NCBI RefSeq assembly: GCF_003522965.1
Contig: NZ_CP031513.1
Span: 1,736,001-1,800,000 of the forward strand
Length of the DNA: 64,000 bases
DNA from: Bombilactobacillus bombi
GTDB lineage: Bacteria; Bacillota; Bacilli; Lactobacillales; Lactobacillaceae
Reading direction: 5' to 3'
Shown: one piece after another, positions 1 to 64,000 of the stretch
Layout: each line of letters opens with the position of its first letter
How positions within the stretch are numbered: the first letter of the stretch is position 1
Translations under genes and position numbers: made by a program
The notes under the pieces: generated by a model
Database searches by the model: none
Told to the model about the DNA's origin: nothing
What the model saw: the letters and a program-made list of their open reading frames with translations, nothing else

Positions 1-1431
1 GAAGATTTGCAGGATAACTTGCGGCCCTTATTAGAATTAGGATTGGATTATCTTACTTTAGCTCGCAGTGGTAATACCTTATCAACGGGTGAATTGCAAC
101 GCATTCAATTAGCCAAAACATTGCGGACGCAAACGACAGGGGTGTTGTATGTTTTAGATGAGCCATCGATTGGTTTACATCCGGATAATGTCCAAGGCTT
201 AATTAAAATTTTGCGCAGTTTGATTGCTCAAGGAAACTCATTAGTGGTAGTAGATCATGATGTTGATATTATTGCTGCAGCTGATTGGGTTATTGAAATG
301 GGACCAGGTTCTGGTGCTGCTGGTGGTCAAGTGATTTGTCAAGGACCTCCCCAAGATTTAGTACATGATAAAAACTCATTAATTGGACCTTTTATTGCAG
401 GTACTGCTAATATTTGGCATGAAAAAGAAGCTTCACCCGCTCAGCAAACAATAACTACAGATTTTACAGTTGAAAATTATTTTAATTTAAAAAATGTTCA
501 AGTTAAGCTGCCTGAACAGCAAATTACAGCAGTTACAGGTTTTTCTGGAGCGGGTAAAACTAGTTTGATTTTAGATAGTTTGGTGCCGGCAATTAAGCAA
601 GCGTCGCTGCCCAAACAGGTTACTCAATTACAAACGAATTTACAACAAGTTATTAGTGTTGATGCTGCTCCTATTGGCAAGAATGCACGTTCTACAGTAG
701 CTACTTATACAAATATTATGGATAATTTACGGCAATTATTCGCTCAAGTATCATTAGCTAAGCAAAAGCATTATGGACGAGCTTATTTTTCTTACAATAA
801 TAAACAAGGTGCTTGTCCTAATTGTGGCGGATTAGGTACGATTACTTTAGACATTCAGTACTTACCTGATATGGAAGAAATTTGTCCAGTCTGCCATGGA
901 CAACGTTTTAATCCCGAAGTGCAGCAAATTAAATGGCACAATTTTAGTATTGTTGACCTCTTAGGCTTGTCAGTTCAAGAAGCATTACCGATATTTGTCT
1001 CAGTTCCAGCAATTGAGCGCCAATTAGTTTTGTTACAGCAGGTAGGATTAAGTTATTTACATTTGGGAGAAAGTACGCCCAGTTTATCCGGTGGAGAAGC
1101 ACAACGGTTAAAGCTAGTAAAACATTTAAATAAACAACAGGCACACACACTTTTTGTTTTTGATGAGCCGTCGGTTGGCTTACATCCACTAGATGTTCAA
1201 ACTTTATTAGGTGTGATTAATCGTTTAAAAGCTCAAGGAGCAACAGTAATTATTATTACGCATGATTTAGATATTATGGCTAATGCGGACTATTTGATTG
1301 ATTTAGGTCCCAAGGGTGGTAATCAAGGTGGCCAAATCATGGCTGCTGGCCAGCCGAAAAAATTAATCAAGCATCCAAATAGTTTGACTTTGCAATATTT
1401 AAAAAAGCATTGGTATAAATATCAACGTTAA
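1..1431 (+). CDS. UvrA-like ABC ATPase (5' end cut by window)
   Basis: The reading frame is open from base 1, so the true start lies outside the window. What remains is the end of the first ATPase half and the whole second half of a UvrA-family protein. Visible motifs are a first signature with STGE instead of SGGE, a DEPSIGLHP Walker B, then Walker A GFSGAGKTS, a zinc module with CPNC and CPVC pairs, signature SLSGGEAQR and a second Walker B FDEPSVGLHP. UvrA proteins load UvrB on damaged DNA. The visible part ends without a long C-terminal extension, and the altered first signature suggests a UvrA2/DrrC-like paralogue rather than the main repair protein. That distinction is inference, because the N-terminal half is not seen. 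Confidence 0.85.
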   Translation, partial: EDLQDNLRPLLELGLDYLTLARSGNTLSTGELQRIQLAKTLRTQTTGVLYVLDEPSIGLHPDNVQGLIKILRSLIAQGNSLVVVDHDVDIIAAADWVIEMGPGSGAAGGQVICQGPPQDLVHDKNSLIGPFIAGTANIWHEKEASPAQQTITTDFTVENYFNLKNVQVKLPEQQITAVTGFSGAGKTSLILDSLVPAIKQASLPKQVTQLQTNLQQVISVDAAPIGKNARSTVATYTNIMDNLRQLFAQVSLAKQKHYGRAYFSYNNKQGACPNCGGLGTITLDIQYLPDMEEICPVCHGQRFNPEVQQIKWHNFSIVDLLGLSVQEALPIFVSVPAIERQLVLLQQVGLSYLHLGESTPSLSGGEAQRLKLVKHLNKQQAHTLFVFDEPSVGLHPLDVQTLLGVINRLKAQGATVIIITHDLDIMANADYLIDLGPKGGNQGGQIMAAGQPKKLIKHPNSLTLQYLKKHWYKYQR

Positions 1432-1723
1432 CTTTCATAGATAGTTATGATACTGCTTTAAAAAAAGATATTCCGCAAGTATTTTCTAAAAAATAACGAG
1501 ACTATTAATATGAGTTGGTTTCCTCAAGATTAATTACCACCATTAACCTTAAAACTAACTACTTATCAGCAATTAAAACAATTATTTATCCCGGATAGTT
1601 TGCAGGTTGATTAATTGGGCCAGTAATTACAGTGCAATTGCAAAATAAAAAACGATAGAAACTGGAAAGTAAGTACTAAAACAGTTATAATTTGCTAGTA
1701 AAGATTTTGGGGAGGCAATTATT
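1432..1723. other. Intergenic region with possible decayed coding sequence
   Basis: No intact gene is visible. One forward frame gives two short protein-like stretches (about 1439-1494 and 1510-1615) broken by several stop codons, which looks like the residue of a lost gene. I could not identify its family. The ribosome site GGGGAGG of the next gene lies at about 1709-1715. Confidence 0.3.
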
Positions 1724-2221
1724 ATGCAAGCAGAAGCAGTGAGTCAAATGGCCGATTGGCTGGAAGATCATGTTTCCGAAATTGTAGCACACAAGACACA
1801 ACTTGACGTCCAAAAAATTAATGAAATCATTGATGATTTGGCCATTTTGCGACACCCAGTCCAAGAATATCTAACAATGACTGAAGAACAATATTATGAA
1901 AATGAATCTGATCATCAATTAACGCTGCAAAACGATAAACAACCATTAAGTAAATTACAAGATCGAGTTTTGGTGAACCATGTTGATGGCAGTTTTGCTA
2001 AGAGTGAAATAAACTTCACTTATAATCATGAGCATCCCTTTGCTGGTGGACAATACGATGTTACTAACGATTTGCATACAATTGAATATGCATTAGAAGT
2101 GATTGGCGCAGTGGTAGCTAACACAATTATGGCGGATGTGCGTAATAATTTATCTCAAGATGCAGTTTTATCAATTGCTCTGGCTGCAGCTGCTGTAGAT
2201 AATTGGCAGAAAAATAATTAA
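1724..2221 (+). CDS. Hypothetical protein, 165 aa
   Basis: The ATG follows a strong GGGGAGG site. The protein is acidic, mostly helical and soluble, with no signal peptide and no clear membrane segment. The last third (DLHTIEYALEVIGAVVANT, then an alanine-rich AALAAAAVDNW-like tail) looks like packed amphipathic helices. I do not recognise a family. It stands alone, 74 bases before an acetyltransferase gene that has its own ribosome site. The clean start signal and intact frame support a real gene. Confidence 0.65.
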   Translation: MQAEAVSQMADWLEDHVSEIVAHKTQLDVQKINEIIDDLAILRHPVQEYLTMTEEQYYENESDHQLTLQNDKQPLSKLQDRVLVNHVDGSFAKSEINFTYNHEHPFAGGQYDVTNDLHTIEYALEVIGAVVANTIMADVRNNLSQDAVLSIALAAAAVDNWQKNN

Positions 2222-2295
2222 CGAGTCTTTTTATTTGCAAAATAAAATTTAATTCGCTAATATATCCCGGTGTTTGTTTTTAGGAGGGATGTATT

Positions 2296-2817
2296 ATGCC
2301 AGTAACATATTTACGTAAAGTACAAGCTGATGAATTAGATCAAGTAGTAGAAATTATTGAAGAAGCCAAGCAAGTTTTAAAAGGACGGGGCGTAGATCTT
2401 TGGCAAGATGGATATCCCGACCAAAAGATTTTGCGTAGTGATATTCAGCGTGGAATTGCTTATTTTTTGATTAAAGATGATAAAATAGCTGGTGTAGCTG
2501 CTTTGGAAGACCAAGGCGAATCAAGCTATGATCAAATTGAAGATGGCAGTTGGAGTCCTAAGTCACAAGAACGCTATGCTATTTTTCATCGGGTTGCTAT
2601 TGCTCAAGGTCATCAAGGTGAAGGTCTAGCTTCTGTTTTTATTCAACATTTACTATCTATTACAGCTTCGTTGAATATTCATGATGTGCGAATTGATACT
2701 CATTTTGATAATTTAGCAATGCAGCATGTAATTGAAAAGAATGGTTTTCAAAAGTGCGGAACTATTCGGGATGCACAGCAACGTCCATTAGTTGCTTATC
2801 AACGTTTTATTCGCTGA
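2296..2817 (+). CDS. GNAT family N-acetyltransferase
   Basis: 173-aa protein of the usual length for a single GNAT domain, which transfers an acetyl group from acetyl-CoA to an amine. The acetyl-CoA loop is visible as QGHQGEG at residues 104-110, followed by a helix that ends before IHDVRIDTHFDN. The C-terminal VIEKNGFQKCG matches the usual GNAT beta6-alpha4 region. The start is supported by AGGAGGG eight bases upstream. The substrate cannot be told. A G-rich hairpin follows the stop, so it is probably monocistronic. Confidence 0.85.
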   Translation: MPVTYLRKVQADELDQVVEIIEEAKQVLKGRGVDLWQDGYPDQKILRSDIQRGIAYFLIKDDKIAGVAALEDQGESSYDQIEDGSWSPKSQERYAIFHRVAIAQGHQGEGLASVFIQHLLSITASLNIHDVRIDTHFDNLAMQHVIEKNGFQKCGTIRDAQQRPLVAYQRFIR

Positions 2818-2838
2818 GATAATCGTATGCTTAATATG

Positions 2839-2879
2839 GGGGGATTAGGACATGATTGTGTTCCAATCCCCTTATTTAT
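2839..2879 (+). terminator. Hairpin after the acetyltransferase gene
   Basis: GGGGATT (2840-2846) pairs with AATCCCC (2865-2871), with further inner pairs, and is followed by a T-rich stretch. It is a plausible but not strong intrinsic terminator. Confidence 0.55.
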
Positions 2880-2893
2880 AAAGAGGCTCAAAA

Positions 2894-4171
2894 ATGAGAT
2901 TTTGGGAATATTGTTTACAAACTATCTTATTTGCACCCTTACAAAAATTAGGTGTTTATCGAGTTAACTATTTACAACAACCATATTTATTACAGGTCAA
3001 AAAGCACCAACAAATTTTATGGCCACAAAATAGTACTGCAATTTATTATCGTAAACAGCATCAAGCACATTTTTTGCCAGTACCGGTGCAGATTCGCTTT
3101 TTTGTACAAGACTATTTGCGTAGTTTTAGCCAGTTTGTCAATACTTTAGTCGCAGACGAGGACTTGACCTTTGGTGTCATTACAGATACACATATTAAAT
3201 TTGCAGATAGTCATAGTTATTATGGATTTAATGGTTTGCAACATGTTGGAGAATTTTTAACCTTACCTAACTTGATAAACTTAGACTTTGTGGCTCATCT
3301 TGGTGATATCATTGATGGCAGTGATGATGCTGTGACTGATCGGCAATTATTAGCTCAAGTGAGTCGTTATTTTTCCCAGCAAACTGGCCCATACTTTATT
3401 ACTAAGGGTAATCATGATGACAATGATAAATATGATGAACATACTCTGAGTAAAAAGGCAACTTTTGCATCCCAGACTTTTGCAGATTTAATTTGGCAAA
3501 CAATGTATCAACAACGTTCGGTAAAGAAGTTATCGACAAATTATGGTGTTAGTTATTTTGATAAAAATAATTTGCGAGTTGTATTTATTAATACAACTGA
3601 CGTTCCGTATCACTTGGATGCTCAAGGTCGTAAAATTTATGACAGTAAGTTGACTTTAGCTGTTCGTAATGGACAACTAAAAGAAATTGTTCAAATCTTA
3701 CAACAGTCAGCAAATAAAAAAATTATTGTTTGTGGTCATGGTAATTTAATGACAGTAAAGGGCAATAATGGATTACAATATAATGGTAAAGCTGTTCATG
3801 ACTTGTTCAAAGCCTTCAATCAAGGATTAAGCGGTAGTCTGCAACATCAAGATAAAGATAATAATTTCTCCTTAGCGTTTGATTTTGATTTTACGAATAA
3901 TCTTTCTGGGCAAGTAGTGGCTTATATTTGTGGTCATCGCCATGTAGAAGATCAATTTAAAATTGACGGTATTCAATATATTTTATTAAATGTTTCAGCC
4001 TTAATGGGTAAAAAGCACAGTTTAACTACTAAATATAATCGTTCTTGGGATCGAAAAAAAGATGAAGTCAGTGAATTTGCTGGATATGTTATCAATCTTA
4101 ATCAAGCTGGTGATTCTTTAAAAGTTTTTGGCTATGGTGCTGCTACACCATTAAGAAAGTTTAAGATTTAG
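2894..4171 (+). CDS. Calcineurin-like metallophosphoesterase
   Basis: 425 aa. The metal-binding series of the calcineurin-like phosphoesterase superfamily is complete: D-x-H in ITDTHIKF, GDIIDG, GNHDD, CGHGN and GHRHVED. The first ~95 residues precede the domain and are unlike the core; they include aromatic, basic stretches and no clear signal peptide. Such enzymes hydrolyse phosphomono- or diesters with two metal ions, and the substrate here is unknown. The start follows AGAGG. The next gene (ATP-grasp) begins over 80 bases later, so joint transcription is possible but not shown. Confidence 0.85.
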   Translation: MRFWEYCLQTILFAPLQKLGVYRVNYLQQPYLLQVKKHQQILWPQNSTAIYYRKQHQAHFLPVPVQIRFFVQDYLRSFSQFVNTLVADEDLTFGVITDTHIKFADSHSYYGFNGLQHVGEFLTLPNLINLDFVAHLGDIIDGSDDAVTDRQLLAQVSRYFSQQTGPYFITKGNHDDNDKYDEHTLSKKATFASQTFADLIWQTMYQQRSVKKLSTNYGVSYFDKNNLRVVFINTTDVPYHLDAQGRKIYDSKLTLAVRNGQLKEIVQILQQSANKKIIVCGHGNLMTVKGNNGLQYNGKAVHDLFKAFNQGLSGSLQHQDKDNNFSLAFDFDFTNNLSGQVVAYICGHRHVEDQFKIDGIQYILLNVSALMGKKHSLTTKYNRSWDRKKDEVSEFAGYVINLNQAGDSLKVFGYGAATPLRKFKI

Positions 4172-4297
4172 TAGAGTTTGTGGAATTTATTTCGTCATTA
4201 ATAAACATTTGTTATAATAAGCACGGGATGCGAAGACCATTGTAAAGGAATGTGAACTCTTATCGATAATCAGAAAGTACCCCAATTTACTCCCATT

Positions 4298-5533
4298 TTG
4301 CTAGGTAGCGATATTAATGCTTATGGATTTGCTAGATCATTTTATGAATTAACCCATCAACCTGTTCAAGCTTATGCAGAAATGCCTTTGGCTCCTACTA
4401 AATATTCGCGTATTATTAATGTAAGTCTGCATGATGGTTTTGCGGAGGATCCTACTTTTATTGAAACTATGCGCTCCATTGCGCAAAAGTATACTAACCA
4501 TCCAGAGCCAGTGATTTTATTAGCAATGGGTGACGGTTATGCAGAGTTAATTGCTAAACACAAAGAAGAACTATCGCAAACTTTTATTTGTCCTTACGTA
4601 GACTATGAATTATTACGCCGTTTGAATAATAAAGAATCTTTTTACCAAATTTGTAATGAATATCATTTACCGCATCCCCAAACTAAGATTATTACTCGTA
4701 AGATGTATCAAGAACAAACTAATTTAACTGTGCCTTTCGACTATCCAGTAGCTTTAAAACCAGCTAATAGTGTAGAATGGCTCGATATTCATTTTGAAGG
4801 TCGTAAGAAGGCTTTTACTATCCATTCACAAGCCGAATTTTTAGATATTGTTGGTAAAATTTATGATCATGGTTATAAATCTGATTTAATTTTGCAAGAA
4901 TTTATTCCAGGTGATGATTCTCATATGCGGGTCTTAAATGCTTATGTTGATCAAAATCATCACGTCAAAATGCTATGTTTAGGACATCCTTTATTAGAAG
5001 ATCCTACACCGGCATCTATTGGGAATTACGTAGCTATTTTGCCTGAGTATGACCAAAAATTATATGACTTAATTCAGAAATTTTTAGAAGATATTGAATT
5101 TACTGGTTTTGCCAACTTTGATATGAAATATGATGATCGTGATCATGAATTTAAGTTGTTTGAAATCAATTTACGTCAGGGTCGTAGTAGCTTTTTTGTA
5201 ACGCTTAATGGTTATAATTTAGCCAAATATGTTATTGATGATTATGTTACAGGAACTCTAGAAGCACAATCAACCGTTTATGGTAATAAGAATAAAGCTC
5301 AACATCAATTATGGCTTGGTGTGCCTGTCCATGTGTTTAAAAAATATGCCTTAGAAAATCAATATAAAGAAGTAGCATTAGAATTATTACGTCAAGATCG
5401 GTATGGCACAACGGTTTTCTTTAAAGGTGATTTGGGGTTTAAGCGGTTCTTATTAATGAGTTATATGTTTTATCGCTATCGTGGCCGCTTTAAGCGCTAT
5501 TTTGAAGAGAATAAAGGTCAAGATTTCAAATAG
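4298..5533 (+). CDS. ATP-grasp carboxylate-amine ligase-like protein
   Basis: 411 aa from the first standard start codon (TTG 4298). The protein has the ATP-grasp layout: an N-terminal Rossmann-like part (GSDINAYGFARSF), the ATP-binding lysine region (VALKPANS), a glutamate-rich loop (LQEFIPGDD) and the metal site FEINLRQGRSS. Family members join a carboxylate to an amine using ATP; the substrates here are unknown. The 5' end is odd. The frame is open only from 4256. An ATG at 4250 in the same frame is followed at once by TGA. The nearest ribosome-like site, AAAGGA (4244-4249), is too far from TTG 4298 and would fit a non-standard start at 4259-4262. The start coordinate is therefore uncertain. 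Confidence 0.75.
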   Translation: MLGSDINAYGFARSFYELTHQPVQAYAEMPLAPTKYSRIINVSLHDGFAEDPTFIETMRSIAQKYTNHPEPVILLAMGDGYAELIAKHKEELSQTFICPYVDYELLRRLNNKESFYQICNEYHLPHPQTKIITRKMYQEQTNLTVPFDYPVALKPANSVEWLDIHFEGRKKAFTIHSQAEFLDIVGKIYDHGYKSDLILQEFIPGDDSHMRVLNAYVDQNHHVKMLCLGHPLLEDPTPASIGNYVAILPEYDQKLYDLIQKFLEDIEFTGFANFDMKYDDRDHEFKLFEINLRQGRSSFFVTLNGYNLAKYVIDDYVTGTLEAQSTVYGNKNKAQHQLWLGVPVHVFKKYALENQYKEVALELLRQDRYGTTVFFKGDLGFKRFLLMSYMFYRYRGRFKRYFEENKGQDFK

Positions 5534-5551
5534 TTAAAGGAGGTTGATATA

Positions 5552-6025
5552 ATGGAACCTGTTCAAGAACTAAAGGATTACCATGTTAATGAAATACATT
5601 TGCACAGAGTATTAGTAGCAATTGATGTTGATGACTTTACGTCTTCGGATCAAGCATTTGACTTTGCCTGCACCGTTGTCAAAAAGTCTAACGCAACATT
5701 AGGCATTGTTACAGTTGTAGAAAGTAAAGACATTAATGTGTTTGAGAGCTTGTCGCCAGCATCAATGGATGATAAGCGCTTAGAAGCATCACATGATTTA
5801 TTAACTTATGTCAAAAAAGCCAAGGAATTTGGCGTGGAAAATGTCAAACCAATCTTGACTGAAGGTACACCTAACAAGGCAATTTTAGAAGAAGTTATCC
5901 CAGATTTTAAACCTGATTTGGTAGTTGTGGGTTCTGAAACTAAAAAAGTTTTAGGAAAAACTATCGGTTCTCAAGCTGAAGGTATCATTGAAAAATCACC
6001 TGTTAGTGTAATTGTTGCTAGATAA
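5552..6025 (+). CDS. Universal stress protein, UspA family
   Basis: 157-aa single Usp domain. The N-terminal strand VLVAIDVDDF and the C-terminal ATP-binding pattern VVGSETKKVLGKTIGSQAEGI followed by SPVSVIVAR are typical of nucleotide-binding UspA proteins. The role is a cytoplasmic stress protein; the exact function is not known. It has a very strong AAAGGAGGT ribosome site and starts 18 bases after the ATP-grasp gene, so the two are probably one operon. A hairpin ends the unit. Confidence 0.9.
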   Translation: MEPVQELKDYHVNEIHLHRVLVAIDVDDFTSSDQAFDFACTVVKKSNATLGIVTVVESKDINVFESLSPASMDDKRLEASHDLLTYVKKAKEFGVENVKPILTEGTPNKAILEEVIPDFKPDLVVVGSETKKVLGKTIGSQAEGIIEKSPVSVIVAR

Positions 6026-6045
6026 TCTATTTTAATTATAAATTA

Positions 6046-6078
6046 AAGAAGCAGGACATTTTGTCCTGCTTCTTGTAT
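6046..6078 (+). terminator. Terminator after the universal stress gene
   Basis: A perfect 12-bp stem (6047-6058 with 6062-6073) with a short T loop. The following T stretch is short, so it is a moderate terminator. Confidence 0.65.
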
Positions 6079-6156
6079 ATCGTTTAGAGCTTTAATCAGT
6101 TTTAAACTAAGTAAAATGATAAAATATCTTCAATGAGACAATTAGGAGGCAAGATT

Positions 6157-8103
6157 ATGCAGCATAGAAATGCAAAGATTGTTGGTGGTACGGGTGATAC
6201 AACTCAAGGAGCAACTGCTAGCTATCAAGATAACCTATATTTAGCAGTAAATGGCAAATGGTTAAAAACGGCACAAATTCCAGCAGATAAATCCCGCACA
6301 GGTGGTTTTTCTGATTTAGCTTTAGAAATTGAAGAGCAGTTAATGCAAGATTTTGCGGACTTTGCAGCTGGTAAGAAAGAACCGAACAATGAGCTGATGT
6401 CTGTTGCAGTTAGTTTTTATCAAGTAGCCGCGAATTTTGAGCGTCGGAACCAAGATGGTTTTGCTCCAGCAACGGCCGGTTATACCGAGATTAAACAGCT
6501 TACGAACTTTGCTGATTTTATCCAACAAATTCCACAATGGCTGCAGAAAGGGTATCCATTACCATTTGGTATAGGTGTAGACGCAGATATGAAAGACACT
6601 AGTAAAAATGTTGTCTATGCTGCTGCTCCTGGTTTAATTTTACCTGATACGAGTTATTATCAAGATAATCCTAGTGGTGAGCAACTATTGCAAATTTATC
6701 AGCAAGTGGCTGTCCAATTATTAGAAAAAATTGGTGAATCACAAGAACAAGCTCAACAAATTGTCCACGGAGCTTTGGCTTTTGATCGTTCTTTAGTTGA
6801 TTATGTTAAAAGTGCTGAAGAACAAGCAGATTATGTCAAAATGTATAATCCCCAACTAATGGCTGACTTTGCTAGTCAAGGTGGTCAAATTGATTTTGCT
6901 AAATTGATTAATCAAGCAGTTGACGACCAAGTTGAACAGGTAATTGTCACAGAGCCACGTTATTATCAAAACTTTACTAAAATTGTAAATGCTGAGACTT
7001 TTGCCAACTTGAAAGACTGGTCTTTGGTTCAATATGTTTACAGTGCTAGTTCACTTTTAAGCCAGCAATTGCGTGAACTTGCTGGTCAATATAGCTTAGC
7101 ATTAAATGGTAGCCAAGAATTGTCAGCACCAATTAAGCAAGCGTATAATCTGACGAGTTCGACTTTTAGTGAAGTAGTTGGTAAATATTATGGAGAAAAA
7201 TATTTTGGAGCAAAAGCTAAATCTGATGTGGAACAGATGATTCACAAAATGATTAGTATTTATCAACAACGAATCAACAATAATACATGGTTAAGTACTG
7301 CTACGAAGCAAAAAGCAATTGTAAAATTAGATAAAATGGTACTGAAAATTGGCTATCCTGATCAGGTGAATCCCATTTATCAAAAATTTACAGTAGATAG
7401 TGATCAATCTTTATTTAGTAATGTCCAAGCTATTAATCAAATCATAATTGCGGATAATTTTGCTAAATATCATCGGCCGGTGGATCGTGATGAATGGGCA
7501 ATGCCGGGCCATTTAGTTAATGCTTGTTATGATCCTTCACGTAACGATATCACTTTTCCAGCAGCAATTTTACAAGCTCCATTTTATAGCTTAGAACAAT
7601 CAGCTAGTGCGAACTATGGTGGTATTGGAGCTGTGATAGCACATGAAATTTCGCACGGCTTTGATAATAATGGTGCACAATTTGATGAGTTTGGTAATAT
7701 GAATAATTGGTGGACAGACGAAGATTATGCAACTTTTAAAGAGCTAACGCAGGCAATGATTGATGAATTTGAAGGTGTTGAATTTGCTGGTGGTAAAGTT
7801 AATGGCAAATTAGTTGTTAGTGAGAATGTTGCTGATGCCGGTGGATTAAGTTGTGCTCTAGAAGCAGCTAAGTCTGAAGCTGATGTTGATTTGAAAGAAT
7901 TTTTTATTAATTGGGCACGGATTTGGCGGACTAAATCGACGCAACAATTGATGGAAATGTTTTTAAGTATTGATGTGCATGCACCATCACCTCTTAGAGC
8001 TAATGTGCAAGCACAAAATATGGATGACTTTTATACCACTTTTAATATTACTGAAAAAGATGGTATGTGGTTAGATCCCGATAAACGTGTTAATATTTGG
8101 TAA
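6157..8103 (+). CDS. pepO: M13 family metallopeptidase (PepO-like endopeptidase)
   Basis: 648 aa from ATG 6157, chosen because AGGAGG lies at 6144-6149; an upstream ATG at 6133 lacks a ribosome site. This is a zinc endopeptidase of the neprilysin/PepO family, which cuts oligopeptides. The zinc motif HEISH is near residue 496, ENVADAGG (third zinc ligand Glu) near 556, and the substrate-binding NACYDPS precedes them. Length matches the family. No signal peptide is visible, so it is probably cytoplasmic, as lactic PepO is. The C-terminus ends RVNIW; many M13 members end in a CxxW-type motif, so the cysteine is absent here, as is usual in intracellular forms. Confidence 0.92.
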   Translation: MQHRNAKIVGGTGDTTQGATASYQDNLYLAVNGKWLKTAQIPADKSRTGGFSDLALEIEEQLMQDFADFAAGKKEPNNELMSVAVSFYQVAANFERRNQDGFAPATAGYTEIKQLTNFADFIQQIPQWLQKGYPLPFGIGVDADMKDTSKNVVYAAAPGLILPDTSYYQDNPSGEQLLQIYQQVAVQLLEKIGESQEQAQQIVHGALAFDRSLVDYVKSAEEQADYVKMYNPQLMADFASQGGQIDFAKLINQAVDDQVEQVIVTEPRYYQNFTKIVNAETFANLKDWSLVQYVYSASSLLSQQLRELAGQYSLALNGSQELSAPIKQAYNLTSSTFSEVVGKYYGEKYFGAKAKSDVEQMIHKMISIYQQRINNNTWLSTATKQKAIVKLDKMVLKIGYPDQVNPIYQKFTVDSDQSLFSNVQAINQIIIADNFAKYHRPVDRDEWAMPGHLVNACYDPSRNDITFPAAILQAPFYSLEQSASANYGGIGAVIAHEISHGFDNNGAQFDEFGNMNNWWTDEDYATFKELTQAMIDEFEGVEFAGGKVNGKLVVSENVADAGGLSCALEAAKSEADVDLKEFFINWARIWRTKSTQQLMEMFLSIDVHAPSPLRANVQAQNMDDFYTTFNITEKDGMWLDPDKRVNIW

Positions 8104-8133
8104 TTAGTTTAAATGTATATTGCTATTCAAAAT

Positions 8134-8173
8134 AAAACTGGTCGTATAAAATGAATACGGCCAGTTTTTTATT
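8134..8173 (+). terminator. Terminator after pepO
   Basis: A 14-bp stem (AAAACTGGTCGTAT paired with ATACGGCCAGTTTT, one wobble) ends in a T run. It lies only about 20 bases before the start codon of the GH1 gene, which leaves little room for a GH1 promoter downstream of it. Confidence 0.8.
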
Positions 8174-8192
8174 ATGAAAGGGGAGAATAATT

Positions 8193-9587
8193 ATGTTACC
8201 AGCTAATTTTTTATGGGGAGCTTCTTTGTCTGCTCATCAGACTGAAGGAGCAGCTACAGAGGATGGAAAGTCACAATCAGTTCAAGACGTGCGCCAGCGC
8301 AATCCAAAGATTGCAGATTTCAGCGTAGCGGCTGACCACTATCATCGTTATGCAGAAGATATTAATTTACTAGCAAAAGCTGGAATTAAAGCTCTTCGAA
8401 TTTCTATTCCGTGGACACGTATTATTCCTGACGGTCTTGGTGATGTTAATCCATTAGCAATCAAGCATTATCACCAAGTGTTCAATGAAATGCATAATCA
8501 AGGAATTGAACCAATGGTCACTACTTATCATTTTGATTTGCCCCAGATTTTGCAGGAGCAAGGTGGTTGGATTAAGCAATCGACGGTCACGGCTTATGAA
8601 AAGTATGTTAAGGTCTTATTTAAGGAATTTGGTTCGGAAGTTAAATATTGGTTAACTATTAACGAGCCTAATGTAATGTTGTTGGCGGATCGTAAAATTT
8701 TAGGCTTTTCCTATACTCATCAAGAACGTTATCAAGCTTTTTATAACTTAATGATTGCTGAAAAGAAGGCTTTTCAAGCGTGTCATCAATTATGTCCACA
8801 AGCTCAAATTGGCCCAGTACCCAATATTTCTTATGTTTATCCTGGAAGCGCTAAGCCACAGGATATTCGCGCAGCCGAATATTTCAATGCGATTCGTAAT
8901 TGGGCTTATTTAGATTTCTCTGTGCGCGGAATTATCAATCCTATTTTTCAAAATTATCTACACCAAACAGGGATTGATTTAAAAATCAAAGCAGAGGATG
9001 AGGAATTAGTACAGCAGAACTTCCCGGATTTTTTGGGAATGAATTATTATACAAGTGTTACTGTTGAATATCCAAAAGCTGGTCAAAATCGTACCAGTGG
9101 CGTGAGTGATCAACAATCTGAAGATGTTTATGAAAAAGGATTTTATAAAGGCTTAACTAATCCATATTTATCTAAAAACGATTTTAACTGGACAGTGGAT
9201 CCTTTAGGCTTGCAAACAACTTTGGAAGTAGTTAATGATCGTTATCACTTACCAATTTATATTACAGAAAATGGCTTAGGTGCTTATGATGAATTAACTG
9301 CTGATTATCAAGTTCATGATGATTATCGAATTAATTATCTATCAGCACATTTGCAAAGTATTCAACAAGCCGTTGATGCGGGGGTTCCAGTTCAAGGATA
9401 CTTGCCTTGGTCAGCGATTGATTTAGTGAGTGTACATGAAGGCATGAAAAAACGTTACGGTCTAATTTATGTTGATCGCACAGAGCAAGATTTGAAAACT
9501 TTAGCGCGTTATCCGAAAGATAGTTACTTCTGGTATCAGCAAGTAATTAAAAACAATGGAGTGAATAAGGATGCAAAAACTGTTTGA
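8193..9587 (+). CDS. GH1 6-phospho-beta-glucosidase
   Basis: 464 aa, normal for glycoside hydrolase family 1. The acid/base glutamate is in TINEPN (near residue 158) and the nucleophile in ITENGLG (near 359). The segment DLVSVHEGMKKRYG carries the Ser, Lys and Tyr that bind the 6-phosphate in this family, so the substrate should be a PTS-imported phospho-beta-glucoside such as cellobiose 6-phosphate. Ribosome site GGGGAG. Its last 17 bases overlap the EIIC gene that follows, which ties it to PTS uptake. Confidence 0.92.
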   Translation: MLPANFLWGASLSAHQTEGAATEDGKSQSVQDVRQRNPKIADFSVAADHYHRYAEDINLLAKAGIKALRISIPWTRIIPDGLGDVNPLAIKHYHQVFNEMHNQGIEPMVTTYHFDLPQILQEQGGWIKQSTVTAYEKYVKVLFKEFGSEVKYWLTINEPNVMLLADRKILGFSYTHQERYQAFYNLMIAEKKAFQACHQLCPQAQIGPVPNISYVYPGSAKPQDIRAAEYFNAIRNWAYLDFSVRGIINPIFQNYLHQTGIDLKIKAEDEELVQQNFPDFLGMNYYTSVTVEYPKAGQNRTSGVSDQQSEDVYEKGFYKGLTNPYLSKNDFNWTVDPLGLQTTLEVVNDRYHLPIYITENGLGAYDELTADYQVHDDYRINYLSAHLQSIQQAVDAGVPVQGYLPWSAIDLVSVHEGMKKRYGLIYVDRTEQDLKTLARYPKDSYFWYQQVIKNNGVNKDAKTV

Positions 9588-10917
9588 TTTTCTTAATAAA
9601 TATTTATTGCCCCCGCTAAATAAGGTAGCTAACACTAAAGTGGTACGCAGTATTATGAATGCTAGTTTAGCAGCTGTACCCTTTACGATTGTGGCTTCTA
9701 TTTTTTTAATTTTGAATAATTTACCACAAATATTTCCTTTTGCGGCACATTTTTTTCAGCACACAATTCTTAAGTTTAGTGCCTTTTATATGCTGGGAAA
9801 CACGATGGCATTAGGTTCTCTTGCTTTGTATTACTCTTTATCAGTAGGATATTATTACATTGAAGAATATCGTCGTGCGGGTGAACAACAATTAAATTCT
9901 TTCACCGGCGCATTATTGTCGATGTTTGCTTTTCTATTGACTATTCCGTCAATTTCTTGGAGTCATGGAAGTGCTCAAGCTGTCAGCAAAACAATTGCTC
10001 CTAATAATTATTTGGTGAGTGGAGTTAGTTTTGTGAATGGTTGGCTCCAGCGTTTTGGTGGTGTAGGAATTTTTATTTCAATTATTACTGGAATTATTGC
10101 AGTTCAGCTTTATCGTTTATGTGTTAATAAAAATATTACGATAAAAATGCCTGCTGGGGTTCCAGAAGGAGTAAGTCGTTCGTTTGCGTCATTAATTCCT
10201 GCCATTTTGGTTAGTTTTGTGATGATTGGGTTAGATATTGTTTTAGGATTAATGCATACGGACTTGCACAATTTATTATCGGCACCATTTGGCTTTGTCA
10301 AAAATATGACAGGTTCGTGGCTAGGAATGATGGTGATTTTGTTACTAATTCACTTATTGTGGGTAGTTGGAGTGCATGGAACTGCCATTGTTAAAAATAG
10401 CTTTGTCAATCCAATTTTATTGGTTGCTTTAAGTGAAAATGCTAATGGTGCTCATAATATTTTTGCCGGTGATTTTATTAATATGTGGGTGTTTATTGGC
10501 GGTGCCGGTGGAACTTTAGGATTAGTTCTGTTAATGGTTTTTGCTGCTAGATCTGATCAATTAAAAACGTTGGGCAAAACAGCAATTTTACCTGCTATTT
10601 TTAATATTAATGAGCCAGTAATTTTCGGAGCACCGATTGTTTATAATCCATATTTGATTGTACCTTTTATTGTTAATCCTATGGTTTTAGCCTCAGTAGC
10701 TTACTTTGCTATTAAATTCCATTTAATTAGTTATGTGACTAGTGCAATTGCTTGGATATTGCCGGTAGGAATGGGAGCTTGGCTTGGAACAAGTGGTAAT
10801 TTAGGCGCAGTGATTGTTGCTTTTTTGAATTTGTTCTTATCGGTGATAATTTATTATCCGTTTTTTAAACTATATGATAATAATTTGTATAAGCAAGAAC
10901 AGTTACATGGTGAATAA
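9571..10917 (+). CDS. PTS EIIC, lactose/cellobiose family
   Basis: 448 aa, with about ten membrane segments and the conserved FNINEPVIFGAPIVYNP motif of the Lac/cellobiose EIIC family. It is the membrane channel that imports and phosphorylates a beta-glucoside together with EIIA and EIIB, which are not encoded nearby. The start ATG sits inside the end of the GH1 gene after a GGAG site, which indicates translational coupling. A strong hairpin terminator follows. Confidence 0.9.
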   Translation: MQKLFDFLNKYLLPPLNKVANTKVVRSIMNASLAAVPFTIVASIFLILNNLPQIFPFAAHFFQHTILKFSAFYMLGNTMALGSLALYYSLSVGYYYIEEYRRAGEQQLNSFTGALLSMFAFLLTIPSISWSHGSAQAVSKTIAPNNYLVSGVSFVNGWLQRFGGVGIFISIITGIIAVQLYRLCVNKNITIKMPAGVPEGVSRSFASLIPAILVSFVMIGLDIVLGLMHTDLHNLLSAPFGFVKNMTGSWLGMMVILLLIHLLWVVGVHGTAIVKNSFVNPILLVALSENANGAHNIFAGDFINMWVFIGGAGGTLGLVLLMVFAARSDQLKTLGKTAILPAIFNINEPVIFGAPIVYNPYLIVPFIVNPMVLASVAYFAIKFHLISYVTSAIAWILPVGMGAWLGTSGNLGAVIVAFLNLFLSVIIYYPFFKLYDNNLYKQEQLHGE

Positions 10918-10935
10918 TTTTAGATTTGATATACA

Positions 10936-10967
10936 AAAGAGCTGAAAATATTTTCAGCTCTTTTTTT
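10936..10967. terminator. Bidirectional terminator between EIIC and araR
   Basis: AGAGCTGAAAA pairs with TTTTCAGCTCT around a two-base centre, followed by seven T on the plus strand and A-rich sequence on the other side. It can serve both convergent genes. Confidence 0.85.
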
Positions 10968-10980
10968 ATATTATTAATGT

Positions 10981-12060
10981 TTATTTCTTTGGTGCCGCTG
11001 TGGAATCTCTGATTTTGAGTTGGGGTTGATGGGTAATAGAGTTGAAAGGTTTGCCATGAATCAAATCTAGTATTCCTCGACCAGCTTCTTGACCCACAGC
11101 ATAAGTTTCATAGGTCATAGTTGTTAAACTAGGCGTTATATAATTGACACCGTCATAATCATCAAAACCGGTAACTGATATGTCTTCTGGTATACGATAA
11201 TGTGCTTTTTTGAGTTTATCAACAATACGAATAGCTAATTGATCATTATAGCAAGTTATCGCTGTGGGTAATTGATTACTATTAAGATATAAATCTAATT
11301 TTTGGCTAATAACTTCAAAATTATCATGCGAACTGTACATAATAATACTAGAATTCGATAAATCAATATCATTTTTTTGATAAGCTTCTAAAAAACCGTT
11401 CAATCGATGGACGCCTTGTCGATCATCAATTTGAAAAATTCCAATTATACGCTTATGTCCCAAATTTAAGAGATAATGTGTAAGTTCACTTTCTGATTGT
11501 AGGTCAGTATTTTGAATAACTGGAAAATCAACTTCAGGATAACTGGCATTTAAAAATAATAATGGAATTTTATTTTGAGCAATTACTTGATAAATATCTA
11601 GATTAGGATTAGGTTTAGCACTTTCGCTCGGTTCGACTATTAGGCCGGCAACTTGTGAATCTAGCATATTAATTAAGCGCAAACGTTCTCTATTAGTATC
11701 ATTATGTGTATTAGCTACTAATAATGAGTATCCCTCCTTTGCAAGAATAGAATCAATATGTGAAATTATTTTTGGGAAAATATAATCTGCAATATGGGTA
11801 CATATAAGTCCAACAGTTTTACTTTCAGAATTTCGAAACCACTTTTTATTCCAATCTTGTACATACATACCACTTCCTTGAACACGATAAATTAAATTTT
11901 CCTGCTCTAATTGACCTAATGCTTTGCGAATTGCATAACGTGATATCTGAAAATATTTAATAAATTCATCTTCAGTAGGTAGTTTTTCATTTGCTTTAAA
12001 TTTTCCAGAAGTAATAGCTTGTTTTAATTTCTCCTTAACTACGTTAAATGCATTTTTCAT
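10981..12060 (-). CDS. araR: Arabinose operon repressor AraR (GntR-type HTH, LacI-type sensor)
   Basis: 359 aa. Residues 1-70 form a GntR-type winged helix (KLPTEDEFIKYFQISRYAIRKALGQL); residues ~80-355 are a LacI/periplasmic-binding-like sensor (TVGLICTHIADY, GFDDYDGVNYITPSLTTM). This combination defines AraR, which releases DNA when L-arabinose binds. It is divergent from araB, and two near-identical operator-like boxes lie between them. Recognition is by domain order and by the neighbouring araBDA genes. Confidence 0.92.
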   Translation of the reverse strand: MKNAFNVVKEKLKQAITSGKFKANEKLPTEDEFIKYFQISRYAIRKALGQLEQENLIYRVQGSGMYVQDWNKKWFRNSESKTVGLICTHIADYIFPKIISHIDSILAKEGYSLLVANTHNDTNRERLRLINMLDSQVAGLIVEPSESAKPNPNLDIYQVIAQNKIPLLFLNASYPEVDFPVIQNTDLQSESELTHYLLNLGHKRIIGIFQIDDRQGVHRLNGFLEAYQKNDIDLSNSSIIMYSSHDNFEVISQKLDLYLNSNQLPTAITCYNDQLAIRIVDKLKKAHYRIPEDISVTGFDDYDGVNYITPSLTTMTYETYAVGQEAGRGILDLIHGKPFNSITHQPQLKIRDSTAAPKK

Positions 12061-12076
12061 AAAAAGGCCTCATATT

Positions 12077-12094
12077 ATTTATTAGAATGAATAT
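12077..12094. promoter_or_regulatory. AraR operator candidate, araR-proximal box
   Basis: The box ATTTATTAGAATGAATAT recurs almost unchanged 140 bases downstream (12217-12234). It lies 17 bases upstream of araR and could mediate self-control. Confidence 0.6.
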
Positions 12095-12216
12095 CTATAT
12101 TTATCATATTTTAACATAAATAATATTCTATTGTAATTAACAAAATATTCTACAAAAAAATAAATATTTATTATTTCACTTATATTAGATGATTGCACTA
12201 ATAAAAGGCTGTAAAT

Positions 12217-12234
12217 ATTTATTCGAATGAATTT
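12217..12234. promoter_or_regulatory. AraR operator candidate, araB-proximal box
   Basis: The box ATTTATTCGAATGAATTT is centred on a dyad (ATTCGAAT) and differs from the first box at two positions. It sits directly upstream of the araB promoter. Two boxes 140 bases apart fit repression by DNA looping, as known for Bacillus AraR. Confidence 0.65.
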
Positions 12235-12243
12235 TATTTATCG

Positions 12244-12297
12244 TTGATTTATGCTGATTTATCTTATAATATGTAGACGGTGATGAAAACGTTTGTT
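12244..12297 (+). promoter_or_regulatory. araB promoter and cre site
   Basis: A perfect -10 TATAAT lies at 12265-12270 with a TTGATT -35 candidate at 12244-12249 (15-base spacer, short). Just downstream, TGAAAACGTTTGTT (12284-12297) matches the catabolite-responsive element consensus at 13 of 14 positions. It overlaps the start of the transcript, where CcpA binding would block transcription. Confidence 0.65.
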
Positions 12298-12340
12298 GTT
12301 TAGCATCTATGAAATATGGGTTAGAAAGGATTGTGCAAAA

Positions 12341-13936
12341 TTGGACATTAAAACTACTATTTCAGATATTAAAAAAGGCAAAATCTCTTTAGGAATTGAA
12401 TTAGGATCAACTCAAATTAAAGCAGTTTTAATTGATAATAATGCTAATCCACTTGCTGAGGGAAGTTATGTTTGGGAGAACAGTTATGAAGATAATATTT
12501 GGACATACTCTTTAGAAGATGCTTGGAAGGGAATTCAGTCAAGTTATCAACAACTAGCAGCAAATGTTCAAAGCAAATATCACGTTCAACTGCAAAAAAT
12601 TGGAGCTATCGGTGTAAGTGCAATGATGCATGGTTATTTAGCTTTTGACCAAGCAGGGAAACAATTAGTTCCTTTTAGAACGTGGCGTAATAATATTACC
12701 CAGGATGCTGCTGATGAGCTAACGAAGTTATTTGACTTTAATATTCCATTAAGATGGAGTATTGCCCACTTGTATCATGCCATTTTACAACAAGAAAAAC
12801 ATGTCAGTCAGATTGACTTCATTACAACTTTAGCCGGTTATGTACATTGGCAATTGTCTGGTGAAAAAGTCATTGGTGTCGGGGATGCTTCAGGGATGTT
12901 TCCGATTGAAGAACATAGTAAATTTAATCAGCGGATGATTGATCAATTTAATGGTTTACCCAAAGTGCAGGCTTATGATTGGCAGCTGCCTGATATTTTG
13001 CCTGAGATTAAAGTTGCAGGACAACCTGCAGGACATTTAACTGCTGATGGTGCTAAATTACTTAATCCAACTGGGCATTTACAAAGTGGCAGTATTATGG
13101 CGGCTCCTGAAGGAGATGCAGGCACAGGAATGATTAGTACCAATAGTGTGCGATTACGAACAGGTGACATTTCTGTGGGAACTTCAGCTTTCTCAATGGT
13201 AGTCTTGGATAAGCCGTTGGTAAAAGTCCATCGAGATATTGATTTAGTAACTACACCAGATGGTTTACCAGTAGCCATGGTTCATATCAATAATTGTTCA
13301 TCAGATATTAATGCTTGGGCTCATCTTTTTGCAGAATTTGCTGCGCGTTTGGGATTAAACTTATCAGCTAATAAATTATATGAAACTTTATTTTTAGATG
13401 TGGTAAAAAGCGATACTAATGCTGGTGGATTAGTTAATTATAGTTATTTATCTGGAGAAAATATTACTAATATTCAAGCCGGTCGCCCCTTATTTGTGCG
13501 GACTCCAGAAAGTAAGTTTAATTTGGCTAATTTTATGTTGGCTCAATTATATTCTGCTTTTGCACCTTTAAAGATTGGTATGGATATTTTGACCAAAGAA
13601 GAAGGCATTCATCCTGGCGTTATGATTGCTCAAGGAGGATTGTTCAAAACTCCTGTTATGGCTCAACAAATTTTGGCCAATGCTTTGAATATTCCGATTG
13701 CAGTTATGAACAATGCTAGTGTTGGTGGTCCATGGGGGATGGCAGTTTTAGCGCAATATACCGCAGCAGATACTGATCTTAACTTAGCAGATTATTTAGA
13801 TACTAAGATATTTGCAGATTCCGAAACAATGACTTTAGGACCAGAGCCAGATGGTGTTAAGGGTTATCAAGAATATATTGAAAGATATCAACAAGCTTTA
13901 CCAATTGAGTCTCAAGCTAGTATTTTAAAAGATTAA
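12341..13936 (+). CDS. araB: L-ribulokinase AraB (FGGY family)
   Basis: 531 aa from TTG 12341. This start is chosen because AGAAAGGA lies at 12323-12330; the longer frame from 12293 begins inside the cre site. It phosphorylates L-ribulose to L-ribulose 5-phosphate. FGGY features are the N-terminal GIELGSTQIKAV phosphate loop, VSAMMHG, and a C-terminal ATPase half with NNASVGGPWGMAV. Length is usual for lactobacillar AraB. It is the first gene of the arabinan operon, 21 bases before araD. A xylulokinase is the alternative by fold, but the neighbours decide. Confidence 0.9.
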   Translation: MDIKTTISDIKKGKISLGIELGSTQIKAVLIDNNANPLAEGSYVWENSYEDNIWTYSLEDAWKGIQSSYQQLAANVQSKYHVQLQKIGAIGVSAMMHGYLAFDQAGKQLVPFRTWRNNITQDAADELTKLFDFNIPLRWSIAHLYHAILQQEKHVSQIDFITTLAGYVHWQLSGEKVIGVGDASGMFPIEEHSKFNQRMIDQFNGLPKVQAYDWQLPDILPEIKVAGQPAGHLTADGAKLLNPTGHLQSGSIMAAPEGDAGTGMISTNSVRLRTGDISVGTSAFSMVVLDKPLVKVHRDIDLVTTPDGLPVAMVHINNCSSDINAWAHLFAEFAARLGLNLSANKLYETLFLDVVKSDTNAGGLVNYSYLSGENITNIQAGRPLFVRTPESKFNLANFMLAQLYSAFAPLKIGMDILTKEEGIHPGVMIAQGGLFKTPVMAQQILANALNIPIAVMNNASVGGPWGMAVLAQYTAADTDLNLADYLDTKIFADSETMTLGPEPDGVKGYQEYIERYQQALPIESQASILKD

Positions 13937-13957
13937 TTTTAAGGAGGTGAGAAACAT

Positions 13958-14689
13958 TTGTTAGAAGCTTTAAAAAAAGAAGTTTATGAAGCAAATATGC
14001 AGTTGCCCAAGTTGGATTTAGTGACATTTACTTGGGGAAATGTTTCTGGAATTGATCGAGAAAAAGGCTTGTTTGTGATTAAACCTTCTGGTGTCGACTA
14101 TGAAGATTTAAAACCTGAGGATTTGGTAGTTGTAAATCTGCAAGGGGAAGTAGTAGAAGGAAAGATGAATCCTTCTAGCGATACGCCAACGCATACGGTT
14201 TTGTATAATGCTTTTCCTAATATTGGAGGGATTGTGCATACTCATTCACCATGGGCAGTCTCGTTTGCCGCTGCTGGGTTAGATGTTCCCGCATTGAACA
14301 CGACTCATGCGGACACCTTTTATACCGCAGTGCCAGCAGCCAGAGCATTAACTCAAGCAGAAATCGAAGCAGATTATGAAGGTAATACTGGAAAAGCGAT
14401 TGTAGAGACTTTCAAAGAACGGCAGTTAGATTATGAAGCAACACCAGCAGCTTTAGTCAGTCAGCATGGACCGTTTGCCTGGGGAGCAACTGCAGCCAAG
14501 GCAGTTTATAATGCTAAGGTTTTAGAAGTAGTTGCTGAAGAAGATTACCATTCCCTGCAGCTAACCCGAAGCAATATTGAGTTACCACAGTATTTATTAG
14601 ATAAACATTATTATCGTAAGCATGGACAGAATGCGTACTATGGACAAAATAATGCCCAATCGCAGACACATGCCCAACATGAAAAATAA
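13958..14689 (+). CDS. araD: L-ribulose-5-phosphate 4-epimerase AraD (copy 1)
   Basis: 243 aa, TTG start after AAGGAGGTGAG. A class II aldolase-fold, metal-dependent epimerase that makes D-xylulose 5-phosphate. Visible motifs are TWGNVSG, KPSGVDY, SSDTPTH, the zinc pair HTHSPW near residues 94-96, and SQHGPFAWG. It sits between araB and araA. A second copy at 30834-31565 encodes the same protein except for residue 7 (Lys here, Gln there). By eye about 16 of 732 bases differ, nearly all silent. Confidence 0.95.
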
Positions 14690-14708
14690 AAATTAAGGAG
14701 TGTTAAAT

Positions 14709-16133
14709 ATGTTACAAGTACCTAATTATGAATTTTGGTTTGCTGCTGGTAGTCAGCATTTATATGGTGAAGAAACTCTAAAGAGTGTAGCTAAAGATGC
14801 TAAAGAAATTGTAGCTGGACTAAATGCTAGCGGTAAATTACCATATAAAATTGTTTTTAAAGAAGTTTTAACGACTGCAGATGAGATTACTAAATTTATG
14901 AAAGAAGCAAATTACAACGATCAAGTAGCGGGTGTGGTTACCTGGATGCATACATTTTCACCTGCTAAAAACTGGATTCGTGGTACCAAGCTTTTGCAAA
15001 AACCATTGTTACATTTTGCAACACAATATTTAGATAATATTCCATATGATACGATTGATTTTGATTATATGAACTTAAACCAAAGTGCTCATGGTGATCG
15101 TGAATATGGTTATATCAATGCACGCTTGCAAAAGCACAATAAGGTGATTTATGGACACTGGAATGATAGTGAAGTTCAACAAGAAATTGCTGATTGGGAA
15201 GATGTTGCAGTTGCTTATGAAGAATCATTTAATTTGAAAGTAGCTCGCTTTGGTGACAATATGCGTAATGTTGCCGTTACCGAGGGTGACAAAATTCAAG
15301 CACAAATTCAAATGGGTTGGACTGTTGACTACTTTGGTGTTGGCGATTTAGTAGCTGAAATGAAGCAAGTTTCTGATGATGATGTTGAAAAAGAATATCA
15401 AAAACTTCAATCAGATTATGAATTGGTAGTTGGCGACAATGATCCAAAGACTTTTGAACATGCAGTACGTTACCAATTAAAACAATATATTGCTATGACT
15501 CGTTTCTTTGAACGTGGTGGGTATAGTGCCTTTACTACCAACTTTGAAGACTTGTGGGGCTTAGAAGAATTACAAGGCTTAGCAGCACAATTATTGATGC
15601 GGGATGGTTACGGATTTGCTGGTGAAGGTGATTGGAAGACAGCAGCTTTGTTGCGGACTTTCAAGATTATGACACATAATAAACAAACTGCCTTTATGGA
15701 AGATTACACATTAGACTTACGTCCAGGACATCAAGCAATTTTAGGTTCACATATGTTGGAAGTTGACCCTTCGATTGCTTCTACTAAGCCATGTGTAGAA
15801 GTTCATCCATTAGACATTGGTGGTAAAGATGATCCTGCACGTTTAGTGTTTACTGGATCTGAAGGACCAGCAATTGATGTTACAATGGCTGATTTCCGTG
15901 ATGGCTTCAAGTTAATTAGCTATGAAGTGGACGCACATAAGCCTGAAAAAGAAACACCACACTTGCCAGTTGCTAAACAAATGTGGACACCAAAAACAGG
16001 TCTTAAAAAAGGTGCTACTGAATGGATTGAAAATGGTGGCGGTCACCATACAGTCTTCTCCTTTGCAGCCACAGAACAACAAGTACAAGATTTGGCAACA
16101 TTGTATGGAATTGAATTAGTTAATATTAAATAG
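14709..16133 (+). CDS. araA: L-arabinose isomerase AraA
   Basis: 474 aa from ATG 14709; AAGGAG ends at 14700, which rules out the GTG at 14700 as start. It converts L-arabinose to L-ribulose. The family-typical [15 protein letters not shown]-terminus, the [12 protein letters not shown] segment with a metal-binding glutamate (near residue 305), HMLEVDPS and the C-terminal GGGHHTVFS are visible. The length equals that of well-known lactobacillar AraA enzymes. Confidence 0.97.
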
Positions 16134-16161
16134 CTAATATGATTATTAGGAGGAAACACTA

Positions 16162-17136
16162 ATGAATAAAGATAATAATTACATTAATCCATTAATTATC
16201 CAAAGAGCTGATCCTTTTATTTATAAACATACGGATGGATATTATTATTTTACTGCTTCTGTGCCAGCTTATAATTTAATAGAAATTAGGCGTGCTAAAA
16301 CGTTGGCAGGTTTAGCACATGCTGCTCCTAGAACAATATGGCGAAAGCATGATTCTGGTCCAATGAGTCAATTGATTTGGGCACCGGAAATTCACTATAT
16401 TGATAGTAAATGGTTTATTTACTTTGCTGCTGCTGAAACCACTTCTTTTGACGAAAATGGAATGTTCCAGCATCGTATGTTTTGTATTGAATGCGATAAT
16501 GAGAATCCAATGGAAAGTGAAGATAATTGGATTGAACGGGGTCAAATTAAAACTCATTTAGATAGTTTTTCGTTAGACGCTACATGTTTTGAAGTAAAAG
16601 ATAAATTATATTATGTTTGGGCGCAAAAAGACCCGCAAATTAAAGGTAATTCGAATATTTATATAGCTGAAATGGAAAATCCATGGACACTAAAAACTTC
16701 TCCGGTTATGTTATCTAAACCAGAATTTGATTGGGAAACTCGTGGCTTTTGGGTAAATGAAGGCCCTGCAGTAATTCATCGTAATGGTCGTTTTTTCTTA
16801 ACCTATTCTGCTAGTGCTACTGATGAAAATTATTGTATGGGAATGTTGAGCGTTTCTGATCAAGCTGATTTATTAGATAAAGATAATTGGACTAAAAGTA
16901 AAGAACCAGTATTTCAAAGTGATTTAGCACAACGTCAGTATGGACCAGGACATAACTCTTTTACTGTAACTGAAGATAATCAAACTGATATTTTAGTATA
17001 TCATTGTCGTGATTATACCGAAATCAAAGGTGATCCTTTGTATGATCCTAATCGTCATACAAAAATTCAAGCGTTTACTTGGAATGATGATGGGACACCT
17101 AATTTTGGCAAGCCAGTTCCTTATAATTATCAATAA
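16162..17136 (+). CDS. GH43 alpha-L-arabinofuranosidase-like hydrolase (intracellular)
   Basis: 324 aa without signal peptide, so it acts on imported oligosaccharides. Five-bladed propeller hydrolase of family GH43. The three catalytic carboxylates are visible: Asp in RADPFIY (~16), Asp in LDATCFE (~139) and Glu in NEGPAVIH (~199). GH43 includes arabinofuranosidases, arabinanases and xylosidases; the operon with araBDA and GH51 favours arabinofuranosidase. Ribosome site AGGAGG, 28 bases after araA. Confidence 0.87.
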   Translation: MNKDNNYINPLIIQRADPFIYKHTDGYYYFTASVPAYNLIEIRRAKTLAGLAHAAPRTIWRKHDSGPMSQLIWAPEIHYIDSKWFIYFAAAETTSFDENGMFQHRMFCIECDNENPMESEDNWIERGQIKTHLDSFSLDATCFEVKDKLYYVWAQKDPQIKGNSNIYIAEMENPWTLKTSPVMLSKPEFDWETRGFWVNEGPAVIHRNGRFFLTYSASATDENYCMGMLSVSDQADLLDKDNWTKSKEPVFQSDLAQRQYGPGHNSFTVTEDNQTDILVYHCRDYTEIKGDPLYDPNRHTKIQAFTWNDDGTPNFGKPVPYNYQ

Positions 17137-17151
17137 AAGGAGATAATACTG

Positions 17152-18432
17152 ATGGATACAACAAACAAAACAAAAAACAAACACTTTTGGGGATTTCCAT
17201 TTTCTCATTTTAGCTATTTCTTTATTTGGGCTACAATTTATGGGTATTTAACTCTTTGGATGGAACAAGTGGCTCATCTAAATGGTGCCCAATCAGGATT
17301 AGTATTTTCAATGATGGCGGGAGTTTCTTTAATATTTCAACCATTTTTTGGAGTGATTTCTGATAAACTTCTATTTAAGAAAACTTTGATATTAACAATT
17401 GCTGCAGTCGCAATCTTTATAGGACCATACTTTCAATGGATATTTATGCCGTTATTGCATATTAACTCCTTTTTAGTTGCTTTGGTTACAGGTATTTTCC
17501 TAAGTTTCATACTTAATGGTGGTGTTAGTGTTATTGAGCAATATGTTCAAAGAGCTAGTTTGGCTAATGGTTTTGAGTATTCACATTCTCGTTTAGGTGG
17601 CTCTTTAGCTGGTATTGTTGCTTCTTTAGTAGCAGGAAGATTGTTCCTTTGGAAACCTAATTCTATTTTTTGGATGTGTAGTGTAGCTGCAATTGTCTTA
17701 GTTTGTTTATTATTATTTAGTGATAAAGTTAATCTAGAAAATGCTGCAGCAGCGGGTGATACCTCTAATTCATTAGATTTAAAAACTGTTGGAGCTGTGT
17801 TTAAAAATATGAATTTCTGGGTTTTATCAATCTTTTATATGGGTGCTTCTGCGATATTTGATGTTTTTGATCAGCAATTTATTATTTTCTTTAAAACTTT
17901 TTTCCATACGGCAGCTCAAGGAACAATTGTTTATAGTTATATGTCATCTGGTCAAACAATTATTGAATTTATTTTGATGTTTCCTATGCCTTGGATTATT
18001 AATAAGATTGGTTCTAGAAATGGATTAATTGCTTATGGATTTTTAACCTGTATTCGAATCTTGGGATCAGCTTTGTCGCCTTCATGGGGTTGGGTAGTCT
18101 TCTTTAGATTGATTGCTGGATTAGAGATGCCATTACTCTTAACCTCAATTATGAAATATATTGCTGGAGCTTTTGATATCAGAATTTATGCAACTGTCTA
18201 TGCTTTAGCTTCTAATTTTGCTAAGCAAATATCTGTCTTTATTTTCTCAACAGTAGCTGGGAATTTGTATGATAAAATTGGTTATCAACATACTTATATT
18301 ATGATGGGAATCTTTGTCTTCTTGATTACATTGTTTGCTGCATTTACTTTAAAGAAAGAAGATCCAGTTCAAGCAGGAGAAGTAGAAAATAATCAAGAAA
18401 AGCAAAGTAGTACATCAACTTCAACAAATTAA
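17152..18432 (+). CDS. MFS sugar:proton symporter (oligosaccharide:H+ symporter type)
   Basis: 426 aa with twelve membrane segments. The N-terminal FWGFPFSHFSYFFIWATIYG and the loop DKLLFKK resemble the LacY/RafB oligosaccharide:H+ symporter group. Since it lies between GH43 and GH51 genes, arabinose or arabino-oligosaccharide uptake is the likely job. The C-terminal tail is hydrophilic and rich in Gln, Ser and Thr. Strong AAAGGAGA site, 15 bases after GH43. Confidence 0.85.
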   Translation: MDTTNKTKNKHFWGFPFSHFSYFFIWATIYGYLTLWMEQVAHLNGAQSGLVFSMMAGVSLIFQPFFGVISDKLLFKKTLILTIAAVAIFIGPYFQWIFMPLLHINSFLVALVTGIFLSFILNGGVSVIEQYVQRASLANGFEYSHSRLGGSLAGIVASLVAGRLFLWKPNSIFWMCSVAAIVLVCLLLFSDKVNLENAAAAGDTSNSLDLKTVGAVFKNMNFWVLSIFYMGASAIFDVFDQQFIIFFKTFFHTAAQGTIVYSYMSSGQTIIEFILMFPMPWIINKIGSRNGLIAYGFLTCIRILGSALSPSWGWVVFFRLIAGLEMPLLLTSIMKYIAGAFDIRIYATVYALASNFAKQISVFIFSTVAGNLYDKIGYQHTYIMMGIFVFLITLFAAFTLKKEDPVQAGEVENNQEKQSSTSTSTN

Positions 18433-18452
18433 TCTTTTAGAAGGTGAAAAGT

Positions 18453-19952
18453 ATGCTAAAGGTTAATCTATTTATTGATCGTGATAATGTAATTGGTGAA
18501 ATTGATCCACGAATGTGGGGTTCATTTACTGAACAATTAGGAAGATCTATTTATACAGGTATTTACCAGCCAGACCACCCTCAAGCTGATGATAAAGGAT
18601 TTCGAAAAGATGTTATCCAGGCAATTTCACAACTAAATGTTCCATTAATTCGTTACCCAGGAGGTAATTTTGTCTCGGGATATAATTGGGAAGATGGCAT
18701 TGGTCCTAAAGAAAAACGTCCAACTAGATTAGACTTAGCTTGGAAAAGTATAGAAACTAATGAATTTGGATTACATGAGTTTATGCAATGGTGTAAATTA
18801 GTGAATGCCCAACCAGATATGGCTATTAATTTAGGCACGCGAGGAATTGATGCTGCACGTAACTTAATAGAATATTGTAATTTTCCTAAGGGAACTTATT
18901 GGAGTGACTTAAGGCGTAAAAATGGTGCGGAAAATCCTTTCAATATAAAATTGTGGTCATTAGGTAATGAAATGGATGGCGATTGGCAAATTGGACATAA
19001 AACAGCTCATGAATATGGAAGATTAGCACACGAAGCTGCTAAGGTTATGCGTCTAGTTGATCCTAGTATTGAGTTAGTTGCTAGTGGAAGTTCTTTACAT
19101 GATATGGAAACGTTTGGAAATTGGGAAGAAACTATTTTAGACGATGTATATGATGATGTAGAATATTTATCTTTGCATCAATATTATGACAATTATGAGC
19201 ATGATATTTCTAAATTTTTAGCTAGTTCTGAAGATTTTGATGCTTTTATTAATGATGTGATTGCAATTTGTGATGCTGTTAAAGCTCGTAAACATAGTAA
19301 TAAAATAATGTATTTGGCTATGGATGAATGGAATGTTTGGTATCATTCTAAATCAGCAGATGAAAAACAAAAACCTTGGCAAATAGCACCACATTTGCTA
19401 GAAGACCACTACAATTTTGCTGACGCATTAGTTGTGGGGGCACTAGCTATAGTATTAATGAAACATGCCGATCGAGTGAAAATTGGATGTTTAGCACAAT
19501 TAGTTAACGTTATTGCTCCTATTATGACTAGAACCCATGGTAATCCATCCGTCTGGTATCAATCGATTTTTTATCCATTTATGCAAGTTTCCAATTTTGG
19601 ACAAGGAACTGCATTAACAGTAAAAAATGATGTTTCTACTTATCATGTAGATAATCATGAAGTTCCTTATGTTGATGTAGCTGCTGTTTATAATGATAAA
19701 CAACAAGAATTGATTTTATTCATTGAAAATAAGGCGAATGTTTCTGCACAATTATGTAGTAAAATAAATAATTTAGTATTAAAAAATGTAATTTCAGCAA
19801 CTAAGTTTAGCGGTTACGATTTTGAATTGACTAATGAGAAACAAATTATGAAATTCCAAAATCTAACTATTGAAGTTAATGATAATAATCAAATTCAAGT
19901 AGAATTAGATCCTTATTCGTGGAACGTAATTAGAATTGCTGCTCATGATTAA
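18453..19952 (+). CDS. GH51 alpha-N-arabinofuranosidase
   Basis: 499 aa from ATG 18453; AGAAGGT at 18439-18445 supports it over an upstream GTG. Intracellular enzyme that releases arabinose from arabino-oligosaccharides. The family opening MWGSFTEQLGRSIYTGIY, the acid/base glutamate in GNEMDG (~172) and the nucleophile in MDEWNVWY (~292) are clear. Length matches bacterial AbfA. It is part of the araB-led operon. Confidence 0.96.
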   Translation: MLKVNLFIDRDNVIGEIDPRMWGSFTEQLGRSIYTGIYQPDHPQADDKGFRKDVIQAISQLNVPLIRYPGGNFVSGYNWEDGIGPKEKRPTRLDLAWKSIETNEFGLHEFMQWCKLVNAQPDMAINLGTRGIDAARNLIEYCNFPKGTYWSDLRRKNGAENPFNIKLWSLGNEMDGDWQIGHKTAHEYGRLAHEAAKVMRLVDPSIELVASGSSLHDMETFGNWEETILDDVYDDVEYLSLHQYYDNYEHDISKFLASSEDFDAFINDVIAICDAVKARKHSNKIMYLAMDEWNVWYHSKSADEKQKPWQIAPHLLEDHYNFADALVVGALAIVLMKHADRVKIGCLAQLVNVIAPIMTRTHGNPSVWYQSIFYPFMQVSNFGQGTALTVKNDVSTYHVDNHEVPYVDVAAVYNDKQQELILFIENKANVSAQLCSKINNLVLKNVISATKFSGYDFELTNEKQIMKFQNLTIEVNDNNQIQVELDPYSWNVIRIAAHD

Positions 19953-19979
19953 GTAATTATCAGAAAGGACTTTACTGAA

Positions 19980-21122
19980 ATGAAATTAGAAAAGCAAATA
20001 AAAGTTACTTTTATTTTACTAGTAACAATACTGGCAATGGTCAATTTAGAACCAAAGATAACCTCTGCTGCAACTAATAACAAAATAGTTACAATTGCTG
20101 ATAAATTTCAATTTTCTGATACTAAGAGCCCCAGTTTTCTATATGGTAGAGGATTGGTTACTACTCATACTGATAAGAGGCATTATGGTCGTTTATATGC
20201 TACTTCTGAACATTATGTCAAAGGTGTTCCTTCATATTTAATATTTGAAAGTGTTGATAATGGGAATACATGGAATAAAATTAGTGAAGTACAAGAGCAG
20301 CATAATTTTACTGATAATCAGCCTTGGGGTACTAGATATCAACCATTTTTGTACGAATTACCAGAAAAAGTAGGAAAGATGCCTGCAGGAACAATTATTT
20401 GTATAGGAAACTCTATACCAGGTGATTTAAGTCAAACATCAATAGATTTATATTATAGTAAAGATCATGCTCAACATTGGAAGTATTTAAGTACTGTTGC
20501 TAAAGGTGGACATGCCGATATTAATACTAAACATAATGGACCAGTATGGGAGCCATTTTTAAAAGTTATTAATCATCAACTAGTTTGCTTTTATTCAGAT
20601 GAAAGAGATAAACCTAAACATAGTCAAAAGTTAGTTCACCAAGTTTCTAACGATGGCATTTATTGGGGAGAAAAGATTGATGACGTAGCTTTTAAATCAC
20701 CTAATGCGCGCCCCGGAATGGTTACTATTGCGCAAATGGCTAATCAAAAATATATTATGACGTATGAAGTTGTCAATGCTGGTGAATGGCGCACAAATTA
20801 TAAAATTTCTAATGATGGTTTAAATTGGGATGCCGGTAGTGAAGGCAATAGATTAGCTTATGGTGGAGCTCCTTATGTAGTAACTATGAATGATGGTACT
20901 ATAGTAGCTAATACTGATGGTAGTGATTATCTATATATAAATAGGGATAATTTGAAATCAGGTCAATGGCAAATTGTTAAGTGTCCTATGCCATTAGCTT
21001 ATTCTCGTTCAATAACTGTTTTACCTAATAATCAATTGCTATTTGTAAGTGGTGGACCCCTAAAAGCTCCAACAGCCACTGATGATAACCAATTAACGTC
21101 AATGATTTTTAATTTAAAATAA
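19980..21122 (+). CDS. Secreted sialidase-fold glycoside hydrolase, candidate GH93 exo-arabinanase
   Basis: 380 aa. Residues 1-31 are a signal peptide with a hydrophobic core and a TSAA cleavage region; no cell-wall anchor or membrane tail follows, so the protein should be released. One full Asp-box (SVDNGNTW, ~91-98) and weaker copies (SKDHAQHW, SNDGIYW, SNDGLNW) show a six-bladed sialidase-like propeller. Glutamates in GPVWEPF (~190) and MTYEVVN (~262) sit where a GH93 exo-1,5-alpha-L-arabinanase would have its catalytic pair. Being last in the arabinan operon supports that role. A true sialidase is unlikely because no FRIP-like arginine motif is seen. Family assignment is inference. Confidence 0.65.
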   Translation: MKLEKQIKVTFILLVTILAMVNLEPKITSAATNNKIVTIADKFQFSDTKSPSFLYGRGLVTTHTDKRHYGRLYATSEHYVKGVPSYLIFESVDNGNTWNKISEVQEQHNFTDNQPWGTRYQPFLYELPEKVGKMPAGTIICIGNSIPGDLSQTSIDLYYSKDHAQHWKYLSTVAKGGHADINTKHNGPVWEPFLKVINHQLVCFYSDERDKPKHSQKLVHQVSNDGIYWGEKIDDVAFKSPNARPGMVTIAQMANQKYIMTYEVVNAGEWRTNYKISNDGLNWDAGSEGNRLAYGGAPYVVTMNDGTIVANTDGSDYLYINRDNLKSGQWQIVKCPMPLAYSRSITVLPNNQLLFVSGGPLKAPTATDDNQLTSMIFNLK

Positions 21123-21174
21123 ATTATAATTTTTGGTAGTTTAATATGTAAAATTATTCCTTAATTCAATAAAT

Positions 21175-21224
21175 AAAAATACCACTTTGATTTCTGTGTT
21201 TTGAAATTAGGTGGTATTTTTGTC
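21175..21224 (+). terminator. Terminator of the arabinan operon
   Basis: AAAAATACCAC (21175-21185) pairs with GTGGTATTTTT (21211-21221). Inner bases add further pairing. It closes a seven-gene unit that began at araB. Confidence 0.8.
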
Positions 21225-21261
21225 TTTTGATAAAAAAACTCATGTAGAAGTAATTTACCTT

Positions 21262-21735
21262 AAATTATTGATTTTTTAGAAGTATTCCTAAAGCCTTTAA
21301 GAATATTTATGATTGAAATTGCATATATAATAGTAAAAAAGAAGTTGAATTTTTAAGTATAATAAAATTAAATATTTACTATATAGTTCAATCATAATTT
21401 TATTTTAAAGATCAAGTCCAGAACAACGATGATTATTGCAGTTTAGCTGATGTTTGTTTGATCTTGAGTTTAGCTTCTTTGGTTAATCATTAAATTATTA
21501 CTGATTATATTTGACATTCTAAAGATTTTATAGCTTCCATTTATAGAACAATTTGGTTTTATGATTTGGGAACACCATATAACTATGTAACACTCAATTT
21601 TTGGTTATTATTGTTTTTTATGTTTTTATCAAAATTGTTTTAATAATTACGGTGTTAAAAAAGTATCTGTAGTGGTTTTACAAAATGTTATGCAATTTAT
21701 TTCTGTAATTATTTTGAATTTTCCAAAATTTTAAA
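21262..21735 (+). pseudogene. Decayed copy of the isomerase and EIIC genes of the LacI operon
   Basis: This stretch has no open frame but resembles the intact operon downstream, in the same order and direction. 21262-21310 matches 23531-23580 in the isomerase gene (both contain ATTTTTTAGA and TATTCCTAAA). 21321-21358 matches the region near 23690-23715 (GTAAAAAAGAAGTT shared). 21431-21735 matches about 24120-24460 in the EIIC gene (TTTGGTTTTATGATTTGGG shared, later GGTGTTAAAAA). Indels and stops are everywhere. It is best read as the rotting remains of a duplicated operon segment. Confidence 0.75.
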
Positions 21736-21885
21736 CCTGTTTTATTTATTAAGGCTGAGTTTTTTCCATCATCAAAAAAATTATTTTTTTAATTCACAAT
21801 AATAAAAGCATTTATAAATTGGAAAATAATAGTAAATTAAATAATTTAAAAAATAATTTGTGAAATTTAGCTATTAATTAAGCGC

Positions 21886-21913
21886 TTGACAATAAATGGA
21901 AAACGTCTACAAT
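21886..21913 (+). promoter_or_regulatory. Promoter-like sequence facing the regulator gene
   Basis: A perfect -35 TTGACA (21886-21891) and a TACAAT -10 (21908-21913) are 16 bases apart. The next element downstream is the 38-bp palindrome. Transcription from here would run antisense to the LacI-type gene, so it may be a relic of the decayed operon or give an antisense transcript. Confidence 0.5.
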
Positions 21914-21917
21914 AAAA

Positions 21918-21955
21918 TTGTAATCTTTAGTTAACCGGTTAACTAAAGATTACAA
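21918..21955. promoter_or_regulatory. Perfect 38-bp palindrome with operator core TTAACCGGTTAA
   Basis: All 19 positions of one half match the other. The centre TTAACCGGTTAA is identical to the element at 23058-23069, which lies in the promoter of the isomerase operon. This central-CG palindrome is typical of LacI-family operators. On the minus strand the hairpin is followed by TTTTATT, so it may also act as the terminator of the LacI-type gene. Confidence 0.75.
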
Positions 21956-21970
21956 AATCAAAAGTTGATT

Positions 21971-22975
21971 TTAAAAACTGTTACGAAGAATTTGTTTTGT
22001 AGGAATGAGTTTTAACTTAGGTAAGGTTGAAATTTTATTTTCAATTTTGTGGTGCAAGCTATTCATTGCAACTTGACCAATAGAAAAAGAATCCTGCCGA
22101 ATGCAGCTGATAGGAGGTGTCATTACTTTCATCCAGTCAAACTCTTCATAAGTAGCAACACCATAATCTGTTGGATAAGCAAAATTTAATTTTTGCATGG
22201 CTTGTAGAAGCCTGAGCAAAACACGAGCATTCATACAGAAAAATCCAATTTTTTCATTGCCTTTTTTATTCATGATTGTTGCAATGTTTTGCGTGAATTG
22301 CTGATATTCGGCTAATTTTCCATGGTGAGGGACCGTGACTAAATAATCTAAGGTAGAGTATTTAGTAGCTTTAATGAATCCTTGATAGCGTTGAGTTCTA
22401 GTACTAATGTTTTGAAAGGGCCAAGTAACAAAATAGATTTTTTGATAATTTTGTTTTTTCATTTGTTCTACTAGTTCTTGTACAGATTTAACGTTATCAG
22501 TAGCGATGGTATCAATAATTAAATTGGCTGATTGACGGTCAACCATTACAGTATTGGAATTTGATAAGGATTGGTAAATAGGGCTATCAGGATTAACAGG
22601 ATCAACAATAATACCTGCTACTTTCTCGTTTTGTAAGCGTGTAATATTATCGATTTCTTTTTGTTCACTGTTGTTCGCGTTTGTGAATAAAACACGATAA
22701 TTATAAGTATCACAACGTTCATAAATACCTGAAAGAACTTGAGAAGTAAATGGATTAGTAATGTCAGCAATGGAAACACCAATAGTTTTGTTTTCGTGTT
22801 TAGCCAGATTACGAGCTGTAGTATTGGGAATATAATTAGTATTATTAATGATATTAGCTAAATTTTGGCGTGTTTCTAAGGACATCCGTTCATAATTACC
22901 ATTTAAGTAATTAGAAACTGTTGCTGTTGAAACATTAGCCATAACAGCGATATCACGGATAGTTAGTTTTTCCAT
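21971..22975 (-). CDS. LacI family transcriptional regulator
   Basis: 334 aa. Residues 1-50 are a LacI headpiece (TIRDIAVMANVSTATVSNYLNG); then come the sensor start KTIGVSIADITNPFTSQVLSGI and the YATYEEFDWMKVMTPPISCIRQ region. Divergent from the isomerase/EIIC operon and flanked on both sides by TTAACCGGTTAA. It probably represses that operon until a pathway sugar or sugar phosphate binds. The effector is unknown. The start is supported by its position 83 bases from the operator at 23058. Confidence 0.92.
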   Translation of the reverse strand: MEKLTIRDIAVMANVSTATVSNYLNGNYERMSLETRQNLANIINNTNYIPNTTARNLAKHENKTIGVSIADITNPFTSQVLSGIYERCDTYNYRVLFTNANNSEQKEIDNITRLQNEKVAGIIVDPVNPDSPIYQSLSNSNTVMVDRQSANLIIDTIATDNVKSVQELVEQMKKQNYQKIYFVTWPFQNISTRTQRYQGFIKATKYSTLDYLVTVPHHGKLAEYQQFTQNIATIMNKKGNEKIGFFCMNARVLLRLLQAMQKLNFAYPTDYGVATYEEFDWMKVMTPPISCIRQDSFSIGQVAMNSLHHKIENKISTLPKLKLIPTKQILRNSF

Positions 22976-23046
22976 AATTTTTCCTTGTTAATATATATTT
23001 ACTATATTTATTATAACTTATTTTATTATTAACAATTGGGATATTT

Positions 23047-23075
23047 TTGATTTTTGGTTAACCGGTTAATATTGT
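23047..23075 (+). promoter_or_regulatory. LacI-type operator inside the isomerase operon promoter
   Basis: TTGATT (23047-23052) and TATTGT (23070-23075) are 17 bases apart. The palindrome TTAACCGGTTAA (23058-23069) fills the spacer between them, so a bound repressor would exclude RNA polymerase. Confidence 0.7.
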
Positions 23076-23106
23076 AAATATATGAACAATGAAATGGGGT
23101 GGTAGT

Positions 23107-23847
23107 GTGAGTAAGACATTTATTATTAATACAGCAGCTTTTAAAACACCTGATTGTCAAAGTCTTAATCAACTGTCAAAAATTTCAGAAGCAAAACAAT
23201 TAGGATATTCTGCAATTGAAATTAGAAACGAATTATTAACTGGTGATAATCAAGAATTAATAGCGATTGCTACCAAAGCCAAAGAATTAAACATAGAGGT
23301 TTATTTTAGTGTGGGTGATGTGTTATTCAGTAACAATGAATTAAATCCTAAATTAAGTAGATATATAGAACAAATGCATCTTTTAGACTCTAGAAATCTG
23401 AAAATTAATTTAGGAATATTTGATAGTACAAATCAAAACAATTTGGTAGAACAACTATCTCAAATAATAGATAATTCTTATTCGATATATATTGAAAATA
23501 ATCAAACTCCTATAGAAAGCGATTTACAACAAACTATTGAATTTTTTAGAATTATTCCTAAAACTTTTAATATTAGTTATTGTTTTGATATTGCTAATTG
23601 GGAATGGCTTAATACAAATGTATATAATGCAGCCAAGGAACTAGCACCAGTGACAAGATATGTGCATTTGAAAAATATTAGCGATAAAAATGGTAAAAAA
23701 GAAGTTACATCTTTAAGCCAAGGAATTTTAGATTGGCAGCGGCTTATTCAGATTTTAAATATGACTGATAAATTTGGCTTTGAATATTATGCTGAACCAG
23801 ATATTTTGAAATCAGATCTTGCCTTGGTTAAACACAGTTTATTATAA
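23107..23847 (+). CDS. Sugar phosphate isomerase/epimerase-like TIM barrel protein
   Basis: 246 aa from GTG 23107, preceded by GGGGTGG; a longer start at ATG 23089 is possible but would place that site inside the coding region. The protein has the xylose-isomerase-like/AP-endonuclease-2 barrel: early INTAAFKTP, a glutamate after the fourth strand (IYIENNQTP), CFDIANWEW, VHLKN and a C-terminal YYAEPD. These are the usual metal ligands of sugar-phosphate or keto-sugar epimerases. First gene of the LacI-controlled operon, 20 bases before the EIIC. Substrate unknown. Confidence 0.8.
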   Translation: MSKTFIINTAAFKTPDCQSLNQLSKISEAKQLGYSAIEIRNELLTGDNQELIAIATKAKELNIEVYFSVGDVLFSNNELNPKLSRYIEQMHLLDSRNLKINLGIFDSTNQNNLVEQLSQIIDNSYSIYIENNQTPIESDLQQTIEFFRIIPKTFNISYCFDIANWEWLNTNVYNAAKELAPVTRYVHLKNISDKNGKKEVTSLSQGILDWQRLIQILNMTDKFGFEYYAEPDILKSDLALVKHSLL

Positions 23848-23867
23848 GAAACAGGAGGAACTGACAA

Positions 23868-25322
23868 TTGTTAGAAACTGTCAATCATATTTTTCAAATT
23901 TTTGGTGCTAGTGTAGTTGTTCCAATCATGATTTTTATTGTAGCTTTATTTTTGAAGGTTAAGCCTAAAACAGCGATGATGAGTGCATTTTATGCTGGTG
24001 TTGGTTTAACGGGATTTGGTTGGGTGATTCAAGCTTTTACTCCAACTATTACTAAAATTATTAAGCAAATGGTTGATAATACAGGAATCAAATTACCAAT
24101 TGTGGATATTGGTTGGCAAGCTGGATCTTTAGCCTCTTTTGGTTCTACTGTAGGTTTGAGTTTCTTTGTTTTTGGTTTAATTGCTGAATTATTATTATTT
24201 GCATTTGGTGTTACAAAAATTTTTATGGCTTCTAATCTATGGAATAATTTTGGTTTTATGATTTGGGGAACACTATGTTATTATGTAACACATAATTTTT
24301 GGCTATCATTAGGTTTATCGTTTTTCATGCTTTTATATGCTCTTGCTTTAGCAGAAATTCAGGCTGATCGTTGGTCTAATTATTATGGTGTTAAAAACGC
24401 ATCAGTGGCCTCTCTGCACAATATTGAGCAAGTTATTCCTGCAATTATTTTGGATCCTTTATGGAATTTATTAGGATTTAATAAAATTAAAATGACTCCA
24501 GAATATTTCAAAAATAAATTAGGAGTGTTTGGTGAACCTACAACTCTGGGTGCTTTGTTGGGATTATTAATAGGAATTTTAGGAAATTTGAACTCTTTAG
24601 GTACTCTAAAAGCATGGGGACAAATTTTAACAGTTGCTGTCCAATTATCAGCAATTATGACTATTTTCCCATTGATTACTGACGTATTTTCAAAGGCTTT
24701 TACACCTTTAGCTGAAGAAATTGATAAAAATACTAAAAGTAAACATACGGGTTCTAATGAAAATGTTAATGAAGTTAAGAATAAAAAACGCTGGTTCTTA
24801 GGAGTTGATGATGGAGTCGGTTATGGTGAACCTGCAACAATCATTTCTGGTGTAATTCTTATTCCAATTATGGTATTGGTGGCATTTATCTTACCTGGAA
24901 ATAAAACTTTACCTATTGTTGATTTAATATCATTACCTTTTATGGTTGAATCAATTGTGGCGATTACACGCGGAAATATTTTAAAAGTAATTGCTAATGG
25001 TGTAGTGTGGTTTAGTCTAGGATTGTATGCATCTAGTTGGCTTGGTACATTCTACACGGGTGCTGTATCACATTATGGAGTTGCATTACCTGCTGGCATT
25101 GTTTTAATTACTAGTTTTAACTTAATGGCACGACCATTAAATGCGCTGGTATTTGCTGCTTTTGTTTCGCAAAATCCAATTTTTATAGGCTTAGCTATTT
25201 TAGTATATTTGGTATTACTTATAGTATTGCGTCGTTATCGTCCACAAATTTGGGAATATTTAAATAATATGGCTGATAAAAATGCAGGCTATTCCGGTAG
25301 TAATGAAAAAATAACTTATTAA
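23868..25322 (+). CDS. PTS galactitol-type EIIC (GatC family)
   Basis: 484 aa, TTG start after AGGAGGA. Many membrane segments and the GatC-type landmarks VDIGWQAGS, FGEPTTLGALLGLLIGIL and LPGNKTLPIVDL. This family carries galactitol and other polyols or pentose-like sugars. No EIIA or EIIB gene is present in the operon, so it either uses partners made elsewhere or transports without phosphorylation. A hydrophilic loop with Lys/Asn runs (~285-310) precedes the conserved third part. A decayed copy of its middle lies at 21431-21735. Confidence 0.88.
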   Translation: MLETVNHIFQIFGASVVVPIMIFIVALFLKVKPKTAMMSAFYAGVGLTGFGWVIQAFTPTITKIIKQMVDNTGIKLPIVDIGWQAGSLASFGSTVGLSFFVFGLIAELLLFAFGVTKIFMASNLWNNFGFMIWGTLCYYVTHNFWLSLGLSFFMLLYALALAEIQADRWSNYYGVKNASVASLHNIEQVIPAIILDPLWNLLGFNKIKMTPEYFKNKLGVFGEPTTLGALLGLLIGILGNLNSLGTLKAWGQILTVAVQLSAIMTIFPLITDVFSKAFTPLAEEIDKNTKSKHTGSNENVNEVKNKKRWFLGVDDGVGYGEPATIISGVILIPIMVLVAFILPGNKTLPIVDLISLPFMVESIVAITRGNILKVIANGVVWFSLGLYASSWLGTFYTGAVSHYGVALPAGIVLITSFNLMARPLNALVFAAFVSQNPIFIGLAILVYLVLLIVLRRYRPQIWEYLNNMADKNAGYSGSNEKITY

Positions 25323-25340
25323 TTAAAGGAGTAAAATATT

Positions 25341-26312
25341 ATGAAAAAAATTGATGGACATTTACATTTAGTACGTTCAGTTGCTGGTTTAAATGGCAAA
25401 GGTAGAATGACACCTTTAGGCAATGGTCAAACGATTTGGGATGATGGTACGTTAATTAAATTGATTCCTGATGGTTGGGGCGATGATAATTTTTTGGCTG
25501 AATCAGCCTTAAACGTAATGGACGAAAATGGAATTAATAAAGCGGTCTTGCTACAGGGAAGTTTAAATGGTTATCAAAATTATTATTCTTATCAAACAGT
25601 AAAAAAGTATCCGGATAAATTTATTGCTGCTTTTTCAGTGGATCCGTTTGCAGATAATGCAATGCAGATTGTTCAACGACATGTAGAAGATTTGGGATTT
25701 CGAGCAATTAAATTTGAAATCAGCCAAGGTGGAGGTTTGCACGGTTACCATCAACCTTTCCGATTAGATACAACACCAGAATTAGGAAAGATTTTTCATT
25801 TTATTGCTGATTATCCAGGTTTTGTTGTGACTGTGGATTATGGAGATTATACACAATTTAGTTATGAACCAGAAGCTATTGCTAATTTGGCTCAGCGTTA
25901 TCCAAAATTAGATTTTGTAGTTTGTCATTTATCATTTCCAAATGCTGATCATTTAGATCGTTTAGAAAATGCTTTGCAACAATGGCAACCATTTGCCAAT
26001 ATTTACACTGAAATATCGGCTATTCAAGATATCGAAGGTGAGACTGAATTCCCGTTTCCACGTTGTCAAAAAGATGTTGCTTTAGCTAAAAAAGTTTTAG
26101 GAGCTAAACGTATTTTTTGGGGAACTGATTCTCCTTGGTCTTCAACTTTTAATTCATATCACGATTTATCAACGTGGTTGGAAGCTACTGACATTTTTAC
26201 TGAATCAGAACTAGAAGATGTTATGTATAATAATGCTGAACGGATTTATTTTAAGCCAGAAAATGTTCAAGCAATGAAAGACAGCGAAGACCCTGTATTT
26301 AAAAATAAATAA
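25341..26312 (+). CDS. Amidohydrolase family metal-dependent hydrolase
   Basis: 323 aa TIM-barrel hydrolase of the amidohydrolase-2 group. Metal ligands are visible in DGHLHLV (H-x-H near the N-terminus), CHLSFPNADHL and GTDSPWSS (the catalytic Asp). Members hydrolyse lactones, amides or decarboxylate ring acids. In this operon a lactonase for a sugar acid is possible but unproven. AAAGGAG site, 18 bases after the EIIC. Confidence 0.83.
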   Translation: MKKIDGHLHLVRSVAGLNGKGRMTPLGNGQTIWDDGTLIKLIPDGWGDDNFLAESALNVMDENGINKAVLLQGSLNGYQNYYSYQTVKKYPDKFIAAFSVDPFADNAMQIVQRHVEDLGFRAIKFEISQGGGLHGYHQPFRLDTTPELGKIFHFIADYPGFVVTVDYGDYTQFSYEPEAIANLAQRYPKLDFVVCHLSFPNADHLDRLENALQQWQPFANIYTEISAIQDIEGETEFPFPRCQKDVALAKKVLGAKRIFWGTDSPWSSTFNSYHDLSTWLEATDIFTESELEDVMYNNAERIYFKPENVQAMKDSEDPVFKNK

Positions 26313-26332
26313 TCTAAAGGAGATAATTATTA

Positions 26333-27289
26333 ATGAAAAAAGCAAAAGTATTAGTTACAGGAATTATTCCAGAAGCAGGTTTGTCAGAATTAAAGAAGAA
26401 TTTTGATGTGACTTATGATCCTGAAAAAGAAACGCGTTCATGGGTGTTAGAACATTTATCTGAATACGATGGTTTGTTAATTATGGGTATGAAAGGAGAC
26501 CGCGAACTAATTGACGCAGGAACTAATTTAAAAATTATCACTGCTAATGGCGTAGGATTTGATCATATTGATATTGAATATGCTAAAAGCAAGGGTATTG
26601 TAGTTTCTAACTGTCCTCAAGGAGTACGAGTTCCTACAGCAGAAATGACTTTTACGCTTTTGCTAGCCACTGTTCGGCATCTACATTTTTACGATAAAGT
26701 TGTTCGCTCTGGTAATTGGATTGATGTTTCAGAACCCCAATACATGGGTATGAGTTTGCAAGATAAGATTTTAGGTGTTTATGGCATGGGCCGTATTGGT
26801 TCACAAGTTGCAAAATTTGCACAAGTATTTGGTATGAAAGTTATCTATAATGATGCACATCGTTTGGATTCTGATTTGGAACAACAACTGGATGTTAAAT
26901 ATGTAGATTTTGATACTTTAGTTAAAACTGCTGATGTTATTACGCTCCATGCCCCAGCTTTACCATCAACAGAGGGTATTTTTAATGCTGATATTTTTGA
27001 TAAAATGAAAGATACAGCCTATATTATTAATGCTGCTAGAGGAGTGTTAATTAAGCAAGATGATTTAATTGAAGCTTTAAAAAATGGCAAAATTGCTGGT
27101 GCCGGTTTGGATGTTTTTGAAACAGAACCTAATATTCCACAAGCATTACGTGATTTAGATAATGTAGTTATGACTCCACATGCAGGAACGGGCACTTTAG
27201 AAGCACGGACTGCTATTGCTGCTGAGGCTTCTCAAAACTTAATATCTTATTTACGAGATAATCAACCGCGCAATCAAGTTAATAAATAA
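26333..27289 (+). CDS. D-isomer 2-hydroxyacid dehydrogenase
   Basis: 318 aa. NAD-binding GVYGMGRIGSQVAKFAQ, the substrate arginine region NAARGVLIKQDDL, a glutamate in FETEPNIP and catalytic histidine in TPHAGTG are all present. It reduces a 2-keto acid or oxidises a D-2-hydroxy acid, with glyoxylate/gluconate-type substrates possible. Fourth gene of the operon, 20 bases after the hydrolase, and followed by a hairpin terminator. This suggests that the pathway handles a sugar acid or makes a hydroxy acid. Confidence 0.88.
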   Translation: MKKAKVLVTGIIPEAGLSELKKNFDVTYDPEKETRSWVLEHLSEYDGLLIMGMKGDRELIDAGTNLKIITANGVGFDHIDIEYAKSKGIVVSNCPQGVRVPTAEMTFTLLLATVRHLHFYDKVVRSGNWIDVSEPQYMGMSLQDKILGVYGMGRIGSQVAKFAQVFGMKVIYNDAHRLDSDLEQQLDVKYVDFDTLVKTADVITLHAPALPSTEGIFNADIFDKMKDTAYIINAARGVLIKQDDLIEALKNGKIAGAGLDVFETEPNIPQALRDLDNVVMTPHAGTGTLEARTAIAAEASQNLISYLRDNQPRNQVNK

Positions 27290-27320
27290 TTGTTATAATT
27301 TGGAATTTTTATAATTCAAA

Positions 27321-27362
27321 GTGATCCCCATCGGGTTAAGCAACCTAGCGGGGATTTCTTTG
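27321..27362 (+). terminator. Internal terminator or attenuator in the LacI operon
   Basis: ATCCCC (27324-27329) pairs with GGGGAT (27350-27355) around an inner GGTT/AACC stem, followed by TTTCTTT. Only 34 bases separate it from the next gene, so it may be partial and lower expression of the second half. Confidence 0.65.
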
Positions 27363-27396
27363 TTCAAAAATAATAAATAATTTTGAGGTGTGCAAA

Positions 27397-28398
27397 ATGC
27401 AGTTTAAACAAATTTTTAGTGATCAATTGGATCATTGCTATGCTATTATGAGATTAAAGGCACAAGGACATGATTTTATTATTGTAGCGTCAGAAGAGAA
27501 TCAACCTTGCTATGCCTATGATTTGAATAATAATTATCAACGAATAACAGTTTGGCCTGACATTGGTGGAACTATGACAATGGTAGCAATTCCGGGTACT
27601 TTGAATTTTCTAGCAACACAACGTTTTTATCCTGGATTTAATTCTTCTCGGTGTCGAATTGTTAAAGAAACTTTTAACGGAAATGGCTGGGATCAAAGCG
27701 TTATTGGTGATTTTCCTTATATACATCGCTTTGATATTATTCCACAAAATCAAGGTCATAACTTTTGGTATGTAGGTTGTTCAATTGCTAATTCTAAAAA
27801 GAATACCGATGATTGGTCTGATCCAGGCAAAGTTTGGGTTGGAGAATATGATGATTCTCAAGAAAAAATTTATGATTTACATTCTTTATCTACTAGAATT
27901 ACTAAAAACCATGGTTATCGTCGGATGAAGGACTATTCATTAATTACTGGAGCAGAAGGTGTTTATAAGTTAACGTATCCAGACAATCATCAAGACTGGG
28001 TACTTACACAATTATCTAGTTTTGAAACTTCTGATATCGCGGCAGCAGATATTAATCATGATGGTCAAAATGAATATTTAGCTATTGAAGGCTTTCACGG
28101 CACGAATTTAAGAATTTATGATACTAATTTTAAGACTTTAGCACAAAGTAGTACTGTAACACCCTTTGGACATGCAATTTGGGGTGGCAAGATTGGTGAT
28201 CGTGAATACTTTTTGTTTGGTTGGCGTGCTGGCCAACAAGGTTTAGAATTAATTGAAGATAGTAATTTATCAGTACAATTAATTGCCGAACATATTGGTC
28301 CTAGCAATGTTACTGTTTACGAAAAAGATGGTCAATTATATTTACTATCTGCCAATCGTGAAGCTAATGAAGTGGCTATTTATACTGTTAGTGACTAA
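27397..28398 (+). CDS. Intracellular beta-propeller-like protein with FG-GAP/VCBS motif
   Basis: 333 aa from ATG 27397 (GAGGTG site; GTG at 27388 overlaps it). No signal peptide. The segment AAADINHDGQNEYLAIEG is a classical FG-GAP/VCBS calcium-loop motif. The rest reads as repeated short strands with Trp and Gly turns, in line with a seven-bladed propeller. Extracellular lectins and integrin-like proteins use such motifs, so a cytoplasmic form beside sugar-kinase genes is unusual. It may be a mutarotase- or lyase-like enzyme or a sugar sensor. Function not known. Confidence 0.7.
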   Translation: MQFKQIFSDQLDHCYAIMRLKAQGHDFIIVASEENQPCYAYDLNNNYQRITVWPDIGGTMTMVAIPGTLNFLATQRFYPGFNSSRCRIVKETFNGNGWDQSVIGDFPYIHRFDIIPQNQGHNFWYVGCSIANSKKNTDDWSDPGKVWVGEYDDSQEKIYDLHSLSTRITKNHGYRRMKDYSLITGAEGVYKLTYPDNHQDWVLTQLSSFETSDIAAADINHDGQNEYLAIEGFHGTNLRIYDTNFKTLAQSSTVTPFGHAIWGGKIGDREYFLFGWRAGQQGLELIEDSNLSVQLIAEHIGPSNVTVYEKDGQLYLLSANREANEVAIYTVSD

Positions 28399-28413
28399 AA
28401 AGTGGGTGAAATG

Positions 28414-29955
28414 ATGCATTATTTTTTAACTATTGATAATGGTGGAACTAATACTAAGGCTGTTATTTGCACTGACAATGGGCAACAAGTAGGAATGGCG
28501 TCTTTTCCAACCAAAAGAATAGAGCCGCAGCCAGGTTTTCAAGAAATTAAGCTATCCAATTTATTAAGTGATATTGGTCAAGTTATTCAACAAGCATTGA
28601 AAAAAGCTAATTTAAAAGCTGATTTGATTGAAGCAATAACAGTCGTTGGACATGGTAAGGGATTATATACTTTAGATCAAACAGGCAAAATTTTCATGAA
28701 TGGTATTTTATCGACCGATAATCGTGCACAAAATATCGCTACTACATTACAATCACAGGTTAGTCGTATTTACTCGATTAGTCATCAACAAATTATGGCT
28801 AGTCAAGCTCCTGTCATTTTACGCTGGTTGAAAGAAAACCAGCACGAACAATATGATCGAATTGGATATATTTTGTCAAATAAGGATTTTATTCGTTATT
28901 TGTTAACAGATGAGATTAAACAAGAAATCGGAGATGCTTCCGGCAATAATTTAATTAATTTAGATACAGGAAAATACGATCAAAATTTGTATGATTTTTT
29001 TGGGGTTCCAGAAATTTATAATAAGTTACCACCTTTAATTAAAGCAACAGACTTAGCAGGTCATGTTACAAGCAAAGCAGCACAAGTAACAGGTCTGAAA
29101 AGTGGAACCCCAGTATATGCAGGTATGTTTGATATTGATGCTTGTGCTATTGCAACTGGAGTATTGAATGAACAAAAGTTTAGTATGATAGCTGGAACCT
29201 GGAATATGAATATCTTTCCTAGCTTACAGCGAGCACCGCAGTCTGCTGGTTTGATGAATTCAATATTTCCTACTGATTTAAATCTTATTGAAGCTTCTAG
29301 CCCTACATCGGCTGGTAATTTGGAACTTATGATTAAGATGTTGTTAGCAGAAGAGGTTCATAATGCCAATTTACATCAGAAATCTATTTATGATTATTTA
29401 GAGATGATGCTAGATAGTACGGATGCTGCCTATACACAGTTGTTATTCTTTCCTTTTCTATATGGAAGTAATTCAGATCCAGCAGCTGAAGGTGCATTTA
29501 TTGGCTTACGTAGTTCGACCACGAAATCCGAAATGATTAGATCAGTTTATGAAGGAATTTGTTTTGCCCATCGGGATCATATAGAACAATTACTTAAGGT
29601 TTTAGGACATCGACCTGAAGTTATTCGGATGTCAGGAGGGGCTTGCAACTCTAAACATTGGGTACAAATGTTTGCGGATGTTTTAAATTTGCCAATAGAA
29701 TTAACTGCTGCCAGTGAATTAGGTGGCTTGGGGGGCGCAATAACTTGTGCAGTTGGTGAAGGACTATATCCTGATTTTTCTAGCGCAGTTGCACAAATGA
29801 CTCAAGTTATAGAGCGGTATGAACCTATTGCAGATCAAGTAGAAATTTATGAAAAAAAATATCAAATTTATGATTCACTACTACGAACTTTAGAGGGAAA
29901 ATGGGAGAAGTTAAAAAATTTACAAAAGGAGTTGAATAAGCAAAATGACCATTAA
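28414..29955 (+). CDS. FGGY carbohydrate kinase, L-xylulokinase-like
   Basis: 513 aa from ATG 28414, five bases behind GTGGGTG; ATG 28411 is also possible. N-terminal TIDNGGTNTKAVI and the C-terminal MSGGACNSKHWVQMFADVLNLP with GGLGGAITCAVGEG are typical of FGGY kinases close to LyxK/L-xylulose kinases. It would make L-xylulose 5-phosphate, the substrate of the UlaE-like enzyme encoded next. The two genes overlap by 11 bases, which suggests coupled translation. L-fuculose or other ketose kinases are alternatives. Confidence 0.85.
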   Translation: MHYFLTIDNGGTNTKAVICTDNGQQVGMASFPTKRIEPQPGFQEIKLSNLLSDIGQVIQQALKKANLKADLIEAITVVGHGKGLYTLDQTGKIFMNGILSTDNRAQNIATTLQSQVSRIYSISHQQIMASQAPVILRWLKENQHEQYDRIGYILSNKDFIRYLLTDEIKQEIGDASGNNLINLDTGKYDQNLYDFFGVPEIYNKLPPLIKATDLAGHVTSKAAQVTGLKSGTPVYAGMFDIDACAIATGVLNEQKFSMIAGTWNMNIFPSLQRAPQSAGLMNSIFPTDLNLIEASSPTSAGNLELMIKMLLAEEVHNANLHQKSIYDYLEMMLDSTDAAYTQLLFFPFLYGSNSDPAAEGAFIGLRSSTTKSEMIRSVYEGICFAHRDHIEQLLKVLGHRPEVIRMSGGACNSKHWVQMFADVLNLPIELTAASELGGLGGAITCAVGEGLYPDFSSAVAQMTQVIERYEPIADQVEIYEKKYQIYDSLLRTLEGKWEKLKNLQKELNKQNDH

Positions 29956-30820
29956 TGCTTTAGGTATTTATGAAAAAGCTTTACCGCCTAAGTTAAATTG
30001 GGAGCAAAAATTTAATTTAGTGCATGATTTGGGATTTAATTTTTTAGAATTTTCAATAGATGAAAGTGATGAACGTTTACAGCGACTTGATTGGTCCAAA
30101 GCGCAACGTTCTGAATTTCGTCAAGCAATGTGGAAAACTAATAGTCGAATTAACACACTCATGTTGTCAGGACATCGACGTTTTCCTTTGGGCTCTGCTG
30201 ATGAACATGTTCGGGAACAATCTTTGGAAATTATGCAAAAGGCAATTGATTTAGCTGTTGATTTGGGTATTAGAAATATTCAATTGGCAGGTTATGATGT
30301 TTACTATGAGCCTAAGACTGTCCAAAGTCATGAACTTTTTTTAGAGAATCTACAAAAATGTGTCGATATGGCTGCTAAAAAATTAGTCATGTTATCAATT
30401 GAAACGATGGATGATCCCTTTTTGAATTCATTAACTAAAATTTCACAAGTTAAAACACAAATTAAAAGTCCTTGGCTACAAGGTTATCCAGATTTAGGAA
30501 ATATTTCAGCTTGGCCCGAAAATGATGTGATTGTAGATTTAGAAAATAATGTCGATAATATCGCGGCCATTCATTTAAAGGATACTAAAAAAGTCACTCC
30601 CACATTTAAAGGACAATTCAAAGAGGTTCCTTTTGGCGAAGGCGATGTTGACTTTTTGGGATGTTTAAAAGCTTTAGTCCGTTTAGGATATTCTGGTAGT
30701 TATACAGTGGAAATGTGGACTGAAAGTGCAGCGGATCCAACAACGGAAATTAAACAAGCAAAATTATTCTTTGATCAATTGTTTAAACAGGTTGGTATTC
30801 GCCAAGAGGCTCTTAATTAG
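29945..30820 (+). CDS. L-ribulose-5-phosphate 3-epimerase, UlaE-like
   Basis: 291 aa TIM barrel of the xylose-isomerase-like fold, with the UlaE/SgaU pattern: [58 protein letters not shown] and VEMWTE at the end. It interconverts L-xylulose 5-phosphate and L-ribulose 5-phosphate. The ribosome site AAAGGAG lies inside the kinase gene. The next gene is an L-ribulose-5-phosphate 4-epimerase, as in ascorbate (ula) operons. Confidence 0.92.
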
Positions 30821-30833
30821 GAGGATTAAAAAT

Positions 30834-31565
30834 ATGTTAGAAGCTTTAAAGCAAGAAGTTTATGAAGCAAATATGCAGTTGCCCAAGTTGGATTTAGTGA
30901 CATTTACTTGGGGAAATGTTTCTGGAATTGATCGAGAAAAAGGCTTGTTTGTGATTAAACCTTCTGGTGTCGACTATGAAGATTTAAAACCTGAGGATTT
31001 GGTAGTTGTAAACCTGCAAGGGGAAGTAGTAGAAGGAAAAATGAATCCTTCTAGCGATACGCCAACGCATACGGTTTTGTATAATGCTTTTCCTAATATT
31101 GGAGGGATTGTGCATACTCATTCACCGTGGGCAGTCTCGTTTGCCGCTGCTGGGTTAGATGTTCCCGCATTGAACACGACTCATGCGGACACCTTTTATA
31201 CCGCAGTGCCAGCAGCCAGAGCATTAACTCAAGCAGAAATCGAAGCAGATTATGAAGGTAATACTGGAAAAGCGATTGTAGAGACTTTCAAAGAGCGGCA
31301 GTTAGATTATGAAGCAACACCAGCAGCTTTAGTCAGTCAGCATGGACCATTTGCTTGGGGAGCAACTGCAGCCAAGGCGGTTTATAATGCTAAGGTTTTA
31401 GAAGTAGTTGCTGAAGAAGATTATCATTCCCTGCAGCTAACCCGAAGTAATATTGAGTTACCACAGTATTTACTAGATAAACATTATTATCGTAAGCATG
31501 GACAGAATGCGTATTATGGACAAAATAATGCCCAATCACAGACCCATGCCCAACATGAAAAATAA
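30834..31565 (+). CDS. araD: L-ribulose-5-phosphate 4-epimerase AraD (copy 2)
   Basis: 243 aa from ATG 30834, with AGGAGG at 30818-30823. The protein equals the araD at 13958 except Gln instead of Lys at residue 7. By eye about 16 bases of 732 differ, almost all silent, and the start codon is ATG rather than TTG. The similarity stops at the gene ends, and the ribosome sites differ. Here it completes the L-xylulose 5-P to D-xylulose 5-P chain, replacing UlaF. A longer frame that starts at 30726 is an overlap with the 3-epimerase gene. Confidence 0.95.
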
Positions 31566-31567
31566 AT

Positions 31568-31611
31568 AAAAATGTGAACTTGACTGTAATAGTCAAATTC
31601 ACATTTTTTAT
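31568..31611. terminator. Bidirectional terminator after araD copy 2
   Basis: AAAAATGTGAA (31568-31578) pairs with TTCACATTTTT (31598-31608), with an inner TGACT/AGTCA stem. The gene on the other strand ends at 31608, so both convergent units stop here. Confidence 0.85.
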
Positions 31612-32135
31612 TTATATAATCTAGTATTAATAAATTCCATAATTGCTAAGCCAATTAGGCCAACACCTAACAGCCGGAAAAATAAGCGCAGCATATCAAA
31701 AGGATTAAAAACTAGGGTAATCCCCAGTACAATTAACAAAATGGAGTACAAGTAATCTAACCAGGGTGTAACATTAATATATTTTCGATTAACCCGAGCG
31801 TTAAAAAATTGATTAACACCATTGATTAATAAGATAATACCTAAAAGTATGGGCAGCAGCGGGAATAAAACATGTGCAATTGGAAAGATTAATAGCGCCA
31901 TAATAATTGAAATAACTGCTGTAGCATAAGGACCAGTATTATCACTATGGGTTTTAGCCAGCAACCAACCATCATGAAGGGCAATCAATGCTAAACCAAT
32001 TAAATAAGCGGAAATTAAATAAAGAATTGCATCCAAACTTTTGTCAGGATTAATCAGAATAATAATACCTGCAATTGCTAAAAAAAGAATCCGCAACCAA
32101 CGATACCAATGAAATTGGCGTGAATATTGTTTCAT
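31608..32135 (-). CDS. DUF308/HdeD-like membrane protein
   Basis: 175 aa with about six membrane segments in three similar pairs, ending in LFFRLLGVGLIGLAIMEFI. This matches the HdeD/DUF308 family of small inner-membrane proteins; HdeD is linked to acid resistance in E. coli. Ribosome site GGTGAG. It stands between the sugar cluster and the men genes, 58 bases after menE, and may be co-transcribed from menB. Confidence 0.8.
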   Translation of the reverse strand: MKQYSRQFHWYRWLRILFLAIAGIIILINPDKSLDAILYLISAYLIGLALIALHDGWLLAKTHSDNTGPYATAVISIIMALLIFPIAHVLFPLLPILLGIILLINGVNQFFNARVNRKYINVTPWLDYLYSILLIVLGITLVFNPFDMLRLFFRLLGVGLIGLAIMEFINTRLYK

Positions 32136-32193
32136 AAGAACTCACCATTAACAAGAATTTAAATAATCACTTAATTCTAATCCCAATAATGTC

Positions 32194-33639
32194 TTAAAGC
32201 AATTTAAACTTTAAAAATCTTAATTTGTTACGTTGTATTTTCCCACTACCAGTTCTAGGGAAATGGTCAATTTGGCGAAATTCGACTGGCACCTTATAAT
32301 GGGCTAAGTTTTGTTGACCAAAAGCTCGCAAAGTGGCATTACTTAATGAGTGCTGGTTACTCGTCAAATAGGCAATTGGGACGGCTCCATATTTATCGTT
32401 GGGCAAACTTGTAACCACAATATCAGCAATTGCAGATAGTTGATGATAGACATTTTCGACTTCATTAGGGAAAATATTTTCTCCACCAGAAATAAACATA
32501 TCATCTAAGCGCCCCTTGACAAATAAATAACCCTGCGAATCCAGATAACCCACATCACCAGTGCAATACCAACCATCTTTTGTAAATTTACTATGATAAA
32601 GTTCCATTTGTTGCCAATAGCCCACCGCCAGTGCCGGAGACTTCAGCTGAATTTCGCCTATAGTTTGTTTATCAGCAATTCTGATTTGATTAGTAAAAAG
32701 CGCTTGTCCAGATGAGCCGCTTTTGCGGACAGCATCTTCTGGTTTTAAAGCAACAACATTGGAGCAAGTTTCCGTCATCCCATAAGATTGAACAGTAGGG
32801 ATGTGAAATTGTTGGCACAGTTTTAAAGTTTGAGGATCAATTGGTCCCCCACCCAAAAACATAATTCGAAATTGAGTGTTGTAAGGTTGTGTCGATTGAT
32901 AACTTGTTAATAGCTGTTTGAGCATTGTCGGTACCACAGAAAAAATTGTAATAGGTTCATTAATTAATAAGTGTTGGCAACGTTGAACATCAAATTTTGG
33001 TTCTAAATAAATAGTAATACCAAAAATAAGTGAACGCAGTAAAATAGAAAATCCTGAAATATGAAAAAGCGGAACGGTGCATAACCAAGCATCATTTTCA
33101 GTAATTTGAAAATTTAACATCGTATTCATTGCAGAATGCCAGTGATTACTCCAAGTTTGTAAAACTCCTTTAGGATGGCCAGTAGTTCCAGAAGTATACA
33201 TCATGCTAGCAATTTGCGAACTTTCAATGTCATGGACCTCATAAAAAGTAGGTTTGGCTTGTTGCAAATCTTGTTGAGTAATTATACGTAAATTATTTAC
33301 TTGAGCAATCGCACTATTTTCTAAAGTGGAATCCACCAAACAAGCTTGTATTTGGGAATTATTAACTTGATATTGCAGTTCCACAGCAGCCAGGCGAATA
33401 TTTAAAAAGACAATCGGCAAACTCAGTTGCTGTAAAGCTAAAATGTTATAATAAGTTTCAAGATTATTTCTACCAAAAATAGCTACGGGCTGCTTAGGTT
33501 TCAAACCTAGTCCTTTTAATCTTTGAGCAGTTTGTTGCACAGTTTGTAAAACTTGGGCAAAAGTAAATTTTTGGTTTTGATAAACAACTGCTATTTTATG
33601 AGGTGACAGTTGAGCGCGTTTATTTAACCAGTTTTCCAT
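32194..33639 (-). CDS. menE: o-Succinylbenzoate-CoA ligase-like AMP ligase (MenE)
   Basis: 481 aa ANL-superfamily ligase. The P-loop MYTSGTTGHPKG, the SYGMTETCS motif, the hinge region TGDVGYLDSQGYLFVKGRLDD and the C-terminal catalytic lysine in GSGKIQRNKLR are present. It forms an acyl-CoA via an acyl-adenylate. The menB gene is 21 bases upstream on the same strand, so o-succinylbenzoate is the expected substrate. No menF, menD, menH, menC or menA gene lies in the window, so the pathway here is partial. Confidence 0.88.
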   Translation of the reverse strand: MENWLNKRAQLSPHKIAVVYQNQKFTFAQVLQTVQQTAQRLKGLGLKPKQPVAIFGRNNLETYYNILALQQLSLPIVFLNIRLAAVELQYQVNNSQIQACLVDSTLENSAIAQVNNLRIITQQDLQQAKPTFYEVHDIESSQIASMMYTSGTTGHPKGVLQTWSNHWHSAMNTMLNFQITENDAWLCTVPLFHISGFSILLRSLIFGITIYLEPKFDVQRCQHLLINEPITIFSVVPTMLKQLLTSYQSTQPYNTQFRIMFLGGGPIDPQTLKLCQQFHIPTVQSYGMTETCSNVVALKPEDAVRKSGSSGQALFTNQIRIADKQTIGEIQLKSPALAVGYWQQMELYHSKFTKDGWYCTGDVGYLDSQGYLFVKGRLDDMFISGGENIFPNEVENVYHQLSAIADIVVTSLPNDKYGAVPIAYLTSNQHSLSNATLRAFGQQNLAHYKVPVEFRQIDHFPRTGSGKIQRNKLRFLKFKLL

Positions 33640-33660
33640 AAATAGTAACTCTTTTCATAA

Positions 33661-34476
33661 TTAAGGAAATTTAGGGAATTTATCAAAATCGGGTTGGCGT
33701 TTTTGAAGATAAGCGTCCCGACCTTCTTGAGCTTCAGGAGATTCATAAAAGAGCATTGTTGAGTCCCCAGCAATTTGTTGTAATCCTGCTAAGCCATCCG
33801 TGTCAGCATTCATAGCAGCTTTAATAAAGCGCAATGCAGTTGGAGATTTTTGAAGAATTTCCCGACACCAAGCTAGAGTTTCTTTCTCGACATCTGCTAA
33901 GGGAACAACTTTATTCACCCAGCCCATTTGATAGGCCTCTTCGGCGGTATAAGGATGACATAAGAACCAAACTTCTTTGGCTCGTTTATGCCCAATGACT
34001 CGAGCTAAATAAGCAGAACCATAACCAGCATCAAAACTGCCAACTTTAGGTCCAGTTTGCATGAATTTGGCGTTATCAGCGGCAATAGTTAAATCACAAA
34101 CTAATTGTAAGATATTGCCTCCGCCAACAGACCAGCCTCGAACCATCGCAATGACAGGTTTAGGAATAATGCGAATAAGATGTTGCAAATCTAAAACATT
34201 TAGGCGAGCGATATGGTCTTTGCCGACATAACCGCCATTACCCCGTACTTTTTGATCGCCACCAGAACAAAATGCTAAGTCGCCTTGGCCTGTTAAGATA
34301 ATGACACCAATACTAGCATCATCACGGCAATAATTGAATGCGTCAATCATTTCTTGAATAGTATCAGGGGTAAAGGCATTGCGAACTTCTGGACGGTTAA
34401 TGGTAATTTTGGCAATTTTATCCTGACGCTCAAATAAAATTTCACTATAAGTTTTAATAGTTTTCCAGTCAGACAT
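33661..34476 (-). CDS. menB: 1,4-Dihydroxy-2-naphthoyl-CoA synthase (MenB)
   Basis: 271 aa crotonase-fold enzyme that closes the naphthoquinone ring. Family motifs are [46 protein letters not shown] and the C-terminal [18 protein letters not shown]. First gene of the menB-menE unit, with a GGAGAG site. Its start codon lies only 26 bases from the start of the divergent thioesterase gene. Confidence 0.95.
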
Positions 34477-34502
34477 TTAATTCTCTCCTTTGAGGTAAAA
34501 AT

Positions 34503-34874
34503 ATGAATTTAATTGATTATTTGGGTATTAAAGTTATTAATCAATCATCACAAAAAGTTGAATTACAGTTAACTGTAACAGCAAATATTATGCAACCTTA
34601 CGGTCTTGTTCATGGGGGAATTAATAGTGTTCTTGCAGAAACGGCAGCCAGTATGGGAGCTAACTTGAATTTAACTGCTCATCAAATAGCTGTGGGAATG
34701 AACATTAACACACAGCATTTACGGGCTGTGAAAAGCGGAGTTTTGTTAGCCCAGGCAACACCCATTAAAATTGGTAAACAAACTCAAGTTTGGCAAGCAG
34801 TTACTTATCAAGACGAACTTAATAACCCTACTAGTTATAGTACCATTACTTTATTAAACCAAAAACAGAATTAA
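34503..34874 (+). CDS. Hotdog-fold thioesterase, DHNA-CoA hydrolase-like (MenI)
   Basis: 123 aa, typical of PaaI/YdiI-type hotdog thioesterases. The sequence LVHGGINSVLAETAASMGAN contains the HGG motif and catalytic glutamate used by the DHNA-CoA thioesterase family. It is divergent from menB, so hydrolysis of 1,4-dihydroxy-2-naphthoyl-CoA is the likely role. The ribosome site is TGAGGT. With 26 bases between the two genes, its promoter must lie within menB. Confidence 0.82.
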   Translation: MNLIDYLGIKVINQSSQKVELQLTVTANIMQPYGLVHGGINSVLAETAASMGANLNLTAHQIAVGMNINTQHLRAVKSGVLLAQATPIKIGKQTQVWQAVTYQDELNNPTSYSTITLLNQKQN

Positions 34875-35055
34875 ACTATTTATTGATTCATATGCAAAAA
34901 AGCATCTTCTGAGATAATAGTAATTTCACAATTGAATCGATAAAAGATAATTTTTGGTTATTGTATCTAGTTATGACTTTATACTTTAGTTTGTGATTTT
35001 TTCGTGGTAAAGTAGTTATGATAATTAAAGAATACGAGTCGGGGATGAAAGTTAT

Positions 35056-36783
35056 ATGACAAAAATTAATGCAGCAGATAAAATGGTCCAAGTAATGGAA
35101 GCTTGGGGTATTGATAACGTTTATGGCTTACCAGGTGATTCTGTTGACACGACAATTGAAGCGTTGTATCGCGAGCGTGCAAAAATTAAATTTACACAGG
35201 TGCGCCATGAAGAAGTAGCGGCTTTGGCCGCAGCTGCTTACGGCAAACTAACTGGGAGAGTTAGTGTTTGTCTATCTATTGGTGGACCCGGAGCAATTCA
35301 CTTACTTAATGGATTATACGATGCCAAGATGGATCATGCACCAGTTGTTGCTATTTTGGGTCAAATTCAGTCACACTTATTAAATACAGGCTTTTTCCAA
35401 GAAGTAAATACACCTACTTTGTTTGAAGATGTAGCTGTTTATAATAAGTTAGTTACCAATCCCGCTACTTTACCTAACGTGATGGATGAAGCAATTCGAA
35501 TGGCTTATACCCATAAGGGAGTTGCCGTATTAACGATTCCTGATGATGTGCCAGATCACAAAATTGCAGACACTTTTGTGCCGACAGCAGGTCAATTTCA
35601 ATTAGAGCAACCACAAGCAAGAATTCAAGATGTTGATCGGGCTTTAGCAATGATTAAGAAAGCTAAAAATCCAGTTGCTCTCATTGGTAAAGGTGCTGAG
35701 AACGCGCAATTAGAAGCCAAAGAATTTGTTGAACGTTATGCTATTCCTTTTATTCAAACAATGCCTGCTAAAGGAACAATTGCCGACGATCATCCTAATG
35801 CTCTAGGTCAAATTGGAAAATTGGGAACTAAACCAGCTTATGAAGCAATGTTCAATGCAGATTTGTTAATTTTAATTGGAACAGATTATCCATATGCTCC
35901 ATATATTAATCATAAAATTCCCGCTATTCAAATTGATGCTGATGCCAGTCATATCGGCCATCGTCATAATGTAGATTTAGCACTTGTTGCCGATTCGAAG
36001 TCAGCTTTAACTTTGCTAAATGCTCGTGGTGAAGTAGTAGCACAAAGAGCATTTTTAGAAGCTTGCCAACAAAATATGCGGATTTGGCGGGCTTGGATGA
36101 GTGATGTTCAATCGAAAAAACATACTGGTGTTTTACCATCCAAACTATTTTCAACAATGAGCCAAATGGCTCCTGAAGATGTTGTTTGGTCAATTGATGT
36201 CGGAACAGCAACCTCCTTCGGGGCTCGCTTTATTACTGCTAAGCCAACCCAAAAATATACAATTTCTGCTTGGTTAGGAACTATGGGTTGTGCTTTGCCT
36301 GGGGCAATTGCAGCTAAGAGTGCTTGGCCAAATCGTCCTGTATATGCAATTTGTGGTGATGGAGCTTTTGCTATGGTGATGCAAGACTTCGTGACAGCTG
36401 TTAAGTATGATTTACCTATGGTTTTGGTAGTATTAAATAATCAAATGTTGGCCTTTATTGAATATGAACAACAATCAGCTGGACAACAAAATTATGGTAT
36501 TGATTTAGCTGATATTGATTATGCTAAATTTGCTGAAGCCTGTGGTGGTATTGGGGTCAATGTTAAAACGGATGCTGAATTTAAAGCAGCTATGGAACAA
36601 TATCAAAATCCTACCAAGCCAGTCTTAATTAATGCTGCTGTGTATGATGAAGCACCATTACCTGGTAAGATTGTAATGGACGAAGCTAAAGGTTATATGA
36701 AATTTGGCTTTGAATACTTTAAAGATAAATTCCAAATTCCAAAGATGCCGCCATTAAAAGAAATTATGCGTCAATTTTTATAA
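35056..36783 (+). CDS. pox: Pyruvate oxidase (ThDP/FAD)
   Basis: 575 aa, typical of SpxB/PoxB acetyl-phosphate-forming enzymes of lactic acid bacteria: pyruvate + phosphate + O2 gives acetyl phosphate, CO2 and H2O2. The N-terminal VYGLPGDSVDTTIEAL with RHEEVAALAAAAYGKLTG (ThDP glutamate) and the C-terminal ThDP motif GDGAFAMVMQDF...NN are present. Preceded by GGGGATG and followed by a strong terminator, so monocistronic. H2O2 formation has consequences for oxygen tolerance. Confidence 0.95.
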   Translation: MTKINAADKMVQVMEAWGIDNVYGLPGDSVDTTIEALYRERAKIKFTQVRHEEVAALAAAAYGKLTGRVSVCLSIGGPGAIHLLNGLYDAKMDHAPVVAILGQIQSHLLNTGFFQEVNTPTLFEDVAVYNKLVTNPATLPNVMDEAIRMAYTHKGVAVLTIPDDVPDHKIADTFVPTAGQFQLEQPQARIQDVDRALAMIKKAKNPVALIGKGAENAQLEAKEFVERYAIPFIQTMPAKGTIADDHPNALGQIGKLGTKPAYEAMFNADLLILIGTDYPYAPYINHKIPAIQIDADASHIGHRHNVDLALVADSKSALTLLNARGEVVAQRAFLEACQQNMRIWRAWMSDVQSKKHTGVLPSKLFSTMSQMAPEDVVWSIDVGTATSFGARFITAKPTQKYTISAWLGTMGCALPGAIAAKSAWPNRPVYAICGDGAFAMVMQDFVTAVKYDLPMVLVVLNNQMLAFIEYEQQSAGQQNYGIDLADIDYAKFAEACGGIGVNVKTDAEFKAAMEQYQNPTKPVLINAAVYDEAPLPGKIVMDEAKGYMKFGFEYFKDKFQIPKMPPLKEIMRQFL

Positions 36784-36791
36784 AATAATGT

Positions 36792-36824
36792 AAAAAGTTG
36801 AGACATTGCGTCTCAACTTTTTGT
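36792..36824 (+). terminator. Terminator of the pyruvate oxidase gene
   Basis: AAAAAGTTGAGAC (36792-36804) pairs with GTCTCAACTTTTT (36810-36822) around ATTGC. Confidence 0.88.
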
Positions 36825-36834
36825 TTACTTTTAA

Positions 36835-36866
36835 TAAAAAAACAGCCAGCGAATTTTGCTGGCTAT
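36835..36866 (-). terminator. Terminator of the 109-aa gene on the minus strand
   Basis: AGCCAGC (36844-36850) pairs with GCTGGCT (36858-36864); in the minus direction a run of T follows. Confidence 0.8.
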
Positions 36867-36873
36867 TTTGCAG

Positions 36874-37203
36874 TTATCTTTCAGGATCATTAATTTGAGC
36901 TTTTTGCGCGCGATACCAATTTTCCCAAGCTTGCGGAGTATCGAGTTGTTCCATATCTAAATGGGCGTTAGTAACTAAATCCTCCAATAAGTGATTAATG
37001 ATCTCGTAGTGTTGCTTCATTAAAACTGGGATAATGTCTTTCATTCGAAAATTGCGATCATGTAAGATAAAAACATTTAATTCGGTAACGTGATGATCAA
37101 AATCATATTGAGAGACAATTTCTAAATCATTGTCACGTAAATGACGAACATAAAATGTTAAAAAAGCAGCAACTGACTTTTCACTGTAAGTTGTAGTAGA
37201 CAA
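36874..37203 (-). CDS. Hypothetical protein, 109 aa
   Basis: The start TTG (37201-37203) is chosen because GAAGGAG lies six bases before it; the frame is open 39 bases further up but without a site. A small soluble mixed alpha/beta protein with a histidine-containing FDHHVTELNVFILHDRNFRM segment. No signal peptide or membrane segment. I do not recognise the family. It has its own terminator and lies 63 bases downstream of the MFS gene's stop, on the opposite side from pox. Confidence 0.7.
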   Translation of the reverse strand: MSTTTYSEKSVAAFLTFYVRHLRDNDLEIVSQYDFDHHVTELNVFILHDRNFRMKDIIPVLMKQHYEIINHLLEDLVTNAHLDMEQLDTPQAWENWYRAQKAQINDPER

Positions 37204-37266
37204 TTTTACTCCTTCTTTCTTTAGCACATACACATTTATCATTGCATGATTCTCAGCAATTGTAAA

Positions 37267-38463
37267 TCATTTTATCAAAACTTTTTTCAATTGGGAGCGA
37301 TTAGCTGTAAGCAAAAGGATAATAGTCATCACTAAGGCAATTATAATTTGCAGTTGATAAGTTCCTTGTAAAATATGTTTACTAAAAATAGGGACTACAT
37401 TGTTGAAAACTAAAGCTGAACTAGAAAAGCCCAAACTAGTAATTGCTGAAAAGAATCCCATAACTAATGGATAACGTTTGGCAGTGGCTAAAGTCGATAA
37501 AATATAAGGTACGGTTGTTAACATAGTGGCGCTCGCACCACCAATTATAAAAGTAGCAAGGCCAATACTCCAAGTATTGTGCCACACTAATAAGAGTATA
37601 CCGCCAATAGTATTAGCTGCAAAACAAGCGGCCAATAAATACTGTTTAAAAAAGCGACGAATCCATTTTAAAGTAACACCGACTACAATGGCAGCTGCAC
37701 CATCTAACATAATAATTTGTCCAGAAAGTGCTGGCGAACCTAAATGAAAATGTTGAATGTAAATGGCATTTTTATTATATAAGACAGCTTCTAAAAAGAC
37801 CATCAAGCTAGCAGTAATTAAGTAAGCGATAATTGAGATAATAGTTTGTTTAGACATGACAGTTGGTTGTACTTGGGTGACATTATCTTCTTCTTGACCA
37901 GGATGTGTGCGTGGCAAAGCCCAAATCACAATTACTAAACTAATTAAAGCTAAAAAGAATAAATAATAGTTATGTAACCAGTATTGGCTGGCTAATAAGC
38001 CTCCCAAAAAGAGTAACACCATCGAAGAACCATTCTCTAAGGCAACTACACGTCCTAACATGTTGGCCAATGATTCGCCACTATAAATATAAGACTGCAG
38101 GCTAGGTAAAATTGTAGTGATTCCCCCAGCACCTAAACCAGCCATAAAACCAGCAATAAGCAGGTTAGTAATAGACGTATGCCAAATTAAAGGCGACAAG
38201 CCGCCAACTGCTAAAATAGTTACACTGATAATTGCTAGACGTTTAAAAGTCCAATGGTCCAATAATTTGCCAAAGATTAAGGCTGAAATCGCTGCTGCTA
38301 AATCACCAATAGTAGCAACAGACTCTACTTGAGTAGCGCTAGCATGAGGGAAAGCATGCCCAATGACCGCAATAGCTGGCGAAGTAGAAACAGTTAAGCG
38401 GGCAATAACAGCTAAAGCGATAATTCCAATGAGAATTTTATTTTTCGAGGTGTGTTGAGACAT
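37267..38463 (-). CDS. MFS transporter, drug-efflux type
   Basis: 398 aa with twelve membrane segments. The short loop after segment 2 (GKLLDHWTFKRL) corresponds to the G-x-x-D-R-x-G-R-R-type MFS motif. The overall form is that of small-molecule efflux carriers, but the substrate is unknown. Divergent from the PatB-like lyase gene, with a perfect inverted repeat in the shared 93-base spacer. Confidence 0.8.
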   Translation of the reverse strand: MSQHTSKNKILIGIIALAVIARLTVSTSPAIAVIGHAFPHASATQVESVATIGDLAAAISALIFGKLLDHWTFKRLAIISVTILAVGGLSPLIWHTSITNLLIAGFMAGLGAGGITTILPSLQSYIYSGESLANMLGRVVALENGSSMVLLFLGGLLASQYWLHNYYLFFLALISLVIVIWALPRTHPGQEEDNVTQVQPTVMSKQTIISIIAYLITASLMVFLEAVLYNKNAIYIQHFHLGSPALSGQIIMLDGAAAIVVGVTLKWIRRFFKQYLLAACFAANTIGGILLLVWHNTWSIGLATFIIGGASATMLTTVPYILSTLATAKRYPLVMGFFSAITSLGFSSSALVFNNVVPIFSKHILQGTYQLQIIIALVMTIILLLTANRSQLKKVLIK

Positions 38464-38516
38464 AGCGGACCTTCCTTTTCTAATATAAAATTAACTATGA
38501 TTGCTACTGACTCATA

Positions 38517-38543
38517 ATTTAACTACAATGAAGGTAGTTAAAT
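38517..38543. promoter_or_regulatory. Inverted repeat between the MFS and lyase genes
   Basis: ATTTAACTAC (38517-38526) and GTAGTTAAAT (38534-38543) are perfect complements seven bases apart, just before the GGAGG site of the lyase gene. It may be an operator for either gene or a 5' hairpin in the lyase message. Confidence 0.5.
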
Positions 38544-38556
38544 GGAGGTAATTAAT

Positions 38557-39744
38557 ATGAATTTTGATCAGGTAAACCAACGTTATGGAACATACAGTAT
38601 GAAATGGGATGGGGCTCAAAATGTTTATCAAAATCCAGATGTAATTCCAATGTGGATTGCTGATATGGACTTTCAGTCACCTCAACCAGTAATAGACGCC
38701 ATAAAAAAGCAAGCTGCAACTGGCATTTATGGCTATACAACAGAACCGAATATGACGGCTATTCCCCAGATTATTGCCACTTGGTTACAACAACAAAATC
38801 ATTGGACAATTAATCCCGATAATCTGGGATATAGTGCGGGAGTGGTTAATGGCTTGGGTTTAGCCATTAGAGCACTGACTCAAAAAGGAGACGCTATTAT
38901 CACTCAAACTCCATTATATGGGCATTTTAAGATAGCTGTCGAAAATAGCAAACGGCAATTAATTAGTAATCCGCTCATTAAAAAGGATGGCACTTATAGT
39001 TTTGATTGGGATAATTTAGAAAAACAAATTAGCGATAATCAAGTGAAAATGGCAATTTTATGCAATCCCCATAATCCAACTGGTCGAGTATGGACTAGTG
39101 AGGAATTAAAGCGCTTTGCCCAAATTTGTCAACAACATCAAGTAATTATACTTTCAGATGATATTCATAGTGATTTAATTTTACCAGGAAATACTTACCA
39201 ACCACTAGCTAAGATTTATCCTGAATACCAAGATCATATTATTACTTTTAAATCACCATCAAAAACTTTTAACTTAGCTGGATTACAGTTTGCATATTAT
39301 TATACAACTAATCCTGATTATCAAAAGCAAATGCAATCGGCAGCCGCTTATGCTTCTAATCCAGATTTTCCGACCGCTTTTGCACTGCCGGCTTTAACTG
39401 CAGCATATCAAGATTCTCAAGATTGGTTACATGAACTATTGGCTTATTTAGCTGATAATCTGCAATGGTTAACCGAAGAAATTGAAACTCAAACGCCAGC
39501 GCAGGTTACACGCAGTCAAGCCACTTATTTATCTTGGATTGATGTTAGTTATTTGCGCTGTTCTGAAGATGAATTATTAACCGCGTTAGATGCTGGTGGC
39601 ATTGGGGTACAGACTAATCGTGAATTTGGTTTAGATGAACAAGTTGGATTATTTATTCGTTTAAACTTTGCAACGCCACGAGAACTTTTAGAAACTGGGG
39701 TCATTCGACTGATTAAAGTTTTACAACAGTTAGAAAAAGATTAA
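38557..39744 (+). CDS. PatB/MalY-type cystathionine beta-lyase (PLP enzyme)
   Basis: 395 aa from ATG 38557, with GGAGG 8 bases before it. Fold type I PLP enzyme: WIADMDFQSP N-terminus, LCNPHNPTGRVW, SDDIHSDLILPG and the PLP lysine in TFKSPSKTFNLAG. These are the marks of the MalY/PatB group, which cleaves cystathionine or cysteine conjugates to thiols, pyruvate and ammonia. Some act as aminotransferases. A terminator follows. Confidence 0.92.
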   Translation: MNFDQVNQRYGTYSMKWDGAQNVYQNPDVIPMWIADMDFQSPQPVIDAIKKQAATGIYGYTTEPNMTAIPQIIATWLQQQNHWTINPDNLGYSAGVVNGLGLAIRALTQKGDAIITQTPLYGHFKIAVENSKRQLISNPLIKKDGTYSFDWDNLEKQISDNQVKMAILCNPHNPTGRVWTSEELKRFAQICQQHQVIILSDDIHSDLILPGNTYQPLAKIYPEYQDHIITFKSPSKTFNLAGLQFAYYYTTNPDYQKQMQSAAAYASNPDFPTAFALPALTAAYQDSQDWLHELLAYLADNLQWLTEEIETQTPAQVTRSQATYLSWIDVSYLRCSEDELLTALDAGGIGVQTNREFGLDEQVGLFIRLNFATPRELLETGVIRLIKVLQQLEKD

Positions 39745-39765
39745 GAAATTGAAAAATTACAATAA

Positions 39766-39798
39766 TGGCTGAGATAATTATTTGTCTCAGTCATTTTT
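39766..39798 (+). terminator. Terminator after the lyase gene
   Basis: TGGCTGAGA (39766-39774) pairs with TCTCAGTCA (39785-39793), followed by five T. Confidence 0.8.
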
Positions 39799-39850
39799 AG
39801 TTATAAATTAGTTATTTTTCAAGCTTATTATTTGTGCTGGAGGTAATAAG

Positions 39851-40567
39851 ATGACCAATATTATCGAAACACATAATTTAACTAAACAGTTTAAACATGA
39901 AAAAATTTTAAATGAGGTTTCTTTACATGTGCCCGAAAATTCGGTTTATGGTTTATTAGGACCAAATGGAGCGGGTAAGTCGACATTACTAAAATTATTA
40001 ACCGGTGTGTGGCATCCAAACTCAGGGGAAATCTTTTTTAAGAATCATCCTTTACAGACTAGTGATCTACAGCAAATGGGAGCTATGATTGAAGGACCAG
40101 CAATTTATTCGAATTTGACGGCTTATGAGAATTTGAAAGTCATGGCGTTGTTATTACACGCTAATGACCAAAGAATTGATCAGGTTTTAAAGATTGTTAA
40201 CTTGACGAATACAGGTAATAAAATTGTGAAACAATTTTCCGTGGGGATGAAACAACGATTAGGTATTGGAATGGCTTTAATGAATAATCCCCAATTATTA
40301 ATCTTGGATGAACCGACTAATGGTTTAGATCCTCTGGGGATTCAAGAATTGCGGGATTTTATTAGTTCTTTGCCCGCCCAAGGCATTACGGTTATCGTAT
40401 CGAGTCATATCCTCAGTGAAGTTCAACAAATGGCAGATGTTGTGGGAATTATTGTTCAGGGTCGCCTTTCTTATGAACAAGCTAATGATAAGCAAGCTGA
40501 AAATTTAGAGCAAGTATTTATGCAAATTGTAGAACAGGAGCACAAAAATCATGCTAGCAATTATTAA
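39851..40567 (+). CDS. ABC transporter ATPase, BcrA/LanF (antimicrobial-peptide export) type
   Basis: 238 aa. Walker A GPNGAGKSTL, signature VKQFSVGMKQRLG, Walker B LLILDEPTNGLDPLG and switch histidine in VSSHILSE are complete. The order ATPase, two ABC-2-type permeases, response regulator, histidine kinase matches the LanFEG/CprABC-type modules that remove lantibiotics and other cationic peptides from the membrane. AGGAGGT-like site (GGAGGT). It overlaps the next gene by 17 bases. Confidence 0.9.
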   Translation: MTNIIETHNLTKQFKHEKILNEVSLHVPENSVYGLLGPNGAGKSTLLKLLTGVWHPNSGEIFFKNHPLQTSDLQQMGAMIEGPAIYSNLTAYENLKVMALLLHANDQRIDQVLKIVNLTNTGNKIVKQFSVGMKQRLGIGMALMNNPQLLILDEPTNGLDPLGIQELRDFISSLPAQGITVIVSSHILSEVQQMADVVGIIVQGRLSYEQANDKQAENLEQVFMQIVEQEHKNHASNY

Positions 40568-41315
40568 AGCCGAATTTCTCAAAGAAAAGCGGGCTGCCAA
40601 TGCTAAATTACTCTTAATTGCACCCGTGATTTTTATCGGGTTCATTTTATTGTTAAATCTGTTAATGGGTCCTAGTCCAAAGGGCAAAAGTTATCTAGTA
40701 GCTGCGGCCTTTAATTGGTGGCCAATGATTATTTTACCAGCTATGATTACCTTAATGGTTGCAAACATTTGCGATAAAGAAAAATCCGTCCAGCAAATTT
40801 TTTTGAAGTCTACCGGTATTCCAGCAAAAAGCTTGTTAATAGCTAAAAATTTAATAATTTTTATGGAGACATTAGTTATTTTAGTGATTTTGGGGTTGTT
40901 GGTTTTTTTCATTGGCAAAGTGATACTCCAACAAGATATTTTAGGCAAACAATTATTGAAAGCTACTATTTGTCTATTTGTAGGTAGTTTACCTATTATT
41001 GAAATGAGTTTTCTCGCGAAAAGATATTTTTACTTTTTAGTGATTATTATTGCAAATTTTGTTTTAAGTATTGTAGGCGCTGTTGTTGCCGTTAAAAGTT
41101 ACTGGTGGTTATTTCCTTGGTCTTATAACTTGCGTATGATGGCTCCGCTTTTAGGTGTTCATCCTAATGGAACTTTTTTAAATACAGGGGATTCGTTATT
41201 AAATTTGACAGCTGTGCCGCAAGCAATTATTAGTGCTAGTATTTGGAGTATTTGTTTGTTGGCTTTACAATTAGCCCTGCAATGCAGAGGTGAAAAACAT
41301 GATTCAATTAATTAA
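40551..41315 (+). CDS. ABC permease, LanE/MutE-like
   Basis: 254 aa with six membrane segments and the N-terminal MLAIIKAEFLKEKRAANAK stretch that precedes the first segment in MutE/EpiE-family permeases. Overlaps both neighbours, so translation is coupled. It should pair with the ATPase before it and the permease after it. Confidence 0.82.
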   Translation: MLAIIKAEFLKEKRAANAKLLLIAPVIFIGFILLLNLLMGPSPKGKSYLVAAAFNWWPMIILPAMITLMVANICDKEKSVQQIFLKSTGIPAKSLLIAKNLIIFMETLVILVILGLLVFFIGKVILQQDILGKQLLKATICLFVGSLPIIEMSFLAKRYFYFLVIIIANFVLSIVGAVVAVKSYWWLFPWSYNLRMMAPLLGVHPNGTFLNTGDSLLNLTAVPQAIISASIWSICLLALQLALQCRGEKHDSIN

Positions 41316-42033
41316 TGCGCAATTTAAAAAAACTCACCGGACAGCGATTCAAGGGCTTAGTTGGAGCTTACCCTTTTTATATGCAGTAATAGTATTTTTT
41401 TATTTTGTAGGTCGTCATAGTCATCCACGAGTAATTTATTCGGCTTTTTTCCTAGGGTTTATTGTCTGTGCTGAATTTGCCTTGAGTATTTTGGTTCCAA
41501 TGATTTATGCAGCTGAACGCAGTGCAGGTAATTTTGCTAATGAGTTACGTATTGGTGTTTCCCGTAAACGACTGTGGTATAGTCGTTTTGGGATGCTAGT
41601 ATTGATGCTCATTGGTATCGAATTAGTTGCTGTAGTAACATTTATCGGTTTAGAAACAATCTTTGCCAGACACATATTAGGAATAAATGAATTAGTTTAT
41701 GCCTGCTTAATGCCGTTTTTTTTAATACCTGTCATTGTAATTTATCAAGTTATGGCTTGTCTTTTTAGTTATACAGGTACTTTAATAACGGGTATTATCT
41801 TTACATTATCAGCTATTTTGTTAGGTACTACTGATTTAGGCAATCAAATTTGGTATTGGGTGCCTTGGACTTGGGCAGTTAAGTTGCTTTATCAAGGGTA
41901 TGGGCAATTTAATATCGGATTTAGACATTTATACTGGTTAATGGCACTAGTAGCCGTGATTTTAACTCTTGGCGAATTGATTCTCTCCAGTGTTTGGTAT
42001 AATCGCTGGGAAGGAATAAGTAAAATGGAGTAA
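41299..42033 (+). CDS. ABC permease, LanG/MutG-like
   Basis: 244 aa from ATG 41299, with an AGAGGTG site; GTG 41290 is part of that site. Six membrane segments and the polar SAGNFANELRIGVSRKRLWYS loop that is common in ABC-2 permeases of the MutG group. Second membrane subunit of the exporter. The response regulator gene begins four bases after its stop. Confidence 0.82.
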   Translation: MIQLINAQFKKTHRTAIQGLSWSLPFLYAVIVFFYFVGRHSHPRVIYSAFFLGFIVCAEFALSILVPMIYAAERSAGNFANELRIGVSRKRLWYSRFGMLVLMLIGIELVAVVTFIGLETIFARHILGINELVYACLMPFFLIPVIVIYQVMACLFSYTGTLITGIIFTLSAILLGTTDLGNQIWYWVPWTWAVKLLYQGYGQFNIGFRHLYWLMALVAVILTLGELILSSVWYNRWEGISKME

Positions 42034-42037
42034 GAAA

Positions 42038-42706
42038 ATGAGCACAATTTTAGTGATTGATGACGATGATGATTTATTAAAATTAATCCAAAATATTTTA
42101 GCTGAGCAAAATACAATTATTACGCGCAATTCTGTTATTGGAATTAGTCAAACAGAATTAAATCAAGCTGATTTGATTATTTTAGATGTAATGATGCCCC
42201 AAATAGATGGCTTTCAATTTTTGCGGACGCATCGGCAATTTATTGATGTTCCAGTTCTGTTTTTAACTGCCAAAGATTTTGAACAGGATAAGTTGGAAGG
42301 CTTTGCTTCTGGTGCTGATGACTATATTACGAAGCCTTTTTCTATCCAAGAATTGCGCGCCCGCGTGGCAGCTAACTTGCGGCGCGAACAACGTAATAAG
42401 CATACGCGCTTAAGTGATCCACCGGTGACTTGCGATTTAATTCAGCGCCAGTTTTATGTACAGCAACAATTAATAACATTGACGGCTTCAGAATATGATA
42501 TTTGTTTGTTTTTGTTGCAGCATGCACATCAAGTATTTTCGAGAGAAGATATTTATACGGCAGTTTACGGCTATGATGCTCCAGGAGATAGCAAATTCAC
42601 AATTACTGAGCGGATCAAGAAAATCCGCGATAAATTTAATAAGGCACATGTTAGTCCAATTCAAACAGTTTGGGGTATTGGTTATAAATGGGAAATAAAT
42701 CTTTAA
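42038..42706 (+). CDS. OmpR-family response regulator
   Basis: 222 aa. Receiver domain with the acidic pocket (VIDDDDDLLK), phosphoacceptor Asp in LIILDVMMPQ and Lys in DDYITKPF. The C-terminal winged helix starts at about residue 125 and ends TVWGIGYKWEI. It lies between the exporter and its sensor kinase and most likely controls the exporter operon. Confidence 0.92.
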   Translation: MSTILVIDDDDDLLKLIQNILAEQNTIITRNSVIGISQTELNQADLIILDVMMPQIDGFQFLRTHRQFIDVPVLFLTAKDFEQDKLEGFASGADDYITKPFSIQELRARVAANLRREQRNKHTRLSDPPVTCDLIQRQFYVQQQLITLTASEYDICLFLLQHAHQVFSREDIYTAVYGYDAPGDSKFTITERIKKIRDKFNKAHVSPIQTVWGIGYKWEINL

Positions 42707-44040
42707 AACAAATACTTATACTAATGTCTTTACTAGAAGTCGGTTATACAATTTTATTGGTGCTAGGATTAGTAGGTGTGTTTAACTTTTCTTTGCGCCA
42801 AGGTTGGGTTTATCCTGCTAATTATCCCGAACAGCAAGTATCTCAAGTTAAAAAAGATTTACAAAAATCCGATGGAAAACAGTTAACTATTCCTAATATT
42901 TATGAATATCGTTTGGAACAAAATGGACATTTAATTCACAATACGCTTCCTAAGCATTATTACCAAGAACTCACCGAAGCACGCCACAAGGGTTATGCTC
43001 AAGCGCATACCTTATTTGCACCGCGAATTTTTTGGTATTTGACGCAGCAAAAAACGCATTTGATTCTATCATATCGACTAACAGCTGATTTTACTTCTGC
43101 ACGGCTGCGACATTATTTGCCCTCAGCAGAAATGGTAGGTCTATTGACTTTAGGAATTTTGTGGATTATCGGTTTAGTAGTAATTATTTCTTGGACAGTT
43201 ACAATGGTGAATCAAGAATTGAAAAAAATAACTTTTGCTAACCAACAAATTCAAAACTTAAATTTGAATTTTACAGAACAACAAAGTGATATTAAAGAAA
43301 TTGAACTAATTTTACAATCCATCAATCAAATGAAGTCAGCTTTACAAAAGTCACTGGAACAACAATGGTCCTCCCAACAGCAATTACAACAATTAGTCCA
43401 AGATGTGACCCATGATATTCGGACACCAATCACTTTAATTAAGGGCAATTTAGAGCTGTTGGAAGAAAGAGCTATTACTAATCAGCAACAGGCATTAATA
43501 AAGGATGCTAATAATGGAGTTCAACGACTAGAAGAATATGTTGCTTGGTTGAAAGTAAATAGTCATTTACAAACCAGCTCTCATACCACTGAAAAGATTA
43601 CTCAAGACGTGATTAAGCATTGGTTAGATTGGGTTTCTAGTTTAGCACGGGCGAAACAATTAACAATTAAAGTAATACGAATGGATGAAAGTGACCTGCA
43701 AGTGAATTTGTTTCAAGTGGCGCAAGCCTTTCAAAATATTATTTTGAATAGTGTTGAGTTTTCTCAGCCGCAAGGTGTCTTAAAATTAGACTTTTGCAAT
43801 CAATCAGATAGTTATCTCATTACGGTACTGGACAATGGGCCTGGCTTTAGTGAAGCAACTTTAACAGCTGCTACAAAGCGCTATTATACACAAAGGTCAC
43901 AAAAAAATGAGCATATGGGCTTGGGTTTGACGATTGCACAACAAATTATGAGTCAAAATAATGGACGTCTAGTTTTAAAAAATGAATATTACAAACAACA
44001 AATAAGCGGTGGCAAAGTGCAATTAGTTTTTAATAAGTAA
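42688..44040 (+). CDS. Sensor histidine kinase
   Basis: 450 aa. Two membrane segments (about 10-32 and 148-170) bracket an extracytoplasmic domain of ~115 residues. A HAMP-like linker, coiled stretch, the H-box VTHDIRTPITLIKG and the ATP domain (N-box NIILNSVEFSQ, DNGPGFS, GLGLTIAQ) follow. The start overlaps the regulator gene by 19 bases. It is the likely peptide or membrane-stress sensor of the exporter module. Confidence 0.92.
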   Translation: MGNKSLKQILILMSLLEVGYTILLVLGLVGVFNFSLRQGWVYPANYPEQQVSQVKKDLQKSDGKQLTIPNIYEYRLEQNGHLIHNTLPKHYYQELTEARHKGYAQAHTLFAPRIFWYLTQQKTHLILSYRLTADFTSARLRHYLPSAEMVGLLTLGILWIIGLVVIISWTVTMVNQELKKITFANQQIQNLNLNFTEQQSDIKEIELILQSINQMKSALQKSLEQQWSSQQQLQQLVQDVTHDIRTPITLIKGNLELLEERAITNQQQALIKDANNGVQRLEEYVAWLKVNSHLQTSSHTTEKITQDVIKHWLDWVSSLARAKQLTIKVIRMDESDLQVNLFQVAQAFQNIILNSVEFSQPQGVLKLDFCNQSDSYLITVLDNGPGFSEATLTAATKRYYTQRSQKNEHMGLGLTIAQQIMSQNNGRLVLKNEYYKQQISGGKVQLVFNK

Positions 44041-44090
44041 GCGCTTTGCTTAATTTTTTGGTACAATTGACCTTATGAGGAGGCCTTGAA

Positions 44091-45083
44091 ATGGTAGTAA
44101 CTAAAAAACAAATTGGTCGGACCAAAAATGGCAATATTGAACTGTTTACAATTACTAATAATCACCACACTCAAATTAATCTTTTGAGTTATGGTGCAAC
44201 TTGGCAAAATTGGCAAGTTCAAGACAATAATCAACTGCAATCATTAATTACCCATTATGATGATTGGACAAAATATCAAGAAAGTACGTATTTTGCAGGT
44301 AGAACTGTAGCCCCAGTAGCAGGACGGATTACAAAGGCGCATTTTCAGTTGCAGGGACAAGATTATCAGATGCAACCTAATGAAAATGACGATTTATTAC
44401 ACAGTGGGACTACTGGTTTTCAACATCAAAATTTTGTAGGACAAGCAGTTGATGATCATACCGTAGAGTTTGCTTATACTTTGCAGGCTTCAGACAATTA
44501 TTTTCCCGGAACTTTACAATTGCGAGTACAATATCAACTAACAGATAGTGATTGTGTGCAAATTACTTATTGGGGAACCAGTGATGTCACAACATTATTT
44601 AATCCAACTTGCCATGTGTATTTTAACTTAGATCAAAATACCAGCATTAATGAACAACAATTACAAATTAATGCAGACCAATACTTAGAATTAACTGCAG
44701 AAAAAGTTCCAACGGGTCAACTTTTACCAGTGGATGCAGCAACTGACTTTCGCCATAGTAAAACCTTGGCATCAGGATTAGAATCCATCCAACAACAAAC
44801 GGGTAAAACAGAATTTGATCATGTTTATTACACACCTAACAAATTAGTAGCAACTCTGCAAACTACTCAACGAGCAGTAGATTTATATTCAGATCGTGAT
44901 GCTTTGGTCATTTATACAGGTAGCCCAGAGGCAACAGAGTCTGATTGGCACCATTACACAGGATTAGCCATGGAAATGCAGAGTTTACCAGATGCTATTA
45001 ATCATCCTGATTTTGGTGATATTATTTTGCCAGCAGGCAAAACCATCAGTTACAGCAGTAGTTACCAATATCGCAAACTATAA
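44091..45083 (+). CDS. galM: Aldose 1-epimerase (galactose mutarotase)
   Basis: 330 aa. The family motifs VAPVAGRITKA, LLHSGTTGFQHQNF (with catalytic His), NPTCHVYFNLD and EFDHVYY are present. It interconverts alpha and beta sugar anomers. GAGGAGG site. It stands alone between the sensor kinase and zur. Confidence 0.92.
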   Translation: MVVTKKQIGRTKNGNIELFTITNNHHTQINLLSYGATWQNWQVQDNNQLQSLITHYDDWTKYQESTYFAGRTVAPVAGRITKAHFQLQGQDYQMQPNENDDLLHSGTTGFQHQNFVGQAVDDHTVEFAYTLQASDNYFPGTLQLRVQYQLTDSDCVQITYWGTSDVTTLFNPTCHVYFNLDQNTSINEQQLQINADQYLELTAEKVPTGQLLPVDAATDFRHSKTLASGLESIQQQTGKTEFDHVYYTPNKLVATLQTTQRAVDLYSDRDALVIYTGSPEATESDWHHYTGLAMEMQSLPDAINHPDFGDIILPAGKTISYSSSYQYRKL

Positions 45084-45095
45084 ACAATAAAAGAC

Positions 45096-45146
45096 AAAAA
45101 TAAACCTTGAGGTTAGCTGTTTTAGCTATCTTGAGGTTTATTTTTT
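45096..45146. terminator. Bidirectional terminator between galM and zur
   Basis: AAATAAACCT pairs with AGGTTTATTT around a partially paired centre, with T runs on both strands' exit sides. Confidence 0.8.
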
Positions 45147-45567
45147 AAATTTGACATTGATCACAGATACCCCAAATTTCCACATGATAATTCTTAATTT
45201 TATAATTAGATAATTGCTGTTCAATTGCAGTAAAGTCGGGCAATGGCAATTCCAACGCACGGCCACATTGCTCACAAATGAAATGACTGTGTTCTTTTTT
45301 TGCAAAATCACATTGAAATTTAACACGTAAACCATTCGTAAACATTTTAGTTTCTAGAATACCAATTTGCTGCATTTCTTTGACATTCCGATAAATAGTA
45401 TCATGGCTCATTTTAGGAAAAAAGGCGCGCATTTGTTGATCAAGTTGGGATAAGGCAATATAAAAATCGGCTTGCTGAGCCAAGTATTCTAATAAATATT
45501 GCCGCTGTTTGGTAATTTTAAAGTTATTTTGTTGCAAAATTTTTAAAGCTACGTCGATGGTAGACAT
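45145..45567 (-). CDS. zur: Fur-family zinc repressor Zur
   Basis: 140 aa from ATG 45565-45567, behind a GGAGGA site; a longer frame to 45597 lacks one. A winged helix with SHDTIYRNVKEMQQ is followed by the metal-binding dimer domain: HSHFICEQCG and CDQC give the two CxxC pairs that bind structural zinc. Zur rather than Fur or PerR is inferred from the divergent zinc ABC importer and the Zur-like box between them. Confidence 0.85.
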   Translation of the reverse strand: MSTIDVALKILQQNNFKITKQRQYLLEYLAQQADFYIALSQLDQQMRAFFPKMSHDTIYRNVKEMQQIGILETKMFTNGLRVKFQCDFAKKEHSHFICEQCGRALELPLPDFTAIEQQLSNYKIKNYHVEIWGICDQCQI

Positions 45568-45590
45568 GAAAATTCCTCCAGATATTTTCA

Positions 45591-45643
45591 TAGACATCAG
45601 AAAACGGCTATGCTAAAATGTAAAACGTAACAATTACTATTTA
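45591..45643 (+). promoter_or_regulatory. Promoter and Zur box of the zinc importer
   Basis: TAGACA (45591-45596) and extended -10 TGCTAAAAT (ending 45619) are 17 bases apart. The 23 bases at 45621-45643 match the Firmicute Zur consensus (TAAATCGTAAT-N-ATTACGATTTA) at all but three informative positions. Zur-Zn would cover the transcription start. Confidence 0.7.
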
Positions 45644-45673
45644 GATTATAGAAGCTGATGGGAGAAGAGTCAA

Positions 45674-46567
45674 TTGTTAACATTACGACGTCGCTTAGGA
45701 CTAATAATCGGGGCTTTACTGTTGGTAATTACTCTGAGTGGTTGTCAGTCTGTACATAAACAAACTGCCAACTCCAAATTACAAATTGTAGCTTCTACTC
45801 CGACCTATGGACAAATGGCTACTCAAATAGCTGGCAAATATGCTCAGGTAACCACCATTATGGATAATCCCAACGTTGATCCCCACGATTTTGAACCGAC
45901 AGTGCAAAATGCCAAACAAACCAGCCGAGCTCAAATTGCAATTTATAATGGCTTAGGCTATGACTCATGGATGAATCGGCTGTTAGTTAATAATCAACAA
46001 GCAACTAAAATTAATATTGGGCAATTGATGCATAAACAAGTAGGTGATAATCCACACTTGTGGTATCATCCCCAAACAATGCCTACAGCAGCACAACATT
46101 TGGCTGAGGTTTTAAGTCGCCAAGATCCTACCCATCGTGCTTATTACCAGCAACGTGCACAAAAATATCTCCAATCTTTACAACCATTACAGCAACAGAT
46201 TCACCAAATTAAAATTCATCGTCAACAAAAGTTAGTAGCTGTCAGTGAGCCAGTTTTTGATTATTCATTACAGAAGATGGGCTATCAAATTGCCAATCCA
46301 CATTTTGCACAAGCCATCGAAGAAGGTGCTGATCCAGCTCCACAAGATATTAATAAATTACAACAGTTAATTAAAACCAGGAAAATTGCTTTTTTGGTTG
46401 ATAATCAACAAGCTGCCAATCCGGTAGTGGCTAACTTAGTTAAACTAGCTCAAAAATATCAAGTTCCAGTGGTTAAGGTAACTGAAACCCAACCAGCCAA
46501 CCTTTCTTATCTTCAATGGATGGAGCGGCAATATCACAAAGTTTTGACAATCGAGGTTCAAAAATGA
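45674..46567 (+). CDS. znuA: Zinc ABC transporter substrate-binding lipoprotein
   Basis: 297 aa, TTG start with a GGGAGAAG site. A signal peptide ends in the lipobox LSGC (~24), so the protein is a surface lipoprotein. Cluster A-I binding protein: DPHDFEPT, NPHLWYHP, AVSEPVFDY and FLVDNQQ carry the metal-ligand positions. The histidine-rich loop common in ZnuA/AdcA is missing. Zinc is the expected substrate because of zur; manganese is the alternative. Confidence 0.88.
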   Translation: MLTLRRRLGLIIGALLLVITLSGCQSVHKQTANSKLQIVASTPTYGQMATQIAGKYAQVTTIMDNPNVDPHDFEPTVQNAKQTSRAQIAIYNGLGYDSWMNRLLVNNQQATKINIGQLMHKQVGDNPHLWYHPQTMPTAAQHLAEVLSRQDPTHRAYYQQRAQKYLQSLQPLQQQIHQIKIHRQQKLVAVSEPVFDYSLQKMGYQIANPHFAQAIEEGADPAPQDINKLQQLIKTRKIAFLVDNQQAANPVVANLVKLAQKYQVPVVKVTETQPANLSYLQWMERQYHKVLTIEVQK

Positions 46568-47196
46568 AGTCAACCCCTTTAATTAAAGCTCATGATCTAA
46601 TGGTCAAATTCGATCAACAAGTTGTTTTTCAAAAATTGAATTTTTCTATCAATCGTGGCGATTTCTTTTGCATTGTGGGACCTAATGGCTCGGGTAAAAC
46701 CACTTTACTACGAGTTATTTTAGAAGAATTAGCGCCCACTAGTGGTGAACTGCAACGTTATTTAACCAGCAAACAGATTGGTTACGTGCCCCAATTTCGC
46801 AATTTAGAAACAGATTTTCCTTTGTCTGCGCAAGCTTTTGTAGAGTTGAAACTGATTCAAAAGCCTTGGCCCTGGTTAACAACCACTGAAAAAACTCAAG
46901 TTCAACAAGCTTTATCCAAAACACATCTAACTGCCAAAAAAGATTGGCGGATTGGGCAAATGTCTGGTGGCGAAAAACAACGAGTCTACCTGGCACAAGC
47001 TATTGTGAACCAGCCACAATTATTAATCTTGGATGAACCCACAGCTAGTTTAGACGTTCAAGCTAAATACGAGATAATGGATGTGGTCCAGGAATTGAAT
47101 CAGCAAGGAACAACAATTATTTTTATTACACATGATCCGCAATTATTAGAAAAATATGGCACCAAAACTTTACACTTAGGCGAGGAGGGGCAATAA
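46564..47196 (+). CDS. znuC: Zinc ABC transporter ATPase
   Basis: 210 aa from ATG 46564, which overlaps the znuA stop (ATGA); a GAGG lies just upstream. Walker A GPNGSGKTTL, signature QMSGGEKQRVYLA, Walker B LLILDEPTASLD and FITHD are complete. It powers the importer formed with the following permease. Confidence 0.93.
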   Translation: MKSTPLIKAHDLMVKFDQQVVFQKLNFSINRGDFFCIVGPNGSGKTTLLRVILEELAPTSGELQRYLTSKQIGYVPQFRNLETDFPLSAQAFVELKLIQKPWPWLTTTEKTQVQQALSKTHLTAKKDWRIGQMSGGEKQRVYLAQAIVNQPQLLILDEPTASLDVQAKYEIMDVVQELNQQGTTIIFITHDPQLLEKYGTKTLHLGEEGQ

Positions 47197-47987
47197 TGCT
47201 GCAATATGAATTTATGCAAAATGCGGCAATTGTCGCAACAGTTATTTCGATTTTATGTGGCGTGATTGGCGTTTTTATTACAGCTCGGCATTTGTCTTTT
47301 TTAACGCATACGATGTCAGAAATTGGTTTTTCTGGAGCTAGTTTTGGCTTGTGGATGGGGTGGACACCCTTAAATGGGATGTTACTTTTTACAATTTTAA
47401 GTGCTTTGGTAGCTGGTTCTTTTAATAAGAATAAGCCGTTAAAAAGTACGGTAATTAGCTTAATTTCGGCTTTTTTCATGGGATTGGGAGTTTTATTTTT
47501 ATCGATTTCTCAAGCTAGTTCTTCTTATGCTACTAATATTTTATTTGGCAGCATCGTCGGTATTAGCCGAGGTGATGCGATTCAAATTAGTTTGATTGCC
47601 TTCATTGAATTAATAGTGATTGTTTTAATGTATCGCCAATTAAAATTTGATTTTTTTGATCCAGTAGGGGCCCAAGGCGGGATTCGCTTTAGTGGCACGA
47701 TTAATTTGATTTTTTTAATGATGATGTCTTTAAGTGTTAGTATCGTTTCTCAAATTGTGGGCGCTTTGTTAGTTTTTGCCCTTTTGACTTTACCAGCCGC
47801 AGCGGCTCAGTTTTGGGGGAAAACAGTGCATTCGCTGATTATTTGGAGTATTATATTTGCTTTGATAGGTACTTGGTCAGGGTTGGCACTAGGATATTGG
47901 ACTAATTTGCCGGTAACATTTTTTATTACCACCATTGAAACGTTGATTTATTTAGTAGCTTGGGGCAGTAGTAAAATTTTAAATTAA
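47196..47987 (+). CDS. znuB: Zinc ABC transporter permease
   Basis: 263 aa with eight or nine membrane segments of the ABC-3 family (TARHLSFLTHTMSEIGFSG and GALLVFALLTLPAAAA are typical). The start overlaps the ATPase stop (TAATG). Last gene of the zinc operon. Confidence 0.93.
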   Translation: MLQYEFMQNAAIVATVISILCGVIGVFITARHLSFLTHTMSEIGFSGASFGLWMGWTPLNGMLLFTILSALVAGSFNKNKPLKSTVISLISAFFMGLGVLFLSISQASSSYATNILFGSIVGISRGDAIQISLIAFIELIVIVLMYRQLKFDFFDPVGAQGGIRFSGTINLIFLMMMSLSVSIVSQIVGALLVFALLTLPAAAAQFWGKTVHSLIIWSIIFALIGTWSGLALGYWTNLPVTFFITTIETLIYLVAWGSSKILN

Positions 47988-47993
47988 TACATC

Positions 47994-48034
47994 AAAAAGC
48001 AGTCTTATATTAAGTTATAAGGCTGTTTTTATAT
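47994..48034 (+). terminator. Terminator of the zinc operon
   Basis: AAAAAGCAGTCTTATA pairs with TTATAAGGCTGTTTTT with small mismatches, ending in T. Confidence 0.85.
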
Positions 48035-48146
48035 TTATGAAACTTATTGTTCAGCGACATTCAGAGATTTGAGTTTGTAAATATAACTAGTAATGTATAA
48101 AATAATGATTAATAGCTGAATCTTTATTTATAGGAGAACTACGATT

Positions 48147-48614
48147 TTGAATCTTAGTAATTTAACTCTTGATGATGCATATAAATTAATAGCATATGAA
48201 AAAAATCCACATTACTTATTAGAATACAATGAAGTCTACAATCAAATCGTAAACACAATTACATATGATAATGAAACATATAAATGTCAAATAGATGATC
48301 ATCGTAATAGTGTTTTTTATGCATTAAATGTTCATACAACACCTGTTGAAACCATTTTTTCTATTGGATTAAGAGATATTGAGAGTAATATACACTTAAT
48401 AAGATTTGATTTTGGCAATCACTTAAGACATACGAACAATCAAGGAAAGAAAAACGAAAAAATCATTCATGGTTCACATGTCCATTTTATGTCTGTTCCA
48501 GATAAATATTCTGTTAAAAACGTTATAGCAGTTGGGTCTATAGAAGAGTTTAAAAATTTAAAACGTATTAAAGAGACTTTTCTAAAATTTATAGATTATA
48601 CTAACATTAGATAA
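48147..48614 (+). CDS. Uncharacterised protein, DUF6978-like
   Basis: 155 aa, TTG start after AGGAG. Soluble, with no signal peptide. The region GNHLRHTNNQG followed by HGSHVHFMSVPDKY resembles the conserved His-rich core of DUF6978-type proteins, but I am not certain of that family. It is followed after 28 bases by a DUF1828/DUF1829 gene, a partnership that also occurs in other bacteria. The low GC and stand-alone position suggest an acquired two-gene module, perhaps for defence or toxin-antitoxin function. That role is inference only. Confidence 0.65.
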   Translation: MNLSNLTLDDAYKLIAYEKNPHYLLEYNEVYNQIVNTITYDNETYKCQIDDHRNSVFYALNVHTTPVETIFSIGLRDIESNIHLIRFDFGNHLRHTNNQGKKNEKIIHGSHVHFMSVPDKYSVKNVIAVGSIEEFKNLKRIKETFLKFIDYTNIR

Positions 48615-48642
48615 TTGCTAAACAACAAAGGAGGTGATGATA

Positions 48643-49428
48643 TTGGATAATGCTGAAAAGTTAAGAAATGTTTATATGGATTGGATAAAAGAAGATCTTG
48701 AATTTCAAAATTTAGATGAAAATTATGTTTCTATTAGTACTCCTTTTATTGATAATGATTACGATAATATTAATTTATATGCTTCTTTTGTCAACAAAAA
48801 TATAGTCAAGGTTTCAGATTTTGGGTTCACTCTTTATAATTTGACAGAATTAGGAATTAACTTAACGCCAAAATTTAAAACTGGCTGGTATATTTTTAGG
48901 GAAATTCTGGATGATTTTGGCATAAGTAATGATAAGGGGACTTTATGTGTGCAAACACCTATTGAAAACTTTCCTATGGCAAAAACACGCTTGCTTCAAG
49001 CAGTTATGCGGGTTAATGATATTTTTTATCTAAGTAAGCATAACGTAGTAAGTTCTTTTAATGATATCATCGCTGAATTTTTTAATAAAAATAATATTTT
49101 ATATACTCCTTCATTTGAAATACCTAATCCATTTGGCGCGTCTTCCCATTTTGATTTTGCCATTCCTAACCGTAAAGATGGAGAAAGGGTAGTTAAGACA
49201 GTTTCTCGGCCTAATGATATCAATCAGGCTAAAATATTCAACTTTGACGTGCATGCAACATCTAGAAGTAGGAATGCCAAATTTATTTTATTGGTTAATA
49301 ATACAAAAGAAAAAAAGTTAAATGGTTCTTTAGTGGCTACAGCAATGAACGAGTTAAGCGATACGACAGCTTCAGTTTTAGGTTTTAAAGAAGTTCAGGA
49401 AAATAATACTGAATTAATTAATGCTTAA
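48643..49428 (+). CDS. DUF1828/DUF1829 domain protein
   Basis: 261 aa from TTG 48643, with AAAGGAGGTGA at 48627-48637. Residues ~30-105 look like DUF1828 (STPFIDNDYDNINLY, KVSDFGFTLYNL). Residues ~150-245 look like DUF1829 (SSHFDFAIPNRKDG, VKTVSRPND, AKFILLVNN). The alternation of D, E and K after FDFAIP recalls a degenerate PD-(D/E)xK nuclease core, but this is weak. Part of a two-gene operon with the gene before it; a hairpin terminator follows. Confidence 0.75.
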   Translation: MDNAEKLRNVYMDWIKEDLEFQNLDENYVSISTPFIDNDYDNINLYASFVNKNIVKVSDFGFTLYNLTELGINLTPKFKTGWYIFREILDDFGISNDKGTLCVQTPIENFPMAKTRLLQAVMRVNDIFYLSKHNVVSSFNDIIAEFFNKNNILYTPSFEIPNPFGASSHFDFAIPNRKDGERVVKTVSRPNDINQAKIFNFDVHATSRSRNAKFILLVNNTKEKKLNGSLVATAMNELSDTTASVLGFKEVQENNTELINA

Positions 49429-49452
49429 TCTGATAAAAGAATCTCTATTTTG

Positions 49453-49486
49453 AAGTGTTGATAGAAAAGATATCAACGCTTTTTTA
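49453..49486 (+). terminator. Terminator of the DUF gene pair
   Basis: AGTGTTGAT (49454-49462) pairs with ATCAACGCT (49472-49480), followed by six T. Confidence 0.8.
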
Positions 49487-49658
49487 GATTGTTTAAGTAC
49501 TATTATCGCTAATAATATAAAATTTCTTTTTGCTTACGTTCATAATATTAGGCTGGCTAACTTTTAACTATTTATTCATTTTATTTACGGTTGATTTTGC
49601 ATTACAGTACACTCTAGGCTTTATAATCAATTTATCAAAAAGTGAGGAGATAATAATT

Positions 49659-50312
49659 TTGTCTGGAATGGAAAAAATGAACTTTGATTTACAAGCTGAT
49701 GCAGCCAAAGCTGTCCAACTGCAACGAGATGATGCTGTATGGCAACATGGCCGTGGCAGTGTCTCTGATGGGCAGGATACCAATGCTGATGGTCAACCAA
49801 CTTGTGTCTTGACTGATACTGCTAATGCAATTGTTATTTATTTTTCAAGATCGGGGAGTACCGAGCTATTGGCCCACATGATTGCTATGCAGGTGGCAGC
49901 TGATAGTTTGGAGATTGTCGTACAAAAGCCTTATAGCCAAAACTATCAACAAACACTAAATCGAGCGAATTATGAACGCTTAAATCAGCGTTATCCAGCA
50001 TTAAATATGCAGGTACCTAATTTGGACCAATATCAAACTGTTTACCTAGGCTATCCCGTATGGGCAATGACTTTATCACATCCCATGACTGCGTTTTTGA
50101 AAAGTTATGGTTCACAATTGAATAATAAAAAGATTGTTCCTTTTATGACGCAAGGTGGTTATGGGGCTGGCGACAGTGTGCAGCAAATTCAAGCACTCTT
50201 GCACAATCAAGGTATTCATAATGAAATGGCTCCCTCTTTAGTTATTGATGGTAACAAAGTTAATCGGGCATCAAGTCAAATTAGTCAATGGTTGAATTTA
50301 GTTAACCGTTGA
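49659..50312 (+). CDS. Flavodoxin-like protein
   Basis: 217 aa from TTG 49659; GAGGAG at 49644-49649 supports this start, while the frame further upstream reads as a hydrophobic leader without a site. The first 50 residues are a polar extension. The flavodoxin domain begins at AIVIYFSRSGSTELLA (FMN phosphate loop) and continues with LGYPVWAMTLSHPM and MTQGGYGAGD. Such proteins carry electrons or reduce quinones; partner unknown. Convergent with the LysR gene. Confidence 0.85.
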   Translation: MSGMEKMNFDLQADAAKAVQLQRDDAVWQHGRGSVSDGQDTNADGQPTCVLTDTANAIVIYFSRSGSTELLAHMIAMQVAADSLEIVVQKPYSQNYQQTLNRANYERLNQRYPALNMQVPNLDQYQTVYLGYPVWAMTLSHPMTAFLKSYGSQLNNKKIVPFMTQGGYGAGDSVQQIQALLHNQGIHNEMAPSLVIDGNKVNRASSQISQWLNLVNR

Positions 50313-50374
50313 TTAATGAAAAATTTGCTACTCAGCCAGAATTATCGTTTTAATAACAAATCCGTGATAATTAT

Positions 50375-51253
50375 TTAAGCAGATATTATTTTTTGTAAAA
50401 CTTTCAAAAAGGCTTCCGCAGCACTAGAAAGCGGCCGATTTTTGCGCCAAACAAAATTAATTTTGGTGGTTAATTGCGGTGCTAATGGGCGAAAAACTAA
50501 GTTAGGGATGTCTATGGCATTGATGAGGTGATCTAGACAATAAACTATGCCAACATCTGCTTGAACTAACATTGCTGCGTTAAATAACAAATTATAAGTA
50601 CCAATTATGTTTTTTGAAGCAATAGCATGTCCAAACCAATTCTCTAATTGACCAAAAGTGTAAGGTTGCCTCGGAAAGATAGCAGGAGTGCCATCTACAT
50701 CTTCTGGCGTAATGACTTGCTGTGTTGCCAGCTGATTAGTAGGATGCATTAAGATGCCCCAAGTATCTACATAGGGCAAAACCATAAAATTATACTCTTG
50801 CATATTAGTAGGATCTAACAACAGGGCAAAATCTAGAAAACCAGATTTCATTTTATAACGTAATTCTTCGCCACTACCGCTAAATAAGTGAATATGCACT
50901 TGGGGATACTGAACATTCATTATTTTAAGAGCTTGAGCTACAGGTTTTAAAGCTTGGGTCTCACCACAACCTATATATAAATCGCCACTTATAACTTGTT
51001 GATCAGTTAAGTCGCTTTTAGTTTTATCAATCATTGTGATAATTTCTTGGGCGCGTTGCAAAAGATAAGTGCCTTGTGCAGTAAGGCTAATATGTCGACT
51101 GCCACGCTGAGCTAATGTTACCCCGAGCTCAGCTTCTAATGCGCTTAGTTGACGAGATAATGCTGGTTGAGAAATATGTAAAACTTGTGCAGCCTTAGTA
51201 ATATTCCCTGATTCAGCAATAACAATAAAATTTTTAAGTGTTTGTAATTCCAT
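50375..51253 (-). CDS. LysR-type transcriptional regulator
   Basis: 292 aa. N-terminal winged helix ESGNITKAAQVLHISQPALSRQLSALEAELG and a two-part effector domain from about residue 90. Divergent from the CMD-fold gene, which it probably regulates from the 99-base spacer. Preceded by GGAGCTAA-like site AAGGAGC. Confidence 0.92.
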   Translation of the reverse strand: MELQTLKNFIVIAESGNITKAAQVLHISQPALSRQLSALEAELGVTLAQRGSRHISLTAQGTYLLQRAQEIITMIDKTKSDLTDQQVISGDLYIGCGETQALKPVAQALKIMNVQYPQVHIHLFSGSGEELRYKMKSGFLDFALLLDPTNMQEYNFMVLPYVDTWGILMHPTNQLATQQVITPEDVDGTPAIFPRQPYTFGQLENWFGHAIASKNIIGTYNLLFNAAMLVQADVGIVYCLDHLINAIDIPNLVFRPLAPQLTTKINFVWRKNRPLSSAAEAFLKVLQKIISA

Positions 51254-51352
51254 TATTAGCTCCTTACATGCATTTTAAACATAGTATAGATTAAATATAA
51301 GTATTTTACATTAAATAGCTATCAATATAAGATAAATACAGAGATGATATTA

Positions 51353-52048
51353 ATGACACAAAATGAATTAATTATAGAATTGAACAACTTAACTGCCAAC
51401 TGGCTTCAAGATGTTGATGAAAACTGCGCCCAACATTTAACGACGGATCGATTATTGATACCGATTATTGCCTGTACAACCCAAGGGACAACAACGAAGA
51501 TCGAAGTTTTAACAAAAAAGGCTTTGAATTCCGCAATTAAACCAGAAATTATAGTGGAAGTAGTTCTACAATTGGCGCCAATTGTAGGTATTTTACGTGT
51601 TCAACAAGCGTTAGAGTGTCTGCAACAATGTTTTGATAAGGAACATATTATTTATCAAAGACCAACTGCTGAAGCTCATTCTAACTATGGCGCTCAAATA
51701 CAGGCCAAATTATATGGCACAGAAATTAAAGATTTACTCAAGAATTTACCAGATAAAGCAGGTGAATTTATTCCTACAGCTTTAACAGAACATTTTTTTA
51801 ACGATTTTTATGGTCGAATCCTACTTTCTGTTGCTGAACGTGAGCGCTATGAATTAATGGCACTCATAACTTTAAATGTAGAATTTCAAATTAAAGCTCA
51901 TGCACTTGGGAGTCTTAAGGCTGGTAATCATGTTGGTGAATTAGTTTGGTCAACAATCCGATTGTTACCTTATATAGGATTTCCCCAAGTAATTAATGCA
52001 GTTCAACTAATACAACAAGCGTATCAAACACTACAAAATTCAAAATAG
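51353..52048 (+). CDS. Tandem carboxymuconolactone-decarboxylase-fold protein
   Basis: 231 aa from ATG 51353 (an ATG at 51344 is in frame but has no site). Two CMD-like halves can be traced: TKKALNSAIKPEIIVEVVLQLAPIVG in the first and SVAERERYELMALITLNVE...AHALGSLKAGNH...LLPYIGFP in the second. The CxxCxxH redox motif of AhpD-type members is absent, so peroxidase-type thiol chemistry is unlikely. Likely controlled by the divergent LysR regulator. Terminator follows. Confidence 0.75.
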   Translation: MTQNELIIELNNLTANWLQDVDENCAQHLTTDRLLIPIIACTTQGTTTKIEVLTKKALNSAIKPEIIVEVVLQLAPIVGILRVQQALECLQQCFDKEHIIYQRPTAEAHSNYGAQIQAKLYGTEIKDLLKNLPDKAGEFIPTALTEHFFNDFYGRILLSVAERERYELMALITLNVEFQIKAHALGSLKAGNHVGELVWSTIRLLPYIGFPQVINAVQLIQQAYQTLQNSK

Positions 52049-52058
52049 TTGGAACATA

Positions 52059-52093
52059 AGAGATTAGGATGAAAACACATCCTAATCTTTTTT
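52059..52093 (+). terminator. Terminator after the CMD-fold gene
   Basis: AGATTAGGATG (52061-52071) pairs perfectly with CATCCTAATCT (52078-52088), followed by T. Confidence 0.9.
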
Positions 52094-52575
52094 GCTTATG
52101 AAATTTCTAAATCATATACTGAAGAGTATTTTATTTCCAGTTATCAACGAGCAAAAACTCAACATACTTAATAATTATTAGGAAAAAGAGCTCAAGCATT
52201 TGGATGAGTCCAAAATGTTAATGATTGTACATTTAAAAATAAGATAGTTGTGCTAAAAAGCGTAAGTTTCAACTTAGGCTTTTTTATTTTTGGGGTTTTT
52301 AATAAATCGCTATCTTTGGGGAGAATTAGCAATTAAAAAAGCATCGATATTTTAATTAATAAAACGTTATATATCTTAGGAAAACTATACATAAATATTA
52401 ATAATTAAATAATTATTGTTAAAATAGCATTGAAAGTCATCCTTTTTTGCGGTATATTGCAAAAGGATGTTGAAATTGCCACTTGGATTTTTTTATGAAA
52501 AGTAAATATTATCATTTGCTGGTGATTTTATTCACTTATAGTCACATAAACTAATTTGAAGGGACTTTTTTAAGT
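52094..52575. other. Intergenic region with hairpins, no gene seen
   Basis: A terminator-like hairpin (AAAAAGCGTAAGTT with AACTTAGGCTTTTT, 52255-52287) has no intact gene before it; 52130-52250 contains short coding-like stretches broken by stops. A second hairpin, CATCCTTTTTTGC with GCAAAAGGATG (52438-52469), precedes the small HTH gene and may be regulatory. The ribosome site AAGGGA lies at 52559-52564. Confidence 0.45.
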
Positions 52576-52764
52576 ATGGAAGAAGTAAATAATTTATTAG
52601 GATATCTCAAAGCACATCATATTTCGCAGGCACAAGTAGCCTCAATAATTAATCGCTCAATATCAGCAACTAATCGTAAAATTAATAACCATTCAGAATT
52701 TACGCGCAGTGAAATTCATAAACTACATTATGAACTTAATATACCATTGGAGATTTTAATATAA
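52576..52764 (+). CDS. Small Cro/CI-like HTH protein, 62 aa
   Basis: The ATG is preceded by GAAGGGAC. The protein is one helix-turn-helix domain: SQAQVASIINRSISATNRKINN fits the two DNA-contact helices of the XRE family. It lacks any sensor or dimer domain. The gene stands 55 bases before the large surface-protein gene and may control it. The alternative is a stray phage-type regulator. Confidence 0.65.
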   Translation: MEEVNNLLGYLKAHHISQAQVASIINRSISATNRKINNHSEFTRSEIHKLHYELNIPLEILI

Positions 52765-52819
52765 ATTAATATGACAAGAAGAGATTGAATACTTTGCCAA
52801 TGAACTAGGAGCAATAATT

Positions 52820-55714
52820 ATGAAGATTTATCAAAAAAAGTGGTTGTTCACACAATTAATTTTTATATTAGGTACAGTGTTAGGCCTTATATACTTTAGC
52901 AGTTTTACTACTGTTCAAGCAGCTAGCACTAATAATCAATCAGCACTTTCAAATGTGTTGCAATTTACACAAGTTCCCCAATTATCTCAATCATCAGGGA
53001 ATATAACTAATAGCGCTATACCTAGTCCGGGTTCAGAACCTCTTCCACCTGCAAGTGATAAGCTTGAAGACGCAGATAATCCTTATTATGATACCCAAGA
53101 ACATAATTTAGATATGTACAAAGATGGTTCTGGAGGTTATATAGCAGTGGTTTATACTGCAAAAGGTTTCTTAGAAGCTGTTTTTGATCCTGCTTGTTAT
53201 AATGATGCACCTCAATCAGATAACTATCATTCTGGTTGGACCATGAATAATACAAATCATGATGGCTGGAAAACTTATGCTAAAGCAGGAAGTCTATATA
53301 GTCAGATGAATGTCACACAAACTTATTTGCCGATTTCTAAAATTCATAAAGTTATCTTTGAAAACGATATTGATATGGATTATGTTGATAATACTACTGC
53401 TTTAAATTACTATATTAACGTAGTTAAGCCCGGAACAATTGGTAATGGTAATTATGGAGCTGGTGGGGGAGATTATAATTATGTAAGAATTAGACACGAT
53501 AAATTTGATATTGATGGAAATGGATTTAGATTAAATATGGGCTGGAATAATTTGGCGTTGATCGGACGTAATGGAGGAGCTAGTCCTGCTGATATAGCTT
53601 ATAAAGAAGATTGGACTTTGGAAAATATATCTGCTGCTTATGGTACAACTTATTTTGGAATAATAAGTTGCAATACTGGTGTATCTACTAATTATGATGA
53701 TCCGAAAACTCGTGAAAGTGGTTTGAATGGGGGATATACGTGGGTTACTTATAAGAACATTAATTATATAGGTTCGCAATTTTCATGGACGCAAAATGGA
53801 ACATCAGGTGCAACTATTGATGGCACTGTAACAGCTAATTCGGTTTTTTCTTATCGAGAACCTGGAAATCCCAATTTTCTTTGGCGTACAGAAACTAGCG
53901 GAAATCAGCAAATTTTTCAAGAAGATAGAATTATTTTTGGATCTAATTGTGATTTTTGGGGGTCTACGTATAATGGAAATGGATTACAGTTAACAGGATC
54001 GGCTGAATTTAAAGATGGTTCTAAAGTGCATATTTTTCCTCATGGACAAGGTGGAGAAGGTAACTTAGATGGTCTTAATTATGGAATTACATTTACAACT
54101 AACAATCCAAAACTAAGATTAGAAGGTGATGCACAATTACAAATTGTTTGTGATACTCATAACGGTAATGATACTATAGATTCTAGTGGGAATTATCACC
54201 CCGGTCCTTCTAGATCAGAATATAACTATACAGACTATACAAGCGTCACTGCTGGAGCTTTTAGGATGAATAGTGGATTAACTCCTCCTGATTTATCATA
54301 TAAAGGAATTGCTGGAAAAGCGCCCGCAATAAATATAATAATTGATGGTCGGGTTTATAATGATATGGCACCTGTCCGAATGGATGCTGGAATAGCTAAT
54401 TTGTCACATGGTGATTTTCATATTTTAGCAAAAAATTTAGGAAATTACACTGGTGCTAATGGCTTAATGCAAGTTGCTGGTAATGGTATGAAAATCCGAG
54501 TTAAACAGGGCGGAGATTTTAGTATTATTATTGGTGATAGTAATCGGACTAGTACTTCACCTTTAAGTTTGCTTTATGGGACAGGCATGGATATAGCTAT
54601 TGATAGTCCTAAGAGTGTTATTTTGGATAAAAAACAAGATCCCCAATGTTCTAACGACTATTTGGTTAATGGTGGTAATTCTACTATTAAAGTCTATAAT
54701 TCCAGAGTTGCTGCTTCTGGGGTTACACCGGATGCTAAGGGAAAACAGCCTGTATCAATAGGAATGAATGGTGAAGAACCATTAAGAGTTGAAGCACTAG
54801 AATTACCTTTTAGTGGGAACTATATCATGCTAGGTAATTATTTGACAGATGATTCTAATATTCAAGCTATGAAGCAAGGAAAATATGGAGCATTAGAGCC
54901 CTTAAAGACAATTATGGCTCAAATGCAGACTGGTGCTCCTGGTTCACTGGATCAAACAGCCAAGGAATTTGACTATATTCGTCTACAAGACTTGCCGGCA
55001 CCAACATTAGATAATCAATTTACTGATTGGTCTTATCTAACACCACCAGCGACATCAACCACTGACAAGCTGCAAAGAATGGTTACTGGCAGTTATAGTG
55101 GTGATGAATGGGAAGATGACAAGGAAACTACTCCTGATAAATTCATTCCTGAAAAACCACTAATTGGAGTGCAAGTCAAACGGTTAAAGAAGGGCAAACA
55201 AGTTGGTAGTACCAATGATGCTGATTATGACTTTATTGATTTAGGTAATACGTTTAATACTGATCAAGCAGATCGAAAATACAATACTACAAGACCTGTT
55301 TCGGGAGTTGGTGATCCACTTATTGGTAGTATCACAGTCCCAGTCACGCCTAATAAAGTGAATACTGATGGCACAATATTTGATTCTAGTCAGAATATTA
55401 GTACAAACTTATTGGGTGTAAAAACTGATCCCAAAGATCCCTATAATGTAAATGCGTTAGCACAACAGGCTAGTGGTAAAGATCCTGGCACCATGCATAG
55501 TGATGGTGGTGGAACTCCACCAGTGCCGCGTTATATTGACCCTCAAGATATCACATGGGATGATCATAAATTTACATTTGATTTACAAAAAGTGTTAGAT
55601 GATTATAACGATAGAATTAAGCAATATAACGACACCCAAACTAATCCAGCAAACAAGAAAAGTTACTTGTACCTTAAATCTTCCGATAAGATTGTGACTC
55701 ATGCGGGTGACTAA
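52820..55714 (+). CDS. WxL-like surface protein, N-terminal part (frameshifted)
   Basis: 964 aa, ATG after AGGAG. Residues 1-36 are a signal peptide ending VQAAS. A Ser/Gln/Pro-rich linker follows; then residues ~100-640 hold a region of short strands with Asn- and Gly-rich turns that looks like a parallel beta-helix (pectate-lyase-like adhesive domain). Residues ~740-960 form a linker rich in Pro, Asp and Lys. The frame ends at TAA 55712-55714 with no anchor. The missing C-terminal part follows in another frame at 55701. Removing one G from the GGG at 55705-55707 would join them into ~1,436 codons. Confidence 0.75.
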   Translation: MKIYQKKWLFTQLIFILGTVLGLIYFSSFTTVQAASTNNQSALSNVLQFTQVPQLSQSSGNITNSAIPSPGSEPLPPASDKLEDADNPYYDTQEHNLDMYKDGSGGYIAVVYTAKGFLEAVFDPACYNDAPQSDNYHSGWTMNNTNHDGWKTYAKAGSLYSQMNVTQTYLPISKIHKVIFENDIDMDYVDNTTALNYYINVVKPGTIGNGNYGAGGGDYNYVRIRHDKFDIDGNGFRLNMGWNNLALIGRNGGASPADIAYKEDWTLENISAAYGTTYFGIISCNTGVSTNYDDPKTRESGLNGGYTWVTYKNINYIGSQFSWTQNGTSGATIDGTVTANSVFSYREPGNPNFLWRTETSGNQQIFQEDRIIFGSNCDFWGSTYNGNGLQLTGSAEFKDGSKVHIFPHGQGGEGNLDGLNYGITFTTNNPKLRLEGDAQLQIVCDTHNGNDTIDSSGNYHPGPSRSEYNYTDYTSVTAGAFRMNSGLTPPDLSYKGIAGKAPAINIIIDGRVYNDMAPVRMDAGIANLSHGDFHILAKNLGNYTGANGLMQVAGNGMKIRVKQGGDFSIIIGDSNRTSTSPLSLLYGTGMDIAIDSPKSVILDKKQDPQCSNDYLVNGGNSTIKVYNSRVAASGVTPDAKGKQPVSIGMNGEEPLRVEALELPFSGNYIMLGNYLTDDSNIQAMKQGKYGALEPLKTIMAQMQTGAPGSLDQTAKEFDYIRLQDLPAPTLDNQFTDWSYLTPPATSTTDKLQRMVTGSYSGDEWEDDKETTPDKFIPEKPLIGVQVKRLKKGKQVGSTNDADYDFIDLGNTFNTDQADRKYNTTRPVSGVGDPLIGSITVPVTPNKVNTDGTIFDSSQNISTNLLGVKTDPKDPYNVNALAQQASGKDPGTMHSDGGGTPPVPRYIDPQDITWDDHKFTFDLQKVLDDYNDRIKQYNDTQTNPANKKSYLYLKSSDKIVTHAGD

Positions 55715-57131
55715 CTTCCAGCAGTCTTATGATAAGGAAACTAAGATAATCAGTTTAATGCTAGGTTTAGGTAAGATTAAACCGTATTATCTTTTAGGGG
55801 AAAAGATTAACTTGCCTCTGAATTATATGGAAGGTGATGGGGATGCAACCCAGATTAATCTTACGGGACATTTGACTTCTAAGGATAGTACTGGTAAATA
55901 TGTAGACTATCCTGGAGCAGTGGACCAAAAAATAAATCATACTCTTGACAAAAAAGAACTCAATACGCAAGTCGATTTACCATGGCAATTGGATAACATT
56001 ACACCAAAAGAGGGTTCCTATGATTTCTTTATTTCTGGATCTGATGATGCCAAAGATAGCAATAATCAAGGAAATGTTGCCCAATCTGTTGATAAGACTA
56101 CTAATAAAGTCAATGAAAAAGGTCTCGACTTTAAGTATCAGGTCATTCCTTTCCCTGCTTATGAAGGTAAGCAATTGATTGGCAAAAGTACTACCCCTTA
56201 TGATAAAAGTAATAAAGAGCATGCTCCCCAGGGTGTTCAAGATGTCACGACGACCTTTGTTCCAGATGCCAACCAAGAATTAGACGGGAAAATCTATATT
56301 TCACAAGCAGATTTAGATGCTGGAAATGGCGATTTAAGTGCTAATGCCTCAACTATCAGTCAAGGAGCTACTATTACTGCTACCTATAAAGACGGTAATA
56401 GAACTATAACTTCTGGTCCTAAAACGTTTGAATTCTATGACGCTTTGGATTCTAATAGTCAAAAAGAATATTCTGCAGCTGATTTTTGGAAGGGGAAAAC
56501 TGTTTTTCCTGCAGGAACGACCTTTACTATTAAATATAAGATTAACTTCCATGGAAGTATTAGTGCAGTAACAAAAGCAGATGAGTTACATTTTAAACCA
56601 AATAATAATAATGATTATCACGATGTAACACTGTCTACTAGCAATCGCAATTACTTCAATGTTACAGGCTCTGTGATTTTGAGTACACCAGATGTGCTGG
56701 ACTTTGGAACTCATAAAAATTATGAAATCTTGAAACAAGATAATAATTTATATCCAGATATTATTAAGAATCCCTATAAAAGAGATCGTAGTCCTTTGAG
56801 AATCATTAATACCAGCAATGTTGATCGGAAGGTATCTTTAGATGTTAACTTGAAGTATAACGGGGTTATTAATAGTAATAATCCGTTAGATTATCTGTAT
56901 TATTATACTAATGGTACTTCGGGACAGCCTCTGATTGCAGGAGATATCTCGATTGTCAATGGTAAAACTCTCAAAAAATATCAACCAAATTCGCAAGCTT
57001 ATTATGATGATATTTCAAAAACTTGGAATACAAGTATCGGACCAAGAATGAAGATACCAAAGAACACCTATATTAAAGCTGATAAATACAATGCTAAGTT
57101 AGAATGGACATTAACAGATAGTATAAATTAA
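55701..57131 (+). CDS. WxL-like surface protein, C-terminal part (frameshifted)
   Basis: 476 aa from ATG 55701, but no ribosome site precedes it, so it is not likely to be translated alone. It continues the beta-rich repeats of the upstream frame and ends in a WxL-type domain: SVILSTPDVLDFGTHKNYEI, IINTSNVDRKVSLDV, and the final LEWTLTDSIN with the WxL motif at the expected C-terminal place. WxL domains bind peptidoglycan without covalent anchoring. With a whole frame the product would be a ~1,430-residue cell-surface adhesin. Confidence 0.7.
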   Translation: MRVTNFQQSYDKETKIISLMLGLGKIKPYYLLGEKINLPLNYMEGDGDATQINLTGHLTSKDSTGKYVDYPGAVDQKINHTLDKKELNTQVDLPWQLDNITPKEGSYDFFISGSDDAKDSNNQGNVAQSVDKTTNKVNEKGLDFKYQVIPFPAYEGKQLIGKSTTPYDKSNKEHAPQGVQDVTTTFVPDANQELDGKIYISQADLDAGNGDLSANASTISQGATITATYKDGNRTITSGPKTFEFYDALDSNSQKEYSAADFWKGKTVFPAGTTFTIKYKINFHGSISAVTKADELHFKPNNNNDYHDVTLSTSNRNYFNVTGSVILSTPDVLDFGTHKNYEILKQDNNLYPDIIKNPYKRDRSPLRIINTSNVDRKVSLDVNLKYNGVINSNNPLDYLYYYTNGTSGQPLIAGDISIVNGKTLKKYQPNSQAYYDDISKTWNTSIGPRMKIPKNTYIKADKYNAKLEWTLTDSIN

Positions 57132-57144
57132 AAGCAGCTAAATT

Positions 57145-57187
57145 AAATACCCCCCAATATCTAGATTCTAGATATTGGGGGGTATTT
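57145..57187. terminator. Perfect 21-bp hairpin terminator, bidirectional
   Basis: AAATACCCCCCAATATCTAGA (57145-57165) is the exact inverse of 57167-57187 with one base between. It serves the surface-protein gene and the convergent alcohol dehydrogenase operon. Confidence 0.9.
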
Positions 57188-57204
57188 ATATAACAAAATA
57201 GTTA

Positions 57205-58245
57205 TTATTCACTGACAATTAATAAAGATTTAATAGCTTTTCGTTGATCCATAGCTTCATAGGCAGCCTGAATTTGGTCAAGCTTAAACCGTTTTGTGAA
57301 GACTTTTCCGGGATGAATTGTACCTTTTAAGACAGCATCTAATAAAACTTTTTGGTCATCAGTAGTTACAGAGGCGATACCACCACGCAGACCAATGTTT
57401 TTCCAGAATAGATTATTAGTATTCATTTCTGCCTTTTGCGGGATACCAACGCGACCGACGACTGCACCTGGGCGACCTACTTTGATGGCAGTATCAACTG
57501 ATTGTTCTGTTCCCACACATTCCAAAATGGCATCAGCACCATTGCCACTGGTTAATTCCAGCACTCGTTGGACAGCTTGTTCTCCACGTTCTGGAACAAT
57601 ATCCGTAGCGCCAAATTCTTGAGCCAATTGTTGACGATCTTCATGCCGACTCATTGCAATAATTCTTTGAGCTCCTAACAACTTAGCCGCAATTACACCA
57701 CATAAGCCCACGGCACCATCACCAAAGACTACGACTGTATCACCAGCTTTGACTTCTGCACTAGTAGCTGCGTGATAACCAGTTGCCATAACATCTGATA
57801 AAGTTAACAAATCATTAAGTTGGTCGTCAGTATAATCACTGGGAGTGCCAGGGATTTTAACCAAAGCCCAGTGTGCATTTTGAAATCTTAAGTATTCTCC
57901 TTGATAACCGCCGTTAGTTTCGTCACCTTCATTAAGACAGTTGCCGTCAAATCCAGCCAAACAAGCAGCACAATGACCACATCCATGTGTAAAAGGTACA
58001 ATTACAAAGTCTCCTGGCTGGACGTTTTTAACTTGCGCTCCAACTTCCTCCACAATACCGATAGCTTCATGACCAACAGGAGTATTATGTGGCCGTTGTG
58101 AAATTCCTCGATACCACCATAAATCTGATCCGCAAACGCAGGCCCGCACAATTTTGATGATTGCATCAGTTTCGGATTGAATTTGAGGTTTAGGATATTC
58201 TCGAAGTTCCATTTTACCAGGTTCAATAAAAGTTGCAGTTTTCAT
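57205..58245 (-). CDS. Zinc-dependent alcohol dehydrogenase family protein
   Basis: 346 aa medium-chain dehydrogenase. Catalytic zinc residues in CVCGSDLWWYRG and GHEAIGIVEEVG, structural zinc cysteines in CGHCAACLAGFDGNC, and the NAD(P) loop VVFGDGAVGLCG are visible. Last gene of a four-gene oxidoreductase operon that begins at 60384. Substrate unknown. Confidence 0.92.
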   Translation of the reverse strand: MKTATFIEPGKMELREYPKPQIQSETDAIIKIVRACVCGSDLWWYRGISQRPHNTPVGHEAIGIVEEVGAQVKNVQPGDFVIVPFTHGCGHCAACLAGFDGNCLNEGDETNGGYQGEYLRFQNAHWALVKIPGTPSDYTDDQLNDLLTLSDVMATGYHAATSAEVKAGDTVVVFGDGAVGLCGVIAAKLLGAQRIIAMSRHEDRQQLAQEFGATDIVPERGEQAVQRVLELTSGNGADAILECVGTEQSVDTAIKVGRPGAVVGRVGIPQKAEMNTNNLFWKNIGLRGGIASVTTDDQKVLLDAVLKGTIHPGKVFTKRFKLDQIQAAYEAMDQRKAIKSLLIVSE

Positions 58246-58292
58246 TTAATATATCTCCTCAAGTTTTTGTGTTTATTATACTGCTTTAAAGG

Positions 58293-59114
58293 TTAGTTGT
58301 TTCCATAATAATAATTAGCCGTTGCGCCGCCATCAATTAAAAAGGTAGAGCCTGTAATAAAGCTACCCTGAGGACTCATTAATAATTGAGCAACATTGGC
58401 TACTTCATCAGCAATACCAGGACGACCAGCTGGGGATTGGGCAAACATTTTTTTGTAGAAATCACCGCGAATACCGTTAAATTCATCCAAAGCTAAAGGC
58501 GTAACAATAATTCCTGGAGCAATCGCATTAAGACGAGCATTTTGTTGAGACCAATTTAAAGCTTCAGCCATTACTCGCTTTTCATTGCAACGTTTGGCTA
58601 ATTGATATGCGTGCAAGGTGTCTTTAATATTTTGTTCTTGTAAAAGTGCTAGGTCTAATAATTCTTCAGTTGGCGTAAGCGCTAATTGTTTATCTTCTTC
58701 TGGTGTCAAAGCTGGCATACGGTGTCCCGACTGGCTTGTAATAGTAACACCTACACCACCGGGAGCAATCACTTTGCCCACTTCTTCTAGCAAAACTGCA
58801 GTACCATAAAGGTCCACTTTTAAAATGGCAGCAATTGATGCTTGACTAGGTGACAAACCGGCACCATTGACCAAAGACATAATGGGACCGGATTGCTGGC
58901 CAATAGCAATCATATGCTGAATTGATTCACGTGAGGAAAGATCCATTATAATGGGTTCTACATCAAAGCCAGCTTCTTGCATTACTTGGCCAATTTTTTG
59001 TGCATTGTCAAAGTTTTTGTCACCTAAAATAATCTTTTGGTTGGTGCCCATTCTGCGGGCGATAGCCATACTAATTTGGCCTGCACCTACTACTAACATA
59101 ACAGGTTTATCCAT
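58293..59114 (-). CDS. Short-chain dehydrogenase/reductase (SDR)
   Basis: 273 aa. Nucleotide loop VVGAGQISMAIARRMG, the NGAGLSPS segment after strand 4, Ser in TSQSGHRM, YQLAK as YxxxK catalytic pair, and the C-terminal FLIDGGATANYYYG. These indicate a classical, active SDR. Third gene of the MerR-controlled operon, 17 bases after the gene before it. Confidence 0.9.
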   Translation of the reverse strand: MDKPVMLVVGAGQISMAIARRMGTNQKIILGDKNFDNAQKIGQVMQEAGFDVEPIIMDLSSRESIQHMIAIGQQSGPIMSLVNGAGLSPSQASIAAILKVDLYGTAVLLEEVGKVIAPGGVGVTITSQSGHRMPALTPEEDKQLALTPTEELLDLALLQEQNIKDTLHAYQLAKRCNEKRVMAEALNWSQQNARLNAIAPGIIVTPLALDEFNGIRGDFYKKMFAQSPAGRPGIADEVANVAQLLMSPQGSFITGSTFLIDGGATANYYYGNN

Positions 59115-59131
59115 GAATTATAATGCTCCTT

Positions 59132-59752
59132 TTAATAGACAGGGCGTTTTGCGCCTTGTGTGTTAGGATCAGCAATCCCGATACTTTCATTGACAAAAAG
59201 ATCAGGATTGTTAATTATTTGTAAAATCACGTCAGCAATACTTTGACGTGAGCCAGAAACTCCATTATAAGATTGATCTTTGGTAGTAATTGTATATTTA
59301 ACTTCGTTGCGATCATTGAGCCAAGGCAAGCGCAGGGTAGTATATTGAAGTCCAGATTCAGCTAAGAGTTGATCAGAATTTATGGCTGCTGGTAGTCCAG
59401 ATAGTACTTGTTCATGATTCCAACGGCCAAACTCTCCAGGAACTTCATTATACAATCCTAAAATATTAGTAAAAATAACACGTTGGACTTGGTGTTTTTT
59501 CATTGCTGCAATTACATTCTTCGTAATGACATTGTTAGAAGTATGATCAACCACACCGACGAAGACCAAATCTTGACCAGCTACTGCCTGCTCAACTTCT
59601 AAAATAGTTGCTTGCTTTTGTAAATTGGCTAAACGATTTTTATTACGTAATCCCAAAGTTAAATCGATATCTTGGAATGCTGGTTCATTTAATAAACGTT
59701 GTTCAACAATTTGTGCAATTTGGCCATTGGCTGCTAAAATGAGTAGTTTCAT
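59132..59752 (-). CDS. NAD(P)-binding SDR-like protein (paralogue 1)
   Basis: 206 aa. Atypical SDR of the NmrA/SDR-a5 type with nucleotide loop AANGQIAQIVEQRLL, RVIFTNILGLYNEVPG and YTTLRLPWLNDRNEVKY. It is clearly related to the product of the next upstream gene (NEVPGEFGRWN vs NEIPAAIGEEGN; shared SRxSIADxIL near the end). Second gene of the operon. Confidence 0.85.
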   Translation of the reverse strand: MKLLILAANGQIAQIVEQRLLNEPAFQDIDLTLGLRNKNRLANLQKQATILEVEQAVAGQDLVFVGVVDHTSNNVITKNVIAAMKKHQVQRVIFTNILGLYNEVPGEFGRWNHEQVLSGLPAAINSDQLLAESGLQYTTLRLPWLNDRNEVKYTITTKDQSYNGVSGSRQSIADVILQIINNPDLFVNESIGIADPNTQGAKRPVY

Positions 59753-59775
59753 TATTGTCTCCTTTATCGATACTA

Positions 59776-60384
59776 TTAGGCTCGATTAATCCCAAGACTC
59801 TCACGACTTCCGAGTTGAGAATCATGGGCTAAACGTAAAATTAAATCAGCAATACTCTTGCGAGAAACATCATGACCACCAAAAGGCTCGCCTTTTTGGG
59901 TTATTTGGTAATGTATGTCAGTACCATTGTCGAACCATCCAGGACGAATCACAGTATAATTCAAACTTGAAGCTTCAATAATATCTGCAGCTTGGCGATA
60001 ATTCTTGAGAAGGGGATTATGCTGCAAATTACCTTCTTCGCCAATTGCAGCAGGAATTTCATTGTAAATTCCCATGGAACTGATAAAAATTAGACGTCGA
60101 ATATTCATTTGGGTCATTTGCGTTACTAGAGATTGTGCCATTTGGGGTAAGTCACCACTTAAGGCGGCAACAACCACATCTTGTCCTTGTAAAGCTGCTT
60201 GTAGTTGCTGAGAATTAGTCACGTCACCAGTTACTAAATGTTCACGTTGCGGATTAATCTGGGTTTGTAATGGTGTTAGATTTCTTGCCATTAAGGTTAA
60301 CTGATCATCTGAATTCTCTAAAAAATATTGTCGTGTAACTTGTCCAAGTGATCCAGTTGCACCAATAATTAAGACCTTAGTCAT
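59776..60384 (-). CDS. NAD(P)-binding SDR-like protein (paralogue 2)
   Basis: 202 aa. Nucleotide loop IIGATGSLGQVTRQYF, then RRLIFISSMGIYNEIPA and VIRPGWFDNGTDIHY. It lies first in the operon directly behind the MerR-type promoter. Tandem paralogue of the product of 59132-59752, probably from an old duplication. Reductase or NAD(P)H-sensing functions are both possible. Confidence 0.87.
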   Translation of the reverse strand: MTKVLIIGATGSLGQVTRQYFLENSDDQLTLMARNLTPLQTQINPQREHLVTGDVTNSQQLQAALQGQDVVVAALSGDLPQMAQSLVTQMTQMNIRRLIFISSMGIYNEIPAAIGEEGNLQHNPLLKNYRQAADIIEASSLNYTVIRPGWFDNGTDIHYQITQKGEPFGGHDVSRKSIADLILRLAHDSQLGSRESLGINRA

Positions 60385-60410
60385 TGAGAATCTCCTTTCT
60401 ATAAGCTACG

Positions 60411-60441
60411 ATAATAGTGTATCCCCTTATACTTACTGTAA
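60411..60441 (-). promoter_or_regulatory. MerR-type promoter of the oxidoreductase operon
   Basis: On the minus strand TTACAG (-35) and TATTAT (-10) are separated by 19 bases, the over-long spacer that MerR-family activators correct. The spacer holds a dyad GTAT-N6-ATAC. This is strong evidence that the divergent MerR protein activates the operon. Confidence 0.8.
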
Positions 60442-60472
60442 TGCAAGCAAAATTGAAGCCAAAGATGATTCG

Positions 60473-60501
60473 ATTATGATAGGATTAAGAACTATCATAA
60501 T
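60473..60501. promoter_or_regulatory. Perfect 10-bp inverted repeat near merR
   Basis: ATTATGATAG (60473-60482) and CTATCATAAT (60492-60501) with a 9-base centre. It could be an operator for another regulator or a weak terminator, since AATTTTT follows. Confidence 0.5.
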
Positions 60502-60550
60502 AATTTTTCCTTGATAAGGGTTTAGACTAGAATTAAAGGAGAACAAATAA

Positions 60551-60985
60551 ATGACTTATACAATACAAGAAGCAGCTGATAAAATGGGGTTAACTGCCTA
60601 TACTTTGCGTTATTATGACAATCATGGCATGTTACCTTATGTCAAACGGGATGAAAATAATAACCGGATCTTTGATGAAGTAGATTTAGAGTGGATTCAT
60701 ATTATTATTTGTATGCGTAAAACCGGTATGCCCTTAAAGAAGATTCAGCATTATTTACAATTAGTCGTCCAAGGAGAACAGACAGTTCCCGAACGTTATC
60801 AGATTATGTTGGAGCAGCAACAACGAACCCTAGCTGAAATTAATGAACTCAACCAACATTTAATGACAATAAATAAAAAAGTATCCCATTATGCAGATAT
60901 CTTAATTAATCAAAAGCCTGACACATATGTGCCCTCAAACATTAGTTCTCTAAAATCTACCAATCATCAGCAAACAGCTAATTAA
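60551..60985 (+). CDS. MerR-family transcriptional regulator
   Basis: 144 aa. Winged helix YTIQEAADKMGLTAYTLRYYDNHGMLPYVKRDENNNRIF, then a coiled dimer helix with EQQQRTLAEINELNQHLMTINKKV. There are no cysteines in a metal-binding arrangement, so it is likely to respond to organic or redox stress (AdhR-like group). Divergent from four dehydrogenase genes. Site AAAGGAG. Confidence 0.92.
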   Translation: MTYTIQEAADKMGLTAYTLRYYDNHGMLPYVKRDENNNRIFDEVDLEWIHIIICMRKTGMPLKKIQHYLQLVVQGEQTVPERYQIMLEQQQRTLAEINELNQHLMTINKKVSHYADILINQKPDTYVPSNISSLKSTNHQQTAN

Positions 60986-61023
60986 AAAAGGATGCCACCT
61001 CTAACGGTCGCATCCTTTTATTG
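60984..61023 (+). terminator. Terminator after merR
   Basis: AAAAGGATGC pairs with GCATCCTTTT, T-rich on the plus side and useful for the convergent gene as well. Confidence 0.8.
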
Positions 61024-61047
61024 AAATACACTATATAATAGAAGAAA

Positions 61048-62037
61048 CTAGTTAACTACATGATCACAAGGTTGGTCTTGAATTAGCTGAACAGCATCAT
61101 CCAGACTAATATCAACCATATTTTGCACTGCAATGTTGGTGTAAAAACCAATATGAGGTGTCAAAATCACATTGTCCATTGCCCGCAATTTTTTTAGTTG
61201 TTCACTAGGTAGTTCTTTACCACGTAAATCCACATTGAAAAAGTTCTCTTCACCAGTTAAGGTATCTAAGGCTGCACCAGCAATTTGTTGTTGTTCTAAA
61301 GCGTTAATTAAGGCAGCAGTATCAATAACTGGTCCACGACATTCATTAATAATATAAGCTGTTGGCTTCATTAAGCTCAAGGCTTTGGCGTCAATTAAAT
61401 TTTTCGAGGTCTCGTTTAAGTCCACATGTAAACAAATAACATCGGATTCTTGTAAGACTTCTTCTTTGGTCTTAAAAGTTAAGATATCATCTAAGTCATG
61501 ATTAGGCTTGGTATCGTTGGCGATGACATTTGCTCCTAAAGCATGAAAGATTTGCGCAGTAGTACTGCCAATACGGCCAGCACCAATAATTCCGATTGTC
61601 AGGGAATGAAGTTCAGTGGCTTGCAATCCTTGCCAACGAAAATCTTGCTGCTTCATGCGAGCATCAAAGAGTGGCAATTTACGAATTAAACGCATGGTAT
61701 GTGTGAGTGCTAATTCAGCCACTGAATGGGGAGAATATGCAGGTACATTGCTGACTTTGAGATTATTTTCAGTAGCTAAGGGTAAGTTCACAACATCAAA
61801 ACCAGCGGTTCGAGTAGTAAGCTGTTTGAAGCCCAGTTCTTGTAATTTGGGATAAACATCATCTTCAATTTGACTGCGCTGTTGTGTAACGACTCCATCA
61901 AAACCGGCTAAACGATCAACTGTATCAGAATGTAATTCCCAATCAGTGGTTTGAATTTCAATTTCAGGATGACGTGCTTGCCATTGCTTAATTGCAGGTA
62001 ATTCATCATCACGAACAGTTAATAAGATAATTCTCAT
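61048..62037 (-). CDS. D-2-hydroxyacid dehydrogenase
   Basis: 329 aa, D-lactate/D-hydroxyisocaproate dehydrogenase type. NAD loop IIGAGRIGSTTAQIFHALG, the NECRGPVIDTAALI arginine, glutamate in TLTGEENF and histidine in LTPHIGFYTN are visible. Its ATG directly follows the aminotransferase stop (TAAATG), with AAGGAGG inside the end of that gene, so the two are translationally coupled. Together they could turn amino acids into 2-hydroxy acids such as phenyllactate or indolelactate. This is inference. Confidence 0.92.
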   Translation of the reverse strand: MRIILLTVRDDELPAIKQWQARHPEIEIQTTDWELHSDTVDRLAGFDGVVTQQRSQIEDDVYPKLQELGFKQLTTRTAGFDVVNLPLATENNLKVSNVPAYSPHSVAELALTHTMRLIRKLPLFDARMKQQDFRWQGLQATELHSLTIGIIGAGRIGSTTAQIFHALGANVIANDTKPNHDLDDILTFKTKEEVLQESDVICLHVDLNETSKNLIDAKALSLMKPTAYIINECRGPVIDTAALINALEQQQIAGAALDTLTGEENFFNVDLRGKELPSEQLKKLRAMDNVILTPHIGFYTNIAVQNMVDISLDDAVQLIQDQPCDHVVN

Positions 62038-63222
62038 TTAATGACCTCCTTTTTGTTGGCGAATATTTTGGACGTATGCTTGCATTAATTGCATTCCCCG
62101 TTGAATCTCTTCCATGCTGGTAGCATAGCTTAATCTTAAATAACCACTGCCACCAGGTCCAAAGTATGATCCTGGGACTGCTGCCACTGGACCGTTTTGG
62201 GCTAAATCACGAGCAAAACGTTCATCATCTTGATCTAAATCTTCAGGAATTTGTGCAAAAATATAGAAAGCACCCCCTGGAGTTGCACACTTAAAGCCCA
62301 TTTGCTCCATTTGTTCTACAATGTAATCACGGCGTTTTTGATATTGGGCGCGCATTGGTAATGCATCATCTATCCCATTTTTGAAAGCTTCTTCAGCTGC
62401 ATCTTGAGTGACAGTGGCAGCACTTGTAATCGTGAATTGGTGAATTTTACCAAGCTCGTCTGTGATGGCTTGTGGAGCACACATTAAACCAATTCTCCAA
62501 CCAGTCATAGCATGCGATTTTGACACACCAGTAATTAGAATTACTTGATCTTTGAGGCTCTTGGATAAGCTAGCGTGAGGTCCGTTGTAATTTAATTCGC
62601 TATAAATTTCGTCACAAAGAACGAAAATTGGTTGATCTCTTAAAACATCACCTAAAGCATCTAATTCACTTTGGGAATAAGTAACACCTGTAGGATTACT
62701 TGGATAATTTAAGATGACTAAGCGTACACCTTCGCCAGCTTTCTCGATGGTGTCTTGCAGCATTTGGGGAGTCAACTTAAAGCCGTTGCTGGAAGTATCA
62801 ACTAAAATAGGTTCACCGCCTGCCAAGACAGTATCTGCAATGTATAACGGGAATGTTGGTGTCGGAATAATAACTTTATCACCAGGGTTTAAAACAGACA
62901 TGACAGCAGTATAAATTCCTTCAGTTGCTCCTTCAGTCACAATGACTTCATCAGCAGTATAATGCTGGTCATATTTTTGAGCTAAGAAGTTAGCCGCTGC
63001 TTGGCGTAAACCGGCAGTCCCATTGCTAGGAGCATAGTGAGAATGGTTGGCTTGAATACTAGCGATGGCAGCTTCTTTGATATGTTCGGGAGTATTGAAG
63101 TCGGGTTCGCCTAAGGTGAAGTTAACGATGTTTGGAATTTGATTAGCGAATGTCGAAAAAGCTAAAATAGCTGACGGCTTCACTTGACTAAGTTGACGAT
63201 TGAGATATTGATTCATTTGCAT
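62038..63222 (-). CDS. PLP-dependent aminotransferase, class I (aromatic/aspartate group)
   Basis: 394 aa from the ATG ending at 63222, nine bases after AAAGG; an ATG at 63231 touches that site. Motifs: FTLGEPDFNTP, NYPSNPTG, DEIYSELNY, and the PLP lysine in TGVSKSHAMTGWRIG. Lactobacillar members are annotated AraT or PatA. It is the first gene of a two-gene operon behind a long leader with competing hairpins, so expression is likely set by transcription termination. Confidence 0.92.
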   Translation of the reverse strand: MQMNQYLNRQLSQVKPSAILAFSTFANQIPNIVNFTLGEPDFNTPEHIKEAAIASIQANHSHYAPSNGTAGLRQAAANFLAQKYDQHYTADEVIVTEGATEGIYTAVMSVLNPGDKVIIPTPTFPLYIADTVLAGGEPILVDTSSNGFKLTPQMLQDTIEKAGEGVRLVILNYPSNPTGVTYSQSELDALGDVLRDQPIFVLCDEIYSELNYNGPHASLSKSLKDQVILITGVSKSHAMTGWRIGLMCAPQAITDELGKIHQFTITSAATVTQDAAEEAFKNGIDDALPMRAQYQKRRDYIVEQMEQMGFKCATPGGAFYIFAQIPEDLDQDDERFARDLAQNGPVAAVPGSYFGPGGSGYLRLSYATSMEEIQRGMQLMQAYVQNIRQQKGGH

Positions 63223-63239
63223 GATATTCATCCTTTCCT

Positions 63240-63508
63240 AAATAAAAAGACCCAACAGATTAATTGTGAAAATCTGTTGGGTCTTGGCCAAATTAGTTTA
63301 TTAGGTGACCCATCAGATTTTCTAAAACCTGCTAGGTCGAATTCGCTCAAGTAAATAAGCTTTCGTTCCTACAGGTGTCAAACACTTGTTAGCGTGTTTG
63401 CACCCATAGATTCAGAGTACAAACACTATCTAAAGAAACGAAAGTAATAATAGGCATTCAATTGTCGAATTTGAAGTTTTAACATTATCTGGGCTCCTGA
63501 CTTATTGA
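63240..63508 (-). promoter_or_regulatory. Structured attenuator leader of the aminotransferase operon (riboswitch-like)
   Basis: About 270 bases of leader with three mutually exclusive hairpins near its end. Terminator: 63271-63285 pairs with 63247-63261, then a T run. Antiterminator: 63307-63322 pairs with 63268-63283 (15 of 16). Anti-antiterminator: 63324-63338 pairs with 63307-63321. Upstream there is a folded domain: 63437-63444 with 63360-63367, a bulged 11-bp hairpin at 63373-63405, TAGAT/ATCTA at 63407-63432, and a 6-bp closing stem. I find no T-box bulge motif and no lysine or SAM core, so the class is unknown. Confidence 0.75.
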
Positions 63509-63516
63509 ATAGTTAT

Positions 63517-63546
63517 AATCTAATCCAACTACAGGGTAAATGTCAA
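63517..63546 (-). promoter_or_regulatory. Promoter of the aminotransferase operon
   Basis: On the minus strand a perfect TTGACA (63541-63546) is followed by TAGATT at 18 bases. The -10 is weak, and TATAAC a little further down is an alternative. The transcript would start about 285 bases before the gene. Confidence 0.5.
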
Positions 63547-63697
63547 TACTTTTTTAATTTTAATTTAATTTTGTTAATAAAAACTTTTTAATTTTTTTAA
63601 AAAAAGTATGGTAAACTGCATTATAGCAAGGAGTTCTAGTCAAACAATTAAAAATTGCCTTTATTAGTAGATTTAATTTATTTGTAATGATGCCTTG

Positions 63698-63726
63698 TTG
63701 ACAAGATTTAAATTTTAACTTATTCT
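63698..63726 (+). promoter_or_regulatory. Promoter of the amino-acid permease gene
   Basis: TTGACA (63698-63703) and TATTCT (63721-63726) are 17 bases apart, about 34 bases before the start codon. Confidence 0.6.
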
Positions 63727-63759
63727 ACAAATTACAAATTAAACAAAGGAATGATGCTT

Positions 63760-64000
63760 GTGTCAATCTGGCAGAAAATTACACAAAAAGCCGATGTTCA
63801 ACAATATTTGCAAGAAGACGTGCAATTCGAAAAAACACTGCGCGCGAAAGATTTGATGGCTCTGGGGATTGGGGCAGTAATTGGAACGGGAATCTTTATC
63901 TTGCCCGGCACAGTAGCTGCGACTGTCAGTGGTCCGGGAGTTATCTTAAGCTTTTTAATCGCAGCAATTGTGTGCGCGACTGCTGCAATGTGTTATGCAG
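63760..64000 (+). CDS. APC-family amino-acid permease (3' end cut by window)
   Basis: Only the first ~80 residues are present; the frame is open to the window end. GTG 63760 is chosen because AAAGGA lies nine bases before it; ATG 63751/63754 are too close. The sequence LMALGIGAVIGTGIFILPG is the first membrane segment of the amino acid-polyamine-organocation family, in its cationic-amino-acid-transporter-like form (ALGIGAVIGTGIF). Divergent from the aminotransferase operon, which suggests a shared amino-acid theme. Confidence 0.85.
   Translation, partial: MSIWQKITQKADVQQYLQEDVQFEKTLRAKDLMALGIGAVIGTGIFILPGTVAATVSGPGVILSFLIAAIVCATAAMCYA

Follow-up and report, generated by a model that had tools for sequence, protein, structure and literature searches.

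The leader ahead of an aminotransferase operon near the end of the window (the whole 64,000-nucleotide stretch of the Bombilactobacillus bombi contig NZ_CP031513.1 analysed here) is best explained as a ribosome-mediated transcription attenuator that senses tyrosine and phenylalanine supply as charged tRNA, a reading to which we assign a probability of about 0.92. The leader is read on the minus strand, as are the two genes that it would regulate, identified by domain matches as a class I/II aminotransferase (62038-63231; PF00155, within the NCBIfam PRK07309 group though below its cut-off) and a D-2-hydroxyacid dehydrogenase (61048-62037; PF02826/PF00389). The initial annotation had described an attenuator of unknown class. 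Transcription attenuation stands, as does the lack of a named functional description for the class, but riboswitch, T-box and protein sensing are unsupported. Its suggestion of an amino acid or keto acid as ligand holds insofar as the signal appears to be amino-acid related, but its reader is most likely a ribosome on Tyr/Phe codons. The mechanism is a textbook one; the attenuator family and its reach are new to the literature searched.

At the 5' end of the leader, a promoter-like TTGACA-18-TAGATT (63517-63546) agrees with 10 of 12 consensus positions, a consensus match only, and the transcript would start near 63510. The initial annotation had missed the leader ORF that follows, together with its Shine-Dalgarno sequence (AGGAG, 63494-63498, read from the sequence). 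This ORF of 19 codons (63485-63426; ATG TTA AAA CTT CAA ATT CGA CAA TTG AAT GCC TAT TAT TAC TTT CGT TTC TTT AGA TAG) is supported by sequence and conservation and would encode MLKLQIRQLNAYYYFRFFR*, with the run Tyr-Tyr-Tyr-Phe-Arg-Phe-Phe. Its end overlaps the first arm of a structured upstream domain, the 5' arm A (63444-63430) being the Tyr/Phe codon run itself. When the region was dinucleotide-shuffled, an ORF that starts with ATG, spans 8-40 codons and has six aromatic codons within seven arose in 3 of 5000 cases. An ATG in frame is present in each of the 116 leaders examined, with a Shine-Dalgarno match in 104, and Phe or Tyr accounts for 74% of the codons in the seven-codon motif. A short ORF with start codon and Shine-Dalgarno sequence, predicted to be translated, is thus present 5' of the terminator, and its Tyr/Phe codon run matches the aro, transporter and aminotransferase genes downstream.

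At the RNA level, six segments alternate between two states, A:B, C:D and E:F (stop) or B:C and D:E (read-through). Segment A (63430-63444) holds the regulatory codons and pairs with B, as indicated by same-leader pairing tests and covariation. The domain also contains a1 (63415-63426), a hairpin arm with a2 by pairing in a 22-leader alignment; a2 (63394-63405), whose partner in pairing tests is a1 or a3; and a3 (63374-63385), an alternative partner of a2 with strong pairing and weak covariation. For B (63360-63375), pairing tests, covariation and masked folding point to A as partner without a ribosome and to C when a ribosome is stalled on A. Pairing tests likewise define C (63324-63341, partner B or D), D (63307-63322, partner C or, as antiterminator, E) and E (63268-63283, terminator 5' arm or antiterminator partner of D). 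The terminator 3' arm F (63249-63261) is seen by pairing in the alignment, and the U5 tract (63244-63248) in the sequence.

The terminator (63285-63247) has a 15-bp stem with the core GACCCAACAGATT/AATCTGTTGGGTC, followed by U5 at 63248-63244. It lies where the initial annotation had placed it, and so do its rival, the pairing of strand 63322-63307 (GAAAATCTGATGGGTC) with 63283-63268 (GACCCAACAGATTTTC; -24.0 kcal/mol with flanks), and the second rival, between the same strand and 63338-63324 (GACCTAGCAGGTTTT; -17.6 kcal/mol). The compact multi-stem domain with complementary ends that it had seen further upstream is real, closed by pairing of 63444-63430 with 63375-63360. A link that escaped it is that arm B also pairs with 63341-63324, by which the upstream domain is tied to the switch.

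In the proposed mechanism, RNA polymerase would transcribe the leader and a ribosome would translate the 19-codon peptide. With ample Tyr- and Phe-tRNA the ribosome would reach UAG and depart, allowing A:B and then C:D to form and leaving E free for F, with termination at 63244. With scarce Tyr- or Phe-tRNA it would stall on UAU UAU UAC UUU CGU UUC UUU and cover A; B:C would then form, D would be freed to pair with E, no terminator would arise and both genes would be transcribed. Free folding of 63510-63244 gives A:B, C:D and E:F, whereas a ribosome mask on the Tyr codons, with F not yet made, gives B:C and D:E, and D:E remains in the full leader. By this comparison of free and masked folding, a stalled ribosome would bring about read-through, and unhindered translation would end in termination. 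If the mask is placed with the ribosome at the first Phe codon, the terminator persists in the equilibrium fold predicted for the full leader, so kinetics must matter. Stalling itself and the sign of the response may be expected by analogy with classical systems and from homology with the leaders of biosynthetic aro operons.

The his attenuator of Enterobacteria has a six-segment layout, A-F, with the same alternation of A:B, C:D and E:F against B:C and D:E and with leader codons in A. The Bacilli leader differs in having Tyr/Phe instead of His codons and extra nested a1/a2/a3 hairpins, and no sequence relation was seen between the two. In E. coli pheL-pheA, a Phe-rich leader peptide likewise governs aromatic amino acid genes through termination, but with Phe codons and four segments, compared with mixed Tyr/Phe codons and six or more segments here. 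Firmicutes were long considered to have little leader-peptide attenuation. Before the His case that it reported itself, a survey of 2010 had no examples from beyond Proteobacteria and Actinobacteria, and it presented 'regular' leader peptides in Firmicutes, for hisS, as a notable finding (PMC2965389). His attenuators have been described in some Firmicutes lineages (PMC9413887). A predicted Phe-coding uORF attenuator ahead of Acholeplasma aroF (uORFC-13-1) also concerns an aromatic gene outside Proteobacteria, but in another lineage and with another motif (PMC8632094). In the literature searched, no description was found of the leader peptide of the Tyr/Phe attenuator family.

At gathering score, no Rfam family matches anywhere in the window. 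A permissive search, however, places RF02863 ('sRNA_2410') over 63442-63244 with 28.6 bits, compared with a gathering cut-off of 61; the comparison with Rfam that the initial annotation had proposed therefore leads to a known family only below its cut-off, with homology established through a separate model (R2, below). Other permissive matches at the locus (RF04312, PK-HAV, miRNA) all lie on the terminator hairpin and were taken as chance. The attenuator leader is the sole RF02863 match at E<=0.01 in its own genome, and 108 of 198 genomes of the order have matches. In the relatives fetched, the match starts within leader peptide codons ending QLNN[YF][YF]FSYFR* or close variants. The first gene 3' of the 75 relatives scanned encodes an ABC substrate-binding protein (PF04392) in 49 cases and shikimate dehydrogenase in 19, followed by DAHP synthase (3), SBP_bac_3 (2) and chorismate synthase (1). 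Because model R1 contains the attenuator locus itself, it gives no proof of homology, and R2 was therefore built without the locus, from 29 RF02863-type leaders of aro and ABC-transporter genes that include no aminotransferase-linked leader. R2 finds the attenuator leader with 52 bits (E 6.3e-10 for the whole genome, 8e-11 for the searched set) and also recovers most other aminotransferase leaders tested. Judged from these scores, the aminotransferase leader is homologous to the RF02863 family, though below the RF02863 cut-off, and the Rfam orphan 'sRNA_2410' is the same element as the attenuator. With R1, further members come from a small number of other Bacilli, in which FYFSYF* stands ahead of DAHP synthase.

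Covariation was assessed in 22 homologous leaders (fold and permutations), a 49-leader core alignment and 116 leaders (A:B energy). It is present in these orthologous leaders, and the pairings are not accidental, an outcome that the initial annotation had left to such a comparison. In the 22 leaders, the terminating fold (A:B, a1:a2, C:D, E:F) is paired in 87.9% of cells, a share that drops to 31-52% if one partner is displaced by 1-3 columns; 99 cells are changed on both sides, and 0 of 500 shuffles scored as high. The antiterminator D:E is paired in 75.1% of cells (32-51% after displacement), with both sides changed in 11 of 15 pairs. Permuted partners, a test that removes phylogeny only in part, were as good in 0 of 5000 trials for each of A:B, B:C, C:D, D:E and E:F in the 22 leaders, and the control pairings that the model does not need (D:F, A:E and C:E) had no significance. 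When two clades were taken apart, B:C gave p 0.004 in one and p 0.55 in the other. Over the 116 leaders, A:B has an energy of -14.7 kcal/mol with its own partner and -10.2 with permuted partners (sd 0.26), and one base pair of A:B takes the forms AU, UA, CG, GC, GU and UG in the 49-leader core alignment. Covariation and masked folding together indicate that occupancy of the codon segment would decide between terminator and antiterminator.

The codon table bears on how the signal would be read. An arrest peptide of the TnaC/SpeFL kind, in which the nascent chain senses free amino acid instead of charged tRNA and an excess induces, would be in keeping with the well-conserved C-terminal motif F-x-[YF]-F-[R], with regulated genes that can work catabolically, and with the single Trp codon in the constant WQSR* end of a Trp sister class. 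However, RF02863-type leaders encode Ser by AGC in 77 of 77 cases and, with one exception, Arg by AGA or AGG (almost only AGA), which is what conservation of the helix A nucleotides would predict; the constant residues are thus explained by nucleotide pairing. Moreover, aminotransferase leaders have W, R, Y or G (codon 3) and R, H, M or Q at those positions, and in the examples printed B is altered to match codon 3. Codon 0, which lies outside helix A:B, is Tyr in 61 and Phe in 50 of 116 leaders, and codon 4 is Tyr in 77 and Phe in 39. From codon table and pairing together, the aromatic codons appear to be retained as codons and the other residues to track the RNA. This pattern fits charged-tRNA sensing and speaks against an arrest peptide or an aptamer; we regard the arrest peptide as unlikely, although it is the strongest of the alternatives.

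A metabolite riboswitch of the kind that the initial annotation implied, here with an aromatic amino acid or a precursor as ligand, would account for a compact conserved upstream domain coupled to a terminator. A similar proposal has been made for the gbs2033 element of Streptococcus agalactiae, which precedes an ABC transporter and occurs also at E. faecium aroFBC-tyrA; RNA-seq of the streptococcal element detected both short transcripts and read-through, and the authors suggested new riboswitches that would recognise aromatic amino acids or their precursors (PMC4448216). As described there, with no leader peptide mentioned, the element occupies the same positions as RF02863 relatives, and it probably belongs to the same attenuator family, a placement made from the published description. 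Against an aptamer in the Bombilactobacillus leader, the most conserved 5' part is the codon run predicted to be translated, aromatic codons are kept even where pairing does not require them, A:B exchanges base pairs freely, and no invariant unpaired core of aptamer type was seen in the alignment. A riboswitch is accordingly held to be improbable, somewhat more so than an arrest peptide.

RF02863 itself is filed as a stand-alone small RNA, after sRNA_2410 of E. faecium, which RNA-seq and Northern blotting revealed as a small RNA with two transcripts (PMC5593968). Leaders of the RF02863 type have homologous A, a1, a2, a3 and B segments in common with the aminotransferase leader, which lies under the RF02863 cut-off, and a leader motif, ..QLNNYYFSYFR*, but the family was filed without a leader ORF. 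Its relatives lie a short distance upstream of genes for the aromatic pathway or for transporters, in the same orientation, and the 'sRNA' model begins within the last part of the leader ORF and halts at the attenuator, which makes an independent small RNA very improbable. A T-box, although a common tRNA-sensing device for amino acid genes of Firmicutes, is scarcely credible, as the Rfam T-box model (bulge, specifier stem) has no match at any reported score; the absence of T-box, lysine-riboswitch and SAM-riboswitch classes, asserted in the initial annotation, agrees with Rfam, which yields no known riboswitch at either threshold.

The only other credible R2 match in the host genome (876373-876476 of its contig, 28.6 bits, E 0.0015) is a paralogous leader whose predicted peptide, MTCCLLKKVYYFDFAYFK, ends YYFDFAYFK and whose arm GACUUUGCUUA pairs with UAGGCAAAGUC. 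It precedes an aro operon (leader and operon at 442-498 and 679-6751 of locus L264, about 876340-882650 of the contig) that is headed by a gene for an MFS transporter fused to chorismate mutase and also encodes chorismate synthase, EPSP synthase, prephenate dehydrogenase and shikimate kinase; prephenate dehydratase was not detected in the host genome. The genome's only PF04392 gene is preceded, about 320 nt upstream on the minus strand, by MINSNVQLNARWQSR*, with a single Trp codon (locus L265, contig 1148000-1151000). Leaders ending ..LNxRWQSR* occur ahead of this ABC transporter in Lactobacillaceae (L263, L265, L266-L294), with the TGGCA motif of the WQSR end in 28 of 30 loci compared, and the RF04312 'trpB motif' covers the RNA just behind the Trp leader peptide (60.1 bits in L271, cut-off 59). 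Like many RF02863 relatives, the RF04312 element precedes the same transporter type, and it is sister-like, but it has one Trp codon and no Tyr/Phe run, and R2 does not find it. It looks like a Trp-specific attenuator, and is perhaps of the gbs1262 type (PMC4448216).

We think it likely, if with less confidence than for the locus itself, that aromatic amino acid genes of Lactobacillales share a leader-peptide attenuator family whose specificity has shifted by codon exchange (Tyr/Phe in RF02863-like, Trp in RF04312-like elements). If so, two classes so far filed as an sRNA and a motif, with similar elements suspected as riboswitches, would belong to one device doing a job that in Firmicutes usually falls to T-boxes. 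Across lactic acid bacteria and related families, attenuation appears to govern how aromatic amino acids are synthesised, taken up and transaminated; it accounts for the orphan Rfam sRNA and gives the proposed riboswitch another reading.

In at least seven Lactobacillaceae genera and in Sporolactobacillus, orthologues of the aminotransferase (identity of about 51% or higher) are preceded by Tyr/Phe(/Trp)-cluster leaders; the genera include Bombilactobacillus, Weissella (MKLRNVSQLNNWNYNFRFFM), Liquorilactobacillus (..RKLNSFYYFWFFHECL), Lactiplantibacillus (MSLPLNQPKRSTSFYFWYFR), Lentilactobacillus, Loigolactobacillus and Sporolactobacillus itself (MIKSGKLQLNNFYYYFGFFR). Paralogous aminotransferases of streptococci and enterococci (45-50% identity) have neither leader nor dehydrogenase. 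The D-hydroxyacid dehydrogenase follows at nearly all leader-bearing loci, the exceptions being one leader without dehydrogenase (L025) and, conversely, L048 and Bifidobacterium with a dehydrogenase and no leader of the attenuator family. Pairs of aminotransferase and D-hydroxyacid dehydrogenase are usually thought to convert aromatic amino acids to hydroxy acids. Induction of the operon by starvation is unexpected because a D-hydroxyacid dehydrogenase is more often assigned to catabolism. The attenuator predicts that aromatic starvation induces the pair, a response that would suit a role of both enzymes in making or salvaging Tyr/Phe.

The Bifidobacterium pair (L064, L070, L074) has an aromatic leader ORF of its own, MQGTRFTYWWHGFDL* (about 3804-3851 in L064), with a strong Shine-Dalgarno sequence and no sequence relation seen to the attenuator family, with which it is perhaps convergent. 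In the window, a divergent amino acid permease starts at 63751-64000 on the plus strand, cut by the window end, with BcaP as best NCBIfam match, below cut-off; its upstream region is common with that of the attenuated operon. On the other side, 58293-60985 holds a MerR-type, NmlR-like regulator (60551-60985, plus strand) divergent from genes for small NAD(P)-binding and short-chain oxidoreductase-like proteins.
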